From the NCBI RefSeq assembly GCF_002214605.1, contig NZ_CP015193.1, positions 1,654,978-1,718,977 of the forward strand: a stretch of 64,000 nt of DNA, read 5' to 3'. The notes below the pieces were generated by a model. It searched no databases and was not told where the DNA came from. It saw only the letters and a list, made by a program, of their open reading frames with translations. Of this stretch, positions 1 through 64,000 are shown piece after piece. This DNA is from Thermococcus chitonophagus (GTDB lineage Archaea; Methanobacteriota_B; Thermococci; Thermococcales; Thermococcaceae). Position 1 is the first letter of the stretch. Every line of letters begins with the position of its first letter. Position numbers and translations under genes: made by a program.

Positions 1-2
1 TT

Positions 3-1994
3 GCCATACGGGAAGATCCTCTCGTCGGTTCAGAGAAGATTATGCTAAAAATTCATGATAAGGGTATGGCCCAAGCCAGAGACGTTAACGTATTCGGAGA
101 AGCACTGAGAGAGTATAAAGCCGATAGAGGAATACTAATTTCAGTTAGGGGATTTACAAAGGATGCACGATTGCTGGTTGCTAGAGAGTACAAGGGGAGA
201 ATAATACTTTGGGACAGTGGAAAGCTGATATCACTATTCAAGAACTATGGAATTGAAGTCCCTAAGGATGTGGAGATTAAATATGAGGAAATGAAGAAAA
301 AGAGAGAGGAGAAAAAAGAGATTTTAAAAACTGTTGAGCTTGATGCTCCACTTCTTCTAGAGTTCTCCCCGGAGAAGCTAATAAAGGATATCACTAGCCA
401 CATCTCAAAGAAGTATCCGATAGAGAATATCGAGGTAGAACATCTTGCCCTTAAGCTAAGGGTTGGCTATATAGTTTTCTGGAGCACAAACGGAACTAAA
501 GACCGAGGCCTTGTTCTCTCTAAGGAGGACATTATAGTCAAAGGATCTGAGAACGAGCAATGGAAGACCCCAATAACTCGGGCCGCCCTAGACAGTAAAG
601 CCGTGATAAGGGTAACAGAAAAAGAGATAGAGGTTCCCGTAACATCAAACGAGGCAATAATACTTTTCAAGGAAAAGGCCTCCAAGGAGTTGGGAATTTT
701 CGAAAATGAGATAAAGATAGCCGACAAGAAGAAGGTCTACCTTCCAGTAGAGGCAAGGCTTAAAATTAGAACAGGAGAGAACTCGGGAGAAATACAGATA
801 AACCTTCTAGACGGAACTATTGACGTGAATATACCTCCCTTGCCATTAGACACTCTCATAGAGAAGGCTAAGAAGATAGTGAAGGAAAGGACCCTCGAAG
901 AAGCTGAGGAGATAAGTGTCAAGGAGAGACCTGGAAGAGTAAAGATAGTAGGAAGAACCAAGAGGTTTACATTCGAAGTCACACTAAATCCGTATACGGG
1001 AGAGATAATAAGCACTGAAACTTCTCTAACGGATGACGCCCTTCAAGAGATACTCGAAACCAGATACCCTACGGGGGAGATATTCTCAATAGAGAGAACG
1101 AACAAGAAAGCTATCGCTGACATACTGCTGGATGATAAAATTGTAATAGCAGAAGTTGACTTAACAAACGGGCAGCTGGAGGAGAAAGCTACTCTTATTC
1201 ACCCAAAGAAAGCCTATAAGGTAGGAAAAGAAGTCGTTGAAGGTAACTTCCCCTTATCAAATCTAAAGATGGAGTCTTTCAGTATTCTTGAGCATAAATA
1301 CATAGAGGTCGTGCTTAAAGAGGGAGATGGAAAGGCTAAAGTTAAGGTCGATGGTAAATCTGGTGATGTACTTGACTTCTTTATAGAGATCTCCAAGACC
1401 AAAGCTGAGGAAATAACAAAACAAAAGTTCCCCGACTTGAAAGTTGAGAGCATAGAGGAGAGGGAAAGCGAGTACATAATCCACGGAGAAATTGGCAATC
1501 ATAAAGTTAAGGTGAAGGTCAGTAAAGATGGAAAGATTATCGAGGAAGTTGATAGGGTACTCAAGGAAGAGATAATACGAGAGCTCGCGACAAAATCGAT
1601 ACAAGAGCTTGATCCAGAGGCAAAGATAAAGACAGTTCAGCTTGAAGATAACTGGATAGTAACTTTCTCGGGACCCAGTAAAGTGGGAAGGATAGTCCTC
1701 CATAGATCTGACGGAAACATCATCGAGAAAGAGGTGAGATACACGGAGATAGAGATAGAGAAGATATACTACGATAGGTTGAAGAATCTCTATGGAGAGG
1801 AAGAGCTAAAGACGGAGTGGCTTACCCACCACAAGGACAAAGGCATAGTAACCTTAAAAGTTCTTGGAAAGGAGAAGGTGTACTACGCAAAGATCGACGT
1901 GAAGACTGGGAAAATAATAAGTGAAGATACTGCACCAATAAAAGGATTCATGGCAAAAATTAAGCAGATACAGCTTGAAGGAAAGTACAAGTGA
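3..1994 (+). CDS. Mrr-like restriction-endonuclease domain fused to tandem PepSY-like repeats (5' partial)
   Basis: The reading frame is open from the first bases of the window, so the true start lies upstream; the first ATG at 42 is probably internal. The opening ~75 residues read like the second half of an Mrr-type catalytic domain: a K-containing strand (IMLKIHD), then YKADRGILISVRGFTKDA and a LWDSGKLISLF stretch, as in Mrr-cat nucleases. After a charged linker (about residues 80-100) the rest consists of repeated units of the form fp..ki..ie....y.v.v...g..v.V....G.ii, which resemble PepSY modules; I count at least five. No signal peptide or membrane segment is visible in the part seen. 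htpX follows after a 51-bp gap with its own TATA-like sequence. A role in DNA cleavage is inferred from the N-terminal fragment only. Confidence 0.75.
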   Translation, partial: AIREDPLVGSEKIMLKIHDKGMAQARDVNVFGEALREYKADRGILISVRGFTKDARLLVAREYKGRIILWDSGKLISLFKNYGIEVPKDVEIKYEEMKKKREEKKEILKTVELDAPLLLEFSPEKLIKDITSHISKKYPIENIEVEHLALKLRVGYIVFWSTNGTKDRGLVLSKEDIIVKGSENEQWKTPITRAALDSKAVIRVTEKEIEVPVTSNEAIILFKEKASKELGIFENEIKIADKKKVYLPVEARLKIRTGENSGEIQINLLDGTIDVNIPPLPLDTLIEKAKKIVKERTLEEAEEISVKERPGRVKIVGRTKRFTFEVTLNPYTGEIISTETSLTDDALQEILETRYPTGEIFSIERTNKKAIADILLDDKIVIAEVDLTNGQLEEKATLIHPKKAYKVGKEVVEGNFPLSNLKMESFSILEHKYIEVVLKEGDGKAKVKVDGKSGDVLDFFIEISKTKAEEITKQKFPDLKVESIEERESEYIIHGEIGNHKVKVKVSKDGKIIEEVDRVLKEEIIRELATKSIQELDPEAKIKTVQLEDNWIVTFSGPSKVGRIVLHRSDGNIIEKEVRYTEIEIEKIYYDRLKNLYGEEELKTEWLTHHKDKGIVTLKVLGKEKVYYAKIDVKTGKIISEDTAPIKGFMAKIKQIQLEGKYK

Positions 1995-2045
1995 CTCCAA
2001 ACCTTTAATAACCTCTCCTCTTCTTTATCTACATGGTGGTGTGAG

Positions 2046-2915
2046 ATGGGCCTAGGATTGTGGGTGAGAACTGGGGTGTTAATGGCCTTTCTAACGGCAT
2101 TATTGGTTGGAATTGGTTATTTGCTTGGCGGTCACGCCGGAATGATAATAGCCTTCACCCTGGCACTGTTCATGAACTTCATAAGCTACTGGTACAGCGA
2201 TTCAATAGTCCTCGGCTGGTACAATGCTAGAATAGTGAGCGAGGAAGAAGCTCCAGAGCTACACAGGATAGTTGAAAAGCTCGCAATGCAGGCTGGAATT
2301 CCAAAGCCCAGGGTTGCGATAGTTCCAACGATGACGCCAAATGCCTTCGCAACGGGGAGGGATCCAAAGCATGCAGTGGTGGCGGTTACTGAAGGTCTAC
2401 TGCAGATACTAAACAGGGATGAGCTTGAGGGTGTTATAGCCCACGAGATAAGCCACATAAAGAACAGAGACACCTTAATCCAGACGATAGCTGCCGTGAT
2501 GGCTGGAGCGATAATGATCCTCGTTGACTTCGCAAGGTGGTCCCTCTGGTTCGGGGCCTATGACGAGGACAGGGATTCAGGAAACATAATAGGATTGATC
2601 TTGGCAATACTCCTAGCACCAATAGCGGCAATGCTCATCCAGCTGGCAATAAGCAGGTCAAGGGAGTATTTGGCAGATGAGACTGGGGCAAGGATAAGTG
2701 GGAAGCCTCATGCTCTAGCAAGTGCCCTGTTGAAGATAGAGCAGGCCATCCGCTACAGGCCTATGAGGGAAGGCAACCCTGCAACCGCGCACATGTTCAT
2801 AGTGAACCCCTTCAGGGGAGTTGACTTCGCGGAGCTGTTCTCAACCCACCCACCTACAGAAAAGAGGATAGAGAGACTTAGGAAGATTGCCATGGAGATG
2901 GGTATAATATTCTGA
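2046..2915 (+). CDS. htpX: Membrane zinc metalloprotease HtpX
   Basis: M48-family membrane protease that in other organisms degrades misfolded membrane proteins. The 289-aa length is typical. Two hydrophobic segments lie at about residues 10-30 and 32-50, the zinc motif HEISH is at 133-137, and two more membrane segments follow at about 148-165 and 180-198. SREYLADE near 205-212 supplies the third zinc ligand (Glu). A GGTGTGAG ribosome binding site sits just before the ATG. The gene appears to be a single transcription unit; crcB follows after 62 bp with its own TATA-like tttaaaaagc. Confidence 0.95.
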
Positions 2916-2977
2916 CTTCTCCTCCTTTTATTCAGATACACTTAAAAAGCCATCCCGCGGCTTGGAATAGGGGGACA

Positions 2978-6553
<3,576 letters not shown>

Positions 6554-6557
<4 letters not shown>

Positions 6558-8737
6558 TCCTCCACCCCCAGCAGCAGGAGTGAAGGCCTAATAATCTTCC
6601 TAGAAACGTCAGGGTATGGATAGTAGAACACCCTCTTTGCTCCGCTCAAGCTGGCTCCCCCTCTTTCATCACCCAGAACGAGGAAATTGAGCAGTAACTC
6701 TTCGTCGTGTATTGGAGACCTCGAAAACATCATGACGGGATACCTGTACAGATCATCTTTCCTTCCCCTCAACGTTACAAAGGACACACAGTTCTCTCCC
6801 TCGTGCCTAAGGACTATCACTCCCTTGAAGGATCTGCCAAAGGCAGAACGTATACCCTTGGATGAGAGAATAAGCCCATCCCAGTCTACAAATATCCCAT
6901 CAAACTCCTCTACCATAGTAGAGTACTCAGAATTTTCAATGTTCTGAATGTGCAGTAAAGTCAAACTCCTGCCCTCAATGGCCCGCTTGAGCGCACTTCT
7001 CGCATGCATGCTACTTTCTACGCCTTTAAAAAGGTTGTCCCTAAAGTAAGAAACCATGAAAGGCCTCAGCTTTCCGTTTAGGGTAACACCCCTGACGAGC
7101 CTCACGGCAAAGCCCCTTTTGATCGAAGACGAGAATAAAGCGAGGACTTTTAGATTAACATTTATGTCCCTCCCATCGAGGCTAAGGGTATATGTATAGG
7201 GCATGGTGTTCCTAAAGGAGAAAGCTGAGTATATTTCCTTCCCGCTGGAGAGGGAGCCAAAGTTTAGTGCCTTCTTAGACTGATGATAGACTCTCTCCCC
7301 TCCCAGATACCTTACGGAGCCCTCGTGGTTGAATTCATACACAATCCCTCCTCTCCCGGTTGAGAACTCGTACAGTTGCACGAGCCTGAGCTTTTCATGA
7401 TTAACCGGAGAGTGCTCCTTCCACCCGTAATAGTCCCTATTGAAATTCTGAACGTTTATTCTCTCCCGAACATCCGTTTTGAAGATCAAGTCCAAGGTTT
7501 CTATGGCTTCAAGAAGATGATAATAATAGTCGTGGAATCTAGATCTACGGACGTCCTTCCCCAGTCCGGTCATGTTTATCAAGATTACGTTATCCCCCAG
7601 GTTTAGGCCCTCTATATTTACCCTTCCTAGAAATGCTGAGTAAAGGAGCACTCCATCAAAAAGGGCCTTTATAACGTTCCTGATTTCATTCCTGAACCCC
7701 ACCTTTTCAACGTAAGAGATCTCCTGAACCAACACTTTAACGGTTTGAGGGAGGTATGCAGAGTTCGCAAATATAACGGTTAGTAACCCTTCCAAGTTCT
7801 CAAAGCCCCACTTATTGATCGTCACGAGGATAGTTGACATCTCGGGCTTAATAGGAGGAAATGATAGGGTTGCCGACTTCTTCATGCCCAGGGAGCTAAC
7901 ATAGAGGGGAATTATATCATCGCCGACCCCCTTTACCCTCATCTCGACTTCATCAATTATCTCGGGCAACCTCTCGAAAGGTAGCTCTTCAGGAGAAATA
8001 TCAGGAATTTCAAAGTGGTCAAGAAACTTCTTGACTGAAGGAACATCCTTATTCTCGAGAAGTACCTTAAGAGCGTTTGAACGCTCATCCCAACCGTTTC
8101 CATACATGGGAAGCGAGAACACCTTCTCAAACTTTCCCTCCAGAGGGACTATGGATGGCCTTGCCCTGTAGATAATGCTGGGAAATGTGGGGAATCTCCT
8201 TCCCTCGTAATTGACGTTCTTGAGCTTGTCACCAAGCTCTTTCTTTACCTCTCTAAATGTTTCTGGATCCCCTTCTCCATCGTACCTCAAGAAGGAGTCC
8301 CAGAGCCCCTCCGTTTCTGGGACTACATCCTTGAGAATTTCGTTATAGTACTTTTCGATGGCCTCACGTGAGCTTTCGGCTTTCACTAAGACTCCGACAA
8401 GCTCCCCCTCTTTTAGCGAGATCGTGCCCCAGGCAACGTTGAATGTTAACCGAGGGGAAACATCACCAACTCTCCTGCCCACAAACTCCTCTTTCAATTC
8501 TTCCCCATATTTAGTATCCTTAACAGCCAAAACCAGTTTATCGATGAGCCTGTACCTTTCCGTGAGTATGTAGTCATAGAACCCATCGAAATCGACGATA
8601 TCCTCAATCATCTCGTGGAACTCGTCATTCATTGATGACGGTCCTATGTACACACCGCGTTCAACGTACTCTTTGAAGGCCCCCAGAAGTTGGGCTTCAA
8701 GTTCACTACCTTTGGTTATTTCAATTTCCCTTGGCAT
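6554..8737 (-). CDS. Large unrecognised partner of the nuclease-helicase
   Basis: A 727-aa protein, first gene of a two-gene operon. I do not recognise a family. There is no signal peptide, convincing membrane segment, P-loop or zinc cluster. It looks like a soluble mixed alpha/beta protein with an acidic, helical first third (to ~residue 290), a middle of hydrophobic strands, and a C-terminal ~200 residues with basic patches (IKRGFAVRLVRGV, ALKRAIEGR) and GIFVDWDGLILSS. Size and pairing with a helicase-nuclease recall two-component defence systems in which one subunit recognises nucleic acid, but no Piwi, Cas or restriction motif can be shown. A TATA-like stretch (cataaaaactaataac on the minus strand) lies ~30-45 bp before the ATG. 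Confidence 0.75.
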
Positions 8738-8829
8738 GGGACATTACAACAGTCACGTGGGTTATTAGTTTTTATGTTATAGCAGGAAAAGTTTTTATTT
8801 TCAGATAATAGTATTGGAAGAATTGAAGA

Positions 8830-9554
8830 ATGGCTAAGGTGAGAACCATTAGTGGAATACACCACGGAAGCCACTTTGATGCCGTTTTTGAGAGCGCTGA
8901 AGTTGTCCTAGAGTTTTTACAGGAAAATCTTACGGCAGAGAATTTCAGGGGAAAAATAGAATTCGATAGGAAGGGAAGATTATTTGGGAGAAGACAAACT
9001 CTACGAAATTCCCCTTAATGAGTTCATAACCGTGAGAGTTATTACGCAGAACCTTAACCTTGTCACAGAATTTCCAGTATTAAATAGAACTTTGAATTAG
9101 AATTGAAGGGCTGGCCAGAAGCCAATATATCAGGAATTAATGAAAACAGTCTCGGGGTAACGTTCTTTGCGACGGACTATATCCTCAAGAAGCCAGAGTA
9201 CACCAGAGAGGACCTTAAGGCTGGACTTGGCATGATAGCATATATGGCATCAACCAACGTCAACGAAAAACATAAAGTTGGAGAAGTTGACGGGGCATCT
9301 GTAGTTTTGGACTTCAGCGAGGCAGAGCTTCTTTTCCCGGAACCTTTGTTCTTGAAGGGGCATTTATAGATGACTACTTCATAACTGGTAAGATAACGGA
9401 ATTTAAAAAAATTGATGAAGGATACCTGCTCAGGATCAAGAACTATTCCCTGGGGAAGGTTATGGTCTACGTCAAGAAATCAGCCGTCGAAGGAGAAATT
9501 AAGAAGAAAAAGCCGACAAAAGTTGTCGGCTGGCTTCAAAGCCCAATTAAATAG
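8830..9554 (+). pseudogene. Frameshifted remnant of a ~240-aa protein, family unknown
   Basis: Three consecutive coding-like segments lie in different frames. The first runs from the ATG at 8830 (MAKVRTISGIHHGSHFD...) to about 8990. It continues in the next frame as EDKLYEIPLNEFITVRVI until about 9095, then as LKGWPEANISGINENSLGVT to about 9340. It ends in yet another frame as VLEGAFIDDYFITGK through VGWLQSPIK with a stop at 9552-9554. Each junction needs a single indel. A TATA-like aaaagtttttatttt lies ~30 bp before the ATG, so the promoter may survive. The protein family is not recognised. The 3' end overlaps the convergent infB stop. Confidence 0.7.
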
Positions 9555-11340
9555 CCCTCCAGAACGGATCCTCCTTTGCCTTTATCTGCGCTATCATCTT
9601 CAACGCTTTTATATCGGTATCCTCAAGCTCATCCCTGAGGTACCTTAACAGGGTTATTGCATCGTCCCTGCTTATATCAACGTAGAGCATCTCCCCTGGG
9701 TGTATGTGCCTCCCCACGATTGCCCCTTCAATTGCTATGGCCACAGCCTGACCCTTCCTGGCCTCCTGCAGGAACTCATCCCTGCTCTTAATTGACCTTA
9801 TAGTCCCAACCTTCTGGCCGTTCTGCTTTATCAAGGTAACCCCAGGCTTTATCCTCCCCTCGATTACCTCAATTCCAACTATCGCTGGATTGCTTCTTCT
9901 GAAGACGTACCTCTCATCTGGATAAAGCCTTATCACCCCAGGGAACGTTACCTTAGCTAGTAACTCGCGCTTTCTCTTCTCCTCCTCCTGCTTTATCCAA
10001 GCCTCGTAGTCCTCTATCAGCTTATAGATGATGTTGCCGACAAATATCGGGACGTCCTTAGCCTTTGCAACTTCTAAAGCATCTTCATTAACCTTCACGT
10101 TGAAGCCTAAGACAACACCGTACTTCGGGTTCTCCTCCTTGACACTCAGTGCCTCCATGACGTCTGTCTTGCTTATATTGCCAACGTCTGCCTTCCTTAT
10201 CGGAATGTTCTTCTCTTGAAGCTCTTTGCTCAAGGCCTCAAGGGAACCAAGGGTGTCGGCCTTAACTATAACCCCAACCTTGTCCGTGCTTATAACCACG
10301 CTCTGTATCTGGTTGAGTATCTCCTGCTTGGCCCTCTCCACGTCTTCGGGAGTTGGTGCCGCTATCACTGGAGAGCCAGCTAAAGCCTCCTCGAGTCCTG
10401 GGGCGGCTATCTTAACTCCAGCCGCAGCTGTTACTTCATCAACGTAGTCGAACCTGAACCTTGGGTCCCTAATCTCATCGAGAGGCTTCGGCTTGAGGAG
10501 GGCCCTTATCTTGGTGACTATTGCCTTGTCCTTTCCACCAACCACTATGGTGTCATCTTTGTGAAGGGTTCCGTCGTAGATTATCACGTCTATCGTATGC
10601 CCTAATCCGGGCTCCTCTCTAACCTCAAGGATTGTTCCTCTAGCTGGGCCCTCAACCTCTATTTTAAGCCTCTCCTCAAGGTACTTCTGGCTCAAACCTG
10701 CGATGAGCACTAAAAGCTCAGCAATTCCTATTCCGTACTTGGCCGAGATTGGAACTATAGCTAATTCCCTCGTGAAGTTCTGAACCCTGTCAAAGCGGTT
10801 AGCCTGGAAGCCCATCTCGTAGAACTTTCCTATAAGCTCCCAGAGCTTTGTTTCCAGCTCTTGAACTGCCCTCTGGTCTTGCCTCTTTATGTTCATTAGG
10901 AAGGGCTCATCCTCCTTGATTACCCAGCCCTTTATCCTATCTATCTTGTTTGCAGCTACAACAAATGGAGTTTTGTACCTCCTCAGGATTTCAATGCTCT
11001 CAATCGTTTGGGGCTGGAAGCCCTCATTTATATCCACAACAAGGACTGCAAGGTCGGCTAAACTTCCACCTCTAGCCCTCAGGCTTGTAAAGGCCTCATG
11101 TCCTGGGGTGTCTATGAACAAGAGACCGGGAAGCTTTATCTCTGCCTTCCAAAGCTTCATCAATGGCCCGGCAATCTTCTTGATTACATCAATTGGAACT
11201 TCCGTAGCTCCGATATGCTGGGTTATTCCACCCGCTTCTTTCATAGCAACGTTCGTTTTCCTAATTCTGTCAAGCATTGTCGTCTTACCGTGATCCACAT
11301 GACCGAGAACCGCTATAATAGGCTGACGGATCCTCTCCAT
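9547..11340 (-). CDS. infB: Translation initiation factor aIF5B/IF-2
   Basis: A 597-aa GTPase that promotes ribosomal subunit joining and initiator tRNA positioning. G-domain motifs are intact: GHVDHGKT (13-20), the GGITQHIGATEV switch I region, DTPGHE (77-82) and NKID (131-134). Domain II follows, then the domain III/IV modules ending in DPFWRAI. The reading frame is continuous through the P-loop: no intein is present, although P. furiosus, P. abyssi and P. horikoshii are known to carry one in this gene. The short N-terminus is typical of archaeal proteins. Confidence 0.97.
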   Translation of the reverse strand: MERIRQPIIAVLGHVDHGKTTMLDRIRKTNVAMKEAGGITQHIGATEVPIDVIKKIAGPLMKLWKAEIKLPGLLFIDTPGHEAFTSLRARGGSLADLAVLVVDINEGFQPQTIESIEILRRYKTPFVVAANKIDRIKGWVIKEDEPFLMNIKRQDQRAVQELETKLWELIGKFYEMGFQANRFDRVQNFTRELAIVPISAKYGIGIAELLVLIAGLSQKYLEERLKIEVEGPARGTILEVREEPGLGHTIDVIIYDGTLHKDDTIVVGGKDKAIVTKIRALLKPKPLDEIRDPRFRFDYVDEVTAAAGVKIAAPGLEEALAGSPVIAAPTPEDVERAKQEILNQIQSVVISTDKVGVIVKADTLGSLEALSKELQEKNIPIRKADVGNISKTDVMEALSVKEENPKYGVVLGFNVKVNEDALEVAKAKDVPIFVGNIIYKLIEDYEAWIKQEEEKRKRELLAKVTFPGVIRLYPDERYVFRRSNPAIVGIEVIEGRIKPGVTLIKQNGQKVGTIRSIKSRDEFLQEARKGQAVAIAIEGAIVGRHIHPGEMLYVDISRDDAITLLRYLRDELEDTDIKALKMIAQIKAKEDPFWRAI

Positions 11341-11406
11341 TCTTTTTCACCCCTTTTGAGGATTATCGTGCCTCACCCTATTGGGAGGAGAAGAGGAGAT
11401 ATAAAG

Positions 11407-12441
11407 TTATCCATATATGGGAATTCTCTCTCCGCAGTATGGACACTTACCATCCTTAACCTTGAACTCAACCACCCTATAGCCAATCCTCGTTATCAGT
11501 CTCTTCCCGCATTTGGGACAGTGAGTTGCCTCGAGCCTCGGATCGCCAACATTTCCAACGTAAACGAACTTTATGTTGTACTCTTTCATTGCGATCTCCC
11601 TGAGCCTTATTAGGCACTCCAGGGATGTAGGGGACTCTCTCCAGTAGTTCGCTGGATAGTATCGATTTATGTGAAGGGGGACATCTTCACCTAACTTCTC
11701 CAAGTGCATCTTGAATATCCACTCGTAGCAGGAATCGTTTGCCTTAGGAACGACGAGGTATACCATTTCAACGTGACCGCCATTGTCCAGTATGAAGCGC
11801 GCGTTCCTAAACACTTTGGAGTGATCTATAGTAGTTAGGACTTTCATCCCTGGGCAACCTTTTATGTCAATGCTAAACCCTGTAGCTCCGGCATCTAGAA
11901 GCATTTTTAGGGCTTTTAGCGTGAAGTAGCCGTTAGTGACTAAGCAGGAGTATAAGCCTCTCTTAGTTCCAAGCTCAAAAACATCAAGTAAATAATGGAA
12001 GAGAGTCGCGGGCTCGTTGAAGCTGGCACAGAGGCCTTGATCACCATGCAAGAGAGCTAGTCCAACAAGTTTTTCAGGAGGAATTAGTTCGATATCTGGA
12101 GGGCTGGAGAAGCTCAAATGGTAGTTCTGGCACCAGGGACAGTAGAAGTTGCAACCATAGCCTGAGAAGGTTAAAGCGGTAGTCCCGGGATAATAATGGA
12201 AGAAGGGCTTTATCTCTATTGGCCTGCTCTCAACCGCACTCAACTTCCCATAGCCGATGTGAACTAACTCCCCGTTAATGTTTGCGTAATTCTTGCATAC
12301 TCCAACTTTACCTTCATTAAGCTTACATTTTCTTTCGCAGATCCAACACTCCATCAATGCCATACATGCAAAGTTTTGTCTCTCTAAGTATTTCATTTTT
12401 GCCGCTACAGGTGGTCCAATAACATCTTTATTTCTTGACAA
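11407..12441 (-). CDS. AmmeMemoRadiSam-type radical SAM enzyme (PflA-like)
   Basis: A 344-aa radical SAM protein. An N-terminal Cys cluster (CWICERKCKLNEGKVGVC, ~32-49) precedes the [4Fe-4S] motif CNFYCPWC (C97, C101, C104). A two-CxxC zinc ribbon lies at the C-terminus (CPKCGKR...CPYCGER). This layout matches the radical SAM member of the AmmeMemoRadiSam set, which co-occurs with AMMECR1 and Memo proteins; neither is in this window. The substrate is not known. Transcribed in the same direction as infB, 66 bp upstream. Confidence 0.88.
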   Translation of the reverse strand: MSRNKDVIGPPVAAKMKYLERQNFACMALMECWICERKCKLNEGKVGVCKNYANINGELVHIGYGKLSAVESRPIEIKPFFHYYPGTTALTFSGYGCNFYCPWCQNYHLSFSSPPDIELIPPEKLVGLALLHGDQGLCASFNEPATLFHYLLDVFELGTKRGLYSCLVTNGYFTLKALKMLLDAGATGFSIDIKGCPGMKVLTTIDHSKVFRNARFILDNGGHVEMVYLVVPKANDSCYEWIFKMHLEKLGEDVPLHINRYYPANYWRESPTSLECLIRLREIAMKEYNIKFVYVGNVGDPRLEATHCPKCGKRLITRIGYRVVEFKVKDGKCPYCGERIPIYG

Positions 12442-12508
12442 ATTTTAAACCAAAAGGCTTAAATTTGTACATTAATAGACAACCATGTTCAACAATGGGG
12501 GGAGGGGA

Positions 12509-12721
12509 ATGGATCGAGAAACCGCCCAAAAATATGCAATGCTATTAGGCATAATTCCATGGGTAGCGTACGTTATTATCTCCCCGTTCTTCAACAAGCC
12601 AAGGCCCTTAATCTTAGGAATGCCTCCATTAATGTTCTGGAATACAATTTGGCTGATCATTACAAGTCTCTGCCTCTATGGGGCATATAAGCTGGAGCTA
12701 GGAGGTGGACTCCTTGAGTGA
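12509..12721 (+). CDS. DUF3311-type small subunit beside an SSS symporter
   Basis: A 70-aa protein with two hydrophobic helices (YAMLLGIIPWVAYVIISPFF and MFWNTIWLIITSLCLYGAYK), matching the small DUF3311 membrane proteins that precede sodium:solute symporters. The frame is open from an upstream ATG at 12485, but a strong GGGGAGGGG tract abuts the ATG at 12509, which I prefer. The 3' end overlaps the symporter gene by 8-17 bp, so the two are coupled. It probably assists symporter assembly or function (inference from context). Confidence 0.8.
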   Translation: MDRETAQKYAMLLGIIPWVAYVIISPFFNKPRPLILGMPPLMFWNTIWLIITSLCLYGAYKLELGGGLLE

Positions 12722-14156
12722 AGCGACTATTCCTGTAATCCTAATCCTCTCATGGGTGTTCATAAGCCTGATCGTTGGTGTGCTCGCAGGAATTAAGAGG
12801 AAGTTCAGTTTAGAAGGATACCTCGTTTCAGGGAGAAGCCTTGGCTTAATATTCCTTTACGTCTTGATGGCTGGAGAGATATATAGCGCATACGCATTTT
12901 TAGGAACGGGAGGATGGGCGTACTCTTATGGAATGCCAATAATGTACGCTATAGGTTACGGAGCCCTGGCGTATTCCTTCGGTTATTTCTATGCCAGATA
13001 TGTATGGAAGATCGGTAAAGTTTTCAAGTGTGTAACCGAGGCCGATTATTTCGAAACAAGATACGACAGCAAGGCTCTCGCACTTTTGGTGGCGTTAATT
13101 GGAATAATATTCAACGTTCCATACCTCCAGCTCCAGTTGCAAGGACTTGGCTATATAATTCATGTGGGGTCATTGGGTAGTATTTCCCTGAAGGCTGGAA
13201 TCGTCATTGGAATGGTCATAATGCTGATATATGTTTATACAAGTGGACTTAGGGGCATAGCCTGGACTAACTTCCTTCAAGCACTCCTAATGTTCATAGT
13301 AGCATGGGCCGTCTTATTTGCAGTTCCATTCATTCAGTTTGGTGGTATAGGGGAAATGTTCACAGCATTAGAAAAAGTTAAACCTGGCCACCTTGTTCTT
13401 CATCCTCCTCTTGGGATATCATGGTATGTTTCAACACTAATACTAAGCGGTCTTGGGTTCTTTATGTACCCACAGCTGTACCCCTCAATATATAGCGCTA
13501 GAGACCTGAAGACATTAAAGAGGAACTACGTTCTACTTCCACTATATTCGATATTCATGATTCCAGTAATATTAGCTGGATTCACAGTTGCGGCCCTTGG
13601 AGTCCAATTGGGAAGACCTGACGAAGCAGTGCTCAAAGCTGTAGAGCTTTCTTATCCCTCTTGGGTGCTCGGAATAGTGGGAGCCGCAGGTTTTGCTGCT
13701 GCAGCGTCTACGGCAAGTGCCATAATTCTCTCTTTGGCGGGATTACTCTCCAAGAACATATACACCATAGTTAAGCCGTCAGCTTCAGACAGAGAGCTTG
13801 TTCTAGCAAGCAGGATTTCAGTAATTTTATTCGGTCTGACGGCTATGATCCTAGCGTTATATGCCCCAGGTAGGTTAGTTGCCTTATTGCTCCTAGCGTA
13901 CTCAGGAATGACTCAATTATTCCCTGGGGCAGTCCTTGGAATATTCTGGAAGAGAATGAACAAGTATGCTGCAGGAGCAGGGATAATAGCTGGACTTATA
14001 ACAATAACGTACCTGAAGTTTGGTCTAAAGACTAATCCACTAGGAATTCACTTTGGACTTTGGGGATTAATGGTTAACTTCATCGTGACAATTATAGTCG
14101 CATACCTAACAAAGCCAGATCCAAACTTCGAGAAGTTTAGAGCTGCCTTTTCTTGA
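12714..14156 (+). CDS. Sodium:solute symporter (SSS family)
   Basis: About 480 aa with 12-13 predicted membrane helices. SSS features include LEGYLVSGRSLG after helix 1, a GGWAYSYGMP stretch, TSGLRGIAWTNFLQALLMF in the middle and GFAAAASTASAIILSLAGL (conserved Na+ site helix). The start is probably TTG at 12714, seven bases after a GGAGGTG site; GTG 12705 lies inside that site. Located after a DUF3311 gene and before an M20 peptidase/amidohydrolase, which suggests uptake of a peptide or acylated amino acid that the next enzyme hydrolyses (inference). Confidence 0.92.
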   Translation: MSEATIPVILILSWVFISLIVGVLAGIKRKFSLEGYLVSGRSLGLIFLYVLMAGEIYSAYAFLGTGGWAYSYGMPIMYAIGYGALAYSFGYFYARYVWKIGKVFKCVTEADYFETRYDSKALALLVALIGIIFNVPYLQLQLQGLGYIIHVGSLGSISLKAGIVIGMVIMLIYVYTSGLRGIAWTNFLQALLMFIVAWAVLFAVPFIQFGGIGEMFTALEKVKPGHLVLHPPLGISWYVSTLILSGLGFFMYPQLYPSIYSARDLKTLKRNYVLLPLYSIFMIPVILAGFTVAALGVQLGRPDEAVLKAVELSYPSWVLGIVGAAGFAAAASTASAIILSLAGLLSKNIYTIVKPSASDRELVLASRISVILFGLTAMILALYAPGRLVALLLLAYSGMTQLFPGAVLGIFWKRMNKYAAGAGIIAGLITITYLKFGLKTNPLGIHFGLWGLMVNFIVTIIVAYLTKPDPNFEKFRAAFS

Positions 14157-14181
14157 TCTTATAATCTTTGGAGGTGAGGAT

Positions 14182-15339
14182 ATGGAATCAAAAACAATAA
14201 TCGAAAAAGCAAGAGAACTCGAGGAATATATAATAAAGATGAGAAGGGAATTTCACATGTATCCTGAACTTAAATACGAAGAAGTGAGAACATCCAAAAT
14301 TATTAGAGAAGAACTGGAAAAACTTGGATATAAAATAATAAGAACAGCAGAAACTGGAGTTATAGGGGTTCTTAAGAAAGGGAATGGAAAAACAGTGGCG
14401 CTAAGAGCTGACATTGATGCCTTGCCAATTCAGGAGGAAAATGACGTTCCATACAAATCGAAAATCCCAGGGAAGATGCACGCCTGTGGTCACGATGCTC
14501 ATACTGCAATGCTCCTAGGGGCAGCGAGAGTTCTGAGGGAAATACCCTTTGATGGAACGATAAAACTCATATTCCAACCGGCTGAAGAAGGAGGACTTGG
14601 AGCAAAGAAGATAGTCGAAGAAGGTCATTTAGATGATGTAGATGCGATCTTCGGAATTCACGTTTGGGCAGACCTCCCAAGTGGGGTAATAGGAATAAGG
14701 CATGGAGCACTTCTGGCTTCAGCCGACGCATTTAAGGTAAGAATAGTCGGTAAGGGAGGACATGGGGCGTACCCACATCAAACAATAGACCCTATAGCTA
14801 TAGCAGTGGAGTTAGTAGATGGATATTATAAGATCCCAATTAGAGAAATAGACCCTATAGAGCCTGTTGTAATTAGCGTTACCAGCATAAAGGCAGGCAC
14901 AACGTTTAACGTTATTCCTGAAGAGGCAGAGATTCTAGGGACTATTAGAACATTTAATGAAAAAGTTAGGGACTTTATAGTAGAAAGAATGGAGAAAATA
15001 ACAAGAGAGTACGCCGATGGTATGAGAGGCAGTGCAGAATTCACTCTAACCATGGAGCATATCCCACCAACAATAAACGATGAGAAACTAGCAAAATTCG
15101 CCAGGGAAGTCCTGTCCCCCTTAGGAGAAATAGTTGAGCCAAAACCTTCCTTAGGAGCTGAAGATTTCGCCTTTTATACCACAAAAGCGCCTGGTCTTTT
15201 TGTATTACTAGGAATTAAAAATGAGAAGAAGGGAATAATCTATCCGCATCACCATCCAAAGTTTGATGTGGACGAAGCTGTGCTATGGAAAGGTACGGCA
15301 ATTTATTCACTACTTGCTATCGAATACCTAAAAAGTTAA
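14182..15339 (+). CDS. M20D metallo-amidohydrolase/carboxypeptidase (CpsA-like)
   Basis: A 385-aa protein of the M20D family, which removes terminal or N-acyl amino acids. Metal-site residues are visible: ACGHDAH (C102, H104), the EE pair in FQPAEEGG (135-136), H in FGIHVW, and HHHPKFDVDE at the C-terminus. The lid-domain region GGHGAYPHQTIDPI is also present. A perfect GGAGGTGAGG ribosome binding site precedes the ATG; the gap to the symporter gene is 25 bp, so they are likely cotranscribed. A paralogue at 59586-60728 shares an almost identical block around the active site. Substrate specificity cannot be read from sequence. Confidence 0.93.
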   Translation: MESKTIIEKARELEEYIIKMRREFHMYPELKYEEVRTSKIIREELEKLGYKIIRTAETGVIGVLKKGNGKTVALRADIDALPIQEENDVPYKSKIPGKMHACGHDAHTAMLLGAARVLREIPFDGTIKLIFQPAEEGGLGAKKIVEEGHLDDVDAIFGIHVWADLPSGVIGIRHGALLASADAFKVRIVGKGGHGAYPHQTIDPIAIAVELVDGYYKIPIREIDPIEPVVISVTSIKAGTTFNVIPEEAEILGTIRTFNEKVRDFIVERMEKITREYADGMRGSAEFTLTMEHIPPTINDEKLAKFAREVLSPLGEIVEPKPSLGAEDFAFYTTKAPGLFVLLGIKNEKKGIIYPHHHPKFDVDEAVLWKGTAIYSLLAIEYLKS

Positions 15340-15893
15340 GGGTTATTTCCTATTTTAATTTTAAAAACCTTATACCACGCTTTTGGACTGCCAATGGCTG
15401 TATTTATTGTGTAATGTTCTATAATATCAGAGCTTCTCACGAATTTTTCAATATGGTACTTTAATCTTTCAAGATTACTTTCGAAAAATCTCAATAGGAC
15501 ATCATACTCTCCCCCAATATAAACTGTAACCTCATAAATCCGGGGATTGTTAACAGCCGTGTTTATAAATTCATTAATTTCCTCCACCCTAACACCTTGC
15601 CTAAACTTAACCAAGACATCTGCATATTGAATATCCGCAGCCTTCAACAGAAGAAGTCCAACAATCTGAAGTAGTCCCTTTTCTTCTAGACGTTTCCTCC
15701 TGCGTCTAACAGTTGTAACTGAAATTCCCAATCTTCGTGCAATTTCACTATCACTAATCTTCCCATTTTCCCGTAAAAACATGTAAATTTTGATATCGGT
15801 CTCATCAAGAATACCCCTGAATATCCTCTTGAGGAGTTCGATCTCCACACTTTCCCTTTCAGACAAATATTCAAACATTTCATTCATATTCAA
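15336..15893 (-). CDS. Lrp/AsnC family transcriptional regulator
   Basis: A 185-aa protein with an N-terminal helical extension (~30 aa), a winged helix-turn-helix (ISDSEIARRLGISVTTVRRRR, ~46-66), then a RAM/AsnC ligand-binding domain with the expected GGEYDVLLRF and FVRSSDIIEHYTINT strands. Such regulators sense amino acids and often regulate themselves and neighbouring transport genes. It is convergent with the symporter-M20 cassette and its stop overlaps the M20 stop. The AT-rich region 15894-16041 would hold its promoter. That it controls the cassette is inference. Confidence 0.92.
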   Translation of the reverse strand: MNMNEMFEYLSERESVEIELLKRIFRGILDETDIKIYMFLRENGKISDSEIARRLGISVTTVRRRRKRLEEKGLLQIVGLLLLKAADIQYADVLVKFRQGVRVEEINEFINTAVNNPRIYEVTVYIGGEYDVLLRFFESNLERLKYHIEKFVRSSDIIEHYTINTAIGSPKAWYKVFKIKIGNNP

Positions 15894-15944
15894 AATACTC
15901 GAATGCTATTTCCTTATAAGGTTTTGTTTTAATATCTGGAAATC

Positions 15945-15992
15945 CGAACTATTTATATATAACATTGTCTATATAGATTATGGGGTATATAT
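15945..15992. promoter_or_regulatory. Divergent promoter region with TATA-like elements
   Basis: Between the Lrp-like gene (minus) and the 65-aa gene (plus) are attatttatatata-type sequences and a small palindromic ctatatag core at about 15970-15977. A further TATA-like ctttatattt lies near 16002-16011, about 30 bp before the plus-strand ATG. Lrp-family proteins often bind such AT-rich divergent regions; no binding site can be proven from the sequence. Confidence 0.4.
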
Positions 15993-16041
15993 TGGAAAGC
16001 TTTATATTTCTATGTGGTATCACTAAGAGTGGTGAATAACC

Positions 16042-16239
16042 ATGAAGAGGGTGAACGTTAGGACTACGTATGGGATAAGGCTCATCAGCAGTGGGCTAGA
16101 GTTGCTCATACAGGGTCTCGGAGAGAAGAAGAAAAAGAAGACCAAGGCTCCGCCAGGAGAGGTTCCAAAGGAGGTAGTAATTGAGTATGAGAAGGCAAAG
16201 CCACTGATAATAACCAACAGGACGATCACTACCTACTAG
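16042..16239 (+). CDS. Small basic protein, function unknown
   Basis: A 65-aa protein. Residues 1-30 are amphipathic (VRTTYGIRLISSGLELLIQG), followed by a lysine run (EKKKKKTK, ~31-38) and a short acidic/aliphatic tail ending in TNRTITTY. No known domain is recognised. A good ribosome binding site (GAGTGGTGAATAACC) and a TATA-like box ~35 bp upstream support expression. The 3' end overlaps the convergent acdA-like gene by 11 bp. It could be a nucleic-acid or ribosome-associated small protein, but nothing proves it. Confidence 0.7.
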   Translation: MKRVNVRTTYGIRLISSGLELLIQGLGEKKKKKTKAPPGEVPKEVVIEYEKAKPLIITNRTITTY

Positions 16240-17545
16240 AGAGCCAGTACAAAGCCTTGGCTGCCCTCTCAGGTGTTGGAAAGTTCTTTATTCCCTCTTT
16301 TTCTAGGATTTTTATGCCTTTCCTCACGAGTTCACCTGCCATGAAGTTCACTATTATCGGCTTGTCGCATTTAGCATCGATTACAGCTCTAGCAATTTCC
16401 TCGCTAGGGATGAAGATCGGCGGAACGCAGATTACGAGGATTGAATCAACGTTCTCATCTTTACATACAACCTCTATCGTCCTCCTGTACCTATCGTAGT
16501 CGGCATCGGCTATTAAGTCGATTGGGTTCTTAACGGAACATTGGGGTGGCAGAAATGTCTTTAGCTCTTCAATGGTCTTATCACTTAGCTTTGCAATTTC
16601 AAGGCCGAGCCTCTCCACCTTATCTGTGGCCAAAACTCCCGGCCCGCCCGAATTCGTAACCACTGCGACTCTCCTTCCAGCTCTTGAGTACATCTCAAAG
16701 GCCTTTGCGGCATCAAACAGCTCCTCCATCTCCTCGACTTCAATTGCTCCAGTTTGCTTAAACACGGCCTTATATATCTCGTACGAACCGGCCAGAGAAC
16801 CAGTGTGACTCTGGGCAGCTCTGGCCCCGCTCTTGCTCTTTCCAGCTTTTAAGATTATTACAGGCTTCTTTGAAGTTGCGTATTTCAATGCCTCCATGAA
16901 CTTCTTCCCATCCTTTACTCCCTCTATGTACAGTGCAATGACCTTCGTGTTGGGGTCGTCGGCGAAGTACCTGAGGAAGTCGCTCTCGTCCAGATCGGAT
17001 GCATTCCCATAGCTAACGAACGCAGAAAAGCCCACTCCCTCCTCGTTGCCCATGGCTAACGCTGCTCCTCCAAAGGCCCCGCTCTGGCTTATTAGGGCTA
17101 GGCCCCCAGGCCTGACACGAACCTCAAACGATCCGAAGAACTTTCCATGAACTCCAAAAATCCCCGCACAATTAGGCCCTATAATCCTAATTCCAGCTTC
17201 CTTTGCAGCTTCCACGAGCTCTTTCTCAAGCTCAACATTCCCAACCTCCGAAAAGCCGGCGGAGATAACAACTGCCCCTTTAGTCAAACCTTTGAGCTCC
17301 CTAATTAACCCAGGAACGAGCTTTGCTGGGATCACTATTATTGAAACGTCAACCCCCTCATCAAGCCTCTCCCTTACTTTGAACTTCCTACCGGCGACCT
17401 CGACTTCCCCTCCCTTTGGATTGACTGGGATTATCTTGCCCTCGAACCCGCCCTCAACTACATTCCTCAGTATCTCCCTCGCTATGCTTCCTTTCCTAAA
17501 CGATCCGAAGATCGCGACGCTCTTTGGATAGAAAAAGTAGTCCAT
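16229..17545 (-). CDS. ADP-forming acyl-CoA/acetyl-CoA synthetase alpha-subunit-like protein
   Basis: A 438-aa protein with an N-terminal CoA-binding Rossmann domain (KSVAIFGSFRKGSIA; IIPVNPKG) and two succinyl-CoA-ligase-like domains. IIGPNCAGIFGVHGKFFGSF and SQSGAFGGAA match the family, and H247 in AQSHTGSLAG is the expected phospho-histidine. ADP-forming ACS enzymes of Thermococcales convert acyl-CoA, ADP and Pi to acid and ATP using an alpha and a separate beta (ATP-grasp) subunit; no beta gene is nearby. Which paralogue this is cannot be decided here. Confidence 0.88.
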   Translation of the reverse strand: MDYFFYPKSVAIFGSFRKGSIAREILRNVVEGGFEGKIIPVNPKGGEVEVAGRKFKVRERLDEGVDVSIIVIPAKLVPGLIRELKGLTKGAVVISAGFSEVGNVELEKELVEAAKEAGIRIIGPNCAGIFGVHGKFFGSFEVRVRPGGLALISQSGAFGGAALAMGNEEGVGFSAFVSYGNASDLDESDFLRYFADDPNTKVIALYIEGVKDGKKFMEALKYATSKKPVIILKAGKSKSGARAAQSHTGSLAGSYEIYKAVFKQTGAIEVEEMEELFDAAKAFEMYSRAGRRVAVVTNSGGPGVLATDKVERLGLEIAKLSDKTIEELKTFLPPQCSVKNPIDLIADADYDRYRRTIEVVCKDENVDSILVICVPPIFIPSEEIARAVIDAKCDKPIIVNFMAGELVRKGIKILEKEGIKNFPTPERAAKALYWLSSR

Positions 17546-17586
17546 TTCACCACCCCAAATTCACTCACATGAAATATTTAAAAGAT

Positions 17587-17885
17587 TTAAAGAAGAGCCA
17601 TTGCTGTCAATAGAAGGACTAGAATTAGAGGACCAGCGAGCAGAACTGCTATTGCCCCCTCATCCGTTGGCTTCTCTGGCCCTATCCTTTGAACGATTTT
17701 GAGTCCAACAGGAAATCACAAGACAAAGCCGATTACCCACTCGGGCCCAGGATAAGCATAGAGTAGCTTATACATAGCGAGTAATACTCCCAGAACTATG
17801 GAAACGAGAGTATTAAGGAGTACGCTAAGGCCCATGCAATGGAGAAAATAAAACCCACGACTATCGATGTTACTACCGCCACCAT
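17587..17885 (-). pseudogene. Decayed small membrane protein gene
   Basis: On the minus strand an ATG at 17885, preceded by an AGGAGTAGTG site, starts a hydrophobic frame (MVAVVTSIVVGFIFSIAWAL). A frameshift is needed near 17815 to continue as TLVSIVLGVLLAMYKLLYAY. An in-frame TGA near 17718 then interrupts before FPVGLKIVQRIGPEKP and a last membrane helix (AVLLAGPLILVLLLTAMALL) ending at TAA 17587-17589. Three membrane segments remain, with one frameshift and one stop. Family unknown. This accounts for most of the 415-bp gap before coaD. Confidence 0.6.
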
Positions 17886-17963
17886 CACTACTCCTGTCAC
17901 TTACCCTATAAATGCTCCTCTAACCCCACAAACCATAATAACCTCCCTACGAAAATTATTGTG

Positions 17964-18458
17964 ATGAAAAAGTTCAAGAAAGTCGTCGTTGGTGGGACGT
18001 TTGACAGGCTACATCTCGGCCACAAGGCCCTATTAAGGAAGGCCTTTGAAGTAGGCGAGATAGTTTACGTTGGGTTAACCTCAGACGAAATGGTTAAAGA
18101 AAAACCATACGCCGAGAAAATCCTCCCCTACGAGAGAAGGCTCAAGGATCTTTTAATGTTTTTTGAAGTTAACGGCTTTAAGAACTACAGGATAATCAAG
18201 ATACACAACGCAATAGGCTTCACGACAAAGATAAAGAGCCTCGAGGCCATTGTCGTAAGTGAGGAGACATATAAAGGGGCCCTTCTCGTGAACAGGGCAA
18301 GGGAGGAACTGGGCCTTAAACCATTGGAGATAGTTGTGATACCTCTAGTCAAGAGCAAACTTGGCGGGAAGATAAGCTCCTCACTGATAAGAGCAGGGCT
18401 TATTGATCCATTTGGCAACCCAATCGGTAAAAAGCAGAGAAAAGAAAAGAGACTCTAG
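17964..18458 (+). CDS. coaD: Phosphopantetheine adenylyltransferase (archaeal PPAT)
   Basis: A 164-aa nucleotidyltransferase of CoA biosynthesis (4'-phosphopantetheine + ATP to dephospho-CoA). Signature GGTFDRLHLGHKALL near the N-terminus contains the HxGH-type ATP site, and KISSSLIR near the C-terminus is the ISSTxxR-like motif. The length fits the archaeal enzyme. Start chosen at ATG 17964; GTG 17961 is directly before it. No clear ribosome binding site beyond GTGATG. Convergent with the MFS gene, stops overlapping by 4 bp. Confidence 0.92.
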   Translation: MKKFKKVVVGGTFDRLHLGHKALLRKAFEVGEIVYVGLTSDEMVKEKPYAEKILPYERRLKDLLMFFEVNGFKNYRIIKIHNAIGFTTKIKSLEAIVVSEETYKGALLVNRAREELGLKPLEIVVIPLVKSKLGGKISSSLIRAGLIDPFGNPIGKKQRKEKRL

Positions 18459-19660
18459 TTTCCTGATAAATGCTTCAGTTCCAGAGGCTCTTTAAGTATG
18501 CCAAGTACCTGAGCTCCCTTAAATGCCAACCCAACTGCAAAGAGCGCTAGAGCAAACATCAACCTTGCCTCCGCTAAACCAATTCTATTAACAGCAAATC
18601 CATAGATCCCATAGAAAAATGCCATTACCAACGCAGAAACCATAGAATATAATGAAATTATAGTAGCCCTCTTTTCGCTAGGTATCCTCGTTTGTAACTC
18701 AATGCCAAAGTTAAATGAAAAGGCGGTGTTAATTATCGTCGCTATAGTCCCAAGTACTACGATGAAGATTGGATTCCTGTAAATCACTGACAACGCCGTG
18801 AGTATGGGAATGCTTACGGGAGCTATTGAATACGCAAATGCACTCCATTTCTCTTTCAGCCTTACGCCAACTAACCTCGGGATAGCTTTGACTAATGCCT
18901 CAACAAGGCCCAAAATACCCAAAGTCCCCATTATCGTTGTTTTAAGATTTTGAGCTAGGATATTACCTAGATAAGGCTCAAAGTATTGTCGAAATTGATT
19001 AATCGACATTGCTACTGTTATTGCCACGACAATTAACCAGAATATGTTTGGCTTCATTAGTTCCTTAAGTGAGTGTAGAACGTGAATATGGTATGCGACC
19101 TTGGGTTTTTTGAACTCATACTCAGGGATACTAATGGCCACTATGATCATCATGATTTCAAGTATCAGTTTTAAAATCAATGGAAGTCTAAAACCATAGT
19201 ATTGAGCTAAAAAGCTTCCAATTACAACCGTTACTGCGGATAAGGGCAGAGTTATAGTCTTTATGTCTTTCATTAGTTTTCTGTACTCTCTCTCCCTACC
19301 CAAGTACTTAAGATTATCATACAACCACGCTTGAAGACTTCCACTGATAAAAGTCACGCTAATTGATGTTATTACTGAATACGCTATTAGCATTGGGAAG
19401 TTCTTTAGGAACAGAAGAATTATAGTCCCCATTGGGAAAAGTGCAAGGCCTATGAGCACACTTTTCTTTCGACTCACTTTGTCTCCGATGACACCCGTTG
19501 GGACCTCAAAGAGGAAGAAACCAATTGTTGAGATAGCAGTTGCTATTCCTATTTGGGCATAAGTTAAACCTTTTGCAAGATAGTAAATAACTATTATTCC
19601 ACCAAGAAAGTTCACATTCATTAGGGCATAAAATAATTTGTATTTCTTTGTTATCTCCAT
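18455..19660 (-). CDS. MFS transporter, putative RiPP exporter
   Basis: A 401-aa protein with 11-12 membrane helices. The MFS loop motif appears as GFFLFEVPTGVIGDKVSRKKSVLIG (after helix 2), with the acidic D and basic RKK of motif A. A strong AGAGGAGGTTT ribosome binding site precedes the ATG. It is the last gene of a minus-strand cluster: radical SAM maturase, 37-aa peptide, then this transporter after 68 bp. Export of the modified peptide or self-immunity is inferred from this context only; drug-efflux MFS proteins look similar. Confidence 0.88.
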   Translation of the reverse strand: MEITKKYKLFYALMNVNFLGGIIVIYYLAKGLTYAQIGIATAISTIGFFLFEVPTGVIGDKVSRKKSVLIGLALFPMGTIILLFLKNFPMLIAYSVITSISVTFISGSLQAWLYDNLKYLGREREYRKLMKDIKTITLPLSAVTVVIGSFLAQYYGFRLPLILKLILEIMMIIVAISIPEYEFKKPKVAYHIHVLHSLKELMKPNIFWLIVVAITVAMSINQFRQYFEPYLGNILAQNLKTTIMGTLGILGLVEALVKAIPRLVGVRLKEKWSAFAYSIAPVSIPILTALSVIYRNPIFIVVLGTIATIINTAFSFNFGIELQTRIPSEKRATIISLYSMVSALVMAFFYGIYGFAVNRIGLAEARLMFALALFAVGLAFKGAQVLGILKEPLELKHLSGN

Positions 19661-19684
19661 TTTTAAACCTCCTCTTTGAGAGAT

Positions 19685-19701
19685 TTAAAAATGTAAAAAA
19701 A
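19685..19701 (-). terminator. T-rich termination signal after the peptide gene
   Basis: On the minus strand the stop of the 37-aa peptide is followed within ~30-45 bp by two T runs (ctatttttttac and cattttt). Archaeal RNA polymerase terminates at T-tracts of this kind. Partial termination here would make the peptide more abundant than the downstream transporter, as is usual in RiPP operons. Inference from sequence only. Confidence 0.4.
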
Positions 19702-19728
19702 TAGATAAAAGATCAAAGATTTTGAACC

Positions 19729-19842
19729 CTACCAGAGACTCCTATCTGGAATTTCTATAATTTTTTCGCAAAGTATGTCTCCTATCGAGTCACATAGGTA
19801 AAGTTTTCTAATCTTTGGGACACACTTTGTCAAGGCCCTCAT
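19729..19842 (-). CDS. Candidate RiPP precursor peptide (37 aa)
   Basis: A short ORF placed exactly between the radical SAM/SPASM gene (42 bp upstream) and the MFS gene (68 bp downstream), all on the minus strand. It begins MRALTKCVPKIRKLYLC and ends EIPDRSLW with the stop at 19729-19731. Features: three cysteines at 7, 17 and 25; a basic N-terminal part (K6, K10, R12, K13) that could act as leader; a central SIGDIL segment (19-24) between C17 and C25; and a terminal tryptophan. The ribosome binding site is very strong (GGGGGGTGAGGAA before ATG), stronger than that of the enzyme gene. A TATA-like ttataaaaa lies ~20 bp upstream. The Cys spacing would suit thioether (sactipeptide/ranthipeptide) or other radical crosslinks; the modification itself is not predictable. 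Confidence 0.75.
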   Translation of the reverse strand: MRALTKCVPKIRKLYLCDSIGDILCEKIIEIPDRSLW

Positions 19843-19884
19843 TTCCTCACCCCCCAAGTTTTTTATAATCGAGGTAAGTAGGAT

Positions 19885-21330
19885 TCAGCGTGTTTTTGAG
19901 AGAGTGCGGGATAAAACAACTTGAGTACGAGATACTCTGCTAATATCTGTTCTCTTTTGAAGATACTCTTCAAACTTGTCACTATACTCATCATAAAGCT
20001 TTGAGTATAACCAGAGTCCAATTTTAAACTTTTCTTTTGCATAATAACATGATAGGGTTTGTGGGATAGTTATCTTGCCTGTGTAGATTATGTTATCATA
20101 ATAGCAGAAATTATGACAATAAAACTTAAGCCAACAGGATTTACACGGTTCATGATTGAATGGCGTATATTTTTGCCCTTCAAATTTTAATAAATCTTTT
20201 AAAGAAAATGAATCTACATTACCAAGTTTAAAATTCTTAAAGGACACAAACCTTTGACATGGGTAAATATCTCCTTCCACATCTATTGCTATGCTACCAA
20301 ATCCTGCACCACAATGTTGAGCTTTAATTTTTCCACTATAAATATCCGTAAGTTGCAGTACAAAATCTCCGAAGAGAATCCTATTCAGCTCCCCAAATGT
20401 CCTTACTTCGTCAATGGCGATTTTTCGGAGCTCTTTTAAATACATATCTACATGTTTCTTACTCATAGCTCCATTAGAGAGTGTAGCAAAGCCTATTGCT
20501 ATTATTGGCGGATTAAACTCCTTTTTTATGTGTTTATAGACTCTATAAGCCTCTTTAACTTGGTCGGGCATGAGAGTGGCTTTTATAGATATTCCCCTAA
20601 ATCTACCAAGCTCTTTAGCCCTTTTTAAAGTGTATTTGATGTTGCTTGCCACAACATCATAAGTTGGGCTACCGTCCGCTAAAGGTCTGTTTTTGTTGTG
20701 TAGTTCTCTATACCCATCGAGGCTTATGTTTATGTCAAAATTATTTTCTAATAGAAAATCAGCAATCTCCGGGGTTAATAGATAACCATTTGTAGTTATT
20801 GTAAAGACAACGTCTTTATTAAGAATATTAGCCCTCCTTTTGGCATATTTAACAACTTCCTTTATTGTCTCGAAATTTAACAAAGGCTCCCCACCAAAAA
20901 ATGTGATTATCGTGACCTTATTGCTTTTTTGAAGTAATAAATCAACACTTTTCTTTGCAATTTCAAAGTTCATGAGTTTTGGTTTATAATTCCCATAAAG
21001 CCCCCTATCCGCATAGCAATAAATACAGGAAAAGTTACATGCCTGAGAAATATTAAGGCTCCCGCCCAGAATGTACAAAGGGAGCTCAATATCATCAGTT
21101 AGCTGAAGTGGGGGCAACTCATTTATATACCGAAAAAGTTCGTTAAGTTTAATTTTTTCTTCTTCAGTTAACTTGTTATTTTTCTCCTCCTTAAGCTTCT
21201 TTAGGATATCATATATTCCCTCATCTATTTCAAGAATATAACCAGACGAATCATGAATGATAAAATATTTTTTAATATTATTAATCTCGGTTCTTAGAGC
21301 TATAATGTCCAAAATTTTAATGGGCTCCAT
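19885..21330 (-). CDS. Radical SAM/SPASM peptide-modifying enzyme
   Basis: A 481-aa protein in three parts. Residues ~1-80 form a small N-terminal domain (FIIHDSSGYILEIDEGIYDI) like those preceding peptide maturases and possibly an RRE-type leader-binding region. The radical SAM domain follows with CNFSCIYC (C98, C102, C105), a GGEPLLN motif (146-152) and SLDGYRELHNKNR (203-215). The SPASM domain has C340 (CGAG), C358 (IYPCQRF), C396, C399, C405, C409 and C428, sufficient for two auxiliary [4Fe-4S] clusters. This is the layout of enzymes that install thioether or C-C crosslinks in ribosomal peptides, or of anaerobic sulfatase maturases; no sulfatase is nearby, but a 37-aa Cys peptide is. AT content is higher than that of flanking genes, which may indicate transfer. 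Confidence 0.92.
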   Translation of the reverse strand: MEPIKILDIIALRTEINNIKKYFIIHDSSGYILEIDEGIYDILKKLKEEKNNKLTEEEKIKLNELFRYINELPPLQLTDDIELPLYILGGSLNISQACNFSCIYCYADRGLYGNYKPKLMNFEIAKKSVDLLLQKSNKVTIITFFGGEPLLNFETIKEVVKYAKRRANILNKDVVFTITTNGYLLTPEIADFLLENNFDINISLDGYRELHNKNRPLADGSPTYDVVASNIKYTLKRAKELGRFRGISIKATLMPDQVKEAYRVYKHIKKEFNPPIIAIGFATLSNGAMSKKHVDMYLKELRKIAIDEVRTFGELNRILFGDFVLQLTDIYSGKIKAQHCGAGFGSIAIDVEGDIYPCQRFVSFKNFKLGNVDSFSLKDLLKFEGQKYTPFNHEPCKSCWLKFYCHNFCYYDNIIYTGKITIPQTLSCYYAKEKFKIGLWLYSKLYDEYSDKFEEYLQKRTDISRVSRTQVVLSRTLSKTR

Positions 21331-21342
21331 AGTTTCATCTAC

Positions 21343-21475
21343 CTACTATCGTTACTCTTGTAATTATGTATTTTTAAGTTTTTTTATATAATTCTTGTCA
21401 TTAGTATAATAATTATCGATGAATTATTAATAGTTCTTTGAGTATAATCTTAGTAATTCAATCATACGATAGTAG
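21343..21475. promoter_or_regulatory. Inverted 10-bp repeats flanking a divergent promoter region
   Basis: CTACTATCGT at 21343-21352 recurs as its reverse complement ACGATAGTAG at 21466-21475, about 113 bp apart. They lie at the two edges of a very AT-rich stretch between the radical SAM gene (minus) and the oxidoreductase gene (plus). The left copy sits 12 bp upstream of the radical SAM start. Two sites of opposite orientation could bind a regulator that loops the region; they could also mark insertion boundaries of the RiPP cassette. Confidence 0.45.
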
Positions 21476-21528
21476 ATGGTAGTAGGAGAATTAAAAAGAC
21501 CTGACAAAATTTAAATCAGGTGATCCCG

Positions 21529-22770
21529 ATGAGAGCTGTAATAATTGGGGCCGGTCTCGGAGGTTTATTGGCAGGAGCTTTTCTCGCTAAGAATGGGTAT
21601 GAAGTCACAATCCTCGAAAAATCACCCATAATTGGAGGGAGGTTCACGAACTTACCGTACAAAGGATTTCAGCTCTCTACTGGGGCACTCCACATGGTTC
21701 CCCACGGAGAAGATGGCCCTCTAGCCTACCTGCTCAAGATCCTGGGGGCAAAGGTTGAGATAGTAAATTCTGACCCGAAGGGCAAGATTCTATGGAATGG
21801 CAGAATCATGCACTACAGGGAAGGTTGGAAGTTCCTGGGGTTTAAGGAGAAGGCGAAGGCGCTAAAACTCCTTGCGGAGATAAAGGCCAACAGGCTTCCG
21901 AAGGGAGAAGAGGCCCTTATTCCGGCAGATGAATGGATAAAAGAAAAAGTTGGAGACAATGAATTCACACTGAAATTCTTGGAGAGCTTCGTCGGCTGGG
22001 CCGACAGCGTTTCCCTGAACGAAATTCCAGCGATAGAACTGGCAAAGGAGATAAAGGCAGCATTAATGTGGGGAGGGCCCGGGCTCATTAGGGGAGGATG
22101 CAAGGCCGTAATCGATGAGCTGTCAAGGATAATAACGGAGAACAAGGGGAGGATAATAACTAGGGAGAGGGCTGTTGAGGTTGAAGAGGGAAGGGTCATC
22201 GGTGAGAGCGGTTCCGAATACCAATATGACCTTCTAATTTCAAACATCGGAATAAAGGAAACCGTAGAGCTAGTTGGAGAGGAGGAATTCCCCAGGGACT
22301 TCTTGAAAGAAGTCGATAAAATTAAACCAAGTGAGGGAGTTAAGTTCAACCTAGCGGTTCCTGGGGAACCCAGGATAGGGAACACGGTAGTCTTTACACC
22401 TCAGCTCAGCATCAACGGCTTTAATGAGCCCTCCTCCTTAGACCAATCTCTCGCAAAGGAGGGATACACGCTCATAATGGCCCACATGGCCCTCAAGGAA
22501 AGCCCTAAAAGGGCTATAAAGAAAGGATGGAATGATATTCTTGGGGTATTCCCAGATGGCGAACCATTGCTTGCTCAAGTCTACCGTGGAAACAACCCAG
22601 TCAACAGGACGAGGGCCGGAGTGCACGTCAAGTGGCCTCTTGAGAACATTTACGTCGTTGGAGACGGCTACAGGCCTATGGGAGGAATAGAGGTAGATGG
22701 AATAGCCCTGGGAGTAATGGAAGTCCTAGAGAGAATCGGGATAGGTAACTTTAAATCTTGGAAGCTCTAA
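21529..22770 (+). CDS. Phytoene-desaturase-family FAD oxidoreductase
   Basis: A 413-aa protein. The N-terminal FAD/NAD dinucleotide-binding motif is MRAVIIGAGLGGLLAGAFLA with the acidic end VTILEKS. GGRFTNLPYKGFQLSTG follows as in phytoene desaturase/amine-oxidase-like enzymes. The C-terminal FAD-closing motif is NIYVVGDGYRPMGGIEVDGI. ATG 21529 is preceded by AGGTGATCCC; an in-frame GTG at 21520 lies inside that site. Thermococcales make no carotenoids as far as known, so a role in saturation of isoprenoid lipids or another alkene substrate is possible but unproven. Confidence 0.85.
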   Translation: MRAVIIGAGLGGLLAGAFLAKNGYEVTILEKSPIIGGRFTNLPYKGFQLSTGALHMVPHGEDGPLAYLLKILGAKVEIVNSDPKGKILWNGRIMHYREGWKFLGFKEKAKALKLLAEIKANRLPKGEEALIPADEWIKEKVGDNEFTLKFLESFVGWADSVSLNEIPAIELAKEIKAALMWGGPGLIRGGCKAVIDELSRIITENKGRIITRERAVEVEEGRVIGESGSEYQYDLLISNIGIKETVELVGEEEFPRDFLKEVDKIKPSEGVKFNLAVPGEPRIGNTVVFTPQLSINGFNEPSSLDQSLAKEGYTLIMAHMALKESPKRAIKKGWNDILGVFPDGEPLLAQVYRGNNPVNRTRAGVHVKWPLENIYVVGDGYRPMGGIEVDGIALGVMEVLERIGIGNFKSWKL

Positions 22771-22778
22771 TTTTATCT

Positions 22779-22955
22779 ATGCAAATCCCAAACAAGAAAG
22801 ATTTCGAGACTGCAGTCGCTGTTAGAGAAACAATGAGAAAAGAGGCAGAGATCGAGCGTAGAAGAGTAAGGGAATATTCGAAGGTAGACGTTCTATTATT
22901 CTTAAGTTTACTAATCGGATTTCTCATTGCTATTCTTCTATTGGCCAGAGGGTAA
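22779..22955 (+). CDS. Small single-span membrane protein
   Basis: A 58-aa protein: a charged N-terminal helix (KDFETAVAVRETMRKEAEIE...) followed by one C-terminal membrane helix (VLLFLSLLIGFLIAILLLA). Start taken at ATG 22779, 9 bp after the oxidoreductase stop; an in-frame TTG at 22758 would overlap that gene. Probably cotranscribed with the oxidoreductase. The last ~26 bp overlap the convergent DUF296 gene. Function unknown; its position suggests a membrane anchor or partner of the oxidoreductase. Confidence 0.65.
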   Translation: MQIPNKKDFETAVAVRETMRKEAEIERRRVREYSKVDVLLFLSLLIGFLIAILLLARG

Positions 22956-23346
22956 GCCCTTTCTCAATGACGTTCCTCTCAAGTCTCTTGCCCTTTAGCT
23001 CAAGCACAAAAACCTCTGCAACAAGAACCTCCCCCTCAAGAAGATGACCTCCAAAGGCATTTCCCTCAGAATCACCAAGGACGACGTGAGCATGGAGGAA
23101 AGGTTTCCAGTCCTTTAGGCTAACGTTTCCTAGCAAGGAAGCAATTTCATACGTTCCCTTCAGTTCTATGATTTTGTACCTCTCATCTTCCTCTAGAAAG
23201 TAACCAACCTTAGGATTCTTCAAAGTCCCTATAGCGTTCACTATTCCCGTCTCAATTCCCTCCTTCTTCAGGAACTCGTGCATGTAGCTTACGAACTCCT
23301 CCCCTTCGGGGATTCTAAAGAGATACATCCTTCCTCCAGAGAACAT
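22930..23346 (-). CDS. DUF296/PPC-domain protein
   Basis: A 138-aa protein with the PPC/DUF296 fold: MYLFRIPEGEEFVSYMHEF, GIETGIVNAIGTLKNPKVGYF and the conserved metal-binding-like HAHVVLGD with GGHLLEG. In archaea and bacteria these are stand-alone trimeric proteins of uncertain function; plant homologues carry AT-hook DNA-binding motifs. Start set at ATG 23346 because GGTGATACC precedes it; a longer frame to 23403 would overlap the divergent DUF134 gene. Confidence 0.85.
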   Translation of the reverse strand: MFSGGRMYLFRIPEGEEFVSYMHEFLKKEGIETGIVNAIGTLKNPKVGYFLEEDERYKIIELKGTYEIASLLGNVSLKDWKPFLHAHVVLGDSEGNAFGGHLLEGEVLVAEVFVLELKGKRLERNVIEKGLTLWPIEE

Positions 23347-23401
23347 GGTATCACCAAATAAAAGACTATAAAGGAGTTCATTAAACTTCTCATTGATAGC
23401 C

Positions 23402-23740
23402 ATGCCAAGAGGAATGGGGTGGGGTAAGGGAAGAGGAAGGAGAAGAAAGATGAGGATGATAGGTTTTATACCCCAGGTTAGACACTTTTATCCAGCACTA
23501 CCCCCAGTAGGACCTCCAAAGCCGCCGATAATAATGACGTACGAGGAGTTCGAAGCCCTAAGGCTAGTAGACTACGAGGGACTTACTCAGGAGGAAGCGG
23601 GAGAGAGAATGGGCGTTTCGAGGGGGACAGTATGGAGGGCCCTGAACTCGGCGAGGAAGAAAGTTGCGCAGATGCTGGTGGAGGGAAGAGAACTGATAAT
23701 ACTGCCACAGGGCAACGAAGTGGTGAGTGATGAAGAATGA
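23402..23740 (+). CDS. DUF134 helix-turn-helix protein
   Basis: A 112-aa protein beginning MPRGMGWGKGRGRRRK, with a very basic N-terminal ~20 residues. It then has FIPQVRHFYPALPPVGPP and EEFEALRLVDYEGLTQEEAGERMGVSRGTVWRALNSARKKVA, a sigma-70-region-4-like HTH. This is the DUF134 family, a predicted DNA-binding regulator. The stop codon overlaps the ATG of the membrane-anchored regulator downstream (ATGA), indicating coupled translation. An upstream in-frame TTG (23393) is less likely. Confidence 0.88.
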   Translation: MPRGMGWGKGRGRRRKMRMIGFIPQVRHFYPALPPVGPPKPPIIMTYEEFEALRLVDYEGLTQEEAGERMGVSRGTVWRALNSARKKVAQMLVEGRELIILPQGNEVVSDEE

Positions 23741-24609
23741 AAAAACTAGCAATAATAGTTCTTCTCCTGTTGCTCCCCCACGTTCTCGCCTATAACGTGA
23801 CGATCAAAGTATTCCCCGATGGTTATGCATTAGTTAGAATCGTGGAAAACGTGAGCATTGGAAAAAACGTTTCAATTCCACTTCCGGTTGAGGACTTCAC
23901 GAACCTTTCTGTAAAGATAAATGGAAGGGAAGTTTCATTTGTCTTTACGGACAATGGAATAGCCCTTTATCCCGGGGAGTCTGGAATTCTCGAAGTTTCA
24001 TACTTAACATCGGAACTGACATCAAAGAAGGGTAAAGTCTGGAGAGTTGAGCTACCCTTCAATGAAACGAAGGTGGTAATTCTCCCCCAGGATTCCGTTA
24101 TAGTCGGCCTTTCCGGAATTCCTCTAAGCATAAATGGAAACTCCGTTGTCATGCCTAGGGGGGAGCAGTATATAGAGTACGTCTTCGATCACCAAGCCAT
24201 GAAGACTGTAACTAAAACTGAGACTAAGATAGAAACGTTTACAACAACCGTGGTTAGAGAGGTCAATGATACAAGAAAATTGGGCTTAGCCCTACTCTCT
24301 GGGCTGTTAGTCGGTTTAGGCATAGGAATTTTTGGAAAGAGGATTAAAGTTAAGAGGATAAAGGGAATAACGCTCGAAGAACTCTCAGAAAAGTTTAACC
24401 TCAACGAGGACGAGAAGGCTGTTGTAATGTACATTGCTGATCATGGTGGTAAGGTGAGACAGGCAGATATTAGGAACGAGCTTGGTATCCCAAGAACTAC
24501 TGCATGGAGGATTCTAAAAAGGCTCGAAAGTTTAAAAATAGTAAAACTAGAAAAGATAAATAATGAAACATGGGCAATTCTAAATATAGAACTCAAAAAA
24601 GAAGAATAA
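23737..24609 (+). CDS. Membrane-anchored wHTH regulator with extracytoplasmic domain (DUF7345/DUF7343-like)
   Basis: A 290-aa protein. Signal peptide MKKLAIIVLLLLLPHVLA; an extracellular beta-rich domain (~20-150) rich in Asn-Val-Ser; a TKTETKIETFTTT stalk (~157-170); a membrane helix (LGLALLSGLLVGLGIGIFG, ~180-198); a basic stop-transfer KRIKVKRIKG; and a C-terminal winged helix (VRQADIRNELGIPRTTAWRILKRLESLKIVK). Such archaeal proteins have an outside sensor and an inside DNA-binding domain. It is coupled to DUF134, so the two may act on the same genes. Signal and targets unknown. Confidence 0.82.
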   Translation: MKKLAIIVLLLLLPHVLAYNVTIKVFPDGYALVRIVENVSIGKNVSIPLPVEDFTNLSVKINGREVSFVFTDNGIALYPGESGILEVSYLTSELTSKKGKVWRVELPFNETKVVILPQDSVIVGLSGIPLSINGNSVVMPRGEQYIEYVFDHQAMKTVTKTETKIETFTTTVVREVNDTRKLGLALLSGLLVGLGIGIFGKRIKVKRIKGITLEELSEKFNLNEDEKAVVMYIADHGGKVRQADIRNELGIPRTTAWRILKRLESLKIVKLEKINNETWAILNIELKKEE

Positions 24610-24761
24610 AAGAAAATATCAAATAGTAACAAATTCGTATTTTTTACTTCTATATGTGGTAAACATGGGAGGGAAGATGCTCCTTTGATCTTTGAGGTGA
24701 TTAGGTGATGTATAAGCCGGCATTCATAACAAAATTAAAGGTTACGAAGAAAGGTAGTATA

Positions 24762-25214
24762 TCACCCTTTCGACTTCTTGGATCCACCAAAGGCAAGGCC
24801 CAATAGTGCGAGACCCCACACGATGTAGAGGCCGGCTTGAGGTGTTCCATAATTAAAGACATAGACTGTTACTGGGAGCATTGATATTATAACGAGACCG
24901 AAGCCTGCCCTTGAGGCCAATGCCACCAAGCTACCTATTGGGGCTGCAAGGAGCAGGGTCATGAGAAGTATGAAGAAGAACATCACGAGGTCTACTTCCT
25001 CCCTATTCTTAACCTCTGAGAACATTTCCGGGATTACATCTTTTGCCGTAACCTCGTGGATTATTGAGCCTATTGTCTTTGTGAATGCGAGTATTGCAAC
25101 CTCTGAGTACGTCAGCTGGTAGTTCCTTAAGCCCACTTGAACCGTGGCTATTGGAACGAAGATTAAAGCACCTATTAGGAGAATAGCTATAGCGATCCTT
25201 GCTGCCGTTCCCAT
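24762..25214 (-). CDS. Membrane protein, function unknown
   Basis: A 150-aa protein. Hydrophobic segments at about residues 5-28, 76-95, 97-118 and 124-142 suggest four helices, with a soluble loop (~50-75) and a lysine tail (SKKSKG). No family recognised. The start at ATG 25214 has GGTGGAAGC upstream. It is transcribed alone; region 24610-24761 upstream of its stop holds nothing convincing. Confidence 0.7.
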   Translation of the reverse strand: MGTAARIAIAILLIGALIFVPIATVQVGLRNYQLTYSEVAILAFTKTIGSIIHEVTAKDVIPEMFSEVKNREEVDLVMFFFILLMTLLLAAPIGSLVALASRAGFGLVIISMLPVTVYVFNYGTPQAGLYIVWGLALLGLAFGGSKKSKG

Positions 25215-25502
25215 GCTTCCACCCTGCATGAAGTTGGCTGGTCTAATTATTAATGTTGCATGTCTTTAGTGTACAGAATTGTGCATGATTTGAGATATAA
25301 TCAGCCTTATATCTAAAATGATGAACAAAAATGTCTGGGCACCCCATACTGTATGGAGGGCCTCCCTGTCAAAAAGAGAGAAAATCACTCAAAACCCTAA
25401 AGAACTCGGTCTTTCTCCCCTTCCCAGTTATAAACCTTCAGCTCTTCAACTGTTTCCATATCAAGACCCAGCTCATTAACGTTCCTGCATTCAGCTAAGG
25501 CC

Positions 25503-25805
25503 CTAACAACCCTCCATCCATAACAGCTCACCCTTTCTCGAAAGTCTGTAGTACGTGTGGTGCTTGTGAACTTCAAAGGCCTTCTTGAACCTAGCCTTGC
25601 TCCTCTTTATGGCACTCCCATGATCTCGCTCTATAAGTCCAGCCTCCATGAGATCCCTTATTGCATCGTTGATTAAATCCACCGGAAGACCACTAACCTT
25701 GGCCATCATCTTTGCGTAGTCAACTCTAGCCTTCTTCAAATGCAGAAGAACGTACAGATGAACCGGCAGGAGCTTAAGGGAGGAACCTGCCAGTTCTCCT
25801 TGCAT
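25503..25805 (-). CDS. DUF2250-like winged-helix protein, possibly frameshifted at its 3' end
   Basis: A 100-aa protein with a winged-helix core: LLPVHLYVLLHLKKARVDYAKMMAK, VDLINDAIRDLMEAGLIERD, HHTYYRLSRKGELLW, matching the archaeal DUF2250 family. The start at ATG 25805 has a GGAGGGAG site; the gene overlaps the upstream methyltransferase-like gene by 32 bp. After the last codons (WMEGC, stop) a different frame continues with coding-like sequence (WRVVRALAECRNVNELGLDM...) to a stop at 25397-25399. A single-base indel near 25515 may have shortened a ~135-aa protein. Confidence 0.65.
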   Translation of the reverse strand: MQGELAGSSLKLLPVHLYVLLHLKKARVDYAKMMAKVSGLPVDLINDAIRDLMEAGLIERDHGSAIKRSKARFKKAFEVHKHHTYYRLSRKGELLWMEGC

Positions 25806-26196
25806 ACTCCCTCCACTCCTCACCAAACATCTCCTCTAGTTCCCTCTCTTCATCCCCTATAAACCTCAGCATGGAGAGCCAGTACACAATGGGTAGACAA
25901 AGCATGAACCCACCGATGATAAGGGAGAACCCAGGAATTACCAGAAATCCCCAGATAGAGTAGATAGGATGCCTAACCTTAGAATAGCACCCAGTAGTAA
26001 GGAGTTTACGCTCCCTGTAAGCCTTGGAAACTTGAGAGTAGCATATTAACCACAGAGCCAATCCTAGGAATAGCATAATGTAACCCAACACCGGCAATCC
26101 AAACCACGCTCTAAACCTAAAATTGAAGTAAAGGGCAAGGAGCGTGTAGGGGAGAGTGAACATCGAAACCCTAGGGACTATTCCAAAGAAGCTCAT
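25774..26196 (-). CDS. ICMT/PEMT-family membrane methyltransferase-like protein
   Basis: A 140-aa protein with about four hydrophobic helices. The C-terminal half carries the isoprenylcysteine/phospholipid methyltransferase signature: GCYSKVRHPIYSIWGF, then EERELEEMFGEEWREYARRTGRFLP. These bind SAM at the membrane and methylate prenylcysteine or lipid amines; the archaeal substrate is unknown. Start at 26196 overlaps the stop of the upstream serine hydrolase by 4 bp, so the genes are cotranscribed. Confidence 0.85.
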   Translation of the reverse strand: MSFFGIVPRVSMFTLPYTLLALYFNFRFRAWFGLPVLGYIMLFLGLALWLICYSQVSKAYRERKLLTTGCYSKVRHPIYSIWGFLVIPGFSLIIGGFMLCLPIVYWLSMLRFIGDEERELEEMFGEEWREYARRTGRFLP

Positions 26197-27491
26197 GGTC
26201 CTCTCACTAGCCTGTACCTCTCATAGAGCATCTCTGCCTTCCCGTCCTTAAGGAAGAACTCAGCGTACATCTTCCTCCCGCCGGAGAGAGTGAAGGCCCT
26301 AACGTAGTCCTCCTCAACTACCTCTGGAACTAATGGAACGCTCCCCCACTCACCTTCGAGGAACAGGAAGTCTCCCCTTCTCTTTACTGTGAACTTTATC
26401 GTTCTCTTGAAGCCGTAGTAAGTTCCCTCGAACCTCTTAAGGATTTCCTCCCTCCTTATGGCCTCTATCTTGTAGGGATCCTCTCCCAGTTTCTCGGCTA
26501 GAATGTACATCCCTATCAGGGAGGGAGCATAACCAGAAGAGTTCTCCAGAACAACCACCCCCAGCTCCTCATCTCTAATGTACCCAATGAAGCTTGTGTA
26601 AGAACCTAGGGAACCGCTGTGGCCAACTAACCTTTTGCCGTAGAACCTGGGATAGATGACGAGGCCGTAGCCATAAGCTTCTCCTCCGAACATCTGCCAG
26701 GGCACCTCTATATGCTCCTTCTCCATCAGCTTAAGATATTCTTCGCCTACTGGCCCCTCAAGGGTAATGTACATCCTCAGATACTTCACGAGATCCTCTA
26801 CACAGCTTATCAATCCGCCATCGGAGGTTATCCCATACGGGAAGGGCTTTGGAACGAGCCTTCCCTCTTGGAGGATGTACCCTGTGGCAAAGTCCTCATC
26901 TCTTGGCTTAAAGTCAGTCCTCTCCATCTTCAGCGGTTCAAGGATCTCTTTCCTCACGAATTCCTCGTAGCTAACCCCAGAAGCCTTCTCGATTATAAGG
27001 CCCAAGAGGACATAGCCCGTGTTTGAGTAGAAGAACCTCTCCCCCGGCTTTGCGACGGCCCAGCTCTCCATGTCCTTTATGAAAGGCACCAGATCCTGGG
27101 GCTTCGCCATCGGTAGCCAGCTCTCCTTAGAGCCGAAGAAACCGTCAATGAAAGCTTCCGCATATCCAAGGGATGGAATTCCAGAGGAGTGCGTGAGGAG
27201 GTGGTGTATTCTAACGGGCTCTCCGAAGGGCTTGAGCTCTATCCCTAGAATACTCTCAACTTCAGCGTTTAAGTCGAGCTTTCCCTCCTCGACAAGCTTC
27301 ATTATGGCTAGTGCAGTGAAGCTCTTGGTCACCGAGGCTATTCCATAGAGTGTTCTCTCCGTTGCTGGAAGGGCTTTCTCTACGTTCCTAAAGCCGATTC
27401 CCCTCATCTCGACTTTCTCCCCCTCTATTACCCCATAGCTTATTCCTGGGATCTTATTCTCTTTCATTTTCTCGACTATGAACTCCTCCAT
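26193..27491 (-). CDS. Beta-lactamase-fold serine hydrolase (CubicO/Pab87-like)
   Basis: A 432-aa serine hydrolase of the penicillin-binding-protein fold. Catalytic SVTK is at S53-K56, the Tyr motif lies in FFYSNTGY (~160), and a HSG triad-like segment in LVGHSGSLGSY (~292). A C-terminal beta-barrel/lipocalin-like domain covers ~350-432. This architecture resembles the P. abyssi Pab87 protease, a cubic oligomeric compartment enzyme acting on D-amino-acid peptides, so peptidase activity is plausible. No signal peptide is seen, suggesting a cytoplasmic location. Confidence 0.88.
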   Translation of the reverse strand: MEEFIVEKMKENKIPGISYGVIEGEKVEMRGIGFRNVEKALPATERTLYGIASVTKSFTALAIMKLVEEGKLDLNAEVESILGIELKPFGEPVRIHHLLTHSSGIPSLGYAEAFIDGFFGSKESWLPMAKPQDLVPFIKDMESWAVAKPGERFFYSNTGYVLLGLIIEKASGVSYEEFVRKEILEPLKMERTDFKPRDEDFATGYILQEGRLVPKPFPYGITSDGGLISCVEDLVKYLRMYITLEGPVGEEYLKLMEKEHIEVPWQMFGGEAYGYGLVIYPRFYGKRLVGHSGSLGSYTSFIGYIRDEELGVVVLENSSGYAPSLIGMYILAEKLGEDPYKIEAIRREEILKRFEGTYYGFKRTIKFTVKRRGDFLFLEGEWGSVPLVPEVVEEDYVRAFTLSGGRKMYAEFFLKDGKAEMLYERYRLVRGP

Positions 27492-27565
27492 AGGGGATCA
27501 CCTAATTGAAGTAAGTTTATTGACTATTTAATATTTCGATGATCATTTGGACGCTATGACAACTG

Positions 27566-28642
27566 TTGCAGGAAACGTTAATTCTTGGTTTGAGAACTTA
27601 TTGTGTGGCTAGGTGTAAGATCTGCGGTAAAGAAAGTGAAGAGATTAGCGAGAGCATTGGAGTGTGCGTCGACTGCCTAAGGAAAGGCCACCTTGAATTC
27701 TCCTTAAAGTCCCACAAGGGATTCAGGGAAAGGATAGGTCTCCCTGCAAAGCCGCCCAAAGGGGGAGTTAAGTGTAGCATCTGCGTGAATGAATGCAAAA
27801 TAAGTGATGTTGGATACTGTAGGGTGTGGATAAACTCCAACGGCCTGAGGCCAAAATACGGGTTTGACAAGGCGGAGCTCTTCTACTACCTTGATCCTCA
27901 TCCAACTAACTGCGTTGCAGAGCCCGTGTGCCCAGAGAGAAATCATGTTGGATTCTATAATCTCGCGGTATTCTTCTACGCCTGCAACCTCGACTGCCTC
28001 TTCTGCCAGAACATAGAGCACAAAACCTCCCACGGGCCGGTAGTGCCTATAAATGAGCTCGTTAAAGTCGCTCTAGACAGGAGAATAACCTGCGTGTGCT
28101 TCTTCGGCGGCGATCCCGCTCCTTACTCACCCTTCGCCATAAGACTCTCTAGGGAAATACTGAGAAGAAGGAGGATAAGGATCTGCTGGGAAACTAACGG
28201 CCTTGAGAACCCAAGAATCATGAGGAAAATTGCTAAAATAAGCAGAGAAAGTGAGGGGATAGTTAAGATAGACTGGAAGGCCTACACTCCAGAGGTTTAT
28301 GAAGCTTTAACCGGTGTTAACGGTGAAAAGGCTATTGAAAGGATAAAGGAGAATGTTAGGATAGTTAAAGAGGAAGGTGCGGAGCTCGTTGTTAGTACTT
28401 TAGTTGTTCCCCATTATATTGACGAAGTTGAAGTAGGAGGTATAGTGGATTACATAGCCTCGGTAGACAGAAACATTCCATACATTCTCTTGGCTTTCCA
28501 CCCGGAGCATCTAATGAAAGACATTCCAACTACAAGCTATGAACAGATGGAGAAGCTCGTGAGAATCGCAAAGAAAAAATTGAAAAGGGTCTTCGTTGGC
28601 AATCCTTGGCTACTTCACTTTAAACAGAACCCACAGCGCTAG
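27566..28642 (+). CDS. PflA-like radical SAM protein with N-terminal zinc clusters
   Basis: About 350 aa. N-terminal Cys pairs (CKICGK...CVDC, then CSICVNECKISDVGYC) resemble zinc ribbons and the Cys cluster of AmmeMemoRadiSam enzymes. The radical SAM motif is CNLDCLFC (C140, C144, C147), followed by FFGGDPAP and WETNGL. The start is uncertain: TTG 27566 opens the frame, but a GTG near 27605 just before ARCKIC is also possible; no ATG is available. Substrate unknown. The 3' end overlaps the convergent membrane protein gene. Confidence 0.82.
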   Translation: MQETLILGLRTYCVARCKICGKESEEISESIGVCVDCLRKGHLEFSLKSHKGFRERIGLPAKPPKGGVKCSICVNECKISDVGYCRVWINSNGLRPKYGFDKAELFYYLDPHPTNCVAEPVCPERNHVGFYNLAVFFYACNLDCLFCQNIEHKTSHGPVVPINELVKVALDRRITCVCFFGGDPAPYSPFAIRLSREILRRRRIRICWETNGLENPRIMRKIAKISRESEGIVKIDWKAYTPEVYEALTGVNGEKAIERIKENVRIVKEEGAELVVSTLVVPHYIDEVEVGGIVDYIASVDRNIPYILLAFHPEHLMKDIPTTSYEQMEKLVRIAKKKLKRVFVGNPWLLHFKQNPQR

Positions 28643-28939
28643 CAGGAGGCTTGGACCCAGGAGGAAGAGCGGAGGGACTATACTGTTAGTGTAGCTCCAC
28701 AGCGCGTAGAAGTTTAGGGCAAAACCCGCCAATGCTAGCCCTATTACCGTGGTTTTGTTATTCTTTTTCTTCCTTATATCCATCGAAACTGCCTCAACGA
28801 GCATAAATCCAACGATACCATATATTATAGCCCCGATAAACGCTGCCAGTCTCTGATCCAGTGTCGTTGCAAATGCTGCAATGTACAGCATTAGGAGGGC
28901 TCCACCCGTGAAGAATATCATTCCCAATATCTCAAGCAT
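28610..28939 (-). CDS. Small four-helix membrane protein, function unknown
   Basis: A 109-aa protein with hydrophobic helices at about 5-22, 33-50, 64-82 and 88-106. ATG 28939 follows TTGGTGTTCATCA. A TATA-like ttttataaag is ~30-40 bp upstream on the minus strand. An upstream in-frame region to 29068 is Cys-rich and unlike coding sequence, so I excluded it. Family not recognised. Confidence 0.7.
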   Translation of the reverse strand: MLEILGMIFFTGGALLMLYIAAFATTLDQRLAAFIGAIIYGIVGFMLVEAVSMDIRKKKNNKTTVIGLALAGFALNFYALWSYTNSIVPPLFLLGPSLLLALWVLFKVK

Positions 28940-29064
28940 TGATGAACACCAAGATTTACATCCCTGTAAAACTTTATAAAATATTTTCTCTGGATGTAGT
29001 AGTACGCAACCGCACTTAAGCAGTTGAATTTTATCAATATATTTTAATAGAGCAGAGAATTTTG

Positions 29065-30423
29065 TCACTTATTCAATTTCTCGAACAGAGCATAGAAAAA
29101 CCCTATGGTATCGTGCCTATGAGGCCATGCTCTCATTGTTCCCTCCAAGAAGCCTGGATCATAGGGCCCTTTCAGTTTGACCAATCTGAATTCTTTGTAA
29201 TTCTCCAGGAACCACTTCACGTTTTCCTCGTCTTCTTCCATGAATATGCTACATGTTGTGTATAGGATCTTTCCCCCAGGTTTCACGAGCCTAGCGGCGC
29301 TCTCCAAGAGTTCTCTCTGAAGTTTTGCCATCTCCTCTATTTTGCTCTCTCTTAATCTCCACCTTAATTCAGGGTTTTTTCCTATGGTTCCCGAGGAAGT
29401 GCATGGGGCATCCAACAGGACTTTATCGGCCACTTCTTCCCCAACTATTTCTGGAGCCTTCCTGGCATCTTTTATTATAGGCTTCACGATTTTAATTCCC
29501 ATTCTACTTACGAAGTCCTTAAGCCTCTTCATCCTAGCCTTATCGATGTCAAATGCATAGATCTTGCCCTTATTCTGCATCAATTCTGCCATGTGTGTAG
29601 TTTTTCCACCCGGAGCTGCTGCAAGATCGACGACGACTTCTCCGGGCTGGGGATTCAGTACTAAGGATGCCACAGCTGAGGCTTCTTCCTGCACTATTAT
29701 TTTCCCTTTCCTAAAGAGATCACTAGAATCGAAGTCGTAGGGCCCTTTGATTTTTATTATAGTTGGAGCCCTGTCGCTCCTCTGAACTTCAACCCCTTCC
29801 TCTCTAAATTTTTCGATTACGTCCTCAACGTTGGCCTTGAGCGTGTTAACCCTCACGCTTATCCATTCATGTCTCCTGTTAACGGCCCTAAAGAATTCCT
29901 CGGTTTCCTCACCCAGGATAGCCTTAACCCTCTCTATGAGCCAAGCTGGAGCTAGATACTCCCACTCCAGCCTTTCAAGCTCCGTTGTTGGATTTGGCTT
30001 ATATTCCAAAATTTTGTCCATCAGATCCCAGTAGTACATGCCAACGTAGGGGTGGGTTCTTGCCGAGATGAAGTCCGATGCCTTCCAACGCAGGTTTTTG
30101 AGTGTGTTTGAGTTTGGATCATGGAACAGGACTATATCGAAAGCTACTCTCAAAGCTGCCCTCAACCAAGGATCAAGAATTAAGGGGTTTACGCCTACTA
30201 CATCTTGAATCGCCTTGTCTATCAACCCCTGCTTCTTCATTATATCGTAGAATATCATCGTCAAAACCCTGTTGAGCCATGCCTCTTTTATCTCGTGCTT
30301 CTTGAATGCTTCCCTCTTTGCGTATTGGCTTGGTTTTATTATCTCTCCCAGTCTAACGGCTTCTATTATTGCCCTGATACCTCTGGGGGGTATTGATAGT
30401 TTCTTCTCTTCTCTGGTCTCCAT
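29065..30423 (-). CDS. NOL1/NOP2/Sun-type RNA m5C methyltransferase with NusB-like domain
   Basis: A 452-aa protein. Residues ~10-145 are helical and NusB-like. A PUA/RNA-binding-like linker is followed by the SAM methyltransferase domain: VVDLAAAPGGKTTHMAEL (motif I), LLDAPCTSSGTIGKNPELRW (motif IV with one catalytic Cys), and LYTTCSIFMEEDEENV (motif VI with the nucleophilic Cys). It methylates cytosine C5 in rRNA or tRNA; the exact target cannot be read. Transcribed alone; upstream lies a 289-bp AT-rich region. Confidence 0.93.
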   Translation of the reverse strand: METREEKKLSIPPRGIRAIIEAVRLGEIIKPSQYAKREAFKKHEIKEAWLNRVLTMIFYDIMKKQGLIDKAIQDVVGVNPLILDPWLRAALRVAFDIVLFHDPNSNTLKNLRWKASDFISARTHPYVGMYYWDLMDKILEYKPNPTTELERLEWEYLAPAWLIERVKAILGEETEEFFRAVNRRHEWISVRVNTLKANVEDVIEKFREEGVEVQRSDRAPTIIKIKGPYDFDSSDLFRKGKIIVQEEASAVASLVLNPQPGEVVVDLAAAPGGKTTHMAELMQNKGKIYAFDIDKARMKRLKDFVSRMGIKIVKPIIKDARKAPEIVGEEVADKVLLDAPCTSSGTIGKNPELRWRLRESKIEEMAKLQRELLESAARLVKPGGKILYTTCSIFMEEDEENVKWFLENYKEFRLVKLKGPYDPGFLEGTMRAWPHRHDTIGFFYALFEKLNK

Positions 30424-30712
30424 CGTAATCGAATTCTTTTTCCCTCTTTTAAATTCAACGTTATCTTAGTCTATAGTAAAAATTCGGGCTTTTTTACGTT
30501 TAGTGAAAGTATAAAATCGATATTTTTTACTATCTTAGTAAATCTAAATATACAATTAATTAAAGTATGTTAAAATTTCATATAGAAAATAATATAAAAG
30601 TCTGCAAATTTATCATTATTTTTACTATTTTAGCAAGTAAAATTCTCAAGTCTCAATCTAAAACAGCAACCAAGGATATATAAAAAATAATTCAAGGATC
30701 CAAGAAAAGGAG
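30424..30712. promoter_or_regulatory. AT-rich intergenic region with TTTACTA palindromes
   Basis: Between purB (stop side) and the m5C methyltransferase start. TTTACTATCTTAGTAAA at 30526-30542 is a perfect 7-bp inverted repeat with a 3-bp spacer. A related TTTACTATTTTAGCAAGTAA lies at 30621-30640, and a half-site-like TCTATAGTAAAAA at about 30470-30482. Repeated sites of one motif suggest an operator for a dimeric regulator. No ORF or RNA gene is evident. Confidence 0.5.
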
Positions 30713-32065
30713 TTACAGGCCTTTTTTCTCCATTTCCTCTACATACCTAACTACATTCATCACAATCTCCCTTGCCTTGCCTATGTAGTTCTCTGGCTTT
30801 AAGCTCTCTACGTCTTCTTGGGTCAGATACTTCATAGCCTCTTTGCTTTCTCTTACGACCTCTAAGAGATCCCTGTTCTCCCTAAAAGCCTTCATGGCTA
30901 ACTGCCTCACTAACTCGTGGGCCTCTTGCCTCCCCATCCCCTTCTCTGCAAGCTTGAGCATTAAAGGTTCGGCCATTATCAGGTTCTTCGTGAGGTATAG
31001 ATTCCTCTTTATGTTCTCTGGGAAGAACTCCAGTCCTCTGAGAACCTTCTTCATAACTTTAAGCATCTCATCTAGGAGAACGAAGCTCTCCGGCAGAATC
31101 ACTCTCTCCACTGAAGAGTTCGTGAGGTCTCTCTCGTGCCACAGCGGGTTGTTAAGTAAAGCCGGAATTACATTTGAGTAGAGAACCCTTGCTAGACCGC
31201 AGACCTTTTCAGTCCTTATCGGGTTCCTCTTGTGGGGCATTGTCGATGAACCAACCTGCTTCTTTCCAAATGGCTCACTAACTTCGAGTATTTCTGTCCT
31301 CTGAAGGTTTCTGATTTCAAGGCCTATTTTGTCTAAGGTTGAAGCAACTAGCGCGAGGAAGAACATCAGCTCAGCATAGACATCTCTCTGAACTATTTGA
31401 TTTGTAATTCTCGCCGGCTTGAGGCCGAGGTCTTCCATTACAAGTCTCTCAATTTCAAAGGCCTTCTCTCCAAAAGAAGCAGCAGTTCCAACGGCCCCCC
31501 TCATTTTTCCAACCAGAACCCTCTCCTTGAGTTGGTGCAGTCTTTCTATGTGCCTCTGTATCTCGTCAAGCCACAGGGCAAACTTCATTCCGTAGGTTGT
31601 GGGAACAGCGTGCTGACCGTGGGTTCTCCCTATGCACACCGTATCAATGTGCTTTAGAGCAAGATCCTTTAGTATTGACCTCAGCTCCTTCAAATCTTTC
31701 TCAACTATCTCAAGGCTTTCCTTTATTAGCAGGGCGTTGGCAGTGTCGATTATATCGTTTGATGTAGCTCCTAAGTGGACGTACTTTCCATGCTCACCAC
31801 AGACTTCGCTTAAAGCCTTGACGACGGCCATTATATCGTGGTGTATCTCAGCTTCAATCTCCTTTACCCTCTCGAGCTTTACCCACTTCGTGTTTGCCCT
31901 CTCCGATATGACCTTTGCACTTTCTTCAGGGATGTTCCCGAGCTTTGCGTGAGCCCTAGCTAATGCGGCCTCAACATCGAGGAGTTTCTGAAGCTTATTT
32001 TCCTCATCCCATATCCTCCTCATTTCCTCGCTACCGTACCTATAATCTATGGGATGAACGGCCAT
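30713..32065 (-). CDS. purB: Adenylosuccinate lyase
   Basis: A 450-aa fumarase/aspartase-superfamily enzyme that acts twice in purine synthesis (SAICAR to AICAR; adenylosuccinate to AMP). Signature GSSTMPHKRNPI is present at ~258-269 with the catalytic Ser loop. TSNDIIDTANALL and GRTHGQHAVPTTYG supply the active-site Thr/Ser and His. Length is typical. Single gene with its own promoter side at 32066-32105; no other purine gene is in the window. Confidence 0.97.
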   Translation of the reverse strand: MAVHPIDYRYGSEEMRRIWDEENKLQKLLDVEAALARAHAKLGNIPEESAKVISERANTKWVKLERVKEIEAEIHHDIMAVVKALSEVCGEHGKYVHLGATSNDIIDTANALLIKESLEIVEKDLKELRSILKDLALKHIDTVCIGRTHGQHAVPTTYGMKFALWLDEIQRHIERLHQLKERVLVGKMRGAVGTAASFGEKAFEIERLVMEDLGLKPARITNQIVQRDVYAELMFFLALVASTLDKIGLEIRNLQRTEILEVSEPFGKKQVGSSTMPHKRNPIRTEKVCGLARVLYSNVIPALLNNPLWHERDLTNSSVERVILPESFVLLDEMLKVMKKVLRGLEFFPENIKRNLYLTKNLIMAEPLMLKLAEKGMGRQEAHELVRQLAMKAFRENRDLLEVVRESKEAMKYLTQEDVESLKPENYIGKAREIVMNVVRYVEEMEKKGL

Positions 32066-32105
32066 TACATCACCAAATACCTGTAAAAGTGGAGGGTTTT
32101 AATGT

Positions 32106-32801
32106 TTACCCTTTAACATATTCGTGGTAAAATTGGATCATTGTGAGGAACTCGGCACCCAAGGATTTGTAAAACTTTATTATTCTGGCTAGCATTTTGA
32201 GCGCATGCTCCCCCGTTCCAAACCAGCAGTCTATTCTATAGTGTTTGGGCATTCTCACGAATTCCCATGGGTGGAACATGTAAACGATAACACTTCCCCT
32301 CCCATGAACCCTCTTTTGTATTCTCCATGGCAACCGGGAGATTATTGAGCTGACGTTTACGGGAACCTCCAAGACTTCTCCAATGAACCTTATCCCTGGG
32401 GATCCTTTGTACGTTGCCTTTGAGGAATCAACTTTGATTCCAAGCTCGGCAAGAATATCGTAATACTCATTCGGGAACTGAAGGTTGGGGGCTCTAAAGG
32501 AGGCAACTCGCCCCAGTATCTTCAAAGCCTCCTCTATCCTTTTTCTGGTAACTTCTTTTGACAGCTTATCGAACCTTTCATGGTAAAGTCCATGGCATCC
32601 TACTTCATGCCCATCCTCCCTTATCTTGTCTAGGATCTCCGGAAAAGTCCTTGCTATCTCTCCCGTGAAGAAGAACGTTGCCTGAACGTCATGTTCTTTA
32701 AGAACGTCAAGGACCCTTGGCAGTCCTTCTCTAACTCCAAAGGTCGTGGAAAAGAAGGGGGGACAATCCTGTTCGACATCAAAAGTTAGTATTATCTTCA
32801 C
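32106..32801 (-). CDS. Polysaccharide deacetylase family protein
   Basis: A 231-aa NodB-homology protein. Metal residues are visible in ILTFDVEQDCPP (the Asp pair) and EVGCHGLYHERFD (HxxxH), with VASFRAPNLQFP as motif 3 and YMFHPWEF near the end. It likely removes N-acetyl (or similar) groups from a glycan or glycolipid. The start overlaps the GT4 gene by 23 bp, so it belongs to a glycan operon with the GT4 and flippase-like genes upstream. Confidence 0.9.
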   Translation of the reverse strand: MKIILTFDVEQDCPPFFSTTFGVREGLPRVLDVLKEHDVQATFFFTGEIARTFPEILDKIREDGHEVGCHGLYHERFDKLSKEVTRKRIEEALKILGRVASFRAPNLQFPNEYYDILAELGIKVDSSKATYKGSPGIRFIGEVLEVPVNVSSIISRLPWRIQKRVHGRGSVIVYMFHPWEFVRMPKHYRIDCWFGTGEHALKMLARIIKFYKSLGAEFLTMIQFYHEYVKG

Positions 32802-33933
32802 CGTCTAGAACCTCCCTGTATGTTTTTAGCGTTCTCTTTGCAATGACCTTCCAAGAATATACGGCTTCAGCCCTTATTCTTCCGAGCCTTCCAAGTTTTT
32901 TTGCTATCTCTTGGTTTGATAGGACGGTGTTTATTGCCTCGGCTAGTTCTGATGGGTTTTTTGGTTTTACTAGTATTCCGCACCCGTCTATGATCTCGGG
33001 AATTCCACCTACTGATGTTCCTATAACAGGTGTTCCGCTTGCCATGGCTTCTATGAGAACTATTCCAAATGCTTCACTAAGGGAAGGCAGAACAAAAACG
33101 TCAACAGCCTTGTATAGGTAAACCAGGTCAGAATAACTAACCTTTCCCAAGAATCTTGCCTGAATTTTTAGCTCTCTGGCTTTCCTTTCTAGTAGTGGCC
33201 TTAAGCCCCCATCCCCTGCAATTATTAGTTTGCCTTCAACATTTCTCATTGCTGAAATTAGATAAGAAACACCCTTCCTGGGCTCTAGCCTTCCTACGTA
33301 GAGGACTGTGTTCTCGGTGTCTATTCCAAATTTCCTCTCAATGACGTCCCTTGCGGTTTCTCTATCTTTGGGGTTAAACACTTCGGTATCAACTCCATTT
33401 GGTATTACTTCCACTGGAACTGGCGTAAATCGCTTAATGAACTCTTTTGCAGCTTTGCTGACCGCTATAACCCTGTGCGGAAAAGAAAGGTACCTCCGAA
33501 AATATGACCATGTAGCCCTAGCTAGGGCCTTCAAGACCTTTGAGTTTTCTAAGTCTATGCTGTGATTAGTTACGAGCGATGCTTTCCCCAGGGTTTTGGC
33601 CGCTGCGGCGGCCTTTAAGGAGAGGGGTGTGAAGGAATGTTGTCCATGAACTATATCATAATCATTTAGGTATTCAAACAATACTTCATAGCCCTGGGAG
33701 AAGACTGTCCAGTTTATGTTCAAATTATTGTGCACAACACCCGGAACTTTTACAAGGTCTATTCCAAGTTCCTTGAGCTCTCTTTCCCTTCCAGTTTTGA
33801 CGTTATTCGTTACTATTGAGACCTCATGACCAAGCTTTCTAAGGGAGATAGCCAGGTTATGCATATGAACGGCAACACCACCAATTTTTGGAAAGTACCA
33901 GTCCGAAACTAGCGCGATTTTAAGGCTTTCCAT
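32779..33933 (-). CDS. GT4-family glycosyltransferase
   Basis: A 384-aa GT-B enzyme. The N-terminal GGVAVHMHNLAISLRKLGHEV loop and VEVIPNGVDTEVFNP bracket the two Rossmann domains. LYVGRLEPRKGVSYLI and PSLSEAFGIVLIEAMASGTPVIG give the retaining GT4 motif (EX7E: SEAFGIVLIE). It would transfer a nucleotide-activated sugar to a lipid or glycan. It overlaps both neighbouring genes, indicating tight coupling with a flippase-like protein and a deacetylase; the product is probably a surface glycolipid (inference). Confidence 0.93.
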   Translation of the reverse strand: MESLKIALVSDWYFPKIGGVAVHMHNLAISLRKLGHEVSIVTNNVKTGRERELKELGIDLVKVPGVVHNNLNINWTVFSQGYEVLFEYLNDYDIVHGQHSFTPLSLKAAAAAKTLGKASLVTNHSIDLENSKVLKALARATWSYFRRYLSFPHRVIAVSKAAKEFIKRFTPVPVEVIPNGVDTEVFNPKDRETARDVIERKFGIDTENTVLYVGRLEPRKGVSYLISAMRNVEGKLIIAGDGGLRPLLERKARELKIQARFLGKVSYSDLVYLYKAVDVFVLPSLSEAFGIVLIEAMASGTPVIGTSVGGIPEIIDGCGILVKPKNPSELAEAINTVLSNQEIAKKLGRLGRIRAEAVYSWKVIAKRTLKTYREVLDGEDNTNF

Positions 33934-34775
33934 AAACTTGAGCCTCCCTCTAGGATTGTGATTATACCTCCGCCAATTGTTCCCAGGCCGTAGGATATAA
34001 ACCTCTCGATTGCAACGAATTTCAAGGCAGCGCTTACTGGAACACCAAGAAAGACTAGAAATCCTATTAATCCTCCCTCAACTATCCCTATCCCTCCTGG
34101 GGTTATGGCAAGGAGACTCAGTATCAAGCCGGCCAGCGATATTAGTACTGCTATTTTAATCGAGAAGGGAATTGAAAGGGCCATTGATATTAGCTTTATC
34201 CTTAGAACATCTAAAACCCAAACAACTGAACTCGTCGTTATTCCCACAATATTTGCTCTCACATCTTTCTTTAGTCGCTTAACATCAATATTCATCGCCC
34301 TGTTAAGAAACCTAGATGCTACTTCAACTATTTTCTCCAGATTAAGCCATGCTAATGGCACTAGAATTGAGAGGATATAGATTAGAACTTTAATCTTCGG
34401 GAACTTCAGTGCAAGGTAGTTCATTGAAACTACAAACATGCCAAAAACTGGTACGAATTCTAAGATTCTCTCATATATTATCGACATTATTGAAGCATCC
34501 AATGGAATTCCATGCTTCATTTTTAGAAGGAACGCTCTAGCAATTTCACCGCCGCTTCTGCTTGTAGGGGTTATGTTGTTAAAGAATTGACCAACGAAAA
34601 CCCCTTTCACACATTCTAAAAGTTCCACATCGTATCCTAAGCTCTTTAGAACGAACTTCCACCTAACCCCAAAGAGGAACGTGCTTATCAAATACGTTGT
34701 TACTGCCAGTGATAGGAATATCATAAACTTAACATGTTGTTCATTGAGGATAACTAATTTCCATCCGATTAACAT
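33909..34775 (-). CDS. UPF0104/LPG-synthase-TM-like membrane protein (flippase-like)
   Basis: A 288-aa integral membrane protein with 7-8 helices, matching the flippase-like family (GVFVGQFFNNITPTSRSGGEIARAFLL; ITPGGIGIVEGGLIGFLVFLGV). ATG 34775 is preferred because a TATA-like tttataagt lies about 25-30 bp upstream, implying a leaderless start; an in-frame GTG at 34799 would sit inside that box. First gene of a three-gene glycan operon. A role in moving lipid-linked sugars is inferred. Confidence 0.85.
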   Translation of the reverse strand: MLIGWKLVILNEQHVKFMIFLSLAVTTYLISTFLFGVRWKFVLKSLGYDVELLECVKGVFVGQFFNNITPTSRSGGEIARAFLLKMKHGIPLDASIMSIIYERILEFVPVFGMFVVSMNYLALKFPKIKVLIYILSILVPLAWLNLEKIVEVASRFLNRAMNIDVKRLKKDVRANIVGITTSSVVWVLDVLRIKLISMALSIPFSIKIAVLISLAGLILSLLAITPGGIGIVEGGLIGFLVFLGVPVSAALKFVAIERFISYGLGTIGGGIITILEGGSSLWKALKSR

Positions 34776-34827
34776 ACGGATTCTAGTTAGGAGGAGCACT
34801 TATAAATCTTAAGCCACAACTTGAAGA

Positions 34828-34885
34828 GGGCAATGATGAAGCCTTCCGCACCTGAAGGATGAAGAGTGGACGGCTTCCTGAGCCC
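34828..34885 (+). ncRNA. C/D box guide sRNA
   Basis: A complete archaeal C/D sRNA layout is visible: terminal stem GGGC/GCCC, C box ATGATGA (34833-34839), D' box CTGA (34852-34855), a C'-like box AGGATGA (34856-34862) and D box CTGA (34878-34881). The D' guide is the 12 nt before D' (agccttccgcac) and the D guide is the 15 nt before D (agagtggacggcttc). Such RNAs direct 2'-O-methylation with fibrillarin, Nop5 and L7Ae at the base paired to the fifth position before each box. The rRNA or tRNA targets cannot be identified without the rRNA sequence. Confidence 0.87.
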
Positions 34886-34918
34886 GTACATTCCGAAGAA
34901 CCAATCACTGGCGAAAGT

Positions 34919-34930
34919 CTTATAAAATGG
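34919..34930 (+). promoter_or_regulatory. TATA box of tRNA-Gly
   Basis: A tcttataaaatg element lies about 30 bp before the first base of the tRNA, the usual archaeal spacing from box A to a start close to the tRNA 5' end. Confidence 0.6.
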
Positions 34931-34956
34931 GTGTTGGTGAGTAAATAACGGTTTGT

Positions 34957-35034
34957 GCGGTGGTAGTCTAGCCTGGCCTAGGACGCCACCCTGCCAAGGT
35001 GGAGACCCGGGTTCAAATCCCGGCCACCGCACCA
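34957..35034 (+). tRNA. tRNA-Gly (GCC anticodon)
   Basis: Cloverleaf with acceptor GCGGTGG pairing CCACCGC (34957-34963 with 35024-35030), anticodon stem CACCC/GGTGG around CTGCCAA with anticodon GCC, and T arm CCCGGGTTCAAATCCCGG. Discriminator A is followed by an encoded CCA (35032-35034). GC-rich stems fit a hyperthermophile. It lies between a C/D sRNA and an ATPase gene. Confidence 0.97.
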
Positions 35035-35076
35035 CAACATTTTTTGTTAGGAATCCTAAGTATAAGGGGGATAGGA

Positions 35077-36057
35077 ATGTTCTTTGATAGGGAGAAAGAG
35101 CTCTCATACTTAAGGAGCTTACTAAACTCTGAACCAAATCAGCTACTCTTCATTTATGGGCCCATAAACTCGGGAAAAACTACTTTACTCTTAAGATTCC
35201 TCGAATCCCTGGGAGAGGAAGGGGTTGGAATTTATGTTAACCTCAGATCAAGGCCTATATTAAGATTTGATGATTTCAAAGATCTACTTTTTTCACTCAC
35301 GAAGTCAAAAGATGTGTTGTCCATTGTGTTAGCTTCCATGGAAGTTGTCTTTGGGATTCCAGTTCCGAAGAAAATCTGGGAAACAATTGAAAGTCCTAGA
35401 GATGCCTTTGAGTATATAACAGACCTCTTGAACAAATTAAGAAAAAAAGGTAGATTACCCATAATAGTCTTTGATGAGCTCCAGGTGCTGAAGGATTTAA
35501 GGGTTAATGGACCACTGATATATGAGCTGTTCAACTTCTTCATCCACCTAACTAAAGAACTTCATCTTGCCCATGTGATAGTTTCAACTTCAGATGGTCT
35601 TTTCCTTAGTAATGTCTATACCAATGCCTCCCTCTACGGAAGGGCGAAGTACTTCTTAGTTGATGACTTCGATGATGAAACTGCCCTGGCGTTTCTCCTC
35701 AGCAATGGGCTAACAGAGAAGGAGGCACAAATCGCCGTTGAATACTTCGGAGGAAAGCCCGTTTATTTAGTTGAAACAATTAATGAGAGGAGAGCAGGAA
35801 GGAGCGTAGAAGAGTATTGCAGAGAACAATTCATGGTGAGACTACACCAGATGAAACCATTAGTTAAAAAGTTAAAAGATCCCTCCATATTAATTGACAT
35901 CAGCGAAAGGGAGGTTTTGGAATATGATGAATTGACCGAAGATATTTCCATGCTCGCTAGGGAAAATGTGGTTTTCATAGATCCTGTTAGAGGGGTTATA
36001 AGGCCCCAGGGAAGGCTCGAGCTGAATGTCATTAGGTTTATAAGTAAGAATCTTTAG
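35077..36057 (+). CDS. Archaeal AAA+ family ATPase (PF01637 type)
   Basis: A 326-aa protein. MFFDREKELSYLRSLL start motif, Walker A FIYGPINSGKTTLLLRF, Walker B PIIVFDELQVL, a sensor region VIVSTSDGLFLSN, and a lid with GGKPVYLVETIN; the C-terminal part looks winged-helix-like. These ATPases are abundant and mobile in Thermococcales and their function is unclear. ATG 35077 has a GGGGATAGGA site; the frame is open further upstream only across the tRNA. It is enclosed by tRNA-Gly and tRNA-Arg, which may mark an integration site. Confidence 0.85.
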   Translation: MFFDREKELSYLRSLLNSEPNQLLFIYGPINSGKTTLLLRFLESLGEEGVGIYVNLRSRPILRFDDFKDLLFSLTKSKDVLSIVLASMEVVFGIPVPKKIWETIESPRDAFEYITDLLNKLRKKGRLPIIVFDELQVLKDLRVNGPLIYELFNFFIHLTKELHLAHVIVSTSDGLFLSNVYTNASLYGRAKYFLVDDFDDETALAFLLSNGLTEKEAQIAVEYFGGKPVYLVETINERRAGRSVEEYCREQFMVRLHQMKPLVKKLKDPSILIDISEREVLEYDELTEDISMLARENVVFIDPVRGVIRPQGRLELNVIRFISKNL

Positions 36058-36070
36058 GTAACCCTGGGAC

Positions 36071-36148
36071 GCCCCGGTGGCCTAGCCTGGATAGGGCGCG
36101 AGGCTGCGGACCTCGAGGTCCGGGGTTCAAATCCCCGCCGGGGCGCCA
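36071..36148 (+). tRNA. tRNA-Arg (GCG anticodon)
   Basis: Acceptor GCCCCGG pairs CCGGGGC (36071-36077 with 36138-36144), anticodon stem CGAGG/CCTCG encloses CTGCGGA (anticodon GCG), and the T arm is TCCGGGGTTCAAATCCCCG. Discriminator G and an encoded CCA (36146-36148) end the gene. It starts 14 bp after the ATPase stop, so its promoter must lie inside that gene or it is cotranscribed. Confidence 0.97.
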
Positions 36149-36374
36149 TTCTTTCTATCAATGTTAAAAGAGGCAAAGCGAAACAAGTTCTCGTTATGGG
36201 CAAAAGAGAATATCCATAGTAAATGTGGTAGAAGACAATTACGATTCTAGTTAGGGCTTTGTGAAGGATAACACGGGAGATACTCTCATGGCATGCTGCT
36301 ACAGCTACTTCCCAAGTAGCGAGAAAAAAGTCCTCGCCTATGGAGAAGTAGTAAAGAAATTAAAAAGGGCATTT
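36149..36374 (+). other. Intergenic region with a coding-like remnant after tRNA-Arg
   Basis: From about 36266 to 36362 one plus frame reads NTGDTLMACCYSYFPSSEKK followed by VLAYGEVVKKLKRAFL. It has no start with a ribosome binding site and no sensible continuation. This looks like a short relic of a gene, possibly left by an element that used the tRNA as a target. No family recognised. Confidence 0.4.
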
Positions 36375-36944
36375 TTATCCAACTATTGCAATAGCCCTAA
36401 CGGGGCTTCCAGATCCGTCCTTTATCTTTAGCGGCAATCCAATAAAAAGGAATTCCTTTCCTATCAGCTTTTCAAGATTCACTAAGTTTTCATATATTGG
36501 AATTCCAGCAGAGAGAAGTATCTTATGAACCTCGTGGCTACCTATACTAGCATTGTCGGTACCAACAGCCTTGATATTACTTTTGACTAACTTTTCAGCT
36601 GCTTCCCTAGAGAGCTCTCTTCCTCCGGTAAGTAATAGAACCACCTTATTTTCTATATCAGATGGGATCTCATGAGGTCCTATATTCCCGTCACCATCCC
36701 GTACATCAATTGCAATCCCAATACCAATGAATTTCTCAAGAGCAACCCTGTCTATTGTCTCCCCTCCTTCGATGAAGTGGGCTGGAGCATCTACATGGGT
36801 TCCTGAGTGTTCTCCCATCTTTATCATGTTCATATAGAAGCCATTATCTCCAATTTTAGCCCATGGGGTGACCTCGACTTCCGGATCGCCAGGGAAAGTT
36901 GGAGTGTCTTTTCCAAGCCACATGGTTAAGTCAACTATCCCCAT
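36375..36944 (-). CDS. Cyclase family (kynurenine formamidase-like) protein
   Basis: A 189-aa metal-dependent hydrolase. The diagnostic metal motif HSGTHVDAPAHF appears at ~47-58, preceded by DLTMWLGKDTPTFPGDP, and ends with LPLKIKDGSGSPVRAIAIV. Related enzymes hydrolyse N-formylkynurenine or cyclic amides; archaeal substrates are not known. Single gene with its own upstream AT-rich region (36945-37078), divergent from ahcY. Confidence 0.9.
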   Translation of the reverse strand: MGIVDLTMWLGKDTPTFPGDPEVEVTPWAKIGDNGFYMNMIKMGEHSGTHVDAPAHFIEGGETIDRVALEKFIGIGIAIDVRDGDGNIGPHEIPSDIENKVVLLLTGGRELSREAAEKLVKSNIKAVGTDNASIGSHEVHKILLSAGIPIYENLVNLEKLIGKEFLFIGLPLKIKDGSGSPVRAIAIVG

Positions 36945-37078
36945 ACATTAGTTGTTCCACACCTAGATTTATAAGGATGATGGATTCATAAATTGTTTTT
37001 AGCATAAAAATCTAGGGGATCAATTTAGTTCCCATCATAATTTTAAACTGATAATCAAGAACTGAAAAAGGTGATAGT

Positions 37079-38344
37079 ATGAACTGCACGAAAGATTACT
37101 GTGTTAAGGACATAGAGCTCGCCCCTGAAGGCTGGAAAAAAATTGATTGGGTCTCGAGGTTCATGCCCGTTCTCCAGCTTATAAGAAAGGACTTCGAGAA
37201 AAGGAAGCCATTCAAAGGAGTTAGGATTGCAGCAACTCTTCACCTCGAGATGAAGACTGCTTTCTTATTGTTAACGCTGAAAGCTGGAGGTGCAGAAGTC
37301 TCAGCTACAGCCAGTAATCCCCTAAGCACACAGGATGACGTTGTTGCTGCATTAGCAGAGGCAGGGGTTAAAGTTTACGCAATAAGAGGGGAAAGTAGAG
37401 AGGAATATTATGAGAATATGCACAGAGCCTTGGACATCAGGCCAAACATCATCATAGATGATGGAGCAGACATGATAAGCTTAGTCCACAGGGAAAGGAC
37501 GGAGCTGATAGATGAAATCTGGGGAGCTAGCGAGGAAACAACTACTGGAGTGATAAGGCTGAGGGCGATGGAGAGAGATGGCGTGCTAAGGTTCCCAATT
37601 ATTGCAGTGAACGATTCCTACACTAAGTATCTTTTTGACAATCGCTATGGAACCGGACAGTCTACTTGGGACGGGATAATAAGAACCACTAACCTTTTAG
37701 TTGCCGGAAAAAACGTCGTTGTCGTTGGTTATGGTTGGTGCGGCAGGGGAATTGCCATGAGGGCGAGGGGCCTTGGTGCAACTGTGATAGTAGTCGAAGT
37801 TGATCCGATTAGGGCATTAGAAGCTAGAATGGACGGATTTTTTGTTATGGACATGAAAGAAGCAGCAAAGATTGGGGATATATTCATAACGGCGACTGGG
37901 AACATAAAGTGCATCCGCAGGGAGCACTTTGAGCTGATGAAGGATGGAGCCATAATGGCCAACGCGGGCCACTTCGACGTGGAGATATGGAAGCCTGACC
38001 TCGAGGAATTGGCCGTTGAGATTAGCAATCCAAGGCCGAACATAACAGAATACAAGCTTAAAGATGGGAGAAGGCTTTACCTCCTCGCCGAAGGAAGGCT
38101 TGTCAATCTTGTCGCTGCTGACGGCCATCCTGCGGAAATTATGGACATGAGCTTTGCCTTGCAGGCTAAAGCGGCCGAGTATATAAAGGAGAACCACGAA
38201 AGGCTGGAGCCAAGGGTTTATGTTCTCCCCAGGGAGATAGACGAGATGGTAGCTAGGATAAAGCTCGAATCCATGGGGATAAAGATAGAAGAACTTACTG
38301 AAGAACAAAAGAAATATCTAGAGAGCTGGGAGCACGGGACTTAA
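37079..38344 (+). CDS. ahcY: Adenosylhomocysteinase
   Basis: A 421-aa NAD-dependent enzyme that splits S-adenosylhomocysteine into adenosine and homocysteine, relieving product inhibition of methyltransferases. It contains [20 protein letters not shown] (substrate/NAD lysine region) and the Rossmann motif [28 protein letters not shown] and [15 protein letters not shown] are also typical. AAGGTGATAGT precedes the ATG. The C-terminus is shorter than in bacteria and eukaryotes, as usual for archaea. Confidence 0.97.
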
Positions 38345-38354
38345 CCTCTCCTTC

Positions 38355-38735
38355 TTACTCCTTATGTGCTATTGCCTCAATCTCTATTAAAACATCCTTA
38401 GGGAGCCTTGCAACTTCTACAGCAACTCTTGCAGGTCTAGATTCCCCAAAGTACTCCGCATAAACTTCATTCATTGCTGCAAAGTCATCCATGTTCTTTA
38501 AATAGACAGTGACTTTCACTACATCATTTAAAGTATAGCCAGCGGCCTCAAGTATCGCCTTTATGTTTTCAAGAACTCTCCTCGTCTGCTCCTTTATATC
38601 TCCCTTCACTAGCTCTCCAGTCTCAGGGTCAATTGGTATCTGTCCCGCAATGAAGAGAAAGTTTCCGGCTTTTATTGCTTGGCTGTAGGGGCCAATTGGT
38701 TTTGGGGCCTTCTCAGTAAAAACTACCTCCCTCAT
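38355..38735 (-). CDS. RidA family reactive-intermediate deaminase
   Basis: A 126-aa YjgF/UK114 protein. It contains [41 protein letters not shown] and the signature arginine in [25 protein letters not shown]. RidA hydrolyses reactive enamines/imines from PLP enzymes. ATG 38735 is preceded by GGTGGTTCTC; a longer in-frame start (38747) would read through that site. Confidence 0.95.
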
Positions 38736-38777
38736 GAGAACCACCAAATGTATTTTATAGGAGGAAAATAAAAATGT

Positions 38778-40547
38778 TTAGACATAGTAGTACTCTCCCT
38801 TCTCCTTCTGCTCTCTGTCCTTTACCGAGCCCTCCTTGTTTGCCCTTGGCCTTCCGGTGTCTGGATCTCTCCTGAAAGTTATTCCTACCGAAGCAAGGAA
38901 CCTATTCATTCCTTCCCTCATTCTCATTGGTGGTAGGGCTTTTCCATATTTCCCCGGCTCTCCTTCAAAGACCATTAGCCTGTCGCTGACGTAGTCTATC
39001 ATGAGAACGTCATGTTCAACCACTAAAGCCGTTTTCTCGTTCTTCTCCATTAGATGCCTTATGGCCCTAGAAACGGCAAGTCTCTGCTCGACGTCAAGGT
39101 AAGCTGAGGGCTCATCTAGAAGGTAAATGTCCGCATCCCTGAGAAGGGTTGCAGCTATAGCAACCCTCTGCAACTCACCACCCGAGAGCTCATTCACTTC
39201 CCTATCGTATAGATCCGGGATCCCTAATGGTTTAAGGAGCTCAGTCTTGTAGAAGTTACTGTTGAGCTTTGAGGAGTCTATCTTGCTCAAAAGCTCATAT
39301 ACAGTTCCTTCGTATTCGGCTTTGATGTACTGGGGCTTGTAGGCTACAGTCAAATCCCACTCTATTTTACCTTCTGTCGGTTCTTCAACTCCAGCAAGTA
39401 TCTTTACAAAAGTTGTTTTCCCTATACCGTTCGGCCCAACTATTCCTATAACCTCTCCCTTCCTTATCTCACCGGGCTCAACTTCAAGCCTGAAGCTGCC
39501 ATAATCTTTTACAAGCCTTGGATACTCAACTAGGACTTCCCTCTCAATCTCAACCCTCTCGCTTGTCTTAGTGAACTTTATCTCGTAAGGCCTGAATCTA
39601 ACGTTCTCGTCCTTCAGGTACCCTCTGAGGAACTCGTTAATTCCGTTCCTCGTGCCCTTTGGCTGAGAGAATATTCCATAAACTCCGGGTTCACCGTAAA
39701 CTACGTGGATTATATCACTTAGGTAGTCAAGAACTGCCAGATCGTGCTCAACTACCAAGACGGATTTTCCATTATCTGCTAACTTCCTTATGGCTCTCGC
39801 AACGTTCAACCTCTGCCTTATGTCAAGATAGCTTGAAGGTTCATCGAAGAAGTAAAAGTGAGCGTTCCTTAACAGGGCAGCAGCAATCGCCACCCTCTGC
39901 AACTCACCACCTGACAAATGCTGTATATCCCTGTCAAGAACGTTCTCTAATTCTAAGACCCTAACGACCTCATCAAACTTACCGGTTTCATCTGCCTTCT
40001 TCAACAGATCCCTGACTTTTCCCTTAACGGCTTTTGGTATTAAATCCACATACTGAGGCTTAACGACGGGTTTTATCTCGCCATTCTTAAGCCTCTCAAA
40101 GTAGTTCTGCAACTCATTGCCTCTGAATGCCTTAATAACTCCCTCCCAGCTGTCATTATCTCCGCAGAGGTTGGGGATGAGTTGCCCAGCAAGTATCTTC
40201 ACTGCGGTAGTTTTTCCAGTTCCGTTTGGCCCGACTATTCCAACGACCATACCGTCCTTGACCACGGGTAGCCTGTATAGGACGAAGGCATTGATCCCGT
40301 AGCGGTGGACACAGTTCTCTTCAAGTTGCTCCGGCAGATTCACTATGCTTATTGCGTTGAAGGGACACTTGTGGACACATATTCCACAGCCCGTACAGCT
40401 CGTCTCTTGGATTATAGGCTTGTAGTTCTCCTCATCTATTATTATTGCCTCCCCACCCATCCTGTTCACAGGACAGACCCTCTCGCATAGGAAGTGACCG
40501 CACTTATCGGGGTTACACTTATCATAATCGATGACCGCAATTCTCAC
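38778..40547 (-). CDS. ABCE1/Rli1 ribosome recycling ATPase
   Basis: A 589-aa protein. The N-terminal Fe-S domain has two clusters (CNPDKCGHFLCERVC and CTGCGICVHKC, with CPFNAI). Two ABC domains follow: Walker A GPNGTGKTT and GPNGIGKTT, signature LSGGELQRVA twice, Walker B YFFDEPSSYLD and YLLDEPSAYLD, with hinge segments between. It splits post-termination ribosomes with aRF1/aPelota. Single gene next to RidA. Confidence 0.97.
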   Translation of the reverse strand: MRIAVIDYDKCNPDKCGHFLCERVCPVNRMGGEAIIIDEENYKPIIQETSCTGCGICVHKCPFNAISIVNLPEQLEENCVHRYGINAFVLYRLPVVKDGMVVGIVGPNGTGKTTAVKILAGQLIPNLCGDNDSWEGVIKAFRGNELQNYFERLKNGEIKPVVKPQYVDLIPKAVKGKVRDLLKKADETGKFDEVVRVLELENVLDRDIQHLSGGELQRVAIAAALLRNAHFYFFDEPSSYLDIRQRLNVARAIRKLADNGKSVLVVEHDLAVLDYLSDIIHVVYGEPGVYGIFSQPKGTRNGINEFLRGYLKDENVRFRPYEIKFTKTSERVEIEREVLVEYPRLVKDYGSFRLEVEPGEIRKGEVIGIVGPNGIGKTTFVKILAGVEEPTEGKIEWDLTVAYKPQYIKAEYEGTVYELLSKIDSSKLNSNFYKTELLKPLGIPDLYDREVNELSGGELQRVAIAATLLRDADIYLLDEPSAYLDVEQRLAVSRAIRHLMEKNEKTALVVEHDVLMIDYVSDRLMVFEGEPGKYGKALPPMRMREGMNRFLASVGITFRRDPDTGRPRANKEGSVKDREQKEKGEYYYV

Positions 40548-40741
40548 TTTCCATCCCCCTGGGCTTTTTCTAATGTTGATTTAAAAAGATCATCCAAAAT
40601 TCGACATTCGTTTAAAGAGAATACAGCAATTGCTATAATGGAATTTGAGGGAATGTAGGAGTGCATACATTGTTTCATGGCGATAAAAATGCTTTTAAGC
40701 AACTTTACAAATATCAACCCAGACTCTCCGGGGGTATGCTC

Positions 40742-42310
40742 ATGAGCATGGAAGAGAAAGTTAAGGAGCTCTACGAGAAAAGGAAGAAGATAATGCAGAT
40801 GGGGGGAGAGGAGGCTATAAAGAAGCAACACGATAAGGGCAAGCTCACTGCTAGGGAAAGGATTGAACTTCTACTTGACCCAGGAAGCTTCGTTGAGATT
40901 GGAATGTTCGTTAAGCACAGGGCAACTGAGTTCGGTATGGACAAGAGAGATCTCCCGGCAGATGGTGTCATTACTGGCTACGGAACGGTAGATGGAAGGT
41001 TGGTGTTCGTTTATGCCCAGGACTTCACGGTAATGGGGGGATCCCTAGGAGAAATGCACGCTATGAAGATCAAGAGAATTATGGAACTAGCCTTGGAGGC
41101 AGGGGCACCAGTAATAGGTCTCAATGACTCCGGAGGAGCCAGAATACAAGAAGGAGTCGATTCCCTAAAGGGGTATGGTGAGATATTCAAGATGAACACA
41201 ATTTTAAGCGGAGTCGTTCCCCAGATTACTGCAATCATGGGACCTTGTGCTGGTGGTGCAGTTTACAGCCCAGCCATAGGTGATTTCATTCTAATGGTCG
41301 ACAACCCTGCAACCTTCATGTTCATCACTGGTCCTCAGGTTGTCAAGGCCGTAACTGGAGTTGAGGTTACTCCCGTTCAGTTAGGTGGAGCAATGGTTCA
41401 TGCTCAGAAGAGCGGGCAGGCCCATCTCATCGGAAAGAGCGATGAAGAGGTAATCGCGCTAATAAAGAGGTTGCTGAGCTATTTACCATCAAACAACATG
41501 GAAAAGCCGCCCAGGATCAAGCCAAAGGACGATCCCTTTAGGAGAACTCCTGAATTATATGAAGTAGTTCCAGATGATCCAAACAAGGGTTACGATGTTA
41601 GACAGGTAATTTACTCAATTGTAGATAGAGATGAGAACGGTAACCCAGACTTCCTTGAGCTACAGCCCTACTTTGCACCTAATGCGGTAATAGGCTTCGG
41701 AAGAATAAATGGGCAGACAGTGGGGATAGTAGCAAACAACCCAATACACTTGGCGGGAGTTCTTGACATAGACTCAAGCGATAAGATCGCGAGATTCGTG
41801 AGGTTCTGTGATGCGTTCAACATTCCAATCGTAACATTTGTAGATGTCCCAGGCTACCTCCCCGGAGTTGACCAAGAGAGCAGGGGAATAATTAGGCACG
41901 GTGCAAAGGTTCTCTATGCATATGCTGAGGCGACGGTTCCGATGGTTACGATAATCCTGAGAAAGGCCTATGGTGGAGCGTACCTTGCGATGGGATCAAA
42001 GCACCTTGGGGCTGACTTCGTATTCGCGTGGCCGACAGCTGAGATAGCAGTCATGGGGCCAGAGGGCGCTGCAAACATTATCTTCAGGAAGGAGATTGCA
42101 AAGGCCGAGAATCCTGAAGAGTTCAGGAAGCAGAAGATTCAAGAGTACAGGGAGAAGTTCGCCAACCCATATGTAGCTGCCTCAAGAGGGTACATTGATG
42201 ACGTGATTGATCCGGCTGAAACTAGAGCTAAGATAGTTATGGCATTAGAGGCCCTGGAGAACAAGAGGGTTAAGTTACCTCCAAAGAAGCACGGCAACAT
42301 TCCGCTCTGA
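40742..42310 (+). CDS. mmdA: Methylmalonyl-CoA decarboxylase alpha subunit (carboxyltransferase)
   Basis: A 522-aa acyl-CoA carboxyltransferase of the crotonase-like fold. It contains GKLTARERIELLLDPGSF, GGSLGEMHAMKI, GGARIQEGVDSLKGYGEIF and GPCAGGAVYSPAI (N-terminal half), then DVPGYLPGVDQE, YGGAYLAMGSKHLGADFVFAWP and GPEGAANIIF (C-terminal half). It moves the carboxyl group from (S)-methylmalonyl-CoA to biotin on the carrier protein encoded two genes on. Start set at ATG 40742 after a GGGGGT site; ATGs at 40736 and 40748 are in frame. First gene of mmdA-D-C-B. Membership in a propionyl-CoA carboxylase is the alternative, but the membrane subunits argue for the Na+ pump. Confidence 0.93.
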   Translation: MSMEEKVKELYEKRKKIMQMGGEEAIKKQHDKGKLTARERIELLLDPGSFVEIGMFVKHRATEFGMDKRDLPADGVITGYGTVDGRLVFVYAQDFTVMGGSLGEMHAMKIKRIMELALEAGAPVIGLNDSGGARIQEGVDSLKGYGEIFKMNTILSGVVPQITAIMGPCAGGAVYSPAIGDFILMVDNPATFMFITGPQVVKAVTGVEVTPVQLGGAMVHAQKSGQAHLIGKSDEEVIALIKRLLSYLPSNNMEKPPRIKPKDDPFRRTPELYEVVPDDPNKGYDVRQVIYSIVDRDENGNPDFLELQPYFAPNAVIGFGRINGQTVGIVANNPIHLAGVLDIDSSDKIARFVRFCDAFNIPIVTFVDVPGYLPGVDQESRGIIRHGAKVLYAYAEATVPMVTIILRKAYGGAYLAMGSKHLGADFVFAWPTAEIAVMGPEGAANIIFRKEIAKAENPEEFRKQKIQEYREKFANPYVAASRGYIDDVIDPAETRAKIVMALEALENKRVKLPPKKHGNIPL

Positions 42311-42319
42311 GGTGGGAGC

Positions 42320-42694
42320 ATGATCTCCATGGCGGAGTTCCTTGAGGGGTTATACATTACCGTCCTAGGCGTTACGGTGGTCTTTGCAGTCCTCTCAATT
42401 CTTGCTATTGTAATGTACGGGATAGGCTGGAGTGAAAAAAGGCTAGTTGAAAAGGAGAAGCCCAAGAATATAGAGGAAAAACCTGCTGAGAAGAGAGAAG
42501 AAGTTAAAGAAGAAAAGGGTTTGGACGAGAAGAAGATTGCAATAATAACCGCAGCAATAATGGCTTATCTAAGCCAGAAGAGACCGAAGGAGGTTCCTAT
42601 TAAAAGAAAACCCTCTCAGAACTGGTGGTTGTCCGGATTAACTACGTATGTTGAAGAAGTTGAGAATTTCAACTATGAAATCGGGAAGTGGTGA
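42320..42694 (+). CDS. mmdD: Delta/gamma (OadG-like) subunit of the Na+-pumping decarboxylase
   Basis: A 124-aa protein: one N-terminal membrane helix (LYITVLGVTVVFAVLSILAIVMYG) followed by a charged Lys/Glu-rich linker and a short helical tail with KKIAIITAAIMAYLSQKRP. This is the OadG/MmdD layout, which holds the complex together at the membrane. It begins 9 bp after mmdA and overlaps the biotin-carrier gene start region. Weak sequence conservation is normal for this subunit; the context makes the call. Confidence 0.85.
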   Translation: MISMAEFLEGLYITVLGVTVVFAVLSILAIVMYGIGWSEKRLVEKEKPKNIEEKPAEKREEVKEEKGLDEKKIAIITAAIMAYLSQKRPKEVPIKRKPSQNWWLSGLTTYVEEVENFNYEIGKW

Positions 42695-42696
42695 GG

Positions 42697-43137
42697 ATGA
42701 AAGTTAAGGTGGTAATTAACGGAGAGGAGTATGAGGTAGAAGTGGAAGAGATAATGCCGGGGAAGTTTAGGGTCATCCTGGGAGGGGAAACTTACGAAGT
42801 CGAGGCCAAGGACTTAGGAATAAAAATTCCAACCTCTCCTCAAGTCCAGGCGCCAACCCCAGCTCCTGTAGCAACCCCTACACCTGTAGCGACACCAACC
42901 CCAGCCCAACCTGTCCAAGTTTCAGAGAACGTTGTTACTGCCCCAATGCCAGGAAAGATCTTGAAGATCTTGGTTCAAGAGGGCCAACAAGTGAAGATTG
43001 GCCAAGGCCTTTTGATCCTAGAGGCTATGAAAATGGAGAACGAAATCCCTGCACCTAGAGATGGTGTCGTTAAGAAAATCCTCGTCAAAGAGGGAGAGAC
43101 TGTAGACACGGGAACACCTTTAATAGAGCTAGGGTGA
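42697..43137 (+). CDS. mmdC: Biotin carboxyl carrier protein of the decarboxylase
   Basis: A 146-aa protein. The N-terminal ~50 residues form a small beta domain (VVINGEEYEVEVEEI), followed by a Pro/Ala/Thr-rich flexible linker (PTPAPVATPTPVATPTP) and a biotinyl domain with the biotin-accepting lysine in LILEAMKMENEI. ATG 42697 follows AAGTGGTGAGG; two in-frame GTGs lie just before. It carries the carboxyl group from MmdA to MmdB. Confidence 0.95.
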   Translation: MKVKVVINGEEYEVEVEEIMPGKFRVILGGETYEVEAKDLGIKIPTSPQVQAPTPAPVATPTPVATPTPAQPVQVSENVVTAPMPGKILKILVQEGQQVKIGQGLLILEAMKMENEIPAPRDGVVKKILVKEGETVDTGTPLIELG

Positions 43138-43142
43138 TGCCA

Positions 43143-44345
43143 ATGGGACTTGAACAGGCTTTAGCAGATTTCTTTAACCATATGGGACTTCTCCATTTAA
43201 CTGTAGGGAATATTGTAATGATAATCGTCGGACTAACACTAGTTTATCTTGCAATAAGGTATAAAATGGAACCCCTACTCCTGCTACCCATTGGAATTAG
43301 TGCAGTGCTAGTTAATCTTCCTTTTTCTCATTTAGCAAACTGGCCGCTAGCGCCCCAGCTACCTCCCGACATACAGGGAAACATCTTTGAGACCGTGAAG
43401 TACATGAACCAGCACTACGGACCCCCAGGGATATTTGACTTGATCTACTATCTCCTGATAAAGACCGAGGTAGTGCCATTGCTTATATTTTTCGGATTAG
43501 GAGCAATGACAGACTTCGGCCCAATGATTGCCGATCCAAAGACGGCCTTACTTGGCGCTGCAGCCCAGATTGGAGTGTTCGTTGCGATGCTTGCTGCAAT
43601 ACTCTTGGGCTTCGACCTCAAAGAGGCAGCATCAATTGGCATCATTGGAGGTGCCGATGGACCAACTACAATATACCTAACGACCAAGCTCGCTCCACAC
43701 ATACTCTCAGCAACCGCGGTTGCTGCCTATAGTTATATGAGCCTCGTGCCACTAATCCAGCCCCCGGTCATCAAAGCCCTAACAACTCCCGAAGAAAGAA
43801 GGATTAGAATGGAACAGCTAAGACCCGTCTCAAAGAGGGAGAAGATACTCTTCCCAATTGCAAGCATGATCGTCATCGGATTACTCGTTCCCTCAGCTGC
43901 CCCACTTATAGGAATGCTGATGATAGGGAACTTATTCAGGGAGAGCGGTGTCGTTCAGAGGCTCAGCAAGGCAGCCCAGGAAGAGCTGATGAACATAGTT
44001 ACGATATTCCTGGGGCTCGGTGTAGGATCAACTATGAGAGCAGAAAGCTTCCTTACAGCTAAGACTCTGATGATCCTGGGGCTAGGAATCGTGGCCTTTG
44101 CCTCGGCAACAGCTGGTGGTGTGCTCTTTGGGAAGCTTATGATGAAGCTCTCAGGTGGAAAGATCAACCCAATGATTGGTGCTGCAGGAGTTTCTGCAGT
44201 TCCAATGTCAGCGAGGGTCGTTCAAAAACTCGCAAGTGAGGAAGACCCAGGGAACTTCATACTAATGCATGCCATGGGGCCAAACGTTGCCGGAGTTATA
44301 GGTACGGCCGTTGTTGCTGGAGTTTTCTTATCGGCCCTCGGCTGA
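43143..44345 (+). CDS. mmdB: Na+-translocating decarboxylase beta subunit
   Basis: A 400-aa integral membrane protein of the OadB/MmdB/GcdB family with about nine helices. The conserved LIFFGLGAMTDFGPMIADP and GIIGGADGPTTIYLTTKLAP regions contain the key Asp of the Na+ path. GAAGVSAVPMSARVVQKLASEEDP and MHAMGPNVAGVIGTAVVAGV complete the signature. It decarboxylates carboxybiotin and exports Na+. ATG 43143 overlaps the mmdC stop region (AGGGTGAT site). A T-rich stretch follows the stop, a likely terminator. Confidence 0.95.
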   Translation: MGLEQALADFFNHMGLLHLTVGNIVMIIVGLTLVYLAIRYKMEPLLLLPIGISAVLVNLPFSHLANWPLAPQLPPDIQGNIFETVKYMNQHYGPPGIFDLIYYLLIKTEVVPLLIFFGLGAMTDFGPMIADPKTALLGAAAQIGVFVAMLAAILLGFDLKEAASIGIIGGADGPTTIYLTTKLAPHILSATAVAAYSYMSLVPLIQPPVIKALTTPEERRIRMEQLRPVSKREKILFPIASMIVIGLLVPSAAPLIGMLMIGNLFRESGVVQRLSKAAQEELMNIVTIFLGLGVGSTMRAESFLTAKTLMILGLGIVAFASATAGGVLFGKLMMKLSGGKINPMIGAAGVSAVPMSARVVQKLASEEDPGNFILMHAMGPNVAGVIGTAVVAGVFLSALG

Positions 44346-44408
44346 CTTCTTTTCTTTTCATTAGATAAACCATTATAACCCAAAGCCCTACTTTTCTAGG
44401 GATTTAAT

Positions 44409-45707
44409 ATGTCAAGACTTAGTGATGAGGAGAGAAGAAGACTACCCCAGGATGCTCTTGAGTTCCACAGAAATAACTTTCCCGGGAACGGTAAAATCGA
44501 AGTAATCCCAAAGGTTCCGCTCAAGAACTTTTACCATCTAAGCTTAGCGTATACACCGGGAGTTGCAGAGCCCTGCAAGGCCATTAGAGACGGTGAGGAT
44601 CCCGATGAGTATACGATAATCCCAAATACTGTTGCCGTAGTTACTGACGGTTCAGCAATCCTTGGTCTCGGTGATATAGGGGTCTTAGCTGGAATGCCCG
44701 TTATGGAAGGCAAATGCGTTCTCTTCAAGGCTCTAGCAGGAGTTGATGCATTCCCGATCCTAATAGACACCAAAGACGTCGATAAAATAGTTGAAACGGT
44801 AAAGCTGATTTCCAAGGGGTTTGGAGGCATAAACCTTGAAGACATTTCAGCTCCAAGATGTTTTGAGATAGAGCAGAGGCTAAAGGAAGAACTAGATATT
44901 CCAGTATTCCACGATGACCAGCATGGCACTGCAGTGGTAACCCTCGCGGGCTTAATCAATGCATTAAAGATCGTTGGCAAGAAATTTAGTGAGATAAAGG
45001 TGGCAATTAGCGGTGCTGGAGCTGCAGGAATTGCGATAGCCAAGATACTCTATCATGTTGGCGTTAAGGAAATTATTGCCGTTGACAGAAAGGGGATAAT
45101 CCATGAAGGGAGAGATGACTTGAATCCATACAAGAGGGAGATAGCCAAGTACAACATTCACGGTATTGAGGGTGACTTGGCCAAGGCTATGGAAGGTGCG
45201 GACGTATTTATTGGTGTTAGTGTTGGAGGAATAGTCACTCCCGAGATGGTTAAAAGGATGGCAGATGACGCGATAGTATTCGCCATGGCGAATCCAGTCC
45301 CGGAAATTATGCCCGACGAAGCTAAAAAGGCAGGAGCGAGAATAGTAGCAACGGGAAGAAGCGACTTTCCAAACCAGATAAACAACGTTCTCGGGTTCCC
45401 AGGAATTTTCAGAGGGGCTCTGGATGTTAAGGCGAGGGACATAACTCTCAACATGAACATTGCTGCCGCAAATGCAATAGCATCCGTAATTCCTGATGAT
45501 GAGCTAAGTGAAGAAAACATAATCCCCTCTCCTCTGCATCCCGATGTTTATCCAAAGGAAGCTAGAGCAGTTGCCGAACAGGCAATCAAAGATGGGGTTG
45601 CAAGAAGGAAAGTCAAAGGGGAGTGGATCGAGGAGCATACTAGAAAGCTGAGAGAGTTCTACCAGAAGTTCATAGCACCAATTAATGAAATTAGAAATGA
45701 CTTTTGA
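44409..45707 (+). CDS. NAD(P)-dependent malic enzyme
   Basis: A 432-aa oxidative decarboxylase of malate to pyruvate. It contains HLSLAYTPGVAEPCKAI, TDGSAILGLGDIG, GVDAFPILIDTKD and EDISAPRCFEIE (metal/substrate site), HDDQHGTAVVTLAGL, the nucleotide motif ISGAGAAGIAIAKIL and ATGRSDFPNQINN. It has its own TATA-like ccattataaccc upstream. Adjacent to the methylmalonyl-CoA decarboxylase genes, it may share C4/C3 carbon flow with them, though the two are separate transcription units. Confidence 0.96.
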   Translation: MSRLSDEERRRLPQDALEFHRNNFPGNGKIEVIPKVPLKNFYHLSLAYTPGVAEPCKAIRDGEDPDEYTIIPNTVAVVTDGSAILGLGDIGVLAGMPVMEGKCVLFKALAGVDAFPILIDTKDVDKIVETVKLISKGFGGINLEDISAPRCFEIEQRLKEELDIPVFHDDQHGTAVVTLAGLINALKIVGKKFSEIKVAISGAGAAGIAIAKILYHVGVKEIIAVDRKGIIHEGRDDLNPYKREIAKYNIHGIEGDLAKAMEGADVFIGVSVGGIVTPEMVKRMADDAIVFAMANPVPEIMPDEAKKAGARIVATGRSDFPNQINNVLGFPGIFRGALDVKARDITLNMNIAAANAIASVIPDDELSEENIIPSPLHPDVYPKEARAVAEQAIKDGVARRKVKGEWIEEHTRKLREFYQKFIAPINEIRNDF

Positions 45708-45781
45708 CTATTGTACTATTTTTAGATTTTTAGGTAAAATATTTAAGGGGCTTTCACTAAAACTCTTGGTGGTGAATTGTA

Positions 45782-46036
45782 ATGGACTTTGCCCTGTTCA
45801 TGGAGAGATATGGATACAAATTGCTCGCTCTGATATTTATTATAGCCCTGGGGATAGTGTTTGGCCCCTTCCTCTATGGGTTCGTGATACTACTAAAGAA
45901 GTATCCAACTTTCACAATTGTAATGTTTGTAGTAGGGGCAGTATACACCTTCTTGTTCAGGAGCAAATACTGGGATGCCTATGCAAAAGCAATGGCAAAG
46001 TACTTCTACGATGATAAGTATGGAAAAAGACCTTAA
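45782..46036 (+). CDS. Small two-helix membrane protein, function unknown
   Basis: An 84-aa protein with two hydrophobic helices ([21 protein letters not shown] and [16 protein letters not shown]) and an aromatic, charged tail ([20 protein letters not shown]). GGTGGTGAATTGTA precedes the ATG and a TATA-like ggtaaaatatttaag lies ~30 bp further up. Family not recognised. Its stop overlaps the convergent carbamate kinase gene by 4 bp. Confidence 0.7.
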
Positions 46037-46977
46037 GGAATAACCTGGGTCCCAGTTTTCCCCTCTAAAGCTTCCACAGCCCTATCAAGGCTAGCTATTA
46101 TTGCCCTCTCCCCACCCCATCTCACGAACCTTATCGCGGCTAGAACCTTAGGCCCCATGCTTCCAGCCTTGAAGTGGCCTTCGTTGTAGTACCTCTCCAT
46201 CTCCTCCACTTTTACCTCCCTAAGCCAAGTCTCCTTCTCGGTTCCATAGTACAGGGCTGCACCATTGACGTCCGTCAAGATCATGAAGATGTCAGCGTTA
46301 ACCTCCTCGGCCAACCTCTCTCCAGCAAGATCCTTGTCTATTACCGCCTCAACACCCTTTATCTCTCCGTTCTCTTGGATTACCGGAACTCCCCCGCCAC
46401 CGCTCGCTATAACTATAACGCCAGCCTCGACGAGTTTCTTTATAACCTCTGCCTCAACGTGGGCCTTTGGATCTGGACTCGGGACAACCCTCCTCCAGCC
46501 CCTTCCAGCATCTTCCTTAACCACCCAGCCCTTCTCTCTTGCAAGCTTTTTGGCAGTTTCTTCATCGTAAAACGGGCCAACGGGCTTAGTTGGATTCTCA
46601 AAAGCGGGGTCATTCTTATCAACGATTGTCTGAGTTACTATTGTAACAACATCTCTCTTTATTCCCCTCTTCTCAAGCTCGTTTTTCAAAGCCTGCTGTA
46701 TCATGTATCCTATCCACCCCTGCGTCATTGCTCCAGCAACATCCATCGGCTGGGCTGGAATTCCATGAACCATTTGACCAGCATCCATGTGTAAGAGTAG
46801 GGTTCCAACCTGGGGACCGTTACCGTGAGTTATTACAACCTCGTAACCTCTCGCGATTATCTCCGCTATCTGCCTCGCGGTCTTCTTAACGTTCTCCATC
46901 ATCTCCTCATAAGTCCCCTTTTGCCCTCTCTGCTGAAGGGCATTACCGCCAAGGGCTATAACAACTCTCTTAGGCAC
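46033..46977 (-). CDS. Carbamate kinase (CPKA-type)
   Basis: A 314-aa amino-acid-kinase-fold enzyme. It contains [67 protein letters not shown] and a Lys-rich ADP site in [17 protein letters not shown]. In Pyrococcus the enzyme behaves as a carbamoyl-phosphate-making carbamate kinase, which would feed pyrBI (58-59 kb here) and arginine synthesis. A GGTGGT-type site precedes the ATG. Confidence 0.96.
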
Positions 46978-47099
46978 GAAACACCACCAAAATTAGTTGG
47001 AAGGGCTTAAATAAAAGCCTTTGTTAGTCATAAAATATCAAATCCTGAAGATTATGCGGAATTTACCTTCCTTCTGGACTACAATGTTAAAAATATAAA

Positions 47100-47827
47100 T
47101 TGATAAACATCAAATTTAAACTCAATGAACTGGGTAGTTCATTCAGAAAAATCCGAAAATTTTCTGATGCCATTAAGATTATAAAAGAAGCTGGAAACGT
47201 TAAGGAGGAGAGATACGAGGAGCTTATTAGGCTTTTCTTGGGAGAGATAGCCAAGGCCGGAAAAATGAGGAGACCGCTAGGGAGCTACTTGAGGAAATCT
47301 TTGAGCTAAAGGGAAACAGGACTGATTTTATAACACTCGCAAGGAAGATAAACGTCTCACACATGACCGTTAGAGAGTACCTATCAGTGCTTGAGAGCGC
47401 CAGGCTGATATACGTCCTTGAAGCCTGGGACATAAGTAAGAAGAAACATGCTCACAGAAAAGAGAAGAAGATAGTATTCCAAAGCCCCCTTATAGCGGTA
47501 TCCCTGGCAGTGTACCTCGGTGAAGATCCGCTGGAGTTTATTGAGGAGAATATCGAGTGGCTAGTTGAACACACCGCCATAACTCATGTGATATGGTCAA
47601 TGGAAAGGCCAATCATAAAGGAAAAGCACTCATTTGTCGGTTTCTACTATGACCAGACAAAAGAATGTGACCTAGTGATTAAGGATAGAGGGTTCTTCGG
47701 GATAGAAGTTAAGTATGGAAGGGTTAAGAAGAGGAAATACGGATTTCCCGTGATTTATCTCTCTAAGGACGAGCTCGGTGAAGATGTTATTCCAACAGCC
47801 CTTTACCTCTATGGCCTCAAAAAGTAG
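47100..47827 (+). pseudogene. C-terminal remnant of a DUF4143-type AAA ATPase
   Basis: The first piece (INIKFKLNELGSSFRKIRKF...) runs from 47100 until a frameshift at the A-run GGAAAAATG (~47262). The coding sequence continues in the next frame as NEETARELLEEIFELKGNR, then MTVREYLSVLESARLIYVLE to a stop at 47825-47827. The second part is a typical DUF4143 C-terminus with a nuclease-like fold (ECDLVIKDRGFFGIEVKYG). The N-terminal P-loop half is absent; upstream 47040-47099 has only a short coding-like scrap. It overlaps the convergent hel308 stop by 19 bp. Confidence 0.75.
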
Positions 47828-49980
47828 TCTAAGGTGTTCTTCTTCGGCTTCTCCAAGATCTTTACATCTCTCCCAAGGTGCTTAAATATTGCTTCTACGG
47901 TCTTAGCCCCTATCCCCTCTATTCTGAGCAGATCCTTGGGCATTGCCTTAGATATGCTCTCCAAGTCCCTAAATCCAGCGTTGTATAGGGCCCTCGCCCT
48001 CTTCCTTCCAACCATCGGTAGCTCCATGAGCGGAATCAGCTCCTCCCTTACCCCATGTTTAACCCTCACCCTTAATCTTTCAAGATAGTCAATAAGATCT
48101 TGGGATGCCCCCAGGACTTTGGCCATCTCCCTTAGAGAGTAGACGAGCCACTCAGCCGTTTCAACTAGCCTGTAGATGTCCCCAGGCTCTACTGAGAATC
48201 TCTCAGTTATATCAGCTTCCGAAACTTCATTTATCCAAGCGTTAAGGATAAGGGCGGTCTTAAAGGCCCTGAAAAACTTTTTCTCGTAATAGGGATCATA
48301 AGCGAGATAAGGATCGTCAGCATATATCCTGTCCCTCAAGCTGTAGTACTCCTCCTCGAGCTTTGAGAGCTCCCGCTTAGAGTAGGAAACTGGGGTCATG
48401 TCCGGAGTTAAAGCTATTACGTGGAATATTCCCACGGGGCTGGGATCCTTCTCCATATAGGGCAGGAAGTCCTTGAACGTCTTCGCGGTCAGTGGGTCTA
48501 TGTAGAGCTTTGCGGTTCTCATCCCAAGGGGCAGGGGAACTATCTCGTCCTCTAGTGTTAAGTCAACAAACTCGTTCTCTATGAGAAAGTATAGGATTTC
48601 CTTTATCTTCGCCTCTATCGAGTAGACATCCTTCCTCTGGTAAGCGTAGAACGTCCTATTGATGAACTCCAGGATATCCCTGAAGGTTCTATAACCGAAG
48701 GTGGCTATTAAAGCGAGGACTTGACCTCTGAGGTTGCTCTCATTCGAGAGCTGGGAAAATAGCTTCTCGGGCTTTCCCTTTATGTAGTGGGCTATAACAT
48801 CCCCAGAACTCTCCGTGGTGGAAACTATTATGGCCTCGCCCCTCTCATCGTATTTCGGCCTTCCCGCCCTACCCATCATTTGCTGTACCTCAAGGATGGG
48901 AATCCTCTCCATCCCAAAGTCGGAATACCTCCAAGTATCCCTAATTATCACCCTGAATGCTGGCGTGTTTATTCCCGCGGCCAGGGTTGGGGTTGCAACA
49001 ACTACCTTTATCAGCCCGGCCCTAAAGTTGTTCTCCACGAGAACCCTCTCCTCCCTCCCTAAACCTGCGTGATGGAAGGCAACGCCACCTTGGAGTGCTT
49101 TGGCGAGCTTTTCATTGGTCGGATTTTCCTCCAAAGAACTGGCAAGCTCCTTGAGCTTCCTCAGTTCTCCCCTCGTTAACATTGACCTTACCTTTTTAGA
49201 GAGTTCAAGGGCAGTCCTCTCGGCCTTTCTCCTCATGTTCACGAACACTAAGGCCCCTTTACCTCTCTTTACCGCATCGTAAACTAAATCCTCCCAAGAA
49301 CCGAACCTCTCAACGTCTCCATCCTCCCATACCACGAGGCCCTGATTGAAGACCCCCCTCCTCAGCTGGACGGGTCTCCACTCGCTCATGACGAGTTTTG
49401 CATTGAGCCATTCAGCAAGCTCCTCTGGATTTCCTATTGTGGCGGAGAGACCGATTATTTGGGCTTTACCAAGCATGTGGGTCAAGATTACCTCCAAAGT
49501 TGCTCCCCTATCTCTCGAGCCCAAGAGGTGAATTTCATCCACAACGAGAACTTTCACGTCCTTAATCCAGCTTGAGCCGTGCCTTAAGAGAGAGTCAAAC
49601 TTTTCCGCTGTAGCAACTATTATATCATATTTCCCAAGCCACTCATCCCTAGAGTCGTAATCTCCGGTGGCCATTGCTACCCTTAGTCCAATCTCTTCCC
49701 AGTCCTTGAACTCCTGAAACTTCTCTTCAGCTAGGGCCTTGAGGGGAACTATGTAGACTGCCTTACCTCCCTCCTTAAGGATGGTGTTAACCATGGCTAT
49801 CTCAGCTATGAGCGTTTTACCGCTCGCCGTCGGGATAGCAACGAGTAAGTTCTCTCCCTCGAGAACTCCGCTTTTTAATGCCTCTTCCTGGGGTGGATAA
49901 AGTTCCTCTATTCCCCTTTTCTTGAGGATAATCTTTACCTTCTCGCTGACCTTGAGCTCTTCGACCCTCATTTCAACCAA
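47809..49980 (-). CDS. Hel308/Hjm ski2-like DNA helicase
   Basis: A 723-aa SF2 helicase that acts on stalled forks and Holliday-junction-like DNA. Motifs: Q-motif LYPPQEEAL, I AIPTASGKT (~49-57), Ia YIVPLKALAEEK, II VVDEIHLLGS, III GLSATIGNP, V TPTLAAGINTPA, VI QMMGRAGRP. A winged helix, ratchet domain and C-terminal helix-hairpin-helix (PMVGRKRARALYNAGF, LLRIEGIGAKTVEAIF) follow. The C-terminal KNTLDYFLRP resembles a PCNA-interacting peptide. No intein. Single gene. Confidence 0.96.
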   Translation of the reverse strand: MVEMRVEELKVSEKVKIILKKRGIEELYPPQEEALKSGVLEGENLLVAIPTASGKTLIAEIAMVNTILKEGGKAVYIVPLKALAEEKFQEFKDWEEIGLRVAMATGDYDSRDEWLGKYDIIVATAEKFDSLLRHGSSWIKDVKVLVVDEIHLLGSRDRGATLEVILTHMLGKAQIIGLSATIGNPEELAEWLNAKLVMSEWRPVQLRRGVFNQGLVVWEDGDVERFGSWEDLVYDAVKRGKGALVFVNMRRKAERTALELSKKVRSMLTRGELRKLKELASSLEENPTNEKLAKALQGGVAFHHAGLGREERVLVENNFRAGLIKVVVATPTLAAGINTPAFRVIIRDTWRYSDFGMERIPILEVQQMMGRAGRPKYDERGEAIIVSTTESSGDVIAHYIKGKPEKLFSQLSNESNLRGQVLALIATFGYRTFRDILEFINRTFYAYQRKDVYSIEAKIKEILYFLIENEFVDLTLEDEIVPLPLGMRTAKLYIDPLTAKTFKDFLPYMEKDPSPVGIFHVIALTPDMTPVSYSKRELSKLEEEYYSLRDRIYADDPYLAYDPYYEKKFFRAFKTALILNAWINEVSEADITERFSVEPGDIYRLVETAEWLVYSLREMAKVLGASQDLIDYLERLRVRVKHGVREELIPLMELPMVGRKRARALYNAGFRDLESISKAMPKDLLRIEGIGAKTVEAIFKHLGRDVKILEKPKKNTLDYFLRP

Positions 49981-50007
49981 CTCATGTTGTAGGGAGAGTT
50001 TATAAAT

Positions 50008-50790
50008 TCACAACAATGCGAGCTTCAACAGTGGATCCTCTATCCAGTACCTCCTCCCAGTTGACTTTATGAAGCCCGCCTTTTCTAAGTTCTTTAAGTA
50101 CTTGTAGACATGGTGCATCCTCTTGGGTTTCTCCTCAAGCAATTCGTAAATCTCCGAGCCCCTAAGCGGAACTTCAGGTCTAGCGAGGATTTTAAGGATA
50201 GAGGTGTAGATAGAGCTGTTGTACGGGGCCAAGGATAGCCCAAGTTTAAAGCGGTTAGACCAGAGTAAGCCAAAAACCCAGGGATTCCCCCAAGGGATTC
50301 AACTATCCGTGGAAACCTAGGATCATTTCTACCTCTTAAGGTACTCCACACCCTCCTCGATGCTCCATCGTCCAAGTGTTATTATCCTCGCTCCCCTCAT
50401 GAAATTATGTCTGTCTGGACTCGGATTTAGGTAGTTAACCAGTAGCCCTAGCATCGACCCCGTGAAGATTAAAGAGATATTCGTGTACGTGTCAATAATT
50501 TCCTGAATAAGGCCTCTAAAGTCGAAATTCTTCAGTCTTGCCAAGATCTGAGCTTCGTCAAAACCTATAATACCTCTCTTCGTGTTCTGGGAGAAAACTC
50601 TCATAAGGGTCGAGAAATCGCTAACGAATTCGTTTATGCTAGTCTTTCTGACTTTAACTTCTATTCCCTTTAGGGAAAATTTGTAGGCTTTGCTGGTTGT
50701 TATGAACTTTAGTGAGGTCTTTTGAGGGGTTATATCAGCTATTGAGATGGCTTTGGTCCCTAGAAATCTTGAGAAGTTGGACTGACCTCT
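50008..50790 (-). pseudogene. Decayed PF01637-type archaeal ATPase (5' part lost)
   Basis: Read on the minus strand, the frame begins without a start at about 50790 (SNFSRFLGTKAISIADIT). It continues through YKFSLKGIEVKVRKTSINEF and a Walker B region GIIGFDEAQILARL, then IFTGSMLGLL and GRWSIEEGVEYLKR, to a stop near 50329. Other frames continue it: RFPRIVESLGGIPGFLAY, then APYNSSIYTSILKILARP with a winged helix ending at 50008. At least two frameshifts, and the P-loop half is missing: a truncated tnpB element abuts the broken end. Confidence 0.8.
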
Positions 50791-51203
50791 ACTCTACCGA
50801 ATTTCCCAAGGCCTTTGAGAATCAGTTTGTTCCCCTCAATCCGATACTGGTCGTTCCTCAGGATTATCAGGTGATTCTCCTCCCTATAGCCGGGGGGTTT
50901 GGGCTTGAACCACTTGGGGAATTCTCCACTCCGCATTTTCCCCAGGTTCTCGAAGAAACTCCTCCAACCATCAGCATTCTTCCTGCAAACCTGCTGGACT
51001 GTGGCAGAGCCAACCTCACGCTTATACTTCTCGTACACGATCTTCCCACTCCTGTTGAAGTCTACAATCCTGCCCTCCTTAAAATCCCGCATTCTGAGAT
51101 AATTAACCTCATTCCAGACTTTTCCAGTAATGACTGCTAACTCGAAGGGTATTCTTTCAACTTCTTTCGGGGCTTGGAGTTTTACCGTCACCGTCCTTTT
51201 CAT
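50760..51203 (-). pseudogene. tnpB: Truncated TnpB (IS200/IS605 OrfB) fragment
   Basis: A 147-aa ORF matching the N-terminal third of TnpB: MKRTVTVKLQAP, NEVNYLRMRDFKEG, ATVQQVCRKNADGWRSFFENL and GEFPKWFKPKPPGYREE. After GRVEV it runs into foreign sequence and stops; the RuvC-like nuclease domain, about two thirds of the protein, is gone. The catalytic part and the 3' guide-RNA region are therefore absent. The element interrupts ATPase sequences on both sides. Confidence 0.88.
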
Positions 51204-51310
51204 CCCTCATAGTATTGCTTTTAGGCTTTAAAAGAGTATCGTTTCCCCCTTAAAGAGCCTGTTTTAGAATTACTGAATCCCCGCCCTAAAGGGCGAAGGC
51301 TTTCAAAAGA
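50785..51310 (-). mobile_element. Remnant of an IS200/IS605-type element (left end plus tnpB 5' part)
   Basis: The 5' side of tnpB keeps an end sequence: on the minus strand GCCTTCGCCCTTTAGGGCGGGG, whose core CGCCCTAAAGGGCG (51282-51295) is a perfect hairpin. Hairpins of this form are typical subterminal ends of IS605-family elements in Pyrococcus and Thermococcus. About 75 bp separate it from the tnpB ATG. No tnpA is present. The right end is lost together with the tnpB 3' part. Confidence 0.75.
51282..51295. repeat. IS end hairpin
   Basis: CGCCCTAAAGGGCG: a perfect palindrome forming a 5-bp stem with a 4-nt loop. It is the left-end structure of the tnpB element, and the interrupted ATPase reading frame ends inside it (stop at 51286). 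Confidence 0.75.
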
Positions 51311-51558
51311 AAATGTAATCTTATAATATCAAAACCCAAGGGATTTGGATCTTCAAAGTTCACGTACAGAGGATTTTGAGATGAAATAAACGCAAGTGTG
51401 GACTTTCCCGCCCTCCTAACACCCGTGATTATGTAGGCATGGGGAAACTTTGGGTCAATTTTAAGCTCCCTTTCGATTATCTTACCTTGTTTTAGCTTTT
51501 CTTCCATTATTTCCCTCTGATCCACTAATATTCTTTTCAAGACTTCAACTCGAACCAC
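51286..51558 (-). pseudogene. N-terminal P-loop fragment of a DUF4143-type ATPase, cut by the IS end
   Basis: A 90-codon ORF: MVRVEVLKRILVDQREIMEE, a Lys-rich linker, Walker A ITGVRRAGKSTLAF (~43-56), then PLYVNFEDPNPLGFDIIRL. The last ~7 codons are already IS sequence, so the gene ends abruptly. This is the usual start of AAA/DUF4143 ATPases. The matching C-terminal half of such a protein lies at 47100-47827 in opposite orientation, on the far side of hel308. Confidence 0.78.
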
Positions 51559-51619
51559 GGAGCATATAAAAGTTTGCCACTATAGTGAATAACAATGACG
51601 CAACATTTATCTACTATAC

Positions 51620-52729
51620 CTAACAATTGTAGCACAGCAGAGCGGCCCTCTTAAGCAGGATAACCCTCTTGCCCCCGCTCCTATCGAGCCTGTAAACCGA
51701 GATCTTGTTTAAGTGGTGAATTCTCCTCCTCTCTAAGGCCACCATGCCAGTTTCCCTGAGAACCTTGACGAAGTCTTCCCACCTTATGTTAAGCCACTGC
51801 TTTAACTCGTCATAAAGCTCCTTCTCAACGACAAGGTATAATTTCCCATCTATTAGATAGCGGATCTTCCTCTTTGGAATTTCCTTCCTGAGCCTCCACC
51901 TTGCGTGTGTCGGAGCTTGGACAGCTAAGATGGCCTTTTCCATATTCTCCCCGTACAGCATTCTGAGTAGAATTTCAGCTATGTGATTTATCCTATCCGG
52001 AACTCCCACGATATCTCCCCTCAGGACTATCTTCCTCCTAAGCATTTCAATGCCTTTAGACTCCAGCTCCTCTCCGATCTTGGCGGTAGTTCCTTTCTTG
52101 TCCCCCTTCATGTCCACTATGCCACCGATTATAAACGCCTTCTCTTTCAGATCATCCTGGGATAGAACTTCCTGGGCGTTTGGATCTAGAAGAACTACCC
52201 TCTCTATTCCCTTCAATTTAAGGAACTCCGCGGTGGATCCTTCAAAGGCCTCAACCTTATTAAGTGGTAGCTTGCTCATCCTCTTAAACTCCTCATTGAC
52301 CCAAGTTATTGCTAACTTCCTCGGCCAGAACATCCTCCTCATAACGGCATATGTTTCCCTGAGCTGGAGGGTTACTTTCCCTTTTTCCTTTGGTATGTGC
52401 TTATCCCAGAACATGAGGTCAACGATTATCCAGGGATAGTCGGGCAACCTGTGCAGTAGGTCCTCCCCGCTTATCACTACTTCAAACTTATTCACCATGC
52501 AGGACCTAACGTAAGCGTAAAGGGAAGGCCCCTTCTTCCTCCCTTCTAAATCCCAGGATTCCTTAACGGGTTCGTTAAGTTTAACTACCGCTCCATCCCC
52601 CTCCAGAAGAAGTAAGGCCAATTCTTGGTAGATATCCTCCCCACTCGGCCATTTTCGTGAGAGCGTTCCAACGCTCTCAACTCCTTTCTCCTTCAGGATT
52701 TCCCTGAGAATTTCTCCCGGCCTCTTCAT
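51620..52729 (-). CDS. tRNA (purine-9 N1)-methyltransferase, archaeal Trm10
   Basis: A 369-aa SPOUT methyltransferase. The N-terminal ~100 residues are an archaea-specific RNA-binding part. The SPOUT core has PWIIVDLMFWDKH, VVLLDPNAQEVLSQDDL, and the SAM-knot AFIIGGIVDMKGDKKGTTAK; GIVD with the conserved Asp is the Trm10 signature. RWRLRKEIPKRK and a C-terminal domain follow. Archaeal Trm10 makes m1A9 and/or m1G9 in tRNA; which one cannot be read here. Confidence 0.87.
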   Translation of the reverse strand: MKRPGEILREILKEKGVESVGTLSRKWPSGEDIYQELALLLLEGDGAVVKLNEPVKESWDLEGRKKGPSLYAYVRSCMVNKFEVVISGEDLLHRLPDYPWIIVDLMFWDKHIPKEKGKVTLQLRETYAVMRRMFWPRKLAITWVNEEFKRMSKLPLNKVEAFEGSTAEFLKLKGIERVVLLDPNAQEVLSQDDLKEKAFIIGGIVDMKGDKKGTTAKIGEELESKGIEMLRRKIVLRGDIVGVPDRINHIAEILLRMLYGENMEKAILAVQAPTHARWRLRKEIPKRKIRYLIDGKLYLVVEKELYDELKQWLNIRWEDFVKVLRETGMVALERRRIHHLNKISVYRLDRSGGKRVILLKRAALLCYNC

Positions 52730-52806
52730 CGTTGGCCGAATTGAGGGTTTGTTTTTAAACCTTCCTCTTCGAAACTCCTTTAAAGGTTGGCTACTTAAGA
52801 ACGCCC

Positions 52807-52992
52807 ATGACTACCAAAGCAGTAACAACCGTTAAGATACCAATCCAAATGGAGATAGAAGAAATCGCAAAGAAGAAGGGGGTATCAGTTGAAAAGTTAA
52901 TAACATCTCTTGAGAATCTCCTCCTGCTGGAGGCAATAGCGATTGACTCCGAGTTGAGTATTGAAGATGCAATAACCATTGGGAAAAGGTAA
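52807..52992 (+). CDS. VapB-like antitoxin
   Basis: A 61-aa protein: KAVTTVKIPIQMEIEEIAKKKG forms a short strand-helix N-terminus (SpoVT/RHH-like DNA-binding type), followed by a helical tail (ITSLENLLLLEAIAIDSEL) for toxin binding. It lies 10 bp before a PIN-domain toxin remnant, the standard vapBC order. Since its toxin gene is broken, it may be an orphan or itself non-functional. Confidence 0.65.
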   Translation: MTTKAVTTVKIPIQMEIEEIAKKKGVSVEKLITSLENLLLLEAIAIDSELSIEDAITIGKR

Positions 52993-53002
52993 ATAGGGGA
53001 CT

Positions 53003-53349
53003 ATGGAAGAAATTGCAGTAGTAGTTGATTCAAACGTCGTTTTTGCAACTATCATAAGAGAGGGTGGCCTCAATAGGTACGTCGTGACTATAATTCCGGC
53101 TATCATACCATTTTATTACCCAAAAGGACTTAGAGAAGAGATAATAAGACATTCCGGCGAAATATCAAAGAAAAACCAAGATGCCAGCTGAGATTATAGC
53201 TTTAATCCTCGAGAGGCTTTTAAGCACGATGCAAGAGGTTGAAGTTCCAAAGTCAATTCTTGAGGAAGCTAGCTAAGGACGGCATATTCGTCACTACTCC
53301 CTTGGAGGTCCTCAGGAGGTTAAGAGATGATTGGGGAGGTAAACCTTAA
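53003..53349 (+). pseudogene. vapC: VapC (PIN-domain) toxin remnant
   Basis: Starts well with IAVVVDSNVVFATIIREGGL (the first PIN aspartate) and a predicted helix pair. Near 53170 the frame breaks and continues in another as MPAEIIALILERLLSTMQEV, and after ILEEA a second break leads to LAKDGIFVTTPLEVLRRLRD, the usual PIN C-terminus. The middle part with the other acidic residues is missing, so nuclease activity is lost. The 3' end overlaps the start of the YgjP gene. Confidence 0.78.
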
Positions 53350-53962
53350 CGGAAAAACTGTTAGATACAGGGTTAAAGTTAAACCAGTTAGATATGTCAC
53401 AATAAGAATCCTCGAAGACGGAACCCTGCTCGTCACGACGCCGGATGAGAGGATAGTGGAGAGAGTTCTCATTGAAAAGAGAAGATGGATTCTCTCAAAG
53501 CTTAAGATCGTTGAAGAGGCCCTAACCCAGGGGAAAAAGGGCTTTCCCCTGTTTGGAGAGTTCATGGAATTAGATGGTGACCCTGGGAAACTAAGGGAGG
53601 AGATAAGGGAACAGCTTAGGGCTAAGGTTAAGGAGATAGTTGACGAGGTATCCCCAAGGATAGGTGCAAGGCCTAAAAGGATCTACATAATCCCAATGAA
53701 GAACAAGTGGGGGACGTCAACGTGGAGGAAGTCGATAACGATAAACCTCGCTTCAGCGGCCCTTCCCCATAACTTGCTTCACTACCTCGTGACGCACGAA
53801 TTAGCTCACCTGATAGAGATGAGGCACAGCAAAAAGTTCTGGTCCATAGTCTCCAAATTCCACCCAGACTACAAGGAGAAGAGGAGGGAGCTGAAGAAGT
53901 GGTGGTTCATAGTCCACGCGAACGATCTCTGGAGGGCTATTCTCCGATGGCCTGAAGTATGA
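53327..53962 (+). CDS. YgjP/DUF45-family metallopeptidase
   Basis: A 211-aa protein with the zinc site HELAHLIEMRHSKKFW (HExxH plus a distal His) near residues 163-178 and the preceding NKWGTSTWRKSITINLASAALP, the signature of the YgjP/SprT-like DUF45 family. It is often linked to type I restriction loci in other genomes; none is nearby. Its start lies inside the decayed vapC. Confidence 0.9.
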   Translation: MIGEVNLNGKTVRYRVKVKPVRYVTIRILEDGTLLVTTPDERIVERVLIEKRRWILSKLKIVEEALTQGKKGFPLFGEFMELDGDPGKLREEIREQLRAKVKEIVDEVSPRIGARPKRIYIIPMKNKWGTSTWRKSITINLASAALPHNLLHYLVTHELAHLIEMRHSKKFWSIVSKFHPDYKEKRRELKKWWFIVHANDLWRAILRWPEV

Positions 53963-54350
53963 CTCTCCTTCTTCTCGGCCTAGTATCTAGCTCAACGAAG
54001 AATATCTGCTGCCAAGTACCCCTCATCAACTCCCCATCAATTATCGGGAAGACCAAGCTCGGGCCGAGCAAGGTGGCCCTTAGGTGGGAGTGGGCGTTGT
54101 CATCGAACCTGTTGTGGAGGTAGGGCCTTTCTTTTGGTATGACCTCCTTAAGCCATCTCTTGAAGTCCTCCAAAAGGCCTTCCTCATGCTCTATGGCTAT
54201 TATAGCTCCAGTGGCCCCAGGAACGAAAATTAAGACCTGTCCATTGGCTATTTCACTCTCGGCAACGAACTTCTCAACCTCGTGCGTTATATCCACAAGA
54301 TCAATTTCACCCTTAGTCGAGAAGTGCAGTTCTTTCCTGACCACCCTCAT
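53937..54350 (-). CDS. YjbQ/UPF0047 family protein
   Basis: A 137-aa protein. It contains GEIDLVDITHEVEKFV, GQVLIFVPGATGAIIAIEHE, RFDDNAHSHLRATLLGPS and GTWQQIFFVELDTRPRRR. The conserved HSH and E residues match YjbQ, reported to have weak thiamine-phosphate synthase activity. ATG 54350 follows a GGTGGTTCT site. Two genes upstream lies a ThiN-domain regulator, which supports a thiamine link. Convergent overlap with the YgjP gene (26 bp). Confidence 0.92.
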   Translation of the reverse strand: MRVVRKELHFSTKGEIDLVDITHEVEKFVAESEIANGQVLIFVPGATGAIIAIEHEEGLLEDFKRWLKEVIPKERPYLHNRFDDNAHSHLRATLLGPSLVFPIIDGELMRGTWQQIFFVELDTRPRRRRVILQAIGE

Positions 54351-54389
54351 AGAACCACCCAAATAAAAATGGGGAAAAGCGTATAAAGT

Positions 54390-54911
<522 letters not shown>

Positions 54912-54940
54912 CTACCACCAAAAAATTAGTGAAGAAAAGT

Positions 54941-55831
54941 TCATAAGTTTTGCTCAATCCTCTTCAACTTTCCTACGACCTCAAGGGGATCCCTTCCAAA
55001 GATGTAAACGCAGGGCTCGACGCCATAACCACCGGGATCAACTACCACATCCCAAGATTCTTCCCCAAAAGCTTTTGCTATCTCATCCTCAGTCTCCTCT
55101 TCACCCCTGCTCTCCCTGGGAAGGTAATAAACTTTAAGGCCGGATTTTTCAAGGGCTTTCTTTACGTCCTCTCCAAACCTTATGTTTAAGACTGCCCTAA
55201 TTGAGGGGTTGTACTTAGCTATCTTAATTAGCAACCTTGCCGTGTGCCTGCTGACGCCAAATTCTGGGGGCATGGCGTAGGGCCTCTCCTTTACCAGTGT
55301 AATTCTCCCTGGGATTGCCGCGACATCATCAACGTCTTTGGGATTTGGAACGGCATAGGCAAAGTTGCTTCTTATCTCTGGAATCAATCCTGGGAACTTC
55401 TCATCGTTTAGGAGGATATCGAGGGCCTTAGCAAGCTCATCGAGTATCTCCTTTTTGCTAACGCCGGGGAAGATCTCCTTGCAGGTAATACCTTTAACAC
55501 CAGAGTACTCTTCATAAAGCCTGCAGAACTTTTCGTCAAGGAGAAAGTCGAAGAACTTCCTCTCTAAAACCTTAATTATTTCCTCTTTTTTTGCGTTTTT
55601 CTCGATCATCTCAGCTATTGTCAACGCTATTGTATCTATCTCATCCCCTATTGGCTTTAGCACTTCTGGGAGGGAGTACTTAGAGAGGTACTTGCTGACC
55701 ATTGCTTGAGTCACTCCAAGCTCCTTAGCTATCTTTATCTGGGAGTACTCCCTCGAGTAAAGGATCTTGGCTATCTTGGCTCTTATTGCAGGCAAAACTA
55801 CCTCAGCCCAAAACGAACTTGGAGTCCTCAT
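54941..55831 (-). CDS. HTH-ThiN (ThiR-like) transcriptional regulator
   Basis: A 296-aa protein. The N-terminal HTH is YSQIKIAKELGVTQAMVSKYL (~25-45). A helical middle section follows, then a ThiN thiamine-phosphate-synthase-like domain (NFAYAVPNPKDVDDVAAIPG...MPPEFGVSRHTARLLIKIAK...DVVVDPGGYGVEPCVYIFG). HTH-ThiN fusions are thiamine-responsive repressors in archaea. ATG 55831 overlaps the stop of the upstream CGP-CTERM gene by 4 bp. Catalytic ThiN residues cannot be judged, so an enzymatic role remains possible. Confidence 0.88.
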   Translation of the reverse strand: MRTPSSFWAEVVLPAIRAKIAKILYSREYSQIKIAKELGVTQAMVSKYLSKYSLPEVLKPIGDEIDTIALTIAEMIEKNAKKEEIIKVLERKFFDFLLDEKFCRLYEEYSGVKGITCKEIFPGVSKKEILDELAKALDILLNDEKFPGLIPEIRSNFAYAVPNPKDVDDVAAIPGRITLVKERPYAMPPEFGVSRHTARLLIKIAKYNPSIRAVLNIRFGEDVKKALEKSGLKVYYLPRESRGEEETEDEIAKAFGEESWDVVVDPGGYGVEPCVYIFGRDPLEVVGKLKRIEQNL

Positions 55832-56958
55832 TTTCTCCTCCCTCTCACCAGTATTGTAAGGAGCAAGAGTATTCCAGGCCCACAAATTCCCTTTGAGGAG
55901 GGCAGTACGGGAGTTGAAGTCGGTGTTGGGTACTCTTCATAGGCTAAGCCTCCACATTTTATGAGGACCGCCCCAGAGTAGTTCGAGTAGGGCATCCACC
56001 TACCGTCATAAAATCCTATCCTGGCGTTATACCCTGCATACCCCCACTTTGCAACTTTCGCTATCTCTTCTATGTCTTTATCATCTATCTTTATCACTCC
56101 AACCCTCTTAAGCCACTCTAACTCGGTCTTTATCGCCTCGCTCGCATTTATCGTCTCGGGATTGAGTGAGGGCACAACTCTCCACTCCCACCTCTCAGTG
56201 AAGTTCAAGGGAACGTCGCACCCCAGGACTTCCTTTATTTCACCGACTTTATCTTGGGTTACATTATCCTTTACTTCAATCATAACACTAACTCTAGCCT
56301 TTACCACCTGATCAAGGGTGACATTGTGCTCTTTCAGGCACTTCAGAAACTCCTCGTTGGGCAACCACGTGCAGAAGCCATTGTAACAGCCACATCTGGT
56401 AAGATTAAGGCACCTGTACCACTCCCTGTAAACGCAGGTCGAGAATGGGCTTTCATTCCTGGGGACGCATAGCTCCTTAGAACATCCCGCAATCTTGCAG
56501 TCGGAGTTGTCCTTGCACTCGAATCCCCTAAGCTTAGTGAGTACTATCGTTATGTTATCTTTTACCAAGGAATACTCCCCCACTTCCCAGCCAAGCTTTT
56601 TGGCCTTCTCTTTTATCTCATCCACGGGAAGCACGCCTTGAAATTCCTCGGAATACCTTACTTCTTTAACTCTCTTCGTTGGAATCTGAATCCTGATGTG
56701 CAGGTAGCTTCCATTTTCGTTAATCCCAACCCTCCACTCTCCAGACCATAGTATAACTATCAGCCTCGGGTCATAGCGAGACCTGTAGATTATTTTTCCA
56801 TTATACTCAACAACATTCTTCGCGTTCAGGAGAGGAGAAAGGTCATAACTACCTTTGTTCAGCTCAACTTCAACAGCGTAAAGGTCCTGGGGGAAAAAGC
56901 AGGCCTCAGCTAAGGGCACAAAGAGCAAGAGAAGGAGTAGTAGAATTACTTTCCTCAT
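55828..56958 (-). CDS. Secreted Cys-rich protein with CGP-CTERM anchor
   Basis: A 376-aa protein. Signal peptide MRKVILLLLLLLFVPLAEAC. The ectodomain contains a knot of cysteines around residues 160-215 (CKDNSDCKIAGCSKELC; TRCGCYNGFC). A PTPTSTPVLPSS linker is followed by CGPGILLLLTILVRGRRK, the CGP-CTERM sorting signal known from Thermococcales (Cys-Gly-Pro, hydrophobic helix, basic tail). It is therefore likely exported and anchored by Cys processing. Function unknown. Translationally coupled to the downstream HTH-ThiN gene. Confidence 0.88.
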   Translation of the reverse strand: MRKVILLLLLLLFVPLAEACFFPQDLYAVEVELNKGSYDLSPLLNAKNVVEYNGKIIYRSRYDPRLIVILWSGEWRVGINENGSYLHIRIQIPTKRVKEVRYSEEFQGVLPVDEIKEKAKKLGWEVGEYSLVKDNITIVLTKLRGFECKDNSDCKIAGCSKELCVPRNESPFSTCVYREWYRCLNLTRCGCYNGFCTWLPNEEFLKCLKEHNVTLDQVVKARVSVMIEVKDNVTQDKVGEIKEVLGCDVPLNFTERWEWRVVPSLNPETINASEAIKTELEWLKRVGVIKIDDKDIEEIAKVAKWGYAGYNARIGFYDGRWMPYSNYSGAVLIKCGGLAYEEYPTPTSTPVLPSSKGICGPGILLLLTILVRGRRK

Positions 56959-56974
56959 GATATCCACCGGTGAG

Positions 56975-58084
56975 TTAATACAATTTTCCTTCAATAAACC
57001 TTTCCCTTATCCAGTACTCTAAGAATATATCGGAAATTTTGTACGTCCCATTTTTCGAAACTATATCCTTTTCAATTAACTTTTTAAGGGCAGATTGAAC
57101 GCTCGAAGGAGATCTGAGATTATACCTCCTTATCGTTTCCCCAGAGAACAGATCCTTCTCTCCAGCTGCTATCATTATTAGAACTTTTCTTTGATTCGGT
57201 GTTAGGTTCTCCCACAGCAATATAAAAGAATTTTCTAGGTCGGACACTAGATCCCTAAGAACTTTGTCAACATCATCCTTCTCCACTCCGCCTTTAGTTT
57301 TTCCCAGATACCACAGCTCAAAACACAGCCTCTGGGTGTAGTAGGGATGACACTTAGTTAAAGAAAGAATGTAATCAACCACATCATCCTTAATTCCTAT
57401 TTCACCCATTTCAAATGCTTTCATTATGTAGGCCTTGAAATCTTCCTTCGGAATTTCTCTTAAAACCATGTGAGCTCCAAAGTTGTAGAAGGGACTTTCT
57501 TTAGCCCTAAATATCCACTCCATTAAGTGCCTTTTGCTTCCAACAAAGACGTAGCTTACCTTGTCGTGAAGCTGAAGCTTCGACCTCAGCACTTTCAGTA
57601 ATCCTTCAAACTTGGATAACTCCTGAAACTCGTCAAGAACAACGACAACTCTCTTTTTCCTATCTTCAGCGAGTTTTTGTGGCAAGTCAAGAGCATCCTT
57701 CCAGCTTTCTGATTTCCTACTGAATTTCACTTCAAAATTAATTCCATATTCCGTCTTTATCGTCACACTAGCCTGTATATTAGCAAGAAGCCTCTTCACG
57801 GCTTCACTAAAGCTACCATAGGTCTTCAGTACTTTTCTAGTTATCTCCTCAGCAAGCTCCTCCCTTGAAGTTATGGCATAGCAATCGATAAATATCGGAA
57901 TAATATCATCCCTTAGTTCTTCAATAACCTTTAGAATAAGAGATGTTTTTCCGAACCTTCTGGGGGAGTATAGTATGACGTTTCTTCCACTCAAAATATA
58001 GGCCTTTAATCTTTCCAATTCTCGTTTTCTGTTTATGAACTTATCCCCCCTGACTGGCTCTCCAAACACGAAAGGGTTTTCCAT
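56975..58084 (-). CDS. Archaeal AAA ATPase with C-terminal winged helix
   Basis: A 369-aa PF01637-type ATPase: NRKRELERLKAYILSGRNVILYSPRRFGKTS (Walker A ~37-46), Walker B RVVVVLDEFQEL (~145-156), SYVFVGSKRHLM sensor and CHPYYTQRLCFELWYLG lid. The C-terminal wHTH is LFSGETIRRYNLRSPSSVQSA through KKLIEKDIVSKNGTYKISDI. Unlike the decayed copies at 47-51 kb it is intact. Tandem repeats lie in its promoter region (58094-58123), suggesting autoregulation. Confidence 0.88.
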   Translation of the reverse strand: MENPFVFGEPVRGDKFINRKRELERLKAYILSGRNVILYSPRRFGKTSLILKVIEELRDDIIPIFIDCYAITSREELAEEITRKVLKTYGSFSEAVKRLLANIQASVTIKTEYGINFEVKFSRKSESWKDALDLPQKLAEDRKKRVVVVLDEFQELSKFEGLLKVLRSKLQLHDKVSYVFVGSKRHLMEWIFRAKESPFYNFGAHMVLREIPKEDFKAYIMKAFEMGEIGIKDDVVDYILSLTKCHPYYTQRLCFELWYLGKTKGGVEKDDVDKVLRDLVSDLENSFILLWENLTPNQRKVLIMIAAGEKDLFSGETIRRYNLRSPSSVQSALKKLIEKDIVSKNGTYKISDIFLEYWIRERFIEGKLY

Positions 58085-58093
58085 TACTCATCA

Positions 58094-58123
58094 CCAAGTT
58101 ACTTAATTCCAAGTTACTTAACT
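58094..58123. promoter_or_regulatory. Tandem 15-bp repeats upstream of the ATPase gene
   Basis: CCAAGTTACTTAATT (58094-58108) is followed directly by CCAAGTTACTTAACT (58109-58123), and a reverse-oriented TTAAGTAA (58124-58131) follows. The sites lie 10-40 bp before the ATPase ATG and ~75-110 bp before pyrB. Direct repeats of one and a half helical turns with an inverted third copy look like an operator; the wHTH of the ATPase is a possible ligand (inference). Confidence 0.55.
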
Positions 58124-58191
58124 TTAAGTAATTTGCCGTTGTGACAAAAACATGTTAAAGCAAACCTTATATAATTATGAAGACCCACTGA

Positions 58192-59130
<939 letters not shown>

Positions 59131-59589
59131 ATGACTGAACTTAAAGTTTCCGCTATTAGAGAGGGAACAGTCATAGACCACATACCCGCGGGTAAAGGGC
59201 TTAAGGTCATTGAAATCTTGAAGTTGGGGAGGTTAAGCAACGGAGGGGCTGTTCTCTTGGCTATAAATGTCCCAAGCAAGAAGCTTGGAAGGAAGGATAT
59301 AGTAAAAGTCGAAGGCAAGTTCCTGAGCGAGGAGGAGGTAAACAAGATAGCCCTCGTCGCTCCTACTGCTACGGTAAACATAATAAGAGACTACAAGGTC
59401 GTCGAGAAGTTCAAGGTTGAGATTCCAGACATAATTGAGGGAATATTAAGGTGCGCAAATCCGAACTGCATAACACACTATGAATACGTAACGACAAAAT
59501 TCTACGTAATAAGCAGGGAACCGCTGAAGGTCAGGTGCCACTACTGTGAAAGAACAATGGAAGAAGAGGAAATCCTGGCAAACCTCTAG
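59131..59589 (+). CDS. pyrI: Aspartate carbamoyltransferase regulatory subunit
   Basis: A 152-aa protein with an N-terminal allosteric domain (IREGTVIDHIPAGKGLKVIEIL, nucleotide-binding) and a C-terminal zinc domain with C108, C113, C136 and C139. It binds PyrB to form the ATCase holoenzyme and transmits CTP/ATP control. It follows pyrB directly. Confidence 0.97.
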   Translation: MTELKVSAIREGTVIDHIPAGKGLKVIEILKLGRLSNGGAVLLAINVPSKKLGRKDIVKVEGKFLSEEEVNKIALVAPTATVNIIRDYKVVEKFKVEIPDIIEGILRCANPNCITHYEYVTTKFYVISREPLKVRCHYCERTMEEEEILANL

Positions 59590-60728
59590 AACCTAAACGC
59601 TAGGGCAACTTCGAGTGCCGTTCCCAGGTGGAGGACATCCTCGTCAACGTCGAACTTTGGATGATGGTGAGGATAGACTATCCCTTTCTCCTCGTTTCTT
59701 ATTCCAAGGGCTATGAAGGCCCCAGGAACCTTTTGTAAGTAGAAGGCAAAATCCTCCCCGCCGAGCGTTTTCCTAACCTCTCCAACGTTTAGGCCGATAT
59801 CCTCGGCAACTCTTCTCACGAATTTAGCCATCTCTCCATTGTTTATCGTTGGTGGGCCTAGGATGTCAGCCTCGACCTCAGCCCTACACCTGTGGGCCTT
59901 CGCCGTGTTCTCAATTATCTCCACTATTCTCGACTTTAGGAATTCACCAAGTTCGTTCGTGAAAAACCTGAAAGTTCCCTCCAGCTCCACGAATTCTGGG
60001 ATTACATTGAATGCCGTACCTCCCTGAACCCTTCCAACAGTAACCACGGCACTCTCCAATGGATCAACTTCCCTAGCAACGATCCTCTGCAGGGCCAAGA
60101 TCGCGTCAGCTGCTGCAGGTATCGGGTCTATGGTGTACTGGGGAGCCGCTCCGTGCCCACCTTTTCCAATTATCCTTGCAAGGAATCTACCAACGCCGGC
60201 AAGAAACGGCCCTTCCCTTATCCCAACTACTCCAGAATCAAGCTCAGCCCAAACGTGGAGACCAAAGATAGCGTTTACTCCCTCTAGCGCACCACCCTCG
60301 ATCATCTTTAACGCTCCATTCCCTCCCTCCTCCGCAGGCTGGAAGATTAAACGGACTCTGTTCTTCAGCTCATCGGAGTGCTCGGCTATTATTTTCGCTG
60401 CCCCTAGGAGCATTGCAGTATGAGCATCGTGGCCGCAGGCGTGCATCTTTCCTGGGATCTTCGATTTGTATGGGACGTCATTTTCCTCTTGGATTGGCAA
60501 AGCATCCATATCTGCCCTAAGGGCAATAGTTCTCTCACCTTCTCCAATGTCTGCTATTATTCCAGTTCCAACTCTCTTTATCCTGTAGCCCCACTCCCTC
60601 AAGTGCTCCTCTACAATTCTAGAAGTCCTCTCCTCCTCAAAGCCAAGCTCGGGATGCATGTGGAAGTCCCTTCTCCACTCAATTATCTCCTCCTTTATCT
60701 TCTCGGCCTCCTTTAGTGGATCGAACAT
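59586..60728 (-). CDS. M20D metallo-amidohydrolase/carboxypeptidase (second copy)
   Basis: A 380-aa paralogue of the M20D protein at 14182-15339. Residues around the metal site are the same: IPGKMHACGHDAHTAMLLGA, FQPAEEGGNG, FGLHVW and YPHHHPKFDVDE. ATG 60728 follows GGTGGTCACC; the in-frame extension to 60902 overlaps the divergent MBL gene and is unlikely. No transporter is next to this copy. Convergent 4-bp overlap with pyrI. Confidence 0.94.
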   Translation of the reverse strand: MFDPLKEAEKIKEEIIEWRRDFHMHPELGFEEERTSRIVEEHLREWGYRIKRVGTGIIADIGEGERTIALRADMDALPIQEENDVPYKSKIPGKMHACGHDAHTAMLLGAAKIIAEHSDELKNRVRLIFQPAEEGGNGALKMIEGGALEGVNAIFGLHVWAELDSGVVGIREGPFLAGVGRFLARIIGKGGHGAAPQYTIDPIPAAADAILALQRIVAREVDPLESAVVTVGRVQGGTAFNVIPEFVELEGTFRFFTNELGEFLKSRIVEIIENTAKAHRCRAEVEADILGPPTINNGEMAKFVRRVAEDIGLNVGEVRKTLGGEDFAFYLQKVPGAFIALGIRNEEKGIVYPHHHPKFDVDEDVLHLGTALEVALAFRF

Positions 60729-60776
60729 GGTGACCACCAATAGGAATATATTGGGGTTTGGGTTATCACCTTTTCG

Positions 60777-61610
60777 ATGAACATCATAACAGTAGGGCTC
60801 GATGGAAAAGGGAAAGTTGCATTTCAATCTCACGCCCATACGGATCACTTTGCCCAGGGCAGGATTATCTATGCGACACTGCCCACGATACACCTGAGCC
60901 ACTTAAGGAATTCCCGCTTTTATTCCCCCGTCGAGTTTGAGAAGAGGTTCTATATCGGAGATTACAAAGCTAAGCCATATCCTTCCGGTCATATTCTTGG
61001 CTCAGCGGGAATAAAGATCTGGCTCGACGAGGGGACACTCTACTATACGGGAGACATAAAGCTTGAGAGGCTTAGAACTCCGGAGAGAACTAAAATTCCC
61101 AGGGCAGACTTTCTAATAATAGAAGCCACCTTTGGGGTTCCCAAGTTTAGGTTTCCAAAACCCAAGATTGTTGAAAAGGAGATAATCGGTATAGTGGAGG
61201 AAAAGCTCGATAAAGGAGAAACCCCCATCTTCCTGGCCAATCCATTCGGGAAGGCCCAGGAATTGATTAGAATTCTAAATATTCACGGTTACGAAGTTAG
61301 GGTTGACAGAGTTACAGGAAAGGTCTCGAAAGTTTATGGAAAGTTTGGTGTCAGGCTTAAAATTAGTGAAGAGGGCGAAGTTGCAGTTTCCTCCAAACTA
61401 GGGATTCCAGTTTCAGGATTTTCACAAATAAAGCTCAGCAATCACGCTGATTTCTGGGAGTTAATTGAGATAGTGGAAAGGGTTAAGCCAGAAAAAGTCT
61501 TCACAGTTTATGGGCATGCAGAGCAGTTCGCAAAAATACTCAGAGGGCTAGGCTATGAAGCGGAGGTTTATAAAGAACCAATGTTAAGGTTAAATGGGAG
61601 AGGTCTTTGA
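60777..61610 (+). CDS. MBL-fold putative exonuclease (beta-CASP/SNM1-like)
   Basis: A 277-aa metallo-beta-lactamase protein. Metal motif SHAHTDHF (~18-25), SGHILGSAGI, YYTGDI (motif 3 Asp) and a late SNHADF near ~226, with a phosphate-type His in VYGHAEQF. This arrangement is that of nucleic-acid-processing MBL enzymes related to mRNA 3'-end endonucleases and SNM1, lacking the KH domains of aCPSF1. RNA or DNA preference is unknown. No ribosome binding site is seen, so translation may be leaderless. Confidence 0.85.
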   Translation: MNIITVGLDGKGKVAFQSHAHTDHFAQGRIIYATLPTIHLSHLRNSRFYSPVEFEKRFYIGDYKAKPYPSGHILGSAGIKIWLDEGTLYYTGDIKLERLRTPERTKIPRADFLIIEATFGVPKFRFPKPKIVEKEIIGIVEEKLDKGETPIFLANPFGKAQELIRILNIHGYEVRVDRVTGKVSKVYGKFGVRLKISEEGEVAVSSKLGIPVSGFSQIKLSNHADFWELIEIVERVKPEKVFTVYGHAEQFAKILRGLGYEAEVYKEPMLRLNGRGL

Positions 61611-61838
61611 GCAGTGAGATAGTCATCAGAGTGAAGATACCTGAAAGCCTCGAGAAATACCTAAGTGAGAGGACTGTGGAGGATATAAAGCTCGAGATAA
61701 TAAAAGAGATACAGGAAAGGTTGTAGAGGGCGAAGGAGCTATTGAGAATACTTGAAAAAAGTGAACTCAAGGAAGAAGACGCAAAAGAATTGGAGAGAAC
61801 TAAAAGAGGCTCTTGCCAGAGGGTACGAGATTCTATGA
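61607..61838 (+). pseudogene. VapB-like antitoxin remnant
   Basis: From TTG 61607 (after AGAGGT, overlapping the MBL stop) the frame reads SSEIVIRVKIPESLEKYLSE, then VEDIKLEIIKEIQERL, an antitoxin-like start. An in-frame TAG at about 61724 interrupts it, the same frame resumes (RAKELLRILEKSELKEEDAK), and near 61800 a frameshift is needed to reach ELKEALARGYEIL and the stop at 61836-61838. One nonsense codon and one indel make it non-functional. Confidence 0.7.
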
Positions 61839-62027
61839 TAGGGAGTCGTTTTGGATTATAGCGTTGTATTCCCAGCGTTTCATAAGAAGGGGACTTCATA
61901 TCTACTTCTTGTTGCTCTGACAGTAAGGATATTAGTCCCCGAGTACTTTTGGGAGGAATTTGAAAAGCATGAAGGAAAGCTCCTCAGATACACAAAGCTA
62001 AGTCAGGAAGAATTCGAAAAATATTAA
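61834..62027 (+). pseudogene. vapC: VapC (PIN) toxin remnant
   Basis: Directly after the antitoxin remnant. An extra G in the first codons (ATGATAGGGAGTC) shifts the frame; corrected, it reads GVVLDYSVVFPAFHKKGTSY, then LLLVALTVRILVPEYFWEEF, and stops after SQEEFEKY at 62025-62027. Only the first ~65 residues of a ~140-aa PIN protein remain, so the later catalytic acids are missing. The rest of the gap to 62166 shows nothing coding. Confidence 0.75.
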
Positions 62028-62166
62028 AACTATACTCAACGTCCGTCCCAAAAGAGCTCTTTATGTGTAGAGACAGAGACGCACACTCCATAGGCGTGCA
62101 ATTTTGATAAGAAGATCTAAATCTAAAAGCCGATGTTGAAGGTATAACTCCTTAGGAGGTGAAAAT

Positions 62167-62970
62167 ATGGCCCTCTACTTCATCGGCCTGGGCTTGTACG
62201 ATGAGAAGGATATAACGCTCAAGGGGCTTGAGATAGCTAGAAAGTGTGATTATGTTTTTGCAGAGTTCTACACCTCTCTAATGGCCGGTACAACCCTTGA
62301 AAAAATTCAAGAGCTAATAGGCAAGGAGATAAAAGTCCTGAGCAGGGAAGACGTGGAGATGAACTTTGAAAGGATAGTCCTCCCCCTAGCTAGGGAACAT
62401 GATGTCGCGTTCCTTACAGCAGGAGATCCCATGGTTGCAACAACTCATTCGGAGCTCAGAATAAGAGCGAAGAAGACGGGAGTGAAAAGCTACGTCATCC
62501 ACGCCCCAAGCATTTATTCAGCAATCGCAGTTACCGGTCTACATATTTACAAGTTTGGAAAGAGTGCCACCGTTGCATATCCTGAGGGCAACTGGTTTCC
62601 CACGAGCTATTATGATGTTATAAAGGAGAATAAGGAAAGGGGACTGCACACTCTCCTATTTTTGGATATAAAGGCCGATCAGAGAAAGTACATGACTGCA
62701 AATGAAGCCATGAAGTTGCTCCTGAAGATAGAGGGTATGAAGAGACAAAACGTATTCACCGAGGATACTCTTGTAGTCGTTCTAGCTAGAGCAGGTTCCC
62801 TTGAACCAACTCTCAAGGCAGGCTTCGTCAGAGATATGATCAGAGAAGACTTTGGAAAACAGCCCCATGTTCTCATAGTTCCTGGGAGACTACACATAGT
62901 CGAGGCAGAGTACCTGGTAGAGATTGCGGGAGCCCCTAAAAAAATAATTGAAAGAGGTCAGGGATTGTAG
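62167..62970 (+). CDS. dphB: Diphthine synthase
   Basis: A 267-aa tetrapyrrole-methylase-fold enzyme (Dph5) that methylates the modified histidine of aEF2 using SAM. It contains MALYFIGLGLYDEKDITLKGLE, CDYVFAEFYTSLMAGT, FLTAGDPMVATTHSELRIRA, HAPSIYSAIAVTGLHIYKFG and LVVVLARAGSLEPTLKAG. An optimal AGGAGGTGAAAAT site precedes the ATG. Convergent 13-bp overlap with the next gene. Confidence 0.97.
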   Translation: MALYFIGLGLYDEKDITLKGLEIARKCDYVFAEFYTSLMAGTTLEKIQELIGKEIKVLSREDVEMNFERIVLPLAREHDVAFLTAGDPMVATTHSELRIRAKKTGVKSYVIHAPSIYSAIAVTGLHIYKFGKSATVAYPEGNWFPTSYYDVIKENKERGLHTLLFLDIKADQRKYMTANEAMKLLLKIEGMKRQNVFTEDTLVVVLARAGSLEPTLKAGFVRDMIREDFGKQPHVLIVPGRLHIVEAEYLVEIAGAPKKIIERGQGL

Positions 62971-64000
62971 TTCCTGGCATGGTAGTACCAGTCATCTCCA
63001 GTTGGCCTTGGAATGTGAGGCTCAGGCCAGTGCTTCATAGCAACCCTCAGTATTGTCAAGAAGTCGTAGCGGTAGGATATGTGGTCTCCTCCCCAGTGCT
63101 GAGAGAGTAAATCGTAAGCCCTCTTTACATCTCTCATCATTGCATTCCATTCCTCGTCGCTTATCGCTCCAGGCCTGAAGAACTTCTGCCTTACCACAGT
63201 GAAGAAATACTCTATGTCATCCCAGGTTAAGTTCGCGTCATATATTCTCTCCGTTTCCATATCCATTGTTGCCGTGATGTTTATCACGGTTGGCACGTGA
63301 CCACCAAAGCCCTCCATGTTGAATTCCTTCCAGAGAACCTCTGCATTTATTGCCTTCTCCCAGTTATCTGAGAAGATTTTGAGGGCCTCTATTGCTCCAA
63401 CTCCTCTGTTATATCCAAAGTCTATTATTTCGGTTTCAGCCCACGGATCCTTTGCAAGCCTTAGGAATTCATTGTACTTGTCCCCAACGGCCGCGTATAG
63501 AAGCTCCCTCTCCATGGTCAAACTAACAGCGGCGACTATTGGAGAAGTTATCCACGCGGTGTCATTTGGATCTAGAGAAACCTTCATATAGTCGTCGTGA
63601 TCTGCAGTATCCGGGAATATATCAGGATAGTATGCCTTGATTTGGTTGAAGTTCCCACTTTCAACTTGGAATATGCCATCAGGATGATCTATTTGAACAG
63701 GCCAGTAGTACTCTTCCTCATCAATTATTACTTTGTACCCCTTAAACGCAGGATCTTTTGTAACAGCTGTTCCCCAGTTCTCCTTTGCTGCAAGGGCCAT
63801 CAGGAAGTTTGGATTGACTTTAAACCACTCATAAGCTAGGGCAAGGCCCATAGCAAAGTACTTGTTGGGAACCCACATCCTGGCACTTGAGGCTAGATTC
63901 AACGGATAGTCAATGTCAGCCAGCCCTATGATGATCTGGGTCGGGTGGGGAGGATTGTACATTATGAAGCCGTTCTGGTGAGGTTTAACATGTGGATCAT
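62958..64000 (-). CDS. C-terminal part of a large protein, possibly lysozyme-like (5' partial)
   Basis: The minus frame is open to the window end; codons before the ATG at 63962 continue as DPHVKPHQNGF, so the gene starts beyond the window. The visible ~345 residues contain PNFLMALAAKENWGTAV and later HPDGIFQVESGNFNQIK. A Glu after Ala-Lys in a helix and a G-I/F-Q turn recall lytic transglycosylase/lysozyme folds. The chain is rich in Trp, Tyr and Asp, as in extracellular hydrolases. Family not firmly recognised; a glycan-cleaving role is only a suggestion. Confidence 0.7.
   Translation of the reverse strand, partial: DPHVKPHQNGFIMYNPPHPTQIIIGLADIDYPLNLASSARMWVPNKYFAMGLALAYEWFKVNPNFLMALAAKENWGTAVTKDPAFKGYKVIIDEEEYYWPVQIDHPDGIFQVESGNFNQIKAYYPDIFPDTADHDDYMKVSLDPNDTAWITSPIVAAVSLTMERELLYAAVGDKYNEFLRLAKDPWAETEIIDFGYNRGVGAIEALKIFSDNWEKAINAEVLWKEFNMEGFGGHVPTVINITATMDMETERIYDANLTWDDIEYFFTVVRQKFFRPGAISDEEWNAMMRDVKRAYDLLSQHWGGDHISYRYDFLTILRVAMKHWPEPHIPRPTGDDWYYHARNYNP

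What the first reader, a model, noticed from the sequence alone, without database searches (positions are those of the whole stretch)
18455..21330. Undescribed-looking RiPP cassette: radical SAM/SPASM maturase, 37-aa Cys peptide, MFS transporter
Seen: three minus-strand genes in 2.9 kb; the 37-codon ORF (19729-19842) lies exactly between a SPASM enzyme with all auxiliary Cys and an MFS gene. It has the strongest ribosome binding site of the cluster and a T-rich terminator after it. The peptide has C7, C17, C25, a basic N-terminal part and a terminal Trp. Known: SPASM enzymes make thioether or C-C links in such peptides, and exporters sit beside them. Inferred: an archaeal hyperthermophile RiPP, perhaps a bacteriocin or signal. 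AT-richness and flanking inverted repeats suggest a transferred cassette.
Basis: partly seen in the sequence, partly recalled or inferred. Interest (0 to 1): 0.92.

Follow-up and report, generated by a model that had tools for sequence, protein, structure and literature searches.

The report
Archaeal modified-peptide cassette with transporter
A heat-loving archaeon carries a small, horizontally moving three-gene unit that makes a tiny cysteine peptide, very probably cross-links it with a radical enzyme and exports it, and several related archaea keep only the exporter, as if to resist the peptide.

Summary
The 37-codon ORF is a real, conserved gene. Seven further loci carry relatives of the cassette: five other Thermococcaceae genomes and one Thermococcus nautili plasmid with the full set, and one deletion remnant. 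They yield 12 peptide copies (10 of them with a normal start codon), always between a maturase (51-75% identical) and an MFS gene (61-81%). The frame is under purifying selection (pS 0.97, pN 0.24). The maturase has all three rSAM and seven SPASM cysteines, an RRE-like N-terminus, and CteB as nearest solved fold, but passes no NCBIfam cutoff. Cys is followed by Asp/Glu at +5; a sister Thermococcaceae clade has +3/+4. This points to Cys-Asp/Glu thioethers (ranthipeptide-like, CX4[DE] rather than PapB's CX3D). The cassette sits in a site that is empty in relatives, is AT-rich, and is plasmid-borne elsewhere. Close MFS copies stand alone in seven genomes and survive in an eighth where maturase and peptide were deleted, which suggests immunity/export. 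Chemistry and bioactivity are inferred only.

The parts
19885..21330 (-). radical SAM/SPASM peptide maturase (481 aa)
   Evidence: Pfam Radical_SAM 2.5e-21 and SPASM 8.9e-8; 10 cluster cysteines invariant in five orthologues; Foldseek best match CteB 5wgg/5why
21106..21330 (-). N-terminal RRE-like region (residues 1-75), presumed precursor-binding domain
   Evidence: AlphaFold2 model: strands 9-16, 19-26, 31-35 then helices 37-47 and 56-70, block pLDDT 77-88 over residues 1-70; the CteB match spans nearly the whole length
21016..21039 (-). rSAM [4Fe-4S] motif C98-X3-C102-X2-C105
   Evidence: alignments A3 and A4
20047..20313 (-). SPASM auxiliary-cluster cysteines C340, C358, C396, C399, C405, C409, C428
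   Evidence: invariant in A3
19729..19842 (-). precursor peptide MRALTKCVPKIRKLYLCDSIGDILCEKIIEIPDRSLW; conserved C17-x4-D22 and C25 followed by E26/E30
   Evidence: 12 copies over the window locus, five other genomes and one plasmid; purifying selection
19847..19855 (-). Shine-Dalgarno-like site of the peptide gene (GGGGGGTGA)
   Evidence: read; relatives have AAAGGAGGTGA at the same place
19686..19705 (-). T-rich stretch (14 T in 20), putative archaeal terminator between peptide and MFS genes
   Evidence: similar stretch at all six genome loci measured
18455..19660 (-). MFS drug-efflux-like transporter (401 aa), putative exporter/self-protection protein
   Evidence: Pfam MFS_1 2.7e-20; weak similarity to Tet(40); 61-81% identical at the cassette loci
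21369..21378 (-). TATA-like sequence CTTAAAAATA upstream of the maturase (putative operon promoter)
   Evidence: read by eye; not tested
18425..21486 (.). approximate extent of the DNA missing from the empty sites of relatives
   Evidence: homology to relatives stops near 18424 and resumes between about 21486 and 21529; flanking genes abut or nearly abut in G005 and G004

Best explanation
A mobile rSAM RiPP cassette. The precursor (30-37 aa) is recognised through its conserved N-terminus (MRALVKxKP) by the RRE-like N-terminal domain of the maturase. The maturase then links the two conserved Cys of the C-terminal part to acidic residues about five positions downstream (C17-D22; C25-E30 or a nearby Glu) by thioether bonds, losing 2 Da each. 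The product is exported by the MFS protein, which also protects the producer. Shown: conserved peptide, conserved maturase motifs, gene linkage, selection, mobility, and retention of the MFS gene alone. Inferred: thioether chemistry, export, antagonistic function.
For: Peptide-maturase-MFS order conserved in six genomes, mostly at unrelated sites, and on a plasmid. Peptide-profile hits below 1e-10 only in the six genomes with the full-length maturase gene. pS 0.97, pN 0.24. Up to four precursor copies per locus (G110). Maturase best matches the nif11-type, PapB, QhpD and SCIFF models and CteB in sequence and fold. Acidic residue at C+5 for 16 of 21 Cys, and at C+3 (46 of 97) or C+4 (40 of 96) for the sister clade's precursors; 0 of 2000 shuffles as high. 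PapB makes Cys-Asp/Glu thioethers in CX3D and tolerates other spacings (PMC9413430). Close MFS copies stand alone in seven further genomes, interspersed with cassette copies on the MFS tree; the T. nautili plasmid MFS groups with lone chromosomal copies on short branches. In G071 a deletion removed the SPASM domain and the peptide but left the MFS intact.
Against: No product, transcript or activity data. The second acceptor (E30) is exact in only about half of the copies. Shuffles ignore relatedness of the peptides. No leader protease is encoded in the cassette. The wider MFS subfamily occurs in 46 of 94 Thermococcaceae genomes, so it may have a separate general role and the immunity reading may be wrong.
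Confidence: 0.6

Rival explanations
1. RiPP cassette whose product is not an antagonist but a signal, metal carrier or peptide-derived cofactor exported by the MFS protein.
For: The cassette genes alone do not tell these roles apart; the MFS is of the small-molecule efflux type; precursors are very short.
Against: Lone MFS copies without maturase and peptide in seven genomes, and retention after deletion in G071, fit resistance better than signalling; no shared regulator or receptor gene was noticed beside the loci.
Confidence: 0.25
2. rSAM-modified peptide with chemistry other than Cys-Asp/Glu thioethers (for example an alpha-carbon sactionine or Thr-linked thioether, a C-C cyclophane at the W/Y/L next to C25, or epimerisation).
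For: SPASM sequence alone does not fix chemistry; CteB, the nearest solved relative, acts on a SCIFF peptide, whose links differ (own knowledge); W or Y precedes C25 in several copies.
Against: Invariant Asp at C+5 and the C+3/C+4 acidic pattern in the sister precursors; PapB and QhpD models among the best hits.
Confidence: 0.25
3. The MFS is an ordinary resident efflux pump next to which a maturase-peptide module happened to settle; only maturase and peptide form the system.
For: MFS subfamily in 46 of 94 genomes; DNA homology between G096 and four lone-MFS loci starts 4 nt upstream of the MFS start codon; the MFS tree does not separate cassette from lone copies.
Against: All intact cassettes, including the plasmid copy, carry an MFS of this one subfamily immediately downstream, mostly at unrelated sites.
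Confidence: 0.2
4. The 37-aa ORF is a chance ORF.
For: Short ORFs with a Shine-Dalgarno-like site occur by chance in the window (30 of 965 start sites).
Against: Conservation, selection and linkage.
Confidence: 0.01

Closest known systems
PapB/PapA ranthipeptide system (NCBIfam NF047865)
   Same: rSAM/SPASM maturase; Cys followed by Asp/Glu in the precursor; second-best NCBIfam match (E 3.7e-71)
   Different: 240 bits against a cutoff of 340; CX4D in place of CX3D; two conserved Cys in place of six links; archaeal; MFS partner
SCIFF maturases (TIGR03974; CteB, PDB 5wgg/5why)
   Same: nearest solved fold over nearly the whole length including the N-terminal region
   Different: 213 bits against a cutoff of 425; precursor is not a six-Cys SCIFF peptide
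QhpD/PeaB quinohemoprotein amine dehydrogenase maturase (TIGR03906)
   Same: about 32% identity over 80% of the protein; by general knowledge it makes Cys-Asp/Glu thioethers
   Different: 227 bits against a cutoff of 453; substrate there is an enzyme subunit, here a free small peptide
nif11-like peptide rSAM maturase (TIGR04064)
   Same: best NCBIfam E-value (8.3e-74)
   Different: 249 bits against a cutoff of 519; no Nif11 leader match in the peptide
Thermococcaceae FKKLN-type clusters found here (no NCBIfam or Pfam family above cutoff for the precursors tested)
   Same: neighbouring maturase clade (about 35% identity), Cys-acidic motif precursors
   Different: precursors with many CX2-3D motifs; ABC-type membrane genes in place of MFS

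Membership tests
rSAM/SPASM RiPP system | small precursor gene linked to the maturase and conserved with it | tested here: met
rSAM/SPASM RiPP system | CX3CX2C plus SPASM cysteines | tested here: met
rSAM/SPASM RiPP system | precursor recognition element (RRE) | tested here: inconclusive
   RRE-like beta-beta-beta-alpha-alpha N-terminus in the model; no dedicated RRE profile was run
rSAM/SPASM RiPP system | post-translationally modified product | not testable with these tools
   needs mass spectrometry
ranthipeptide (PapB type, NF047865) | maturase above the NCBIfam cutoff (340 bits) | tested here: not met
   240 bits
ranthipeptide (PapB type, NF047865) | CX3D/E motif in the precursor | tested here: not met
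   acidic residue at C+5, not C+4
ranthipeptide (PapB type, NF047865) | thioether to a beta or gamma carbon | not testable with these tools
   needs MS/MS or NMR
SCIFF (TIGR03974) | maturase above cutoff (425 bits) and a six-Cys precursor | tested here: not met
   213 bits; two conserved Cys
nif11-type RiPP (TIGR04064) | maturase above cutoff (518.7 bits) and a Nif11 leader | tested here: not met
   249 bits; no Pfam or NCBIfam hit for the peptide
QhpD/PeaB (TIGR03906) | maturase above cutoff (453 bits) | tested here: not met
   227 bits
archaeocin | inhibits related archaea | not testable with these tools
   indirect only: lone MFS genes

The most novel reading that the evidence does not exclude
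A plasmid- and transfer-borne peptide-antagonism system of hyperthermophilic archaea: short CX4[DE] thioether peptides made by a Thermococcaceae-specific maturase family, with the MFS exporter acting as an immunity gene that non-producers keep or acquire on its own.
Probability: 0.35. Interest if true: 0.78.

Novelty: new member of a known kind. Interest (0 to 1): 0.58.

Why it matters
No paper in the held library combines radical SAM, RiPP and Thermococcales. This family has a tractable size (one enzyme, one 31-37 aa substrate, one transporter), a clear residue-level prediction (C17-D22, C25-Glu, -2 Da each) and an ecological prediction (lone MFS copies give resistance). A maturase from a hyperthermophile could also be a robust peptide-stapling enzyme. 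It makes the question of whether Thermococcales fight with modified peptides directly testable.

Tried and rejected
Chance ORF: rejected by conservation, selection and linkage. C7 and terminal Trp as functional residues: rejected, not conserved. Flanking inverted repeats or a transposon: no such repeats found around the cassette. Viral carriage: one weak distant match in IMG/VR and only distant rSAM proteins below 60% identity in phage records. Occurrence outside Thermococcaceae: the genome-contig scan found only distant bacterial rSAM proteins besides one Thermococcaceae MAG, and the phylum search found full-length close members only in Thermococcaceae. MFS as a cassette-exclusive gene: rejected, many copies stand alone. 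Makarova et al. 2019 on archaeal antimicrobial peptides (PMC6509191) is not held, so an earlier mention of these loci cannot be excluded.

Full report
OBSERVATION. The three minus-strand genes lie at the stated coordinates. The window belongs to a 1.96-Mb single-contig genome. Its family is Thermococcaceae, because G110, a genome of the same family, holds a 33,977-base contig that matches the titled record JASGLT010000020.1. The maturase has Radical_SAM and SPASM domains, and its three rSAM and seven SPASM cysteines are invariant in five orthologues.

THE PEPTIDE IS REAL. Searching the 37-aa peptide alone against 94 Thermococcaceae genomes gave its best outside hits in G002 (2e-9), G110 (3.5e-4), G081 and G082 (about 0.01), and a weaker one in G096 (0.2). 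Each lies between an orthologous maturase (51-75% identical) and an orthologous MFS gene (61-81%). G002 and G096 hold two copies, G110 four. A profile of the peptides finds 11 copies below 1e-10, only in the six genomes with the full-length maturase gene; this search is partly circular because the profile was built from these peptides. An independent check is not circular: a relative of the peptide searched against 72,556 plasmids matches one place, on the 103-kb plasmid THER333_p of Thermococcus nautili 33-3 (NZ_OX281346.1), in an unannotated gap between 'radical SAM protein' and 'MFS transporter'. Nucleotide differences between the window peptide and G002b are mostly synonymous (pS 0.97, pN 0.24). 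The start at 19842 is supported by the conserved MRALV/MRVLT/MRAMV N-terminus.

MOTIF. Across copies: MRALVKxKP, variable stretch, C-x4-D-x2-C-E, then a further acidic residue. C17, D22 and C25 are invariant in the ten aligned copies and R2, L4 and E26 nearly so; the T. nautili copy also has CSRIGD and CE. C7 and the C-terminal W of the window peptide are not conserved. An acidic residue occurs at C+5 for 16 of 21 Cys (shuffled mean 3.2; 0 of 2000 shuffles). In the precursors of a neighbouring Thermococcaceae maturase clade (about 35% identity, FKKLN-type peptides) it occurs at C+3 (46 of 97) and C+4 (40 of 96), again 0 of 2000. Shuffles ignore relatedness, so these numbers show a pattern, not a probability.

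ENZYME. Best NCBIfam models are nif11-like, PapB, QhpD and SCIFF maturases, all below their curated cutoffs; I regard these as mostly thioether-forming types (PapB from PMC9413430; the others from general knowledge). The best solved relative is CteB by sequence and by fold (TM about 0.70 on the query) for an AlphaFold2 model of mean pLDDT 79. The N-terminus is a three-stranded sheet followed by helices, as in RREs. PapB links Cys to Asp/Glu in CX3D, tolerates altered spacing, and each link costs 2 Da (PMC9413430).

GENE ORDER AND EXPRESSION. A T-rich stretch follows the peptide gene(s) before the MFS gene at all six genome loci, which could raise precursor over transporter expression. A TATA-like sequence precedes the maturase. 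Both are sequence readings, not tests.

MOBILITY. In G005 and G004 the two flanking genes (a CTP_transf_like nucleotidyltransferase and an FAD-dependent oxidoreductase) abut or nearly abut; in G003 and G006 a roughly 1-kb gene, a likely M48-type peptidase, sits there instead; in G002 the cassette lies elsewhere. Cassette GC is 0.34-0.39 against 0.448 for the window. With the plasmid copy and the patchy distribution (6 of 94 genomes plus one remnant), horizontal movement is well supported. No flanking inverted repeats were found.

TRANSPORTER AND FUNCTION. The MFS subfamily occurs in 46 of 94 genomes. Seven genomes hold copies as close as cassette ones but lack maturase and peptide. On the MFS tree cassette and lone copies are interspersed, with at least four changes forced by well-supported branches. 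The T. nautili plasmid MFS groups with lone chromosomal copies of G069 and G105 on short branches. Against G096, four lone-MFS loci share DNA from 4 nt before the MFS start onward, but nothing upstream. In G071 a deletion removed the SPASM domain and the peptide but left the MFS intact; in G082 the maturase has an in-frame TGA. Loss of production with retention of the transporter is what immunity to an antagonistic peptide would look like. A general-purpose pump is the main alternative.

NOVELTY. Peptide and maturase belong to no NCBIfam family above cutoff, and the peptide to no Pfam family. Searches of the held papers found none combining radical SAM, RiPP and Thermococcales, or Thermococcus, SPASM and precursor peptide. 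A 2025 paper mentions archaeal rSAM RiPPs only in general. Makarova et al. 2019 could not be read. I rate it a new member of a known kind (rSAM RiPPs), with an unusual spacing motif and an interesting transporter ecology.

Noticed in passing
L031, L032, L089-L095: A neighbouring Thermococcaceae maturase clade (nine genomes) is followed by 42-67 aa peptides, mostly starting MFKKLN/MFRKL, dense in CX2-3D motifs, next to ABC-type membrane genes; no NCBIfam or Pfam family above cutoff for the precursors tested. Probably a richer ranthipeptide-like family than the finding itself.
   Followed up: partly
L033, L096-L098: A third maturase clade with a 48-50 aa peptide MEFEVVNPGDKTK...CPFPEDWECWWPEDICY beside a membrane protein gene.
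   Followed up: no
L027:7850-8090: Third and fourth precursor copies of G110 keep all motif residues but have ATA or AGG where the start codon is expected; decayed starts or unusual initiation.
   Followed up: no
L029 (G082) and L088 (G071): Broken maturases: in-frame TGA before the last SPASM Cys in G082; a roughly 665-nt deletion of SPASM domain and peptide in G071; MFS intact in both.
   Followed up: partly
L112, L113: At the window cassette's insertion site two related genomes carry a likely M48-type peptidase gene instead, suggesting a variable site.
   Followed up: partly
L139 (NZ_OX281346.1): 103-kb Thermococcus nautili plasmid carries the cassette; its first precursor copy is truncated (MRELVKTNQMRR).
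   Followed up: partly
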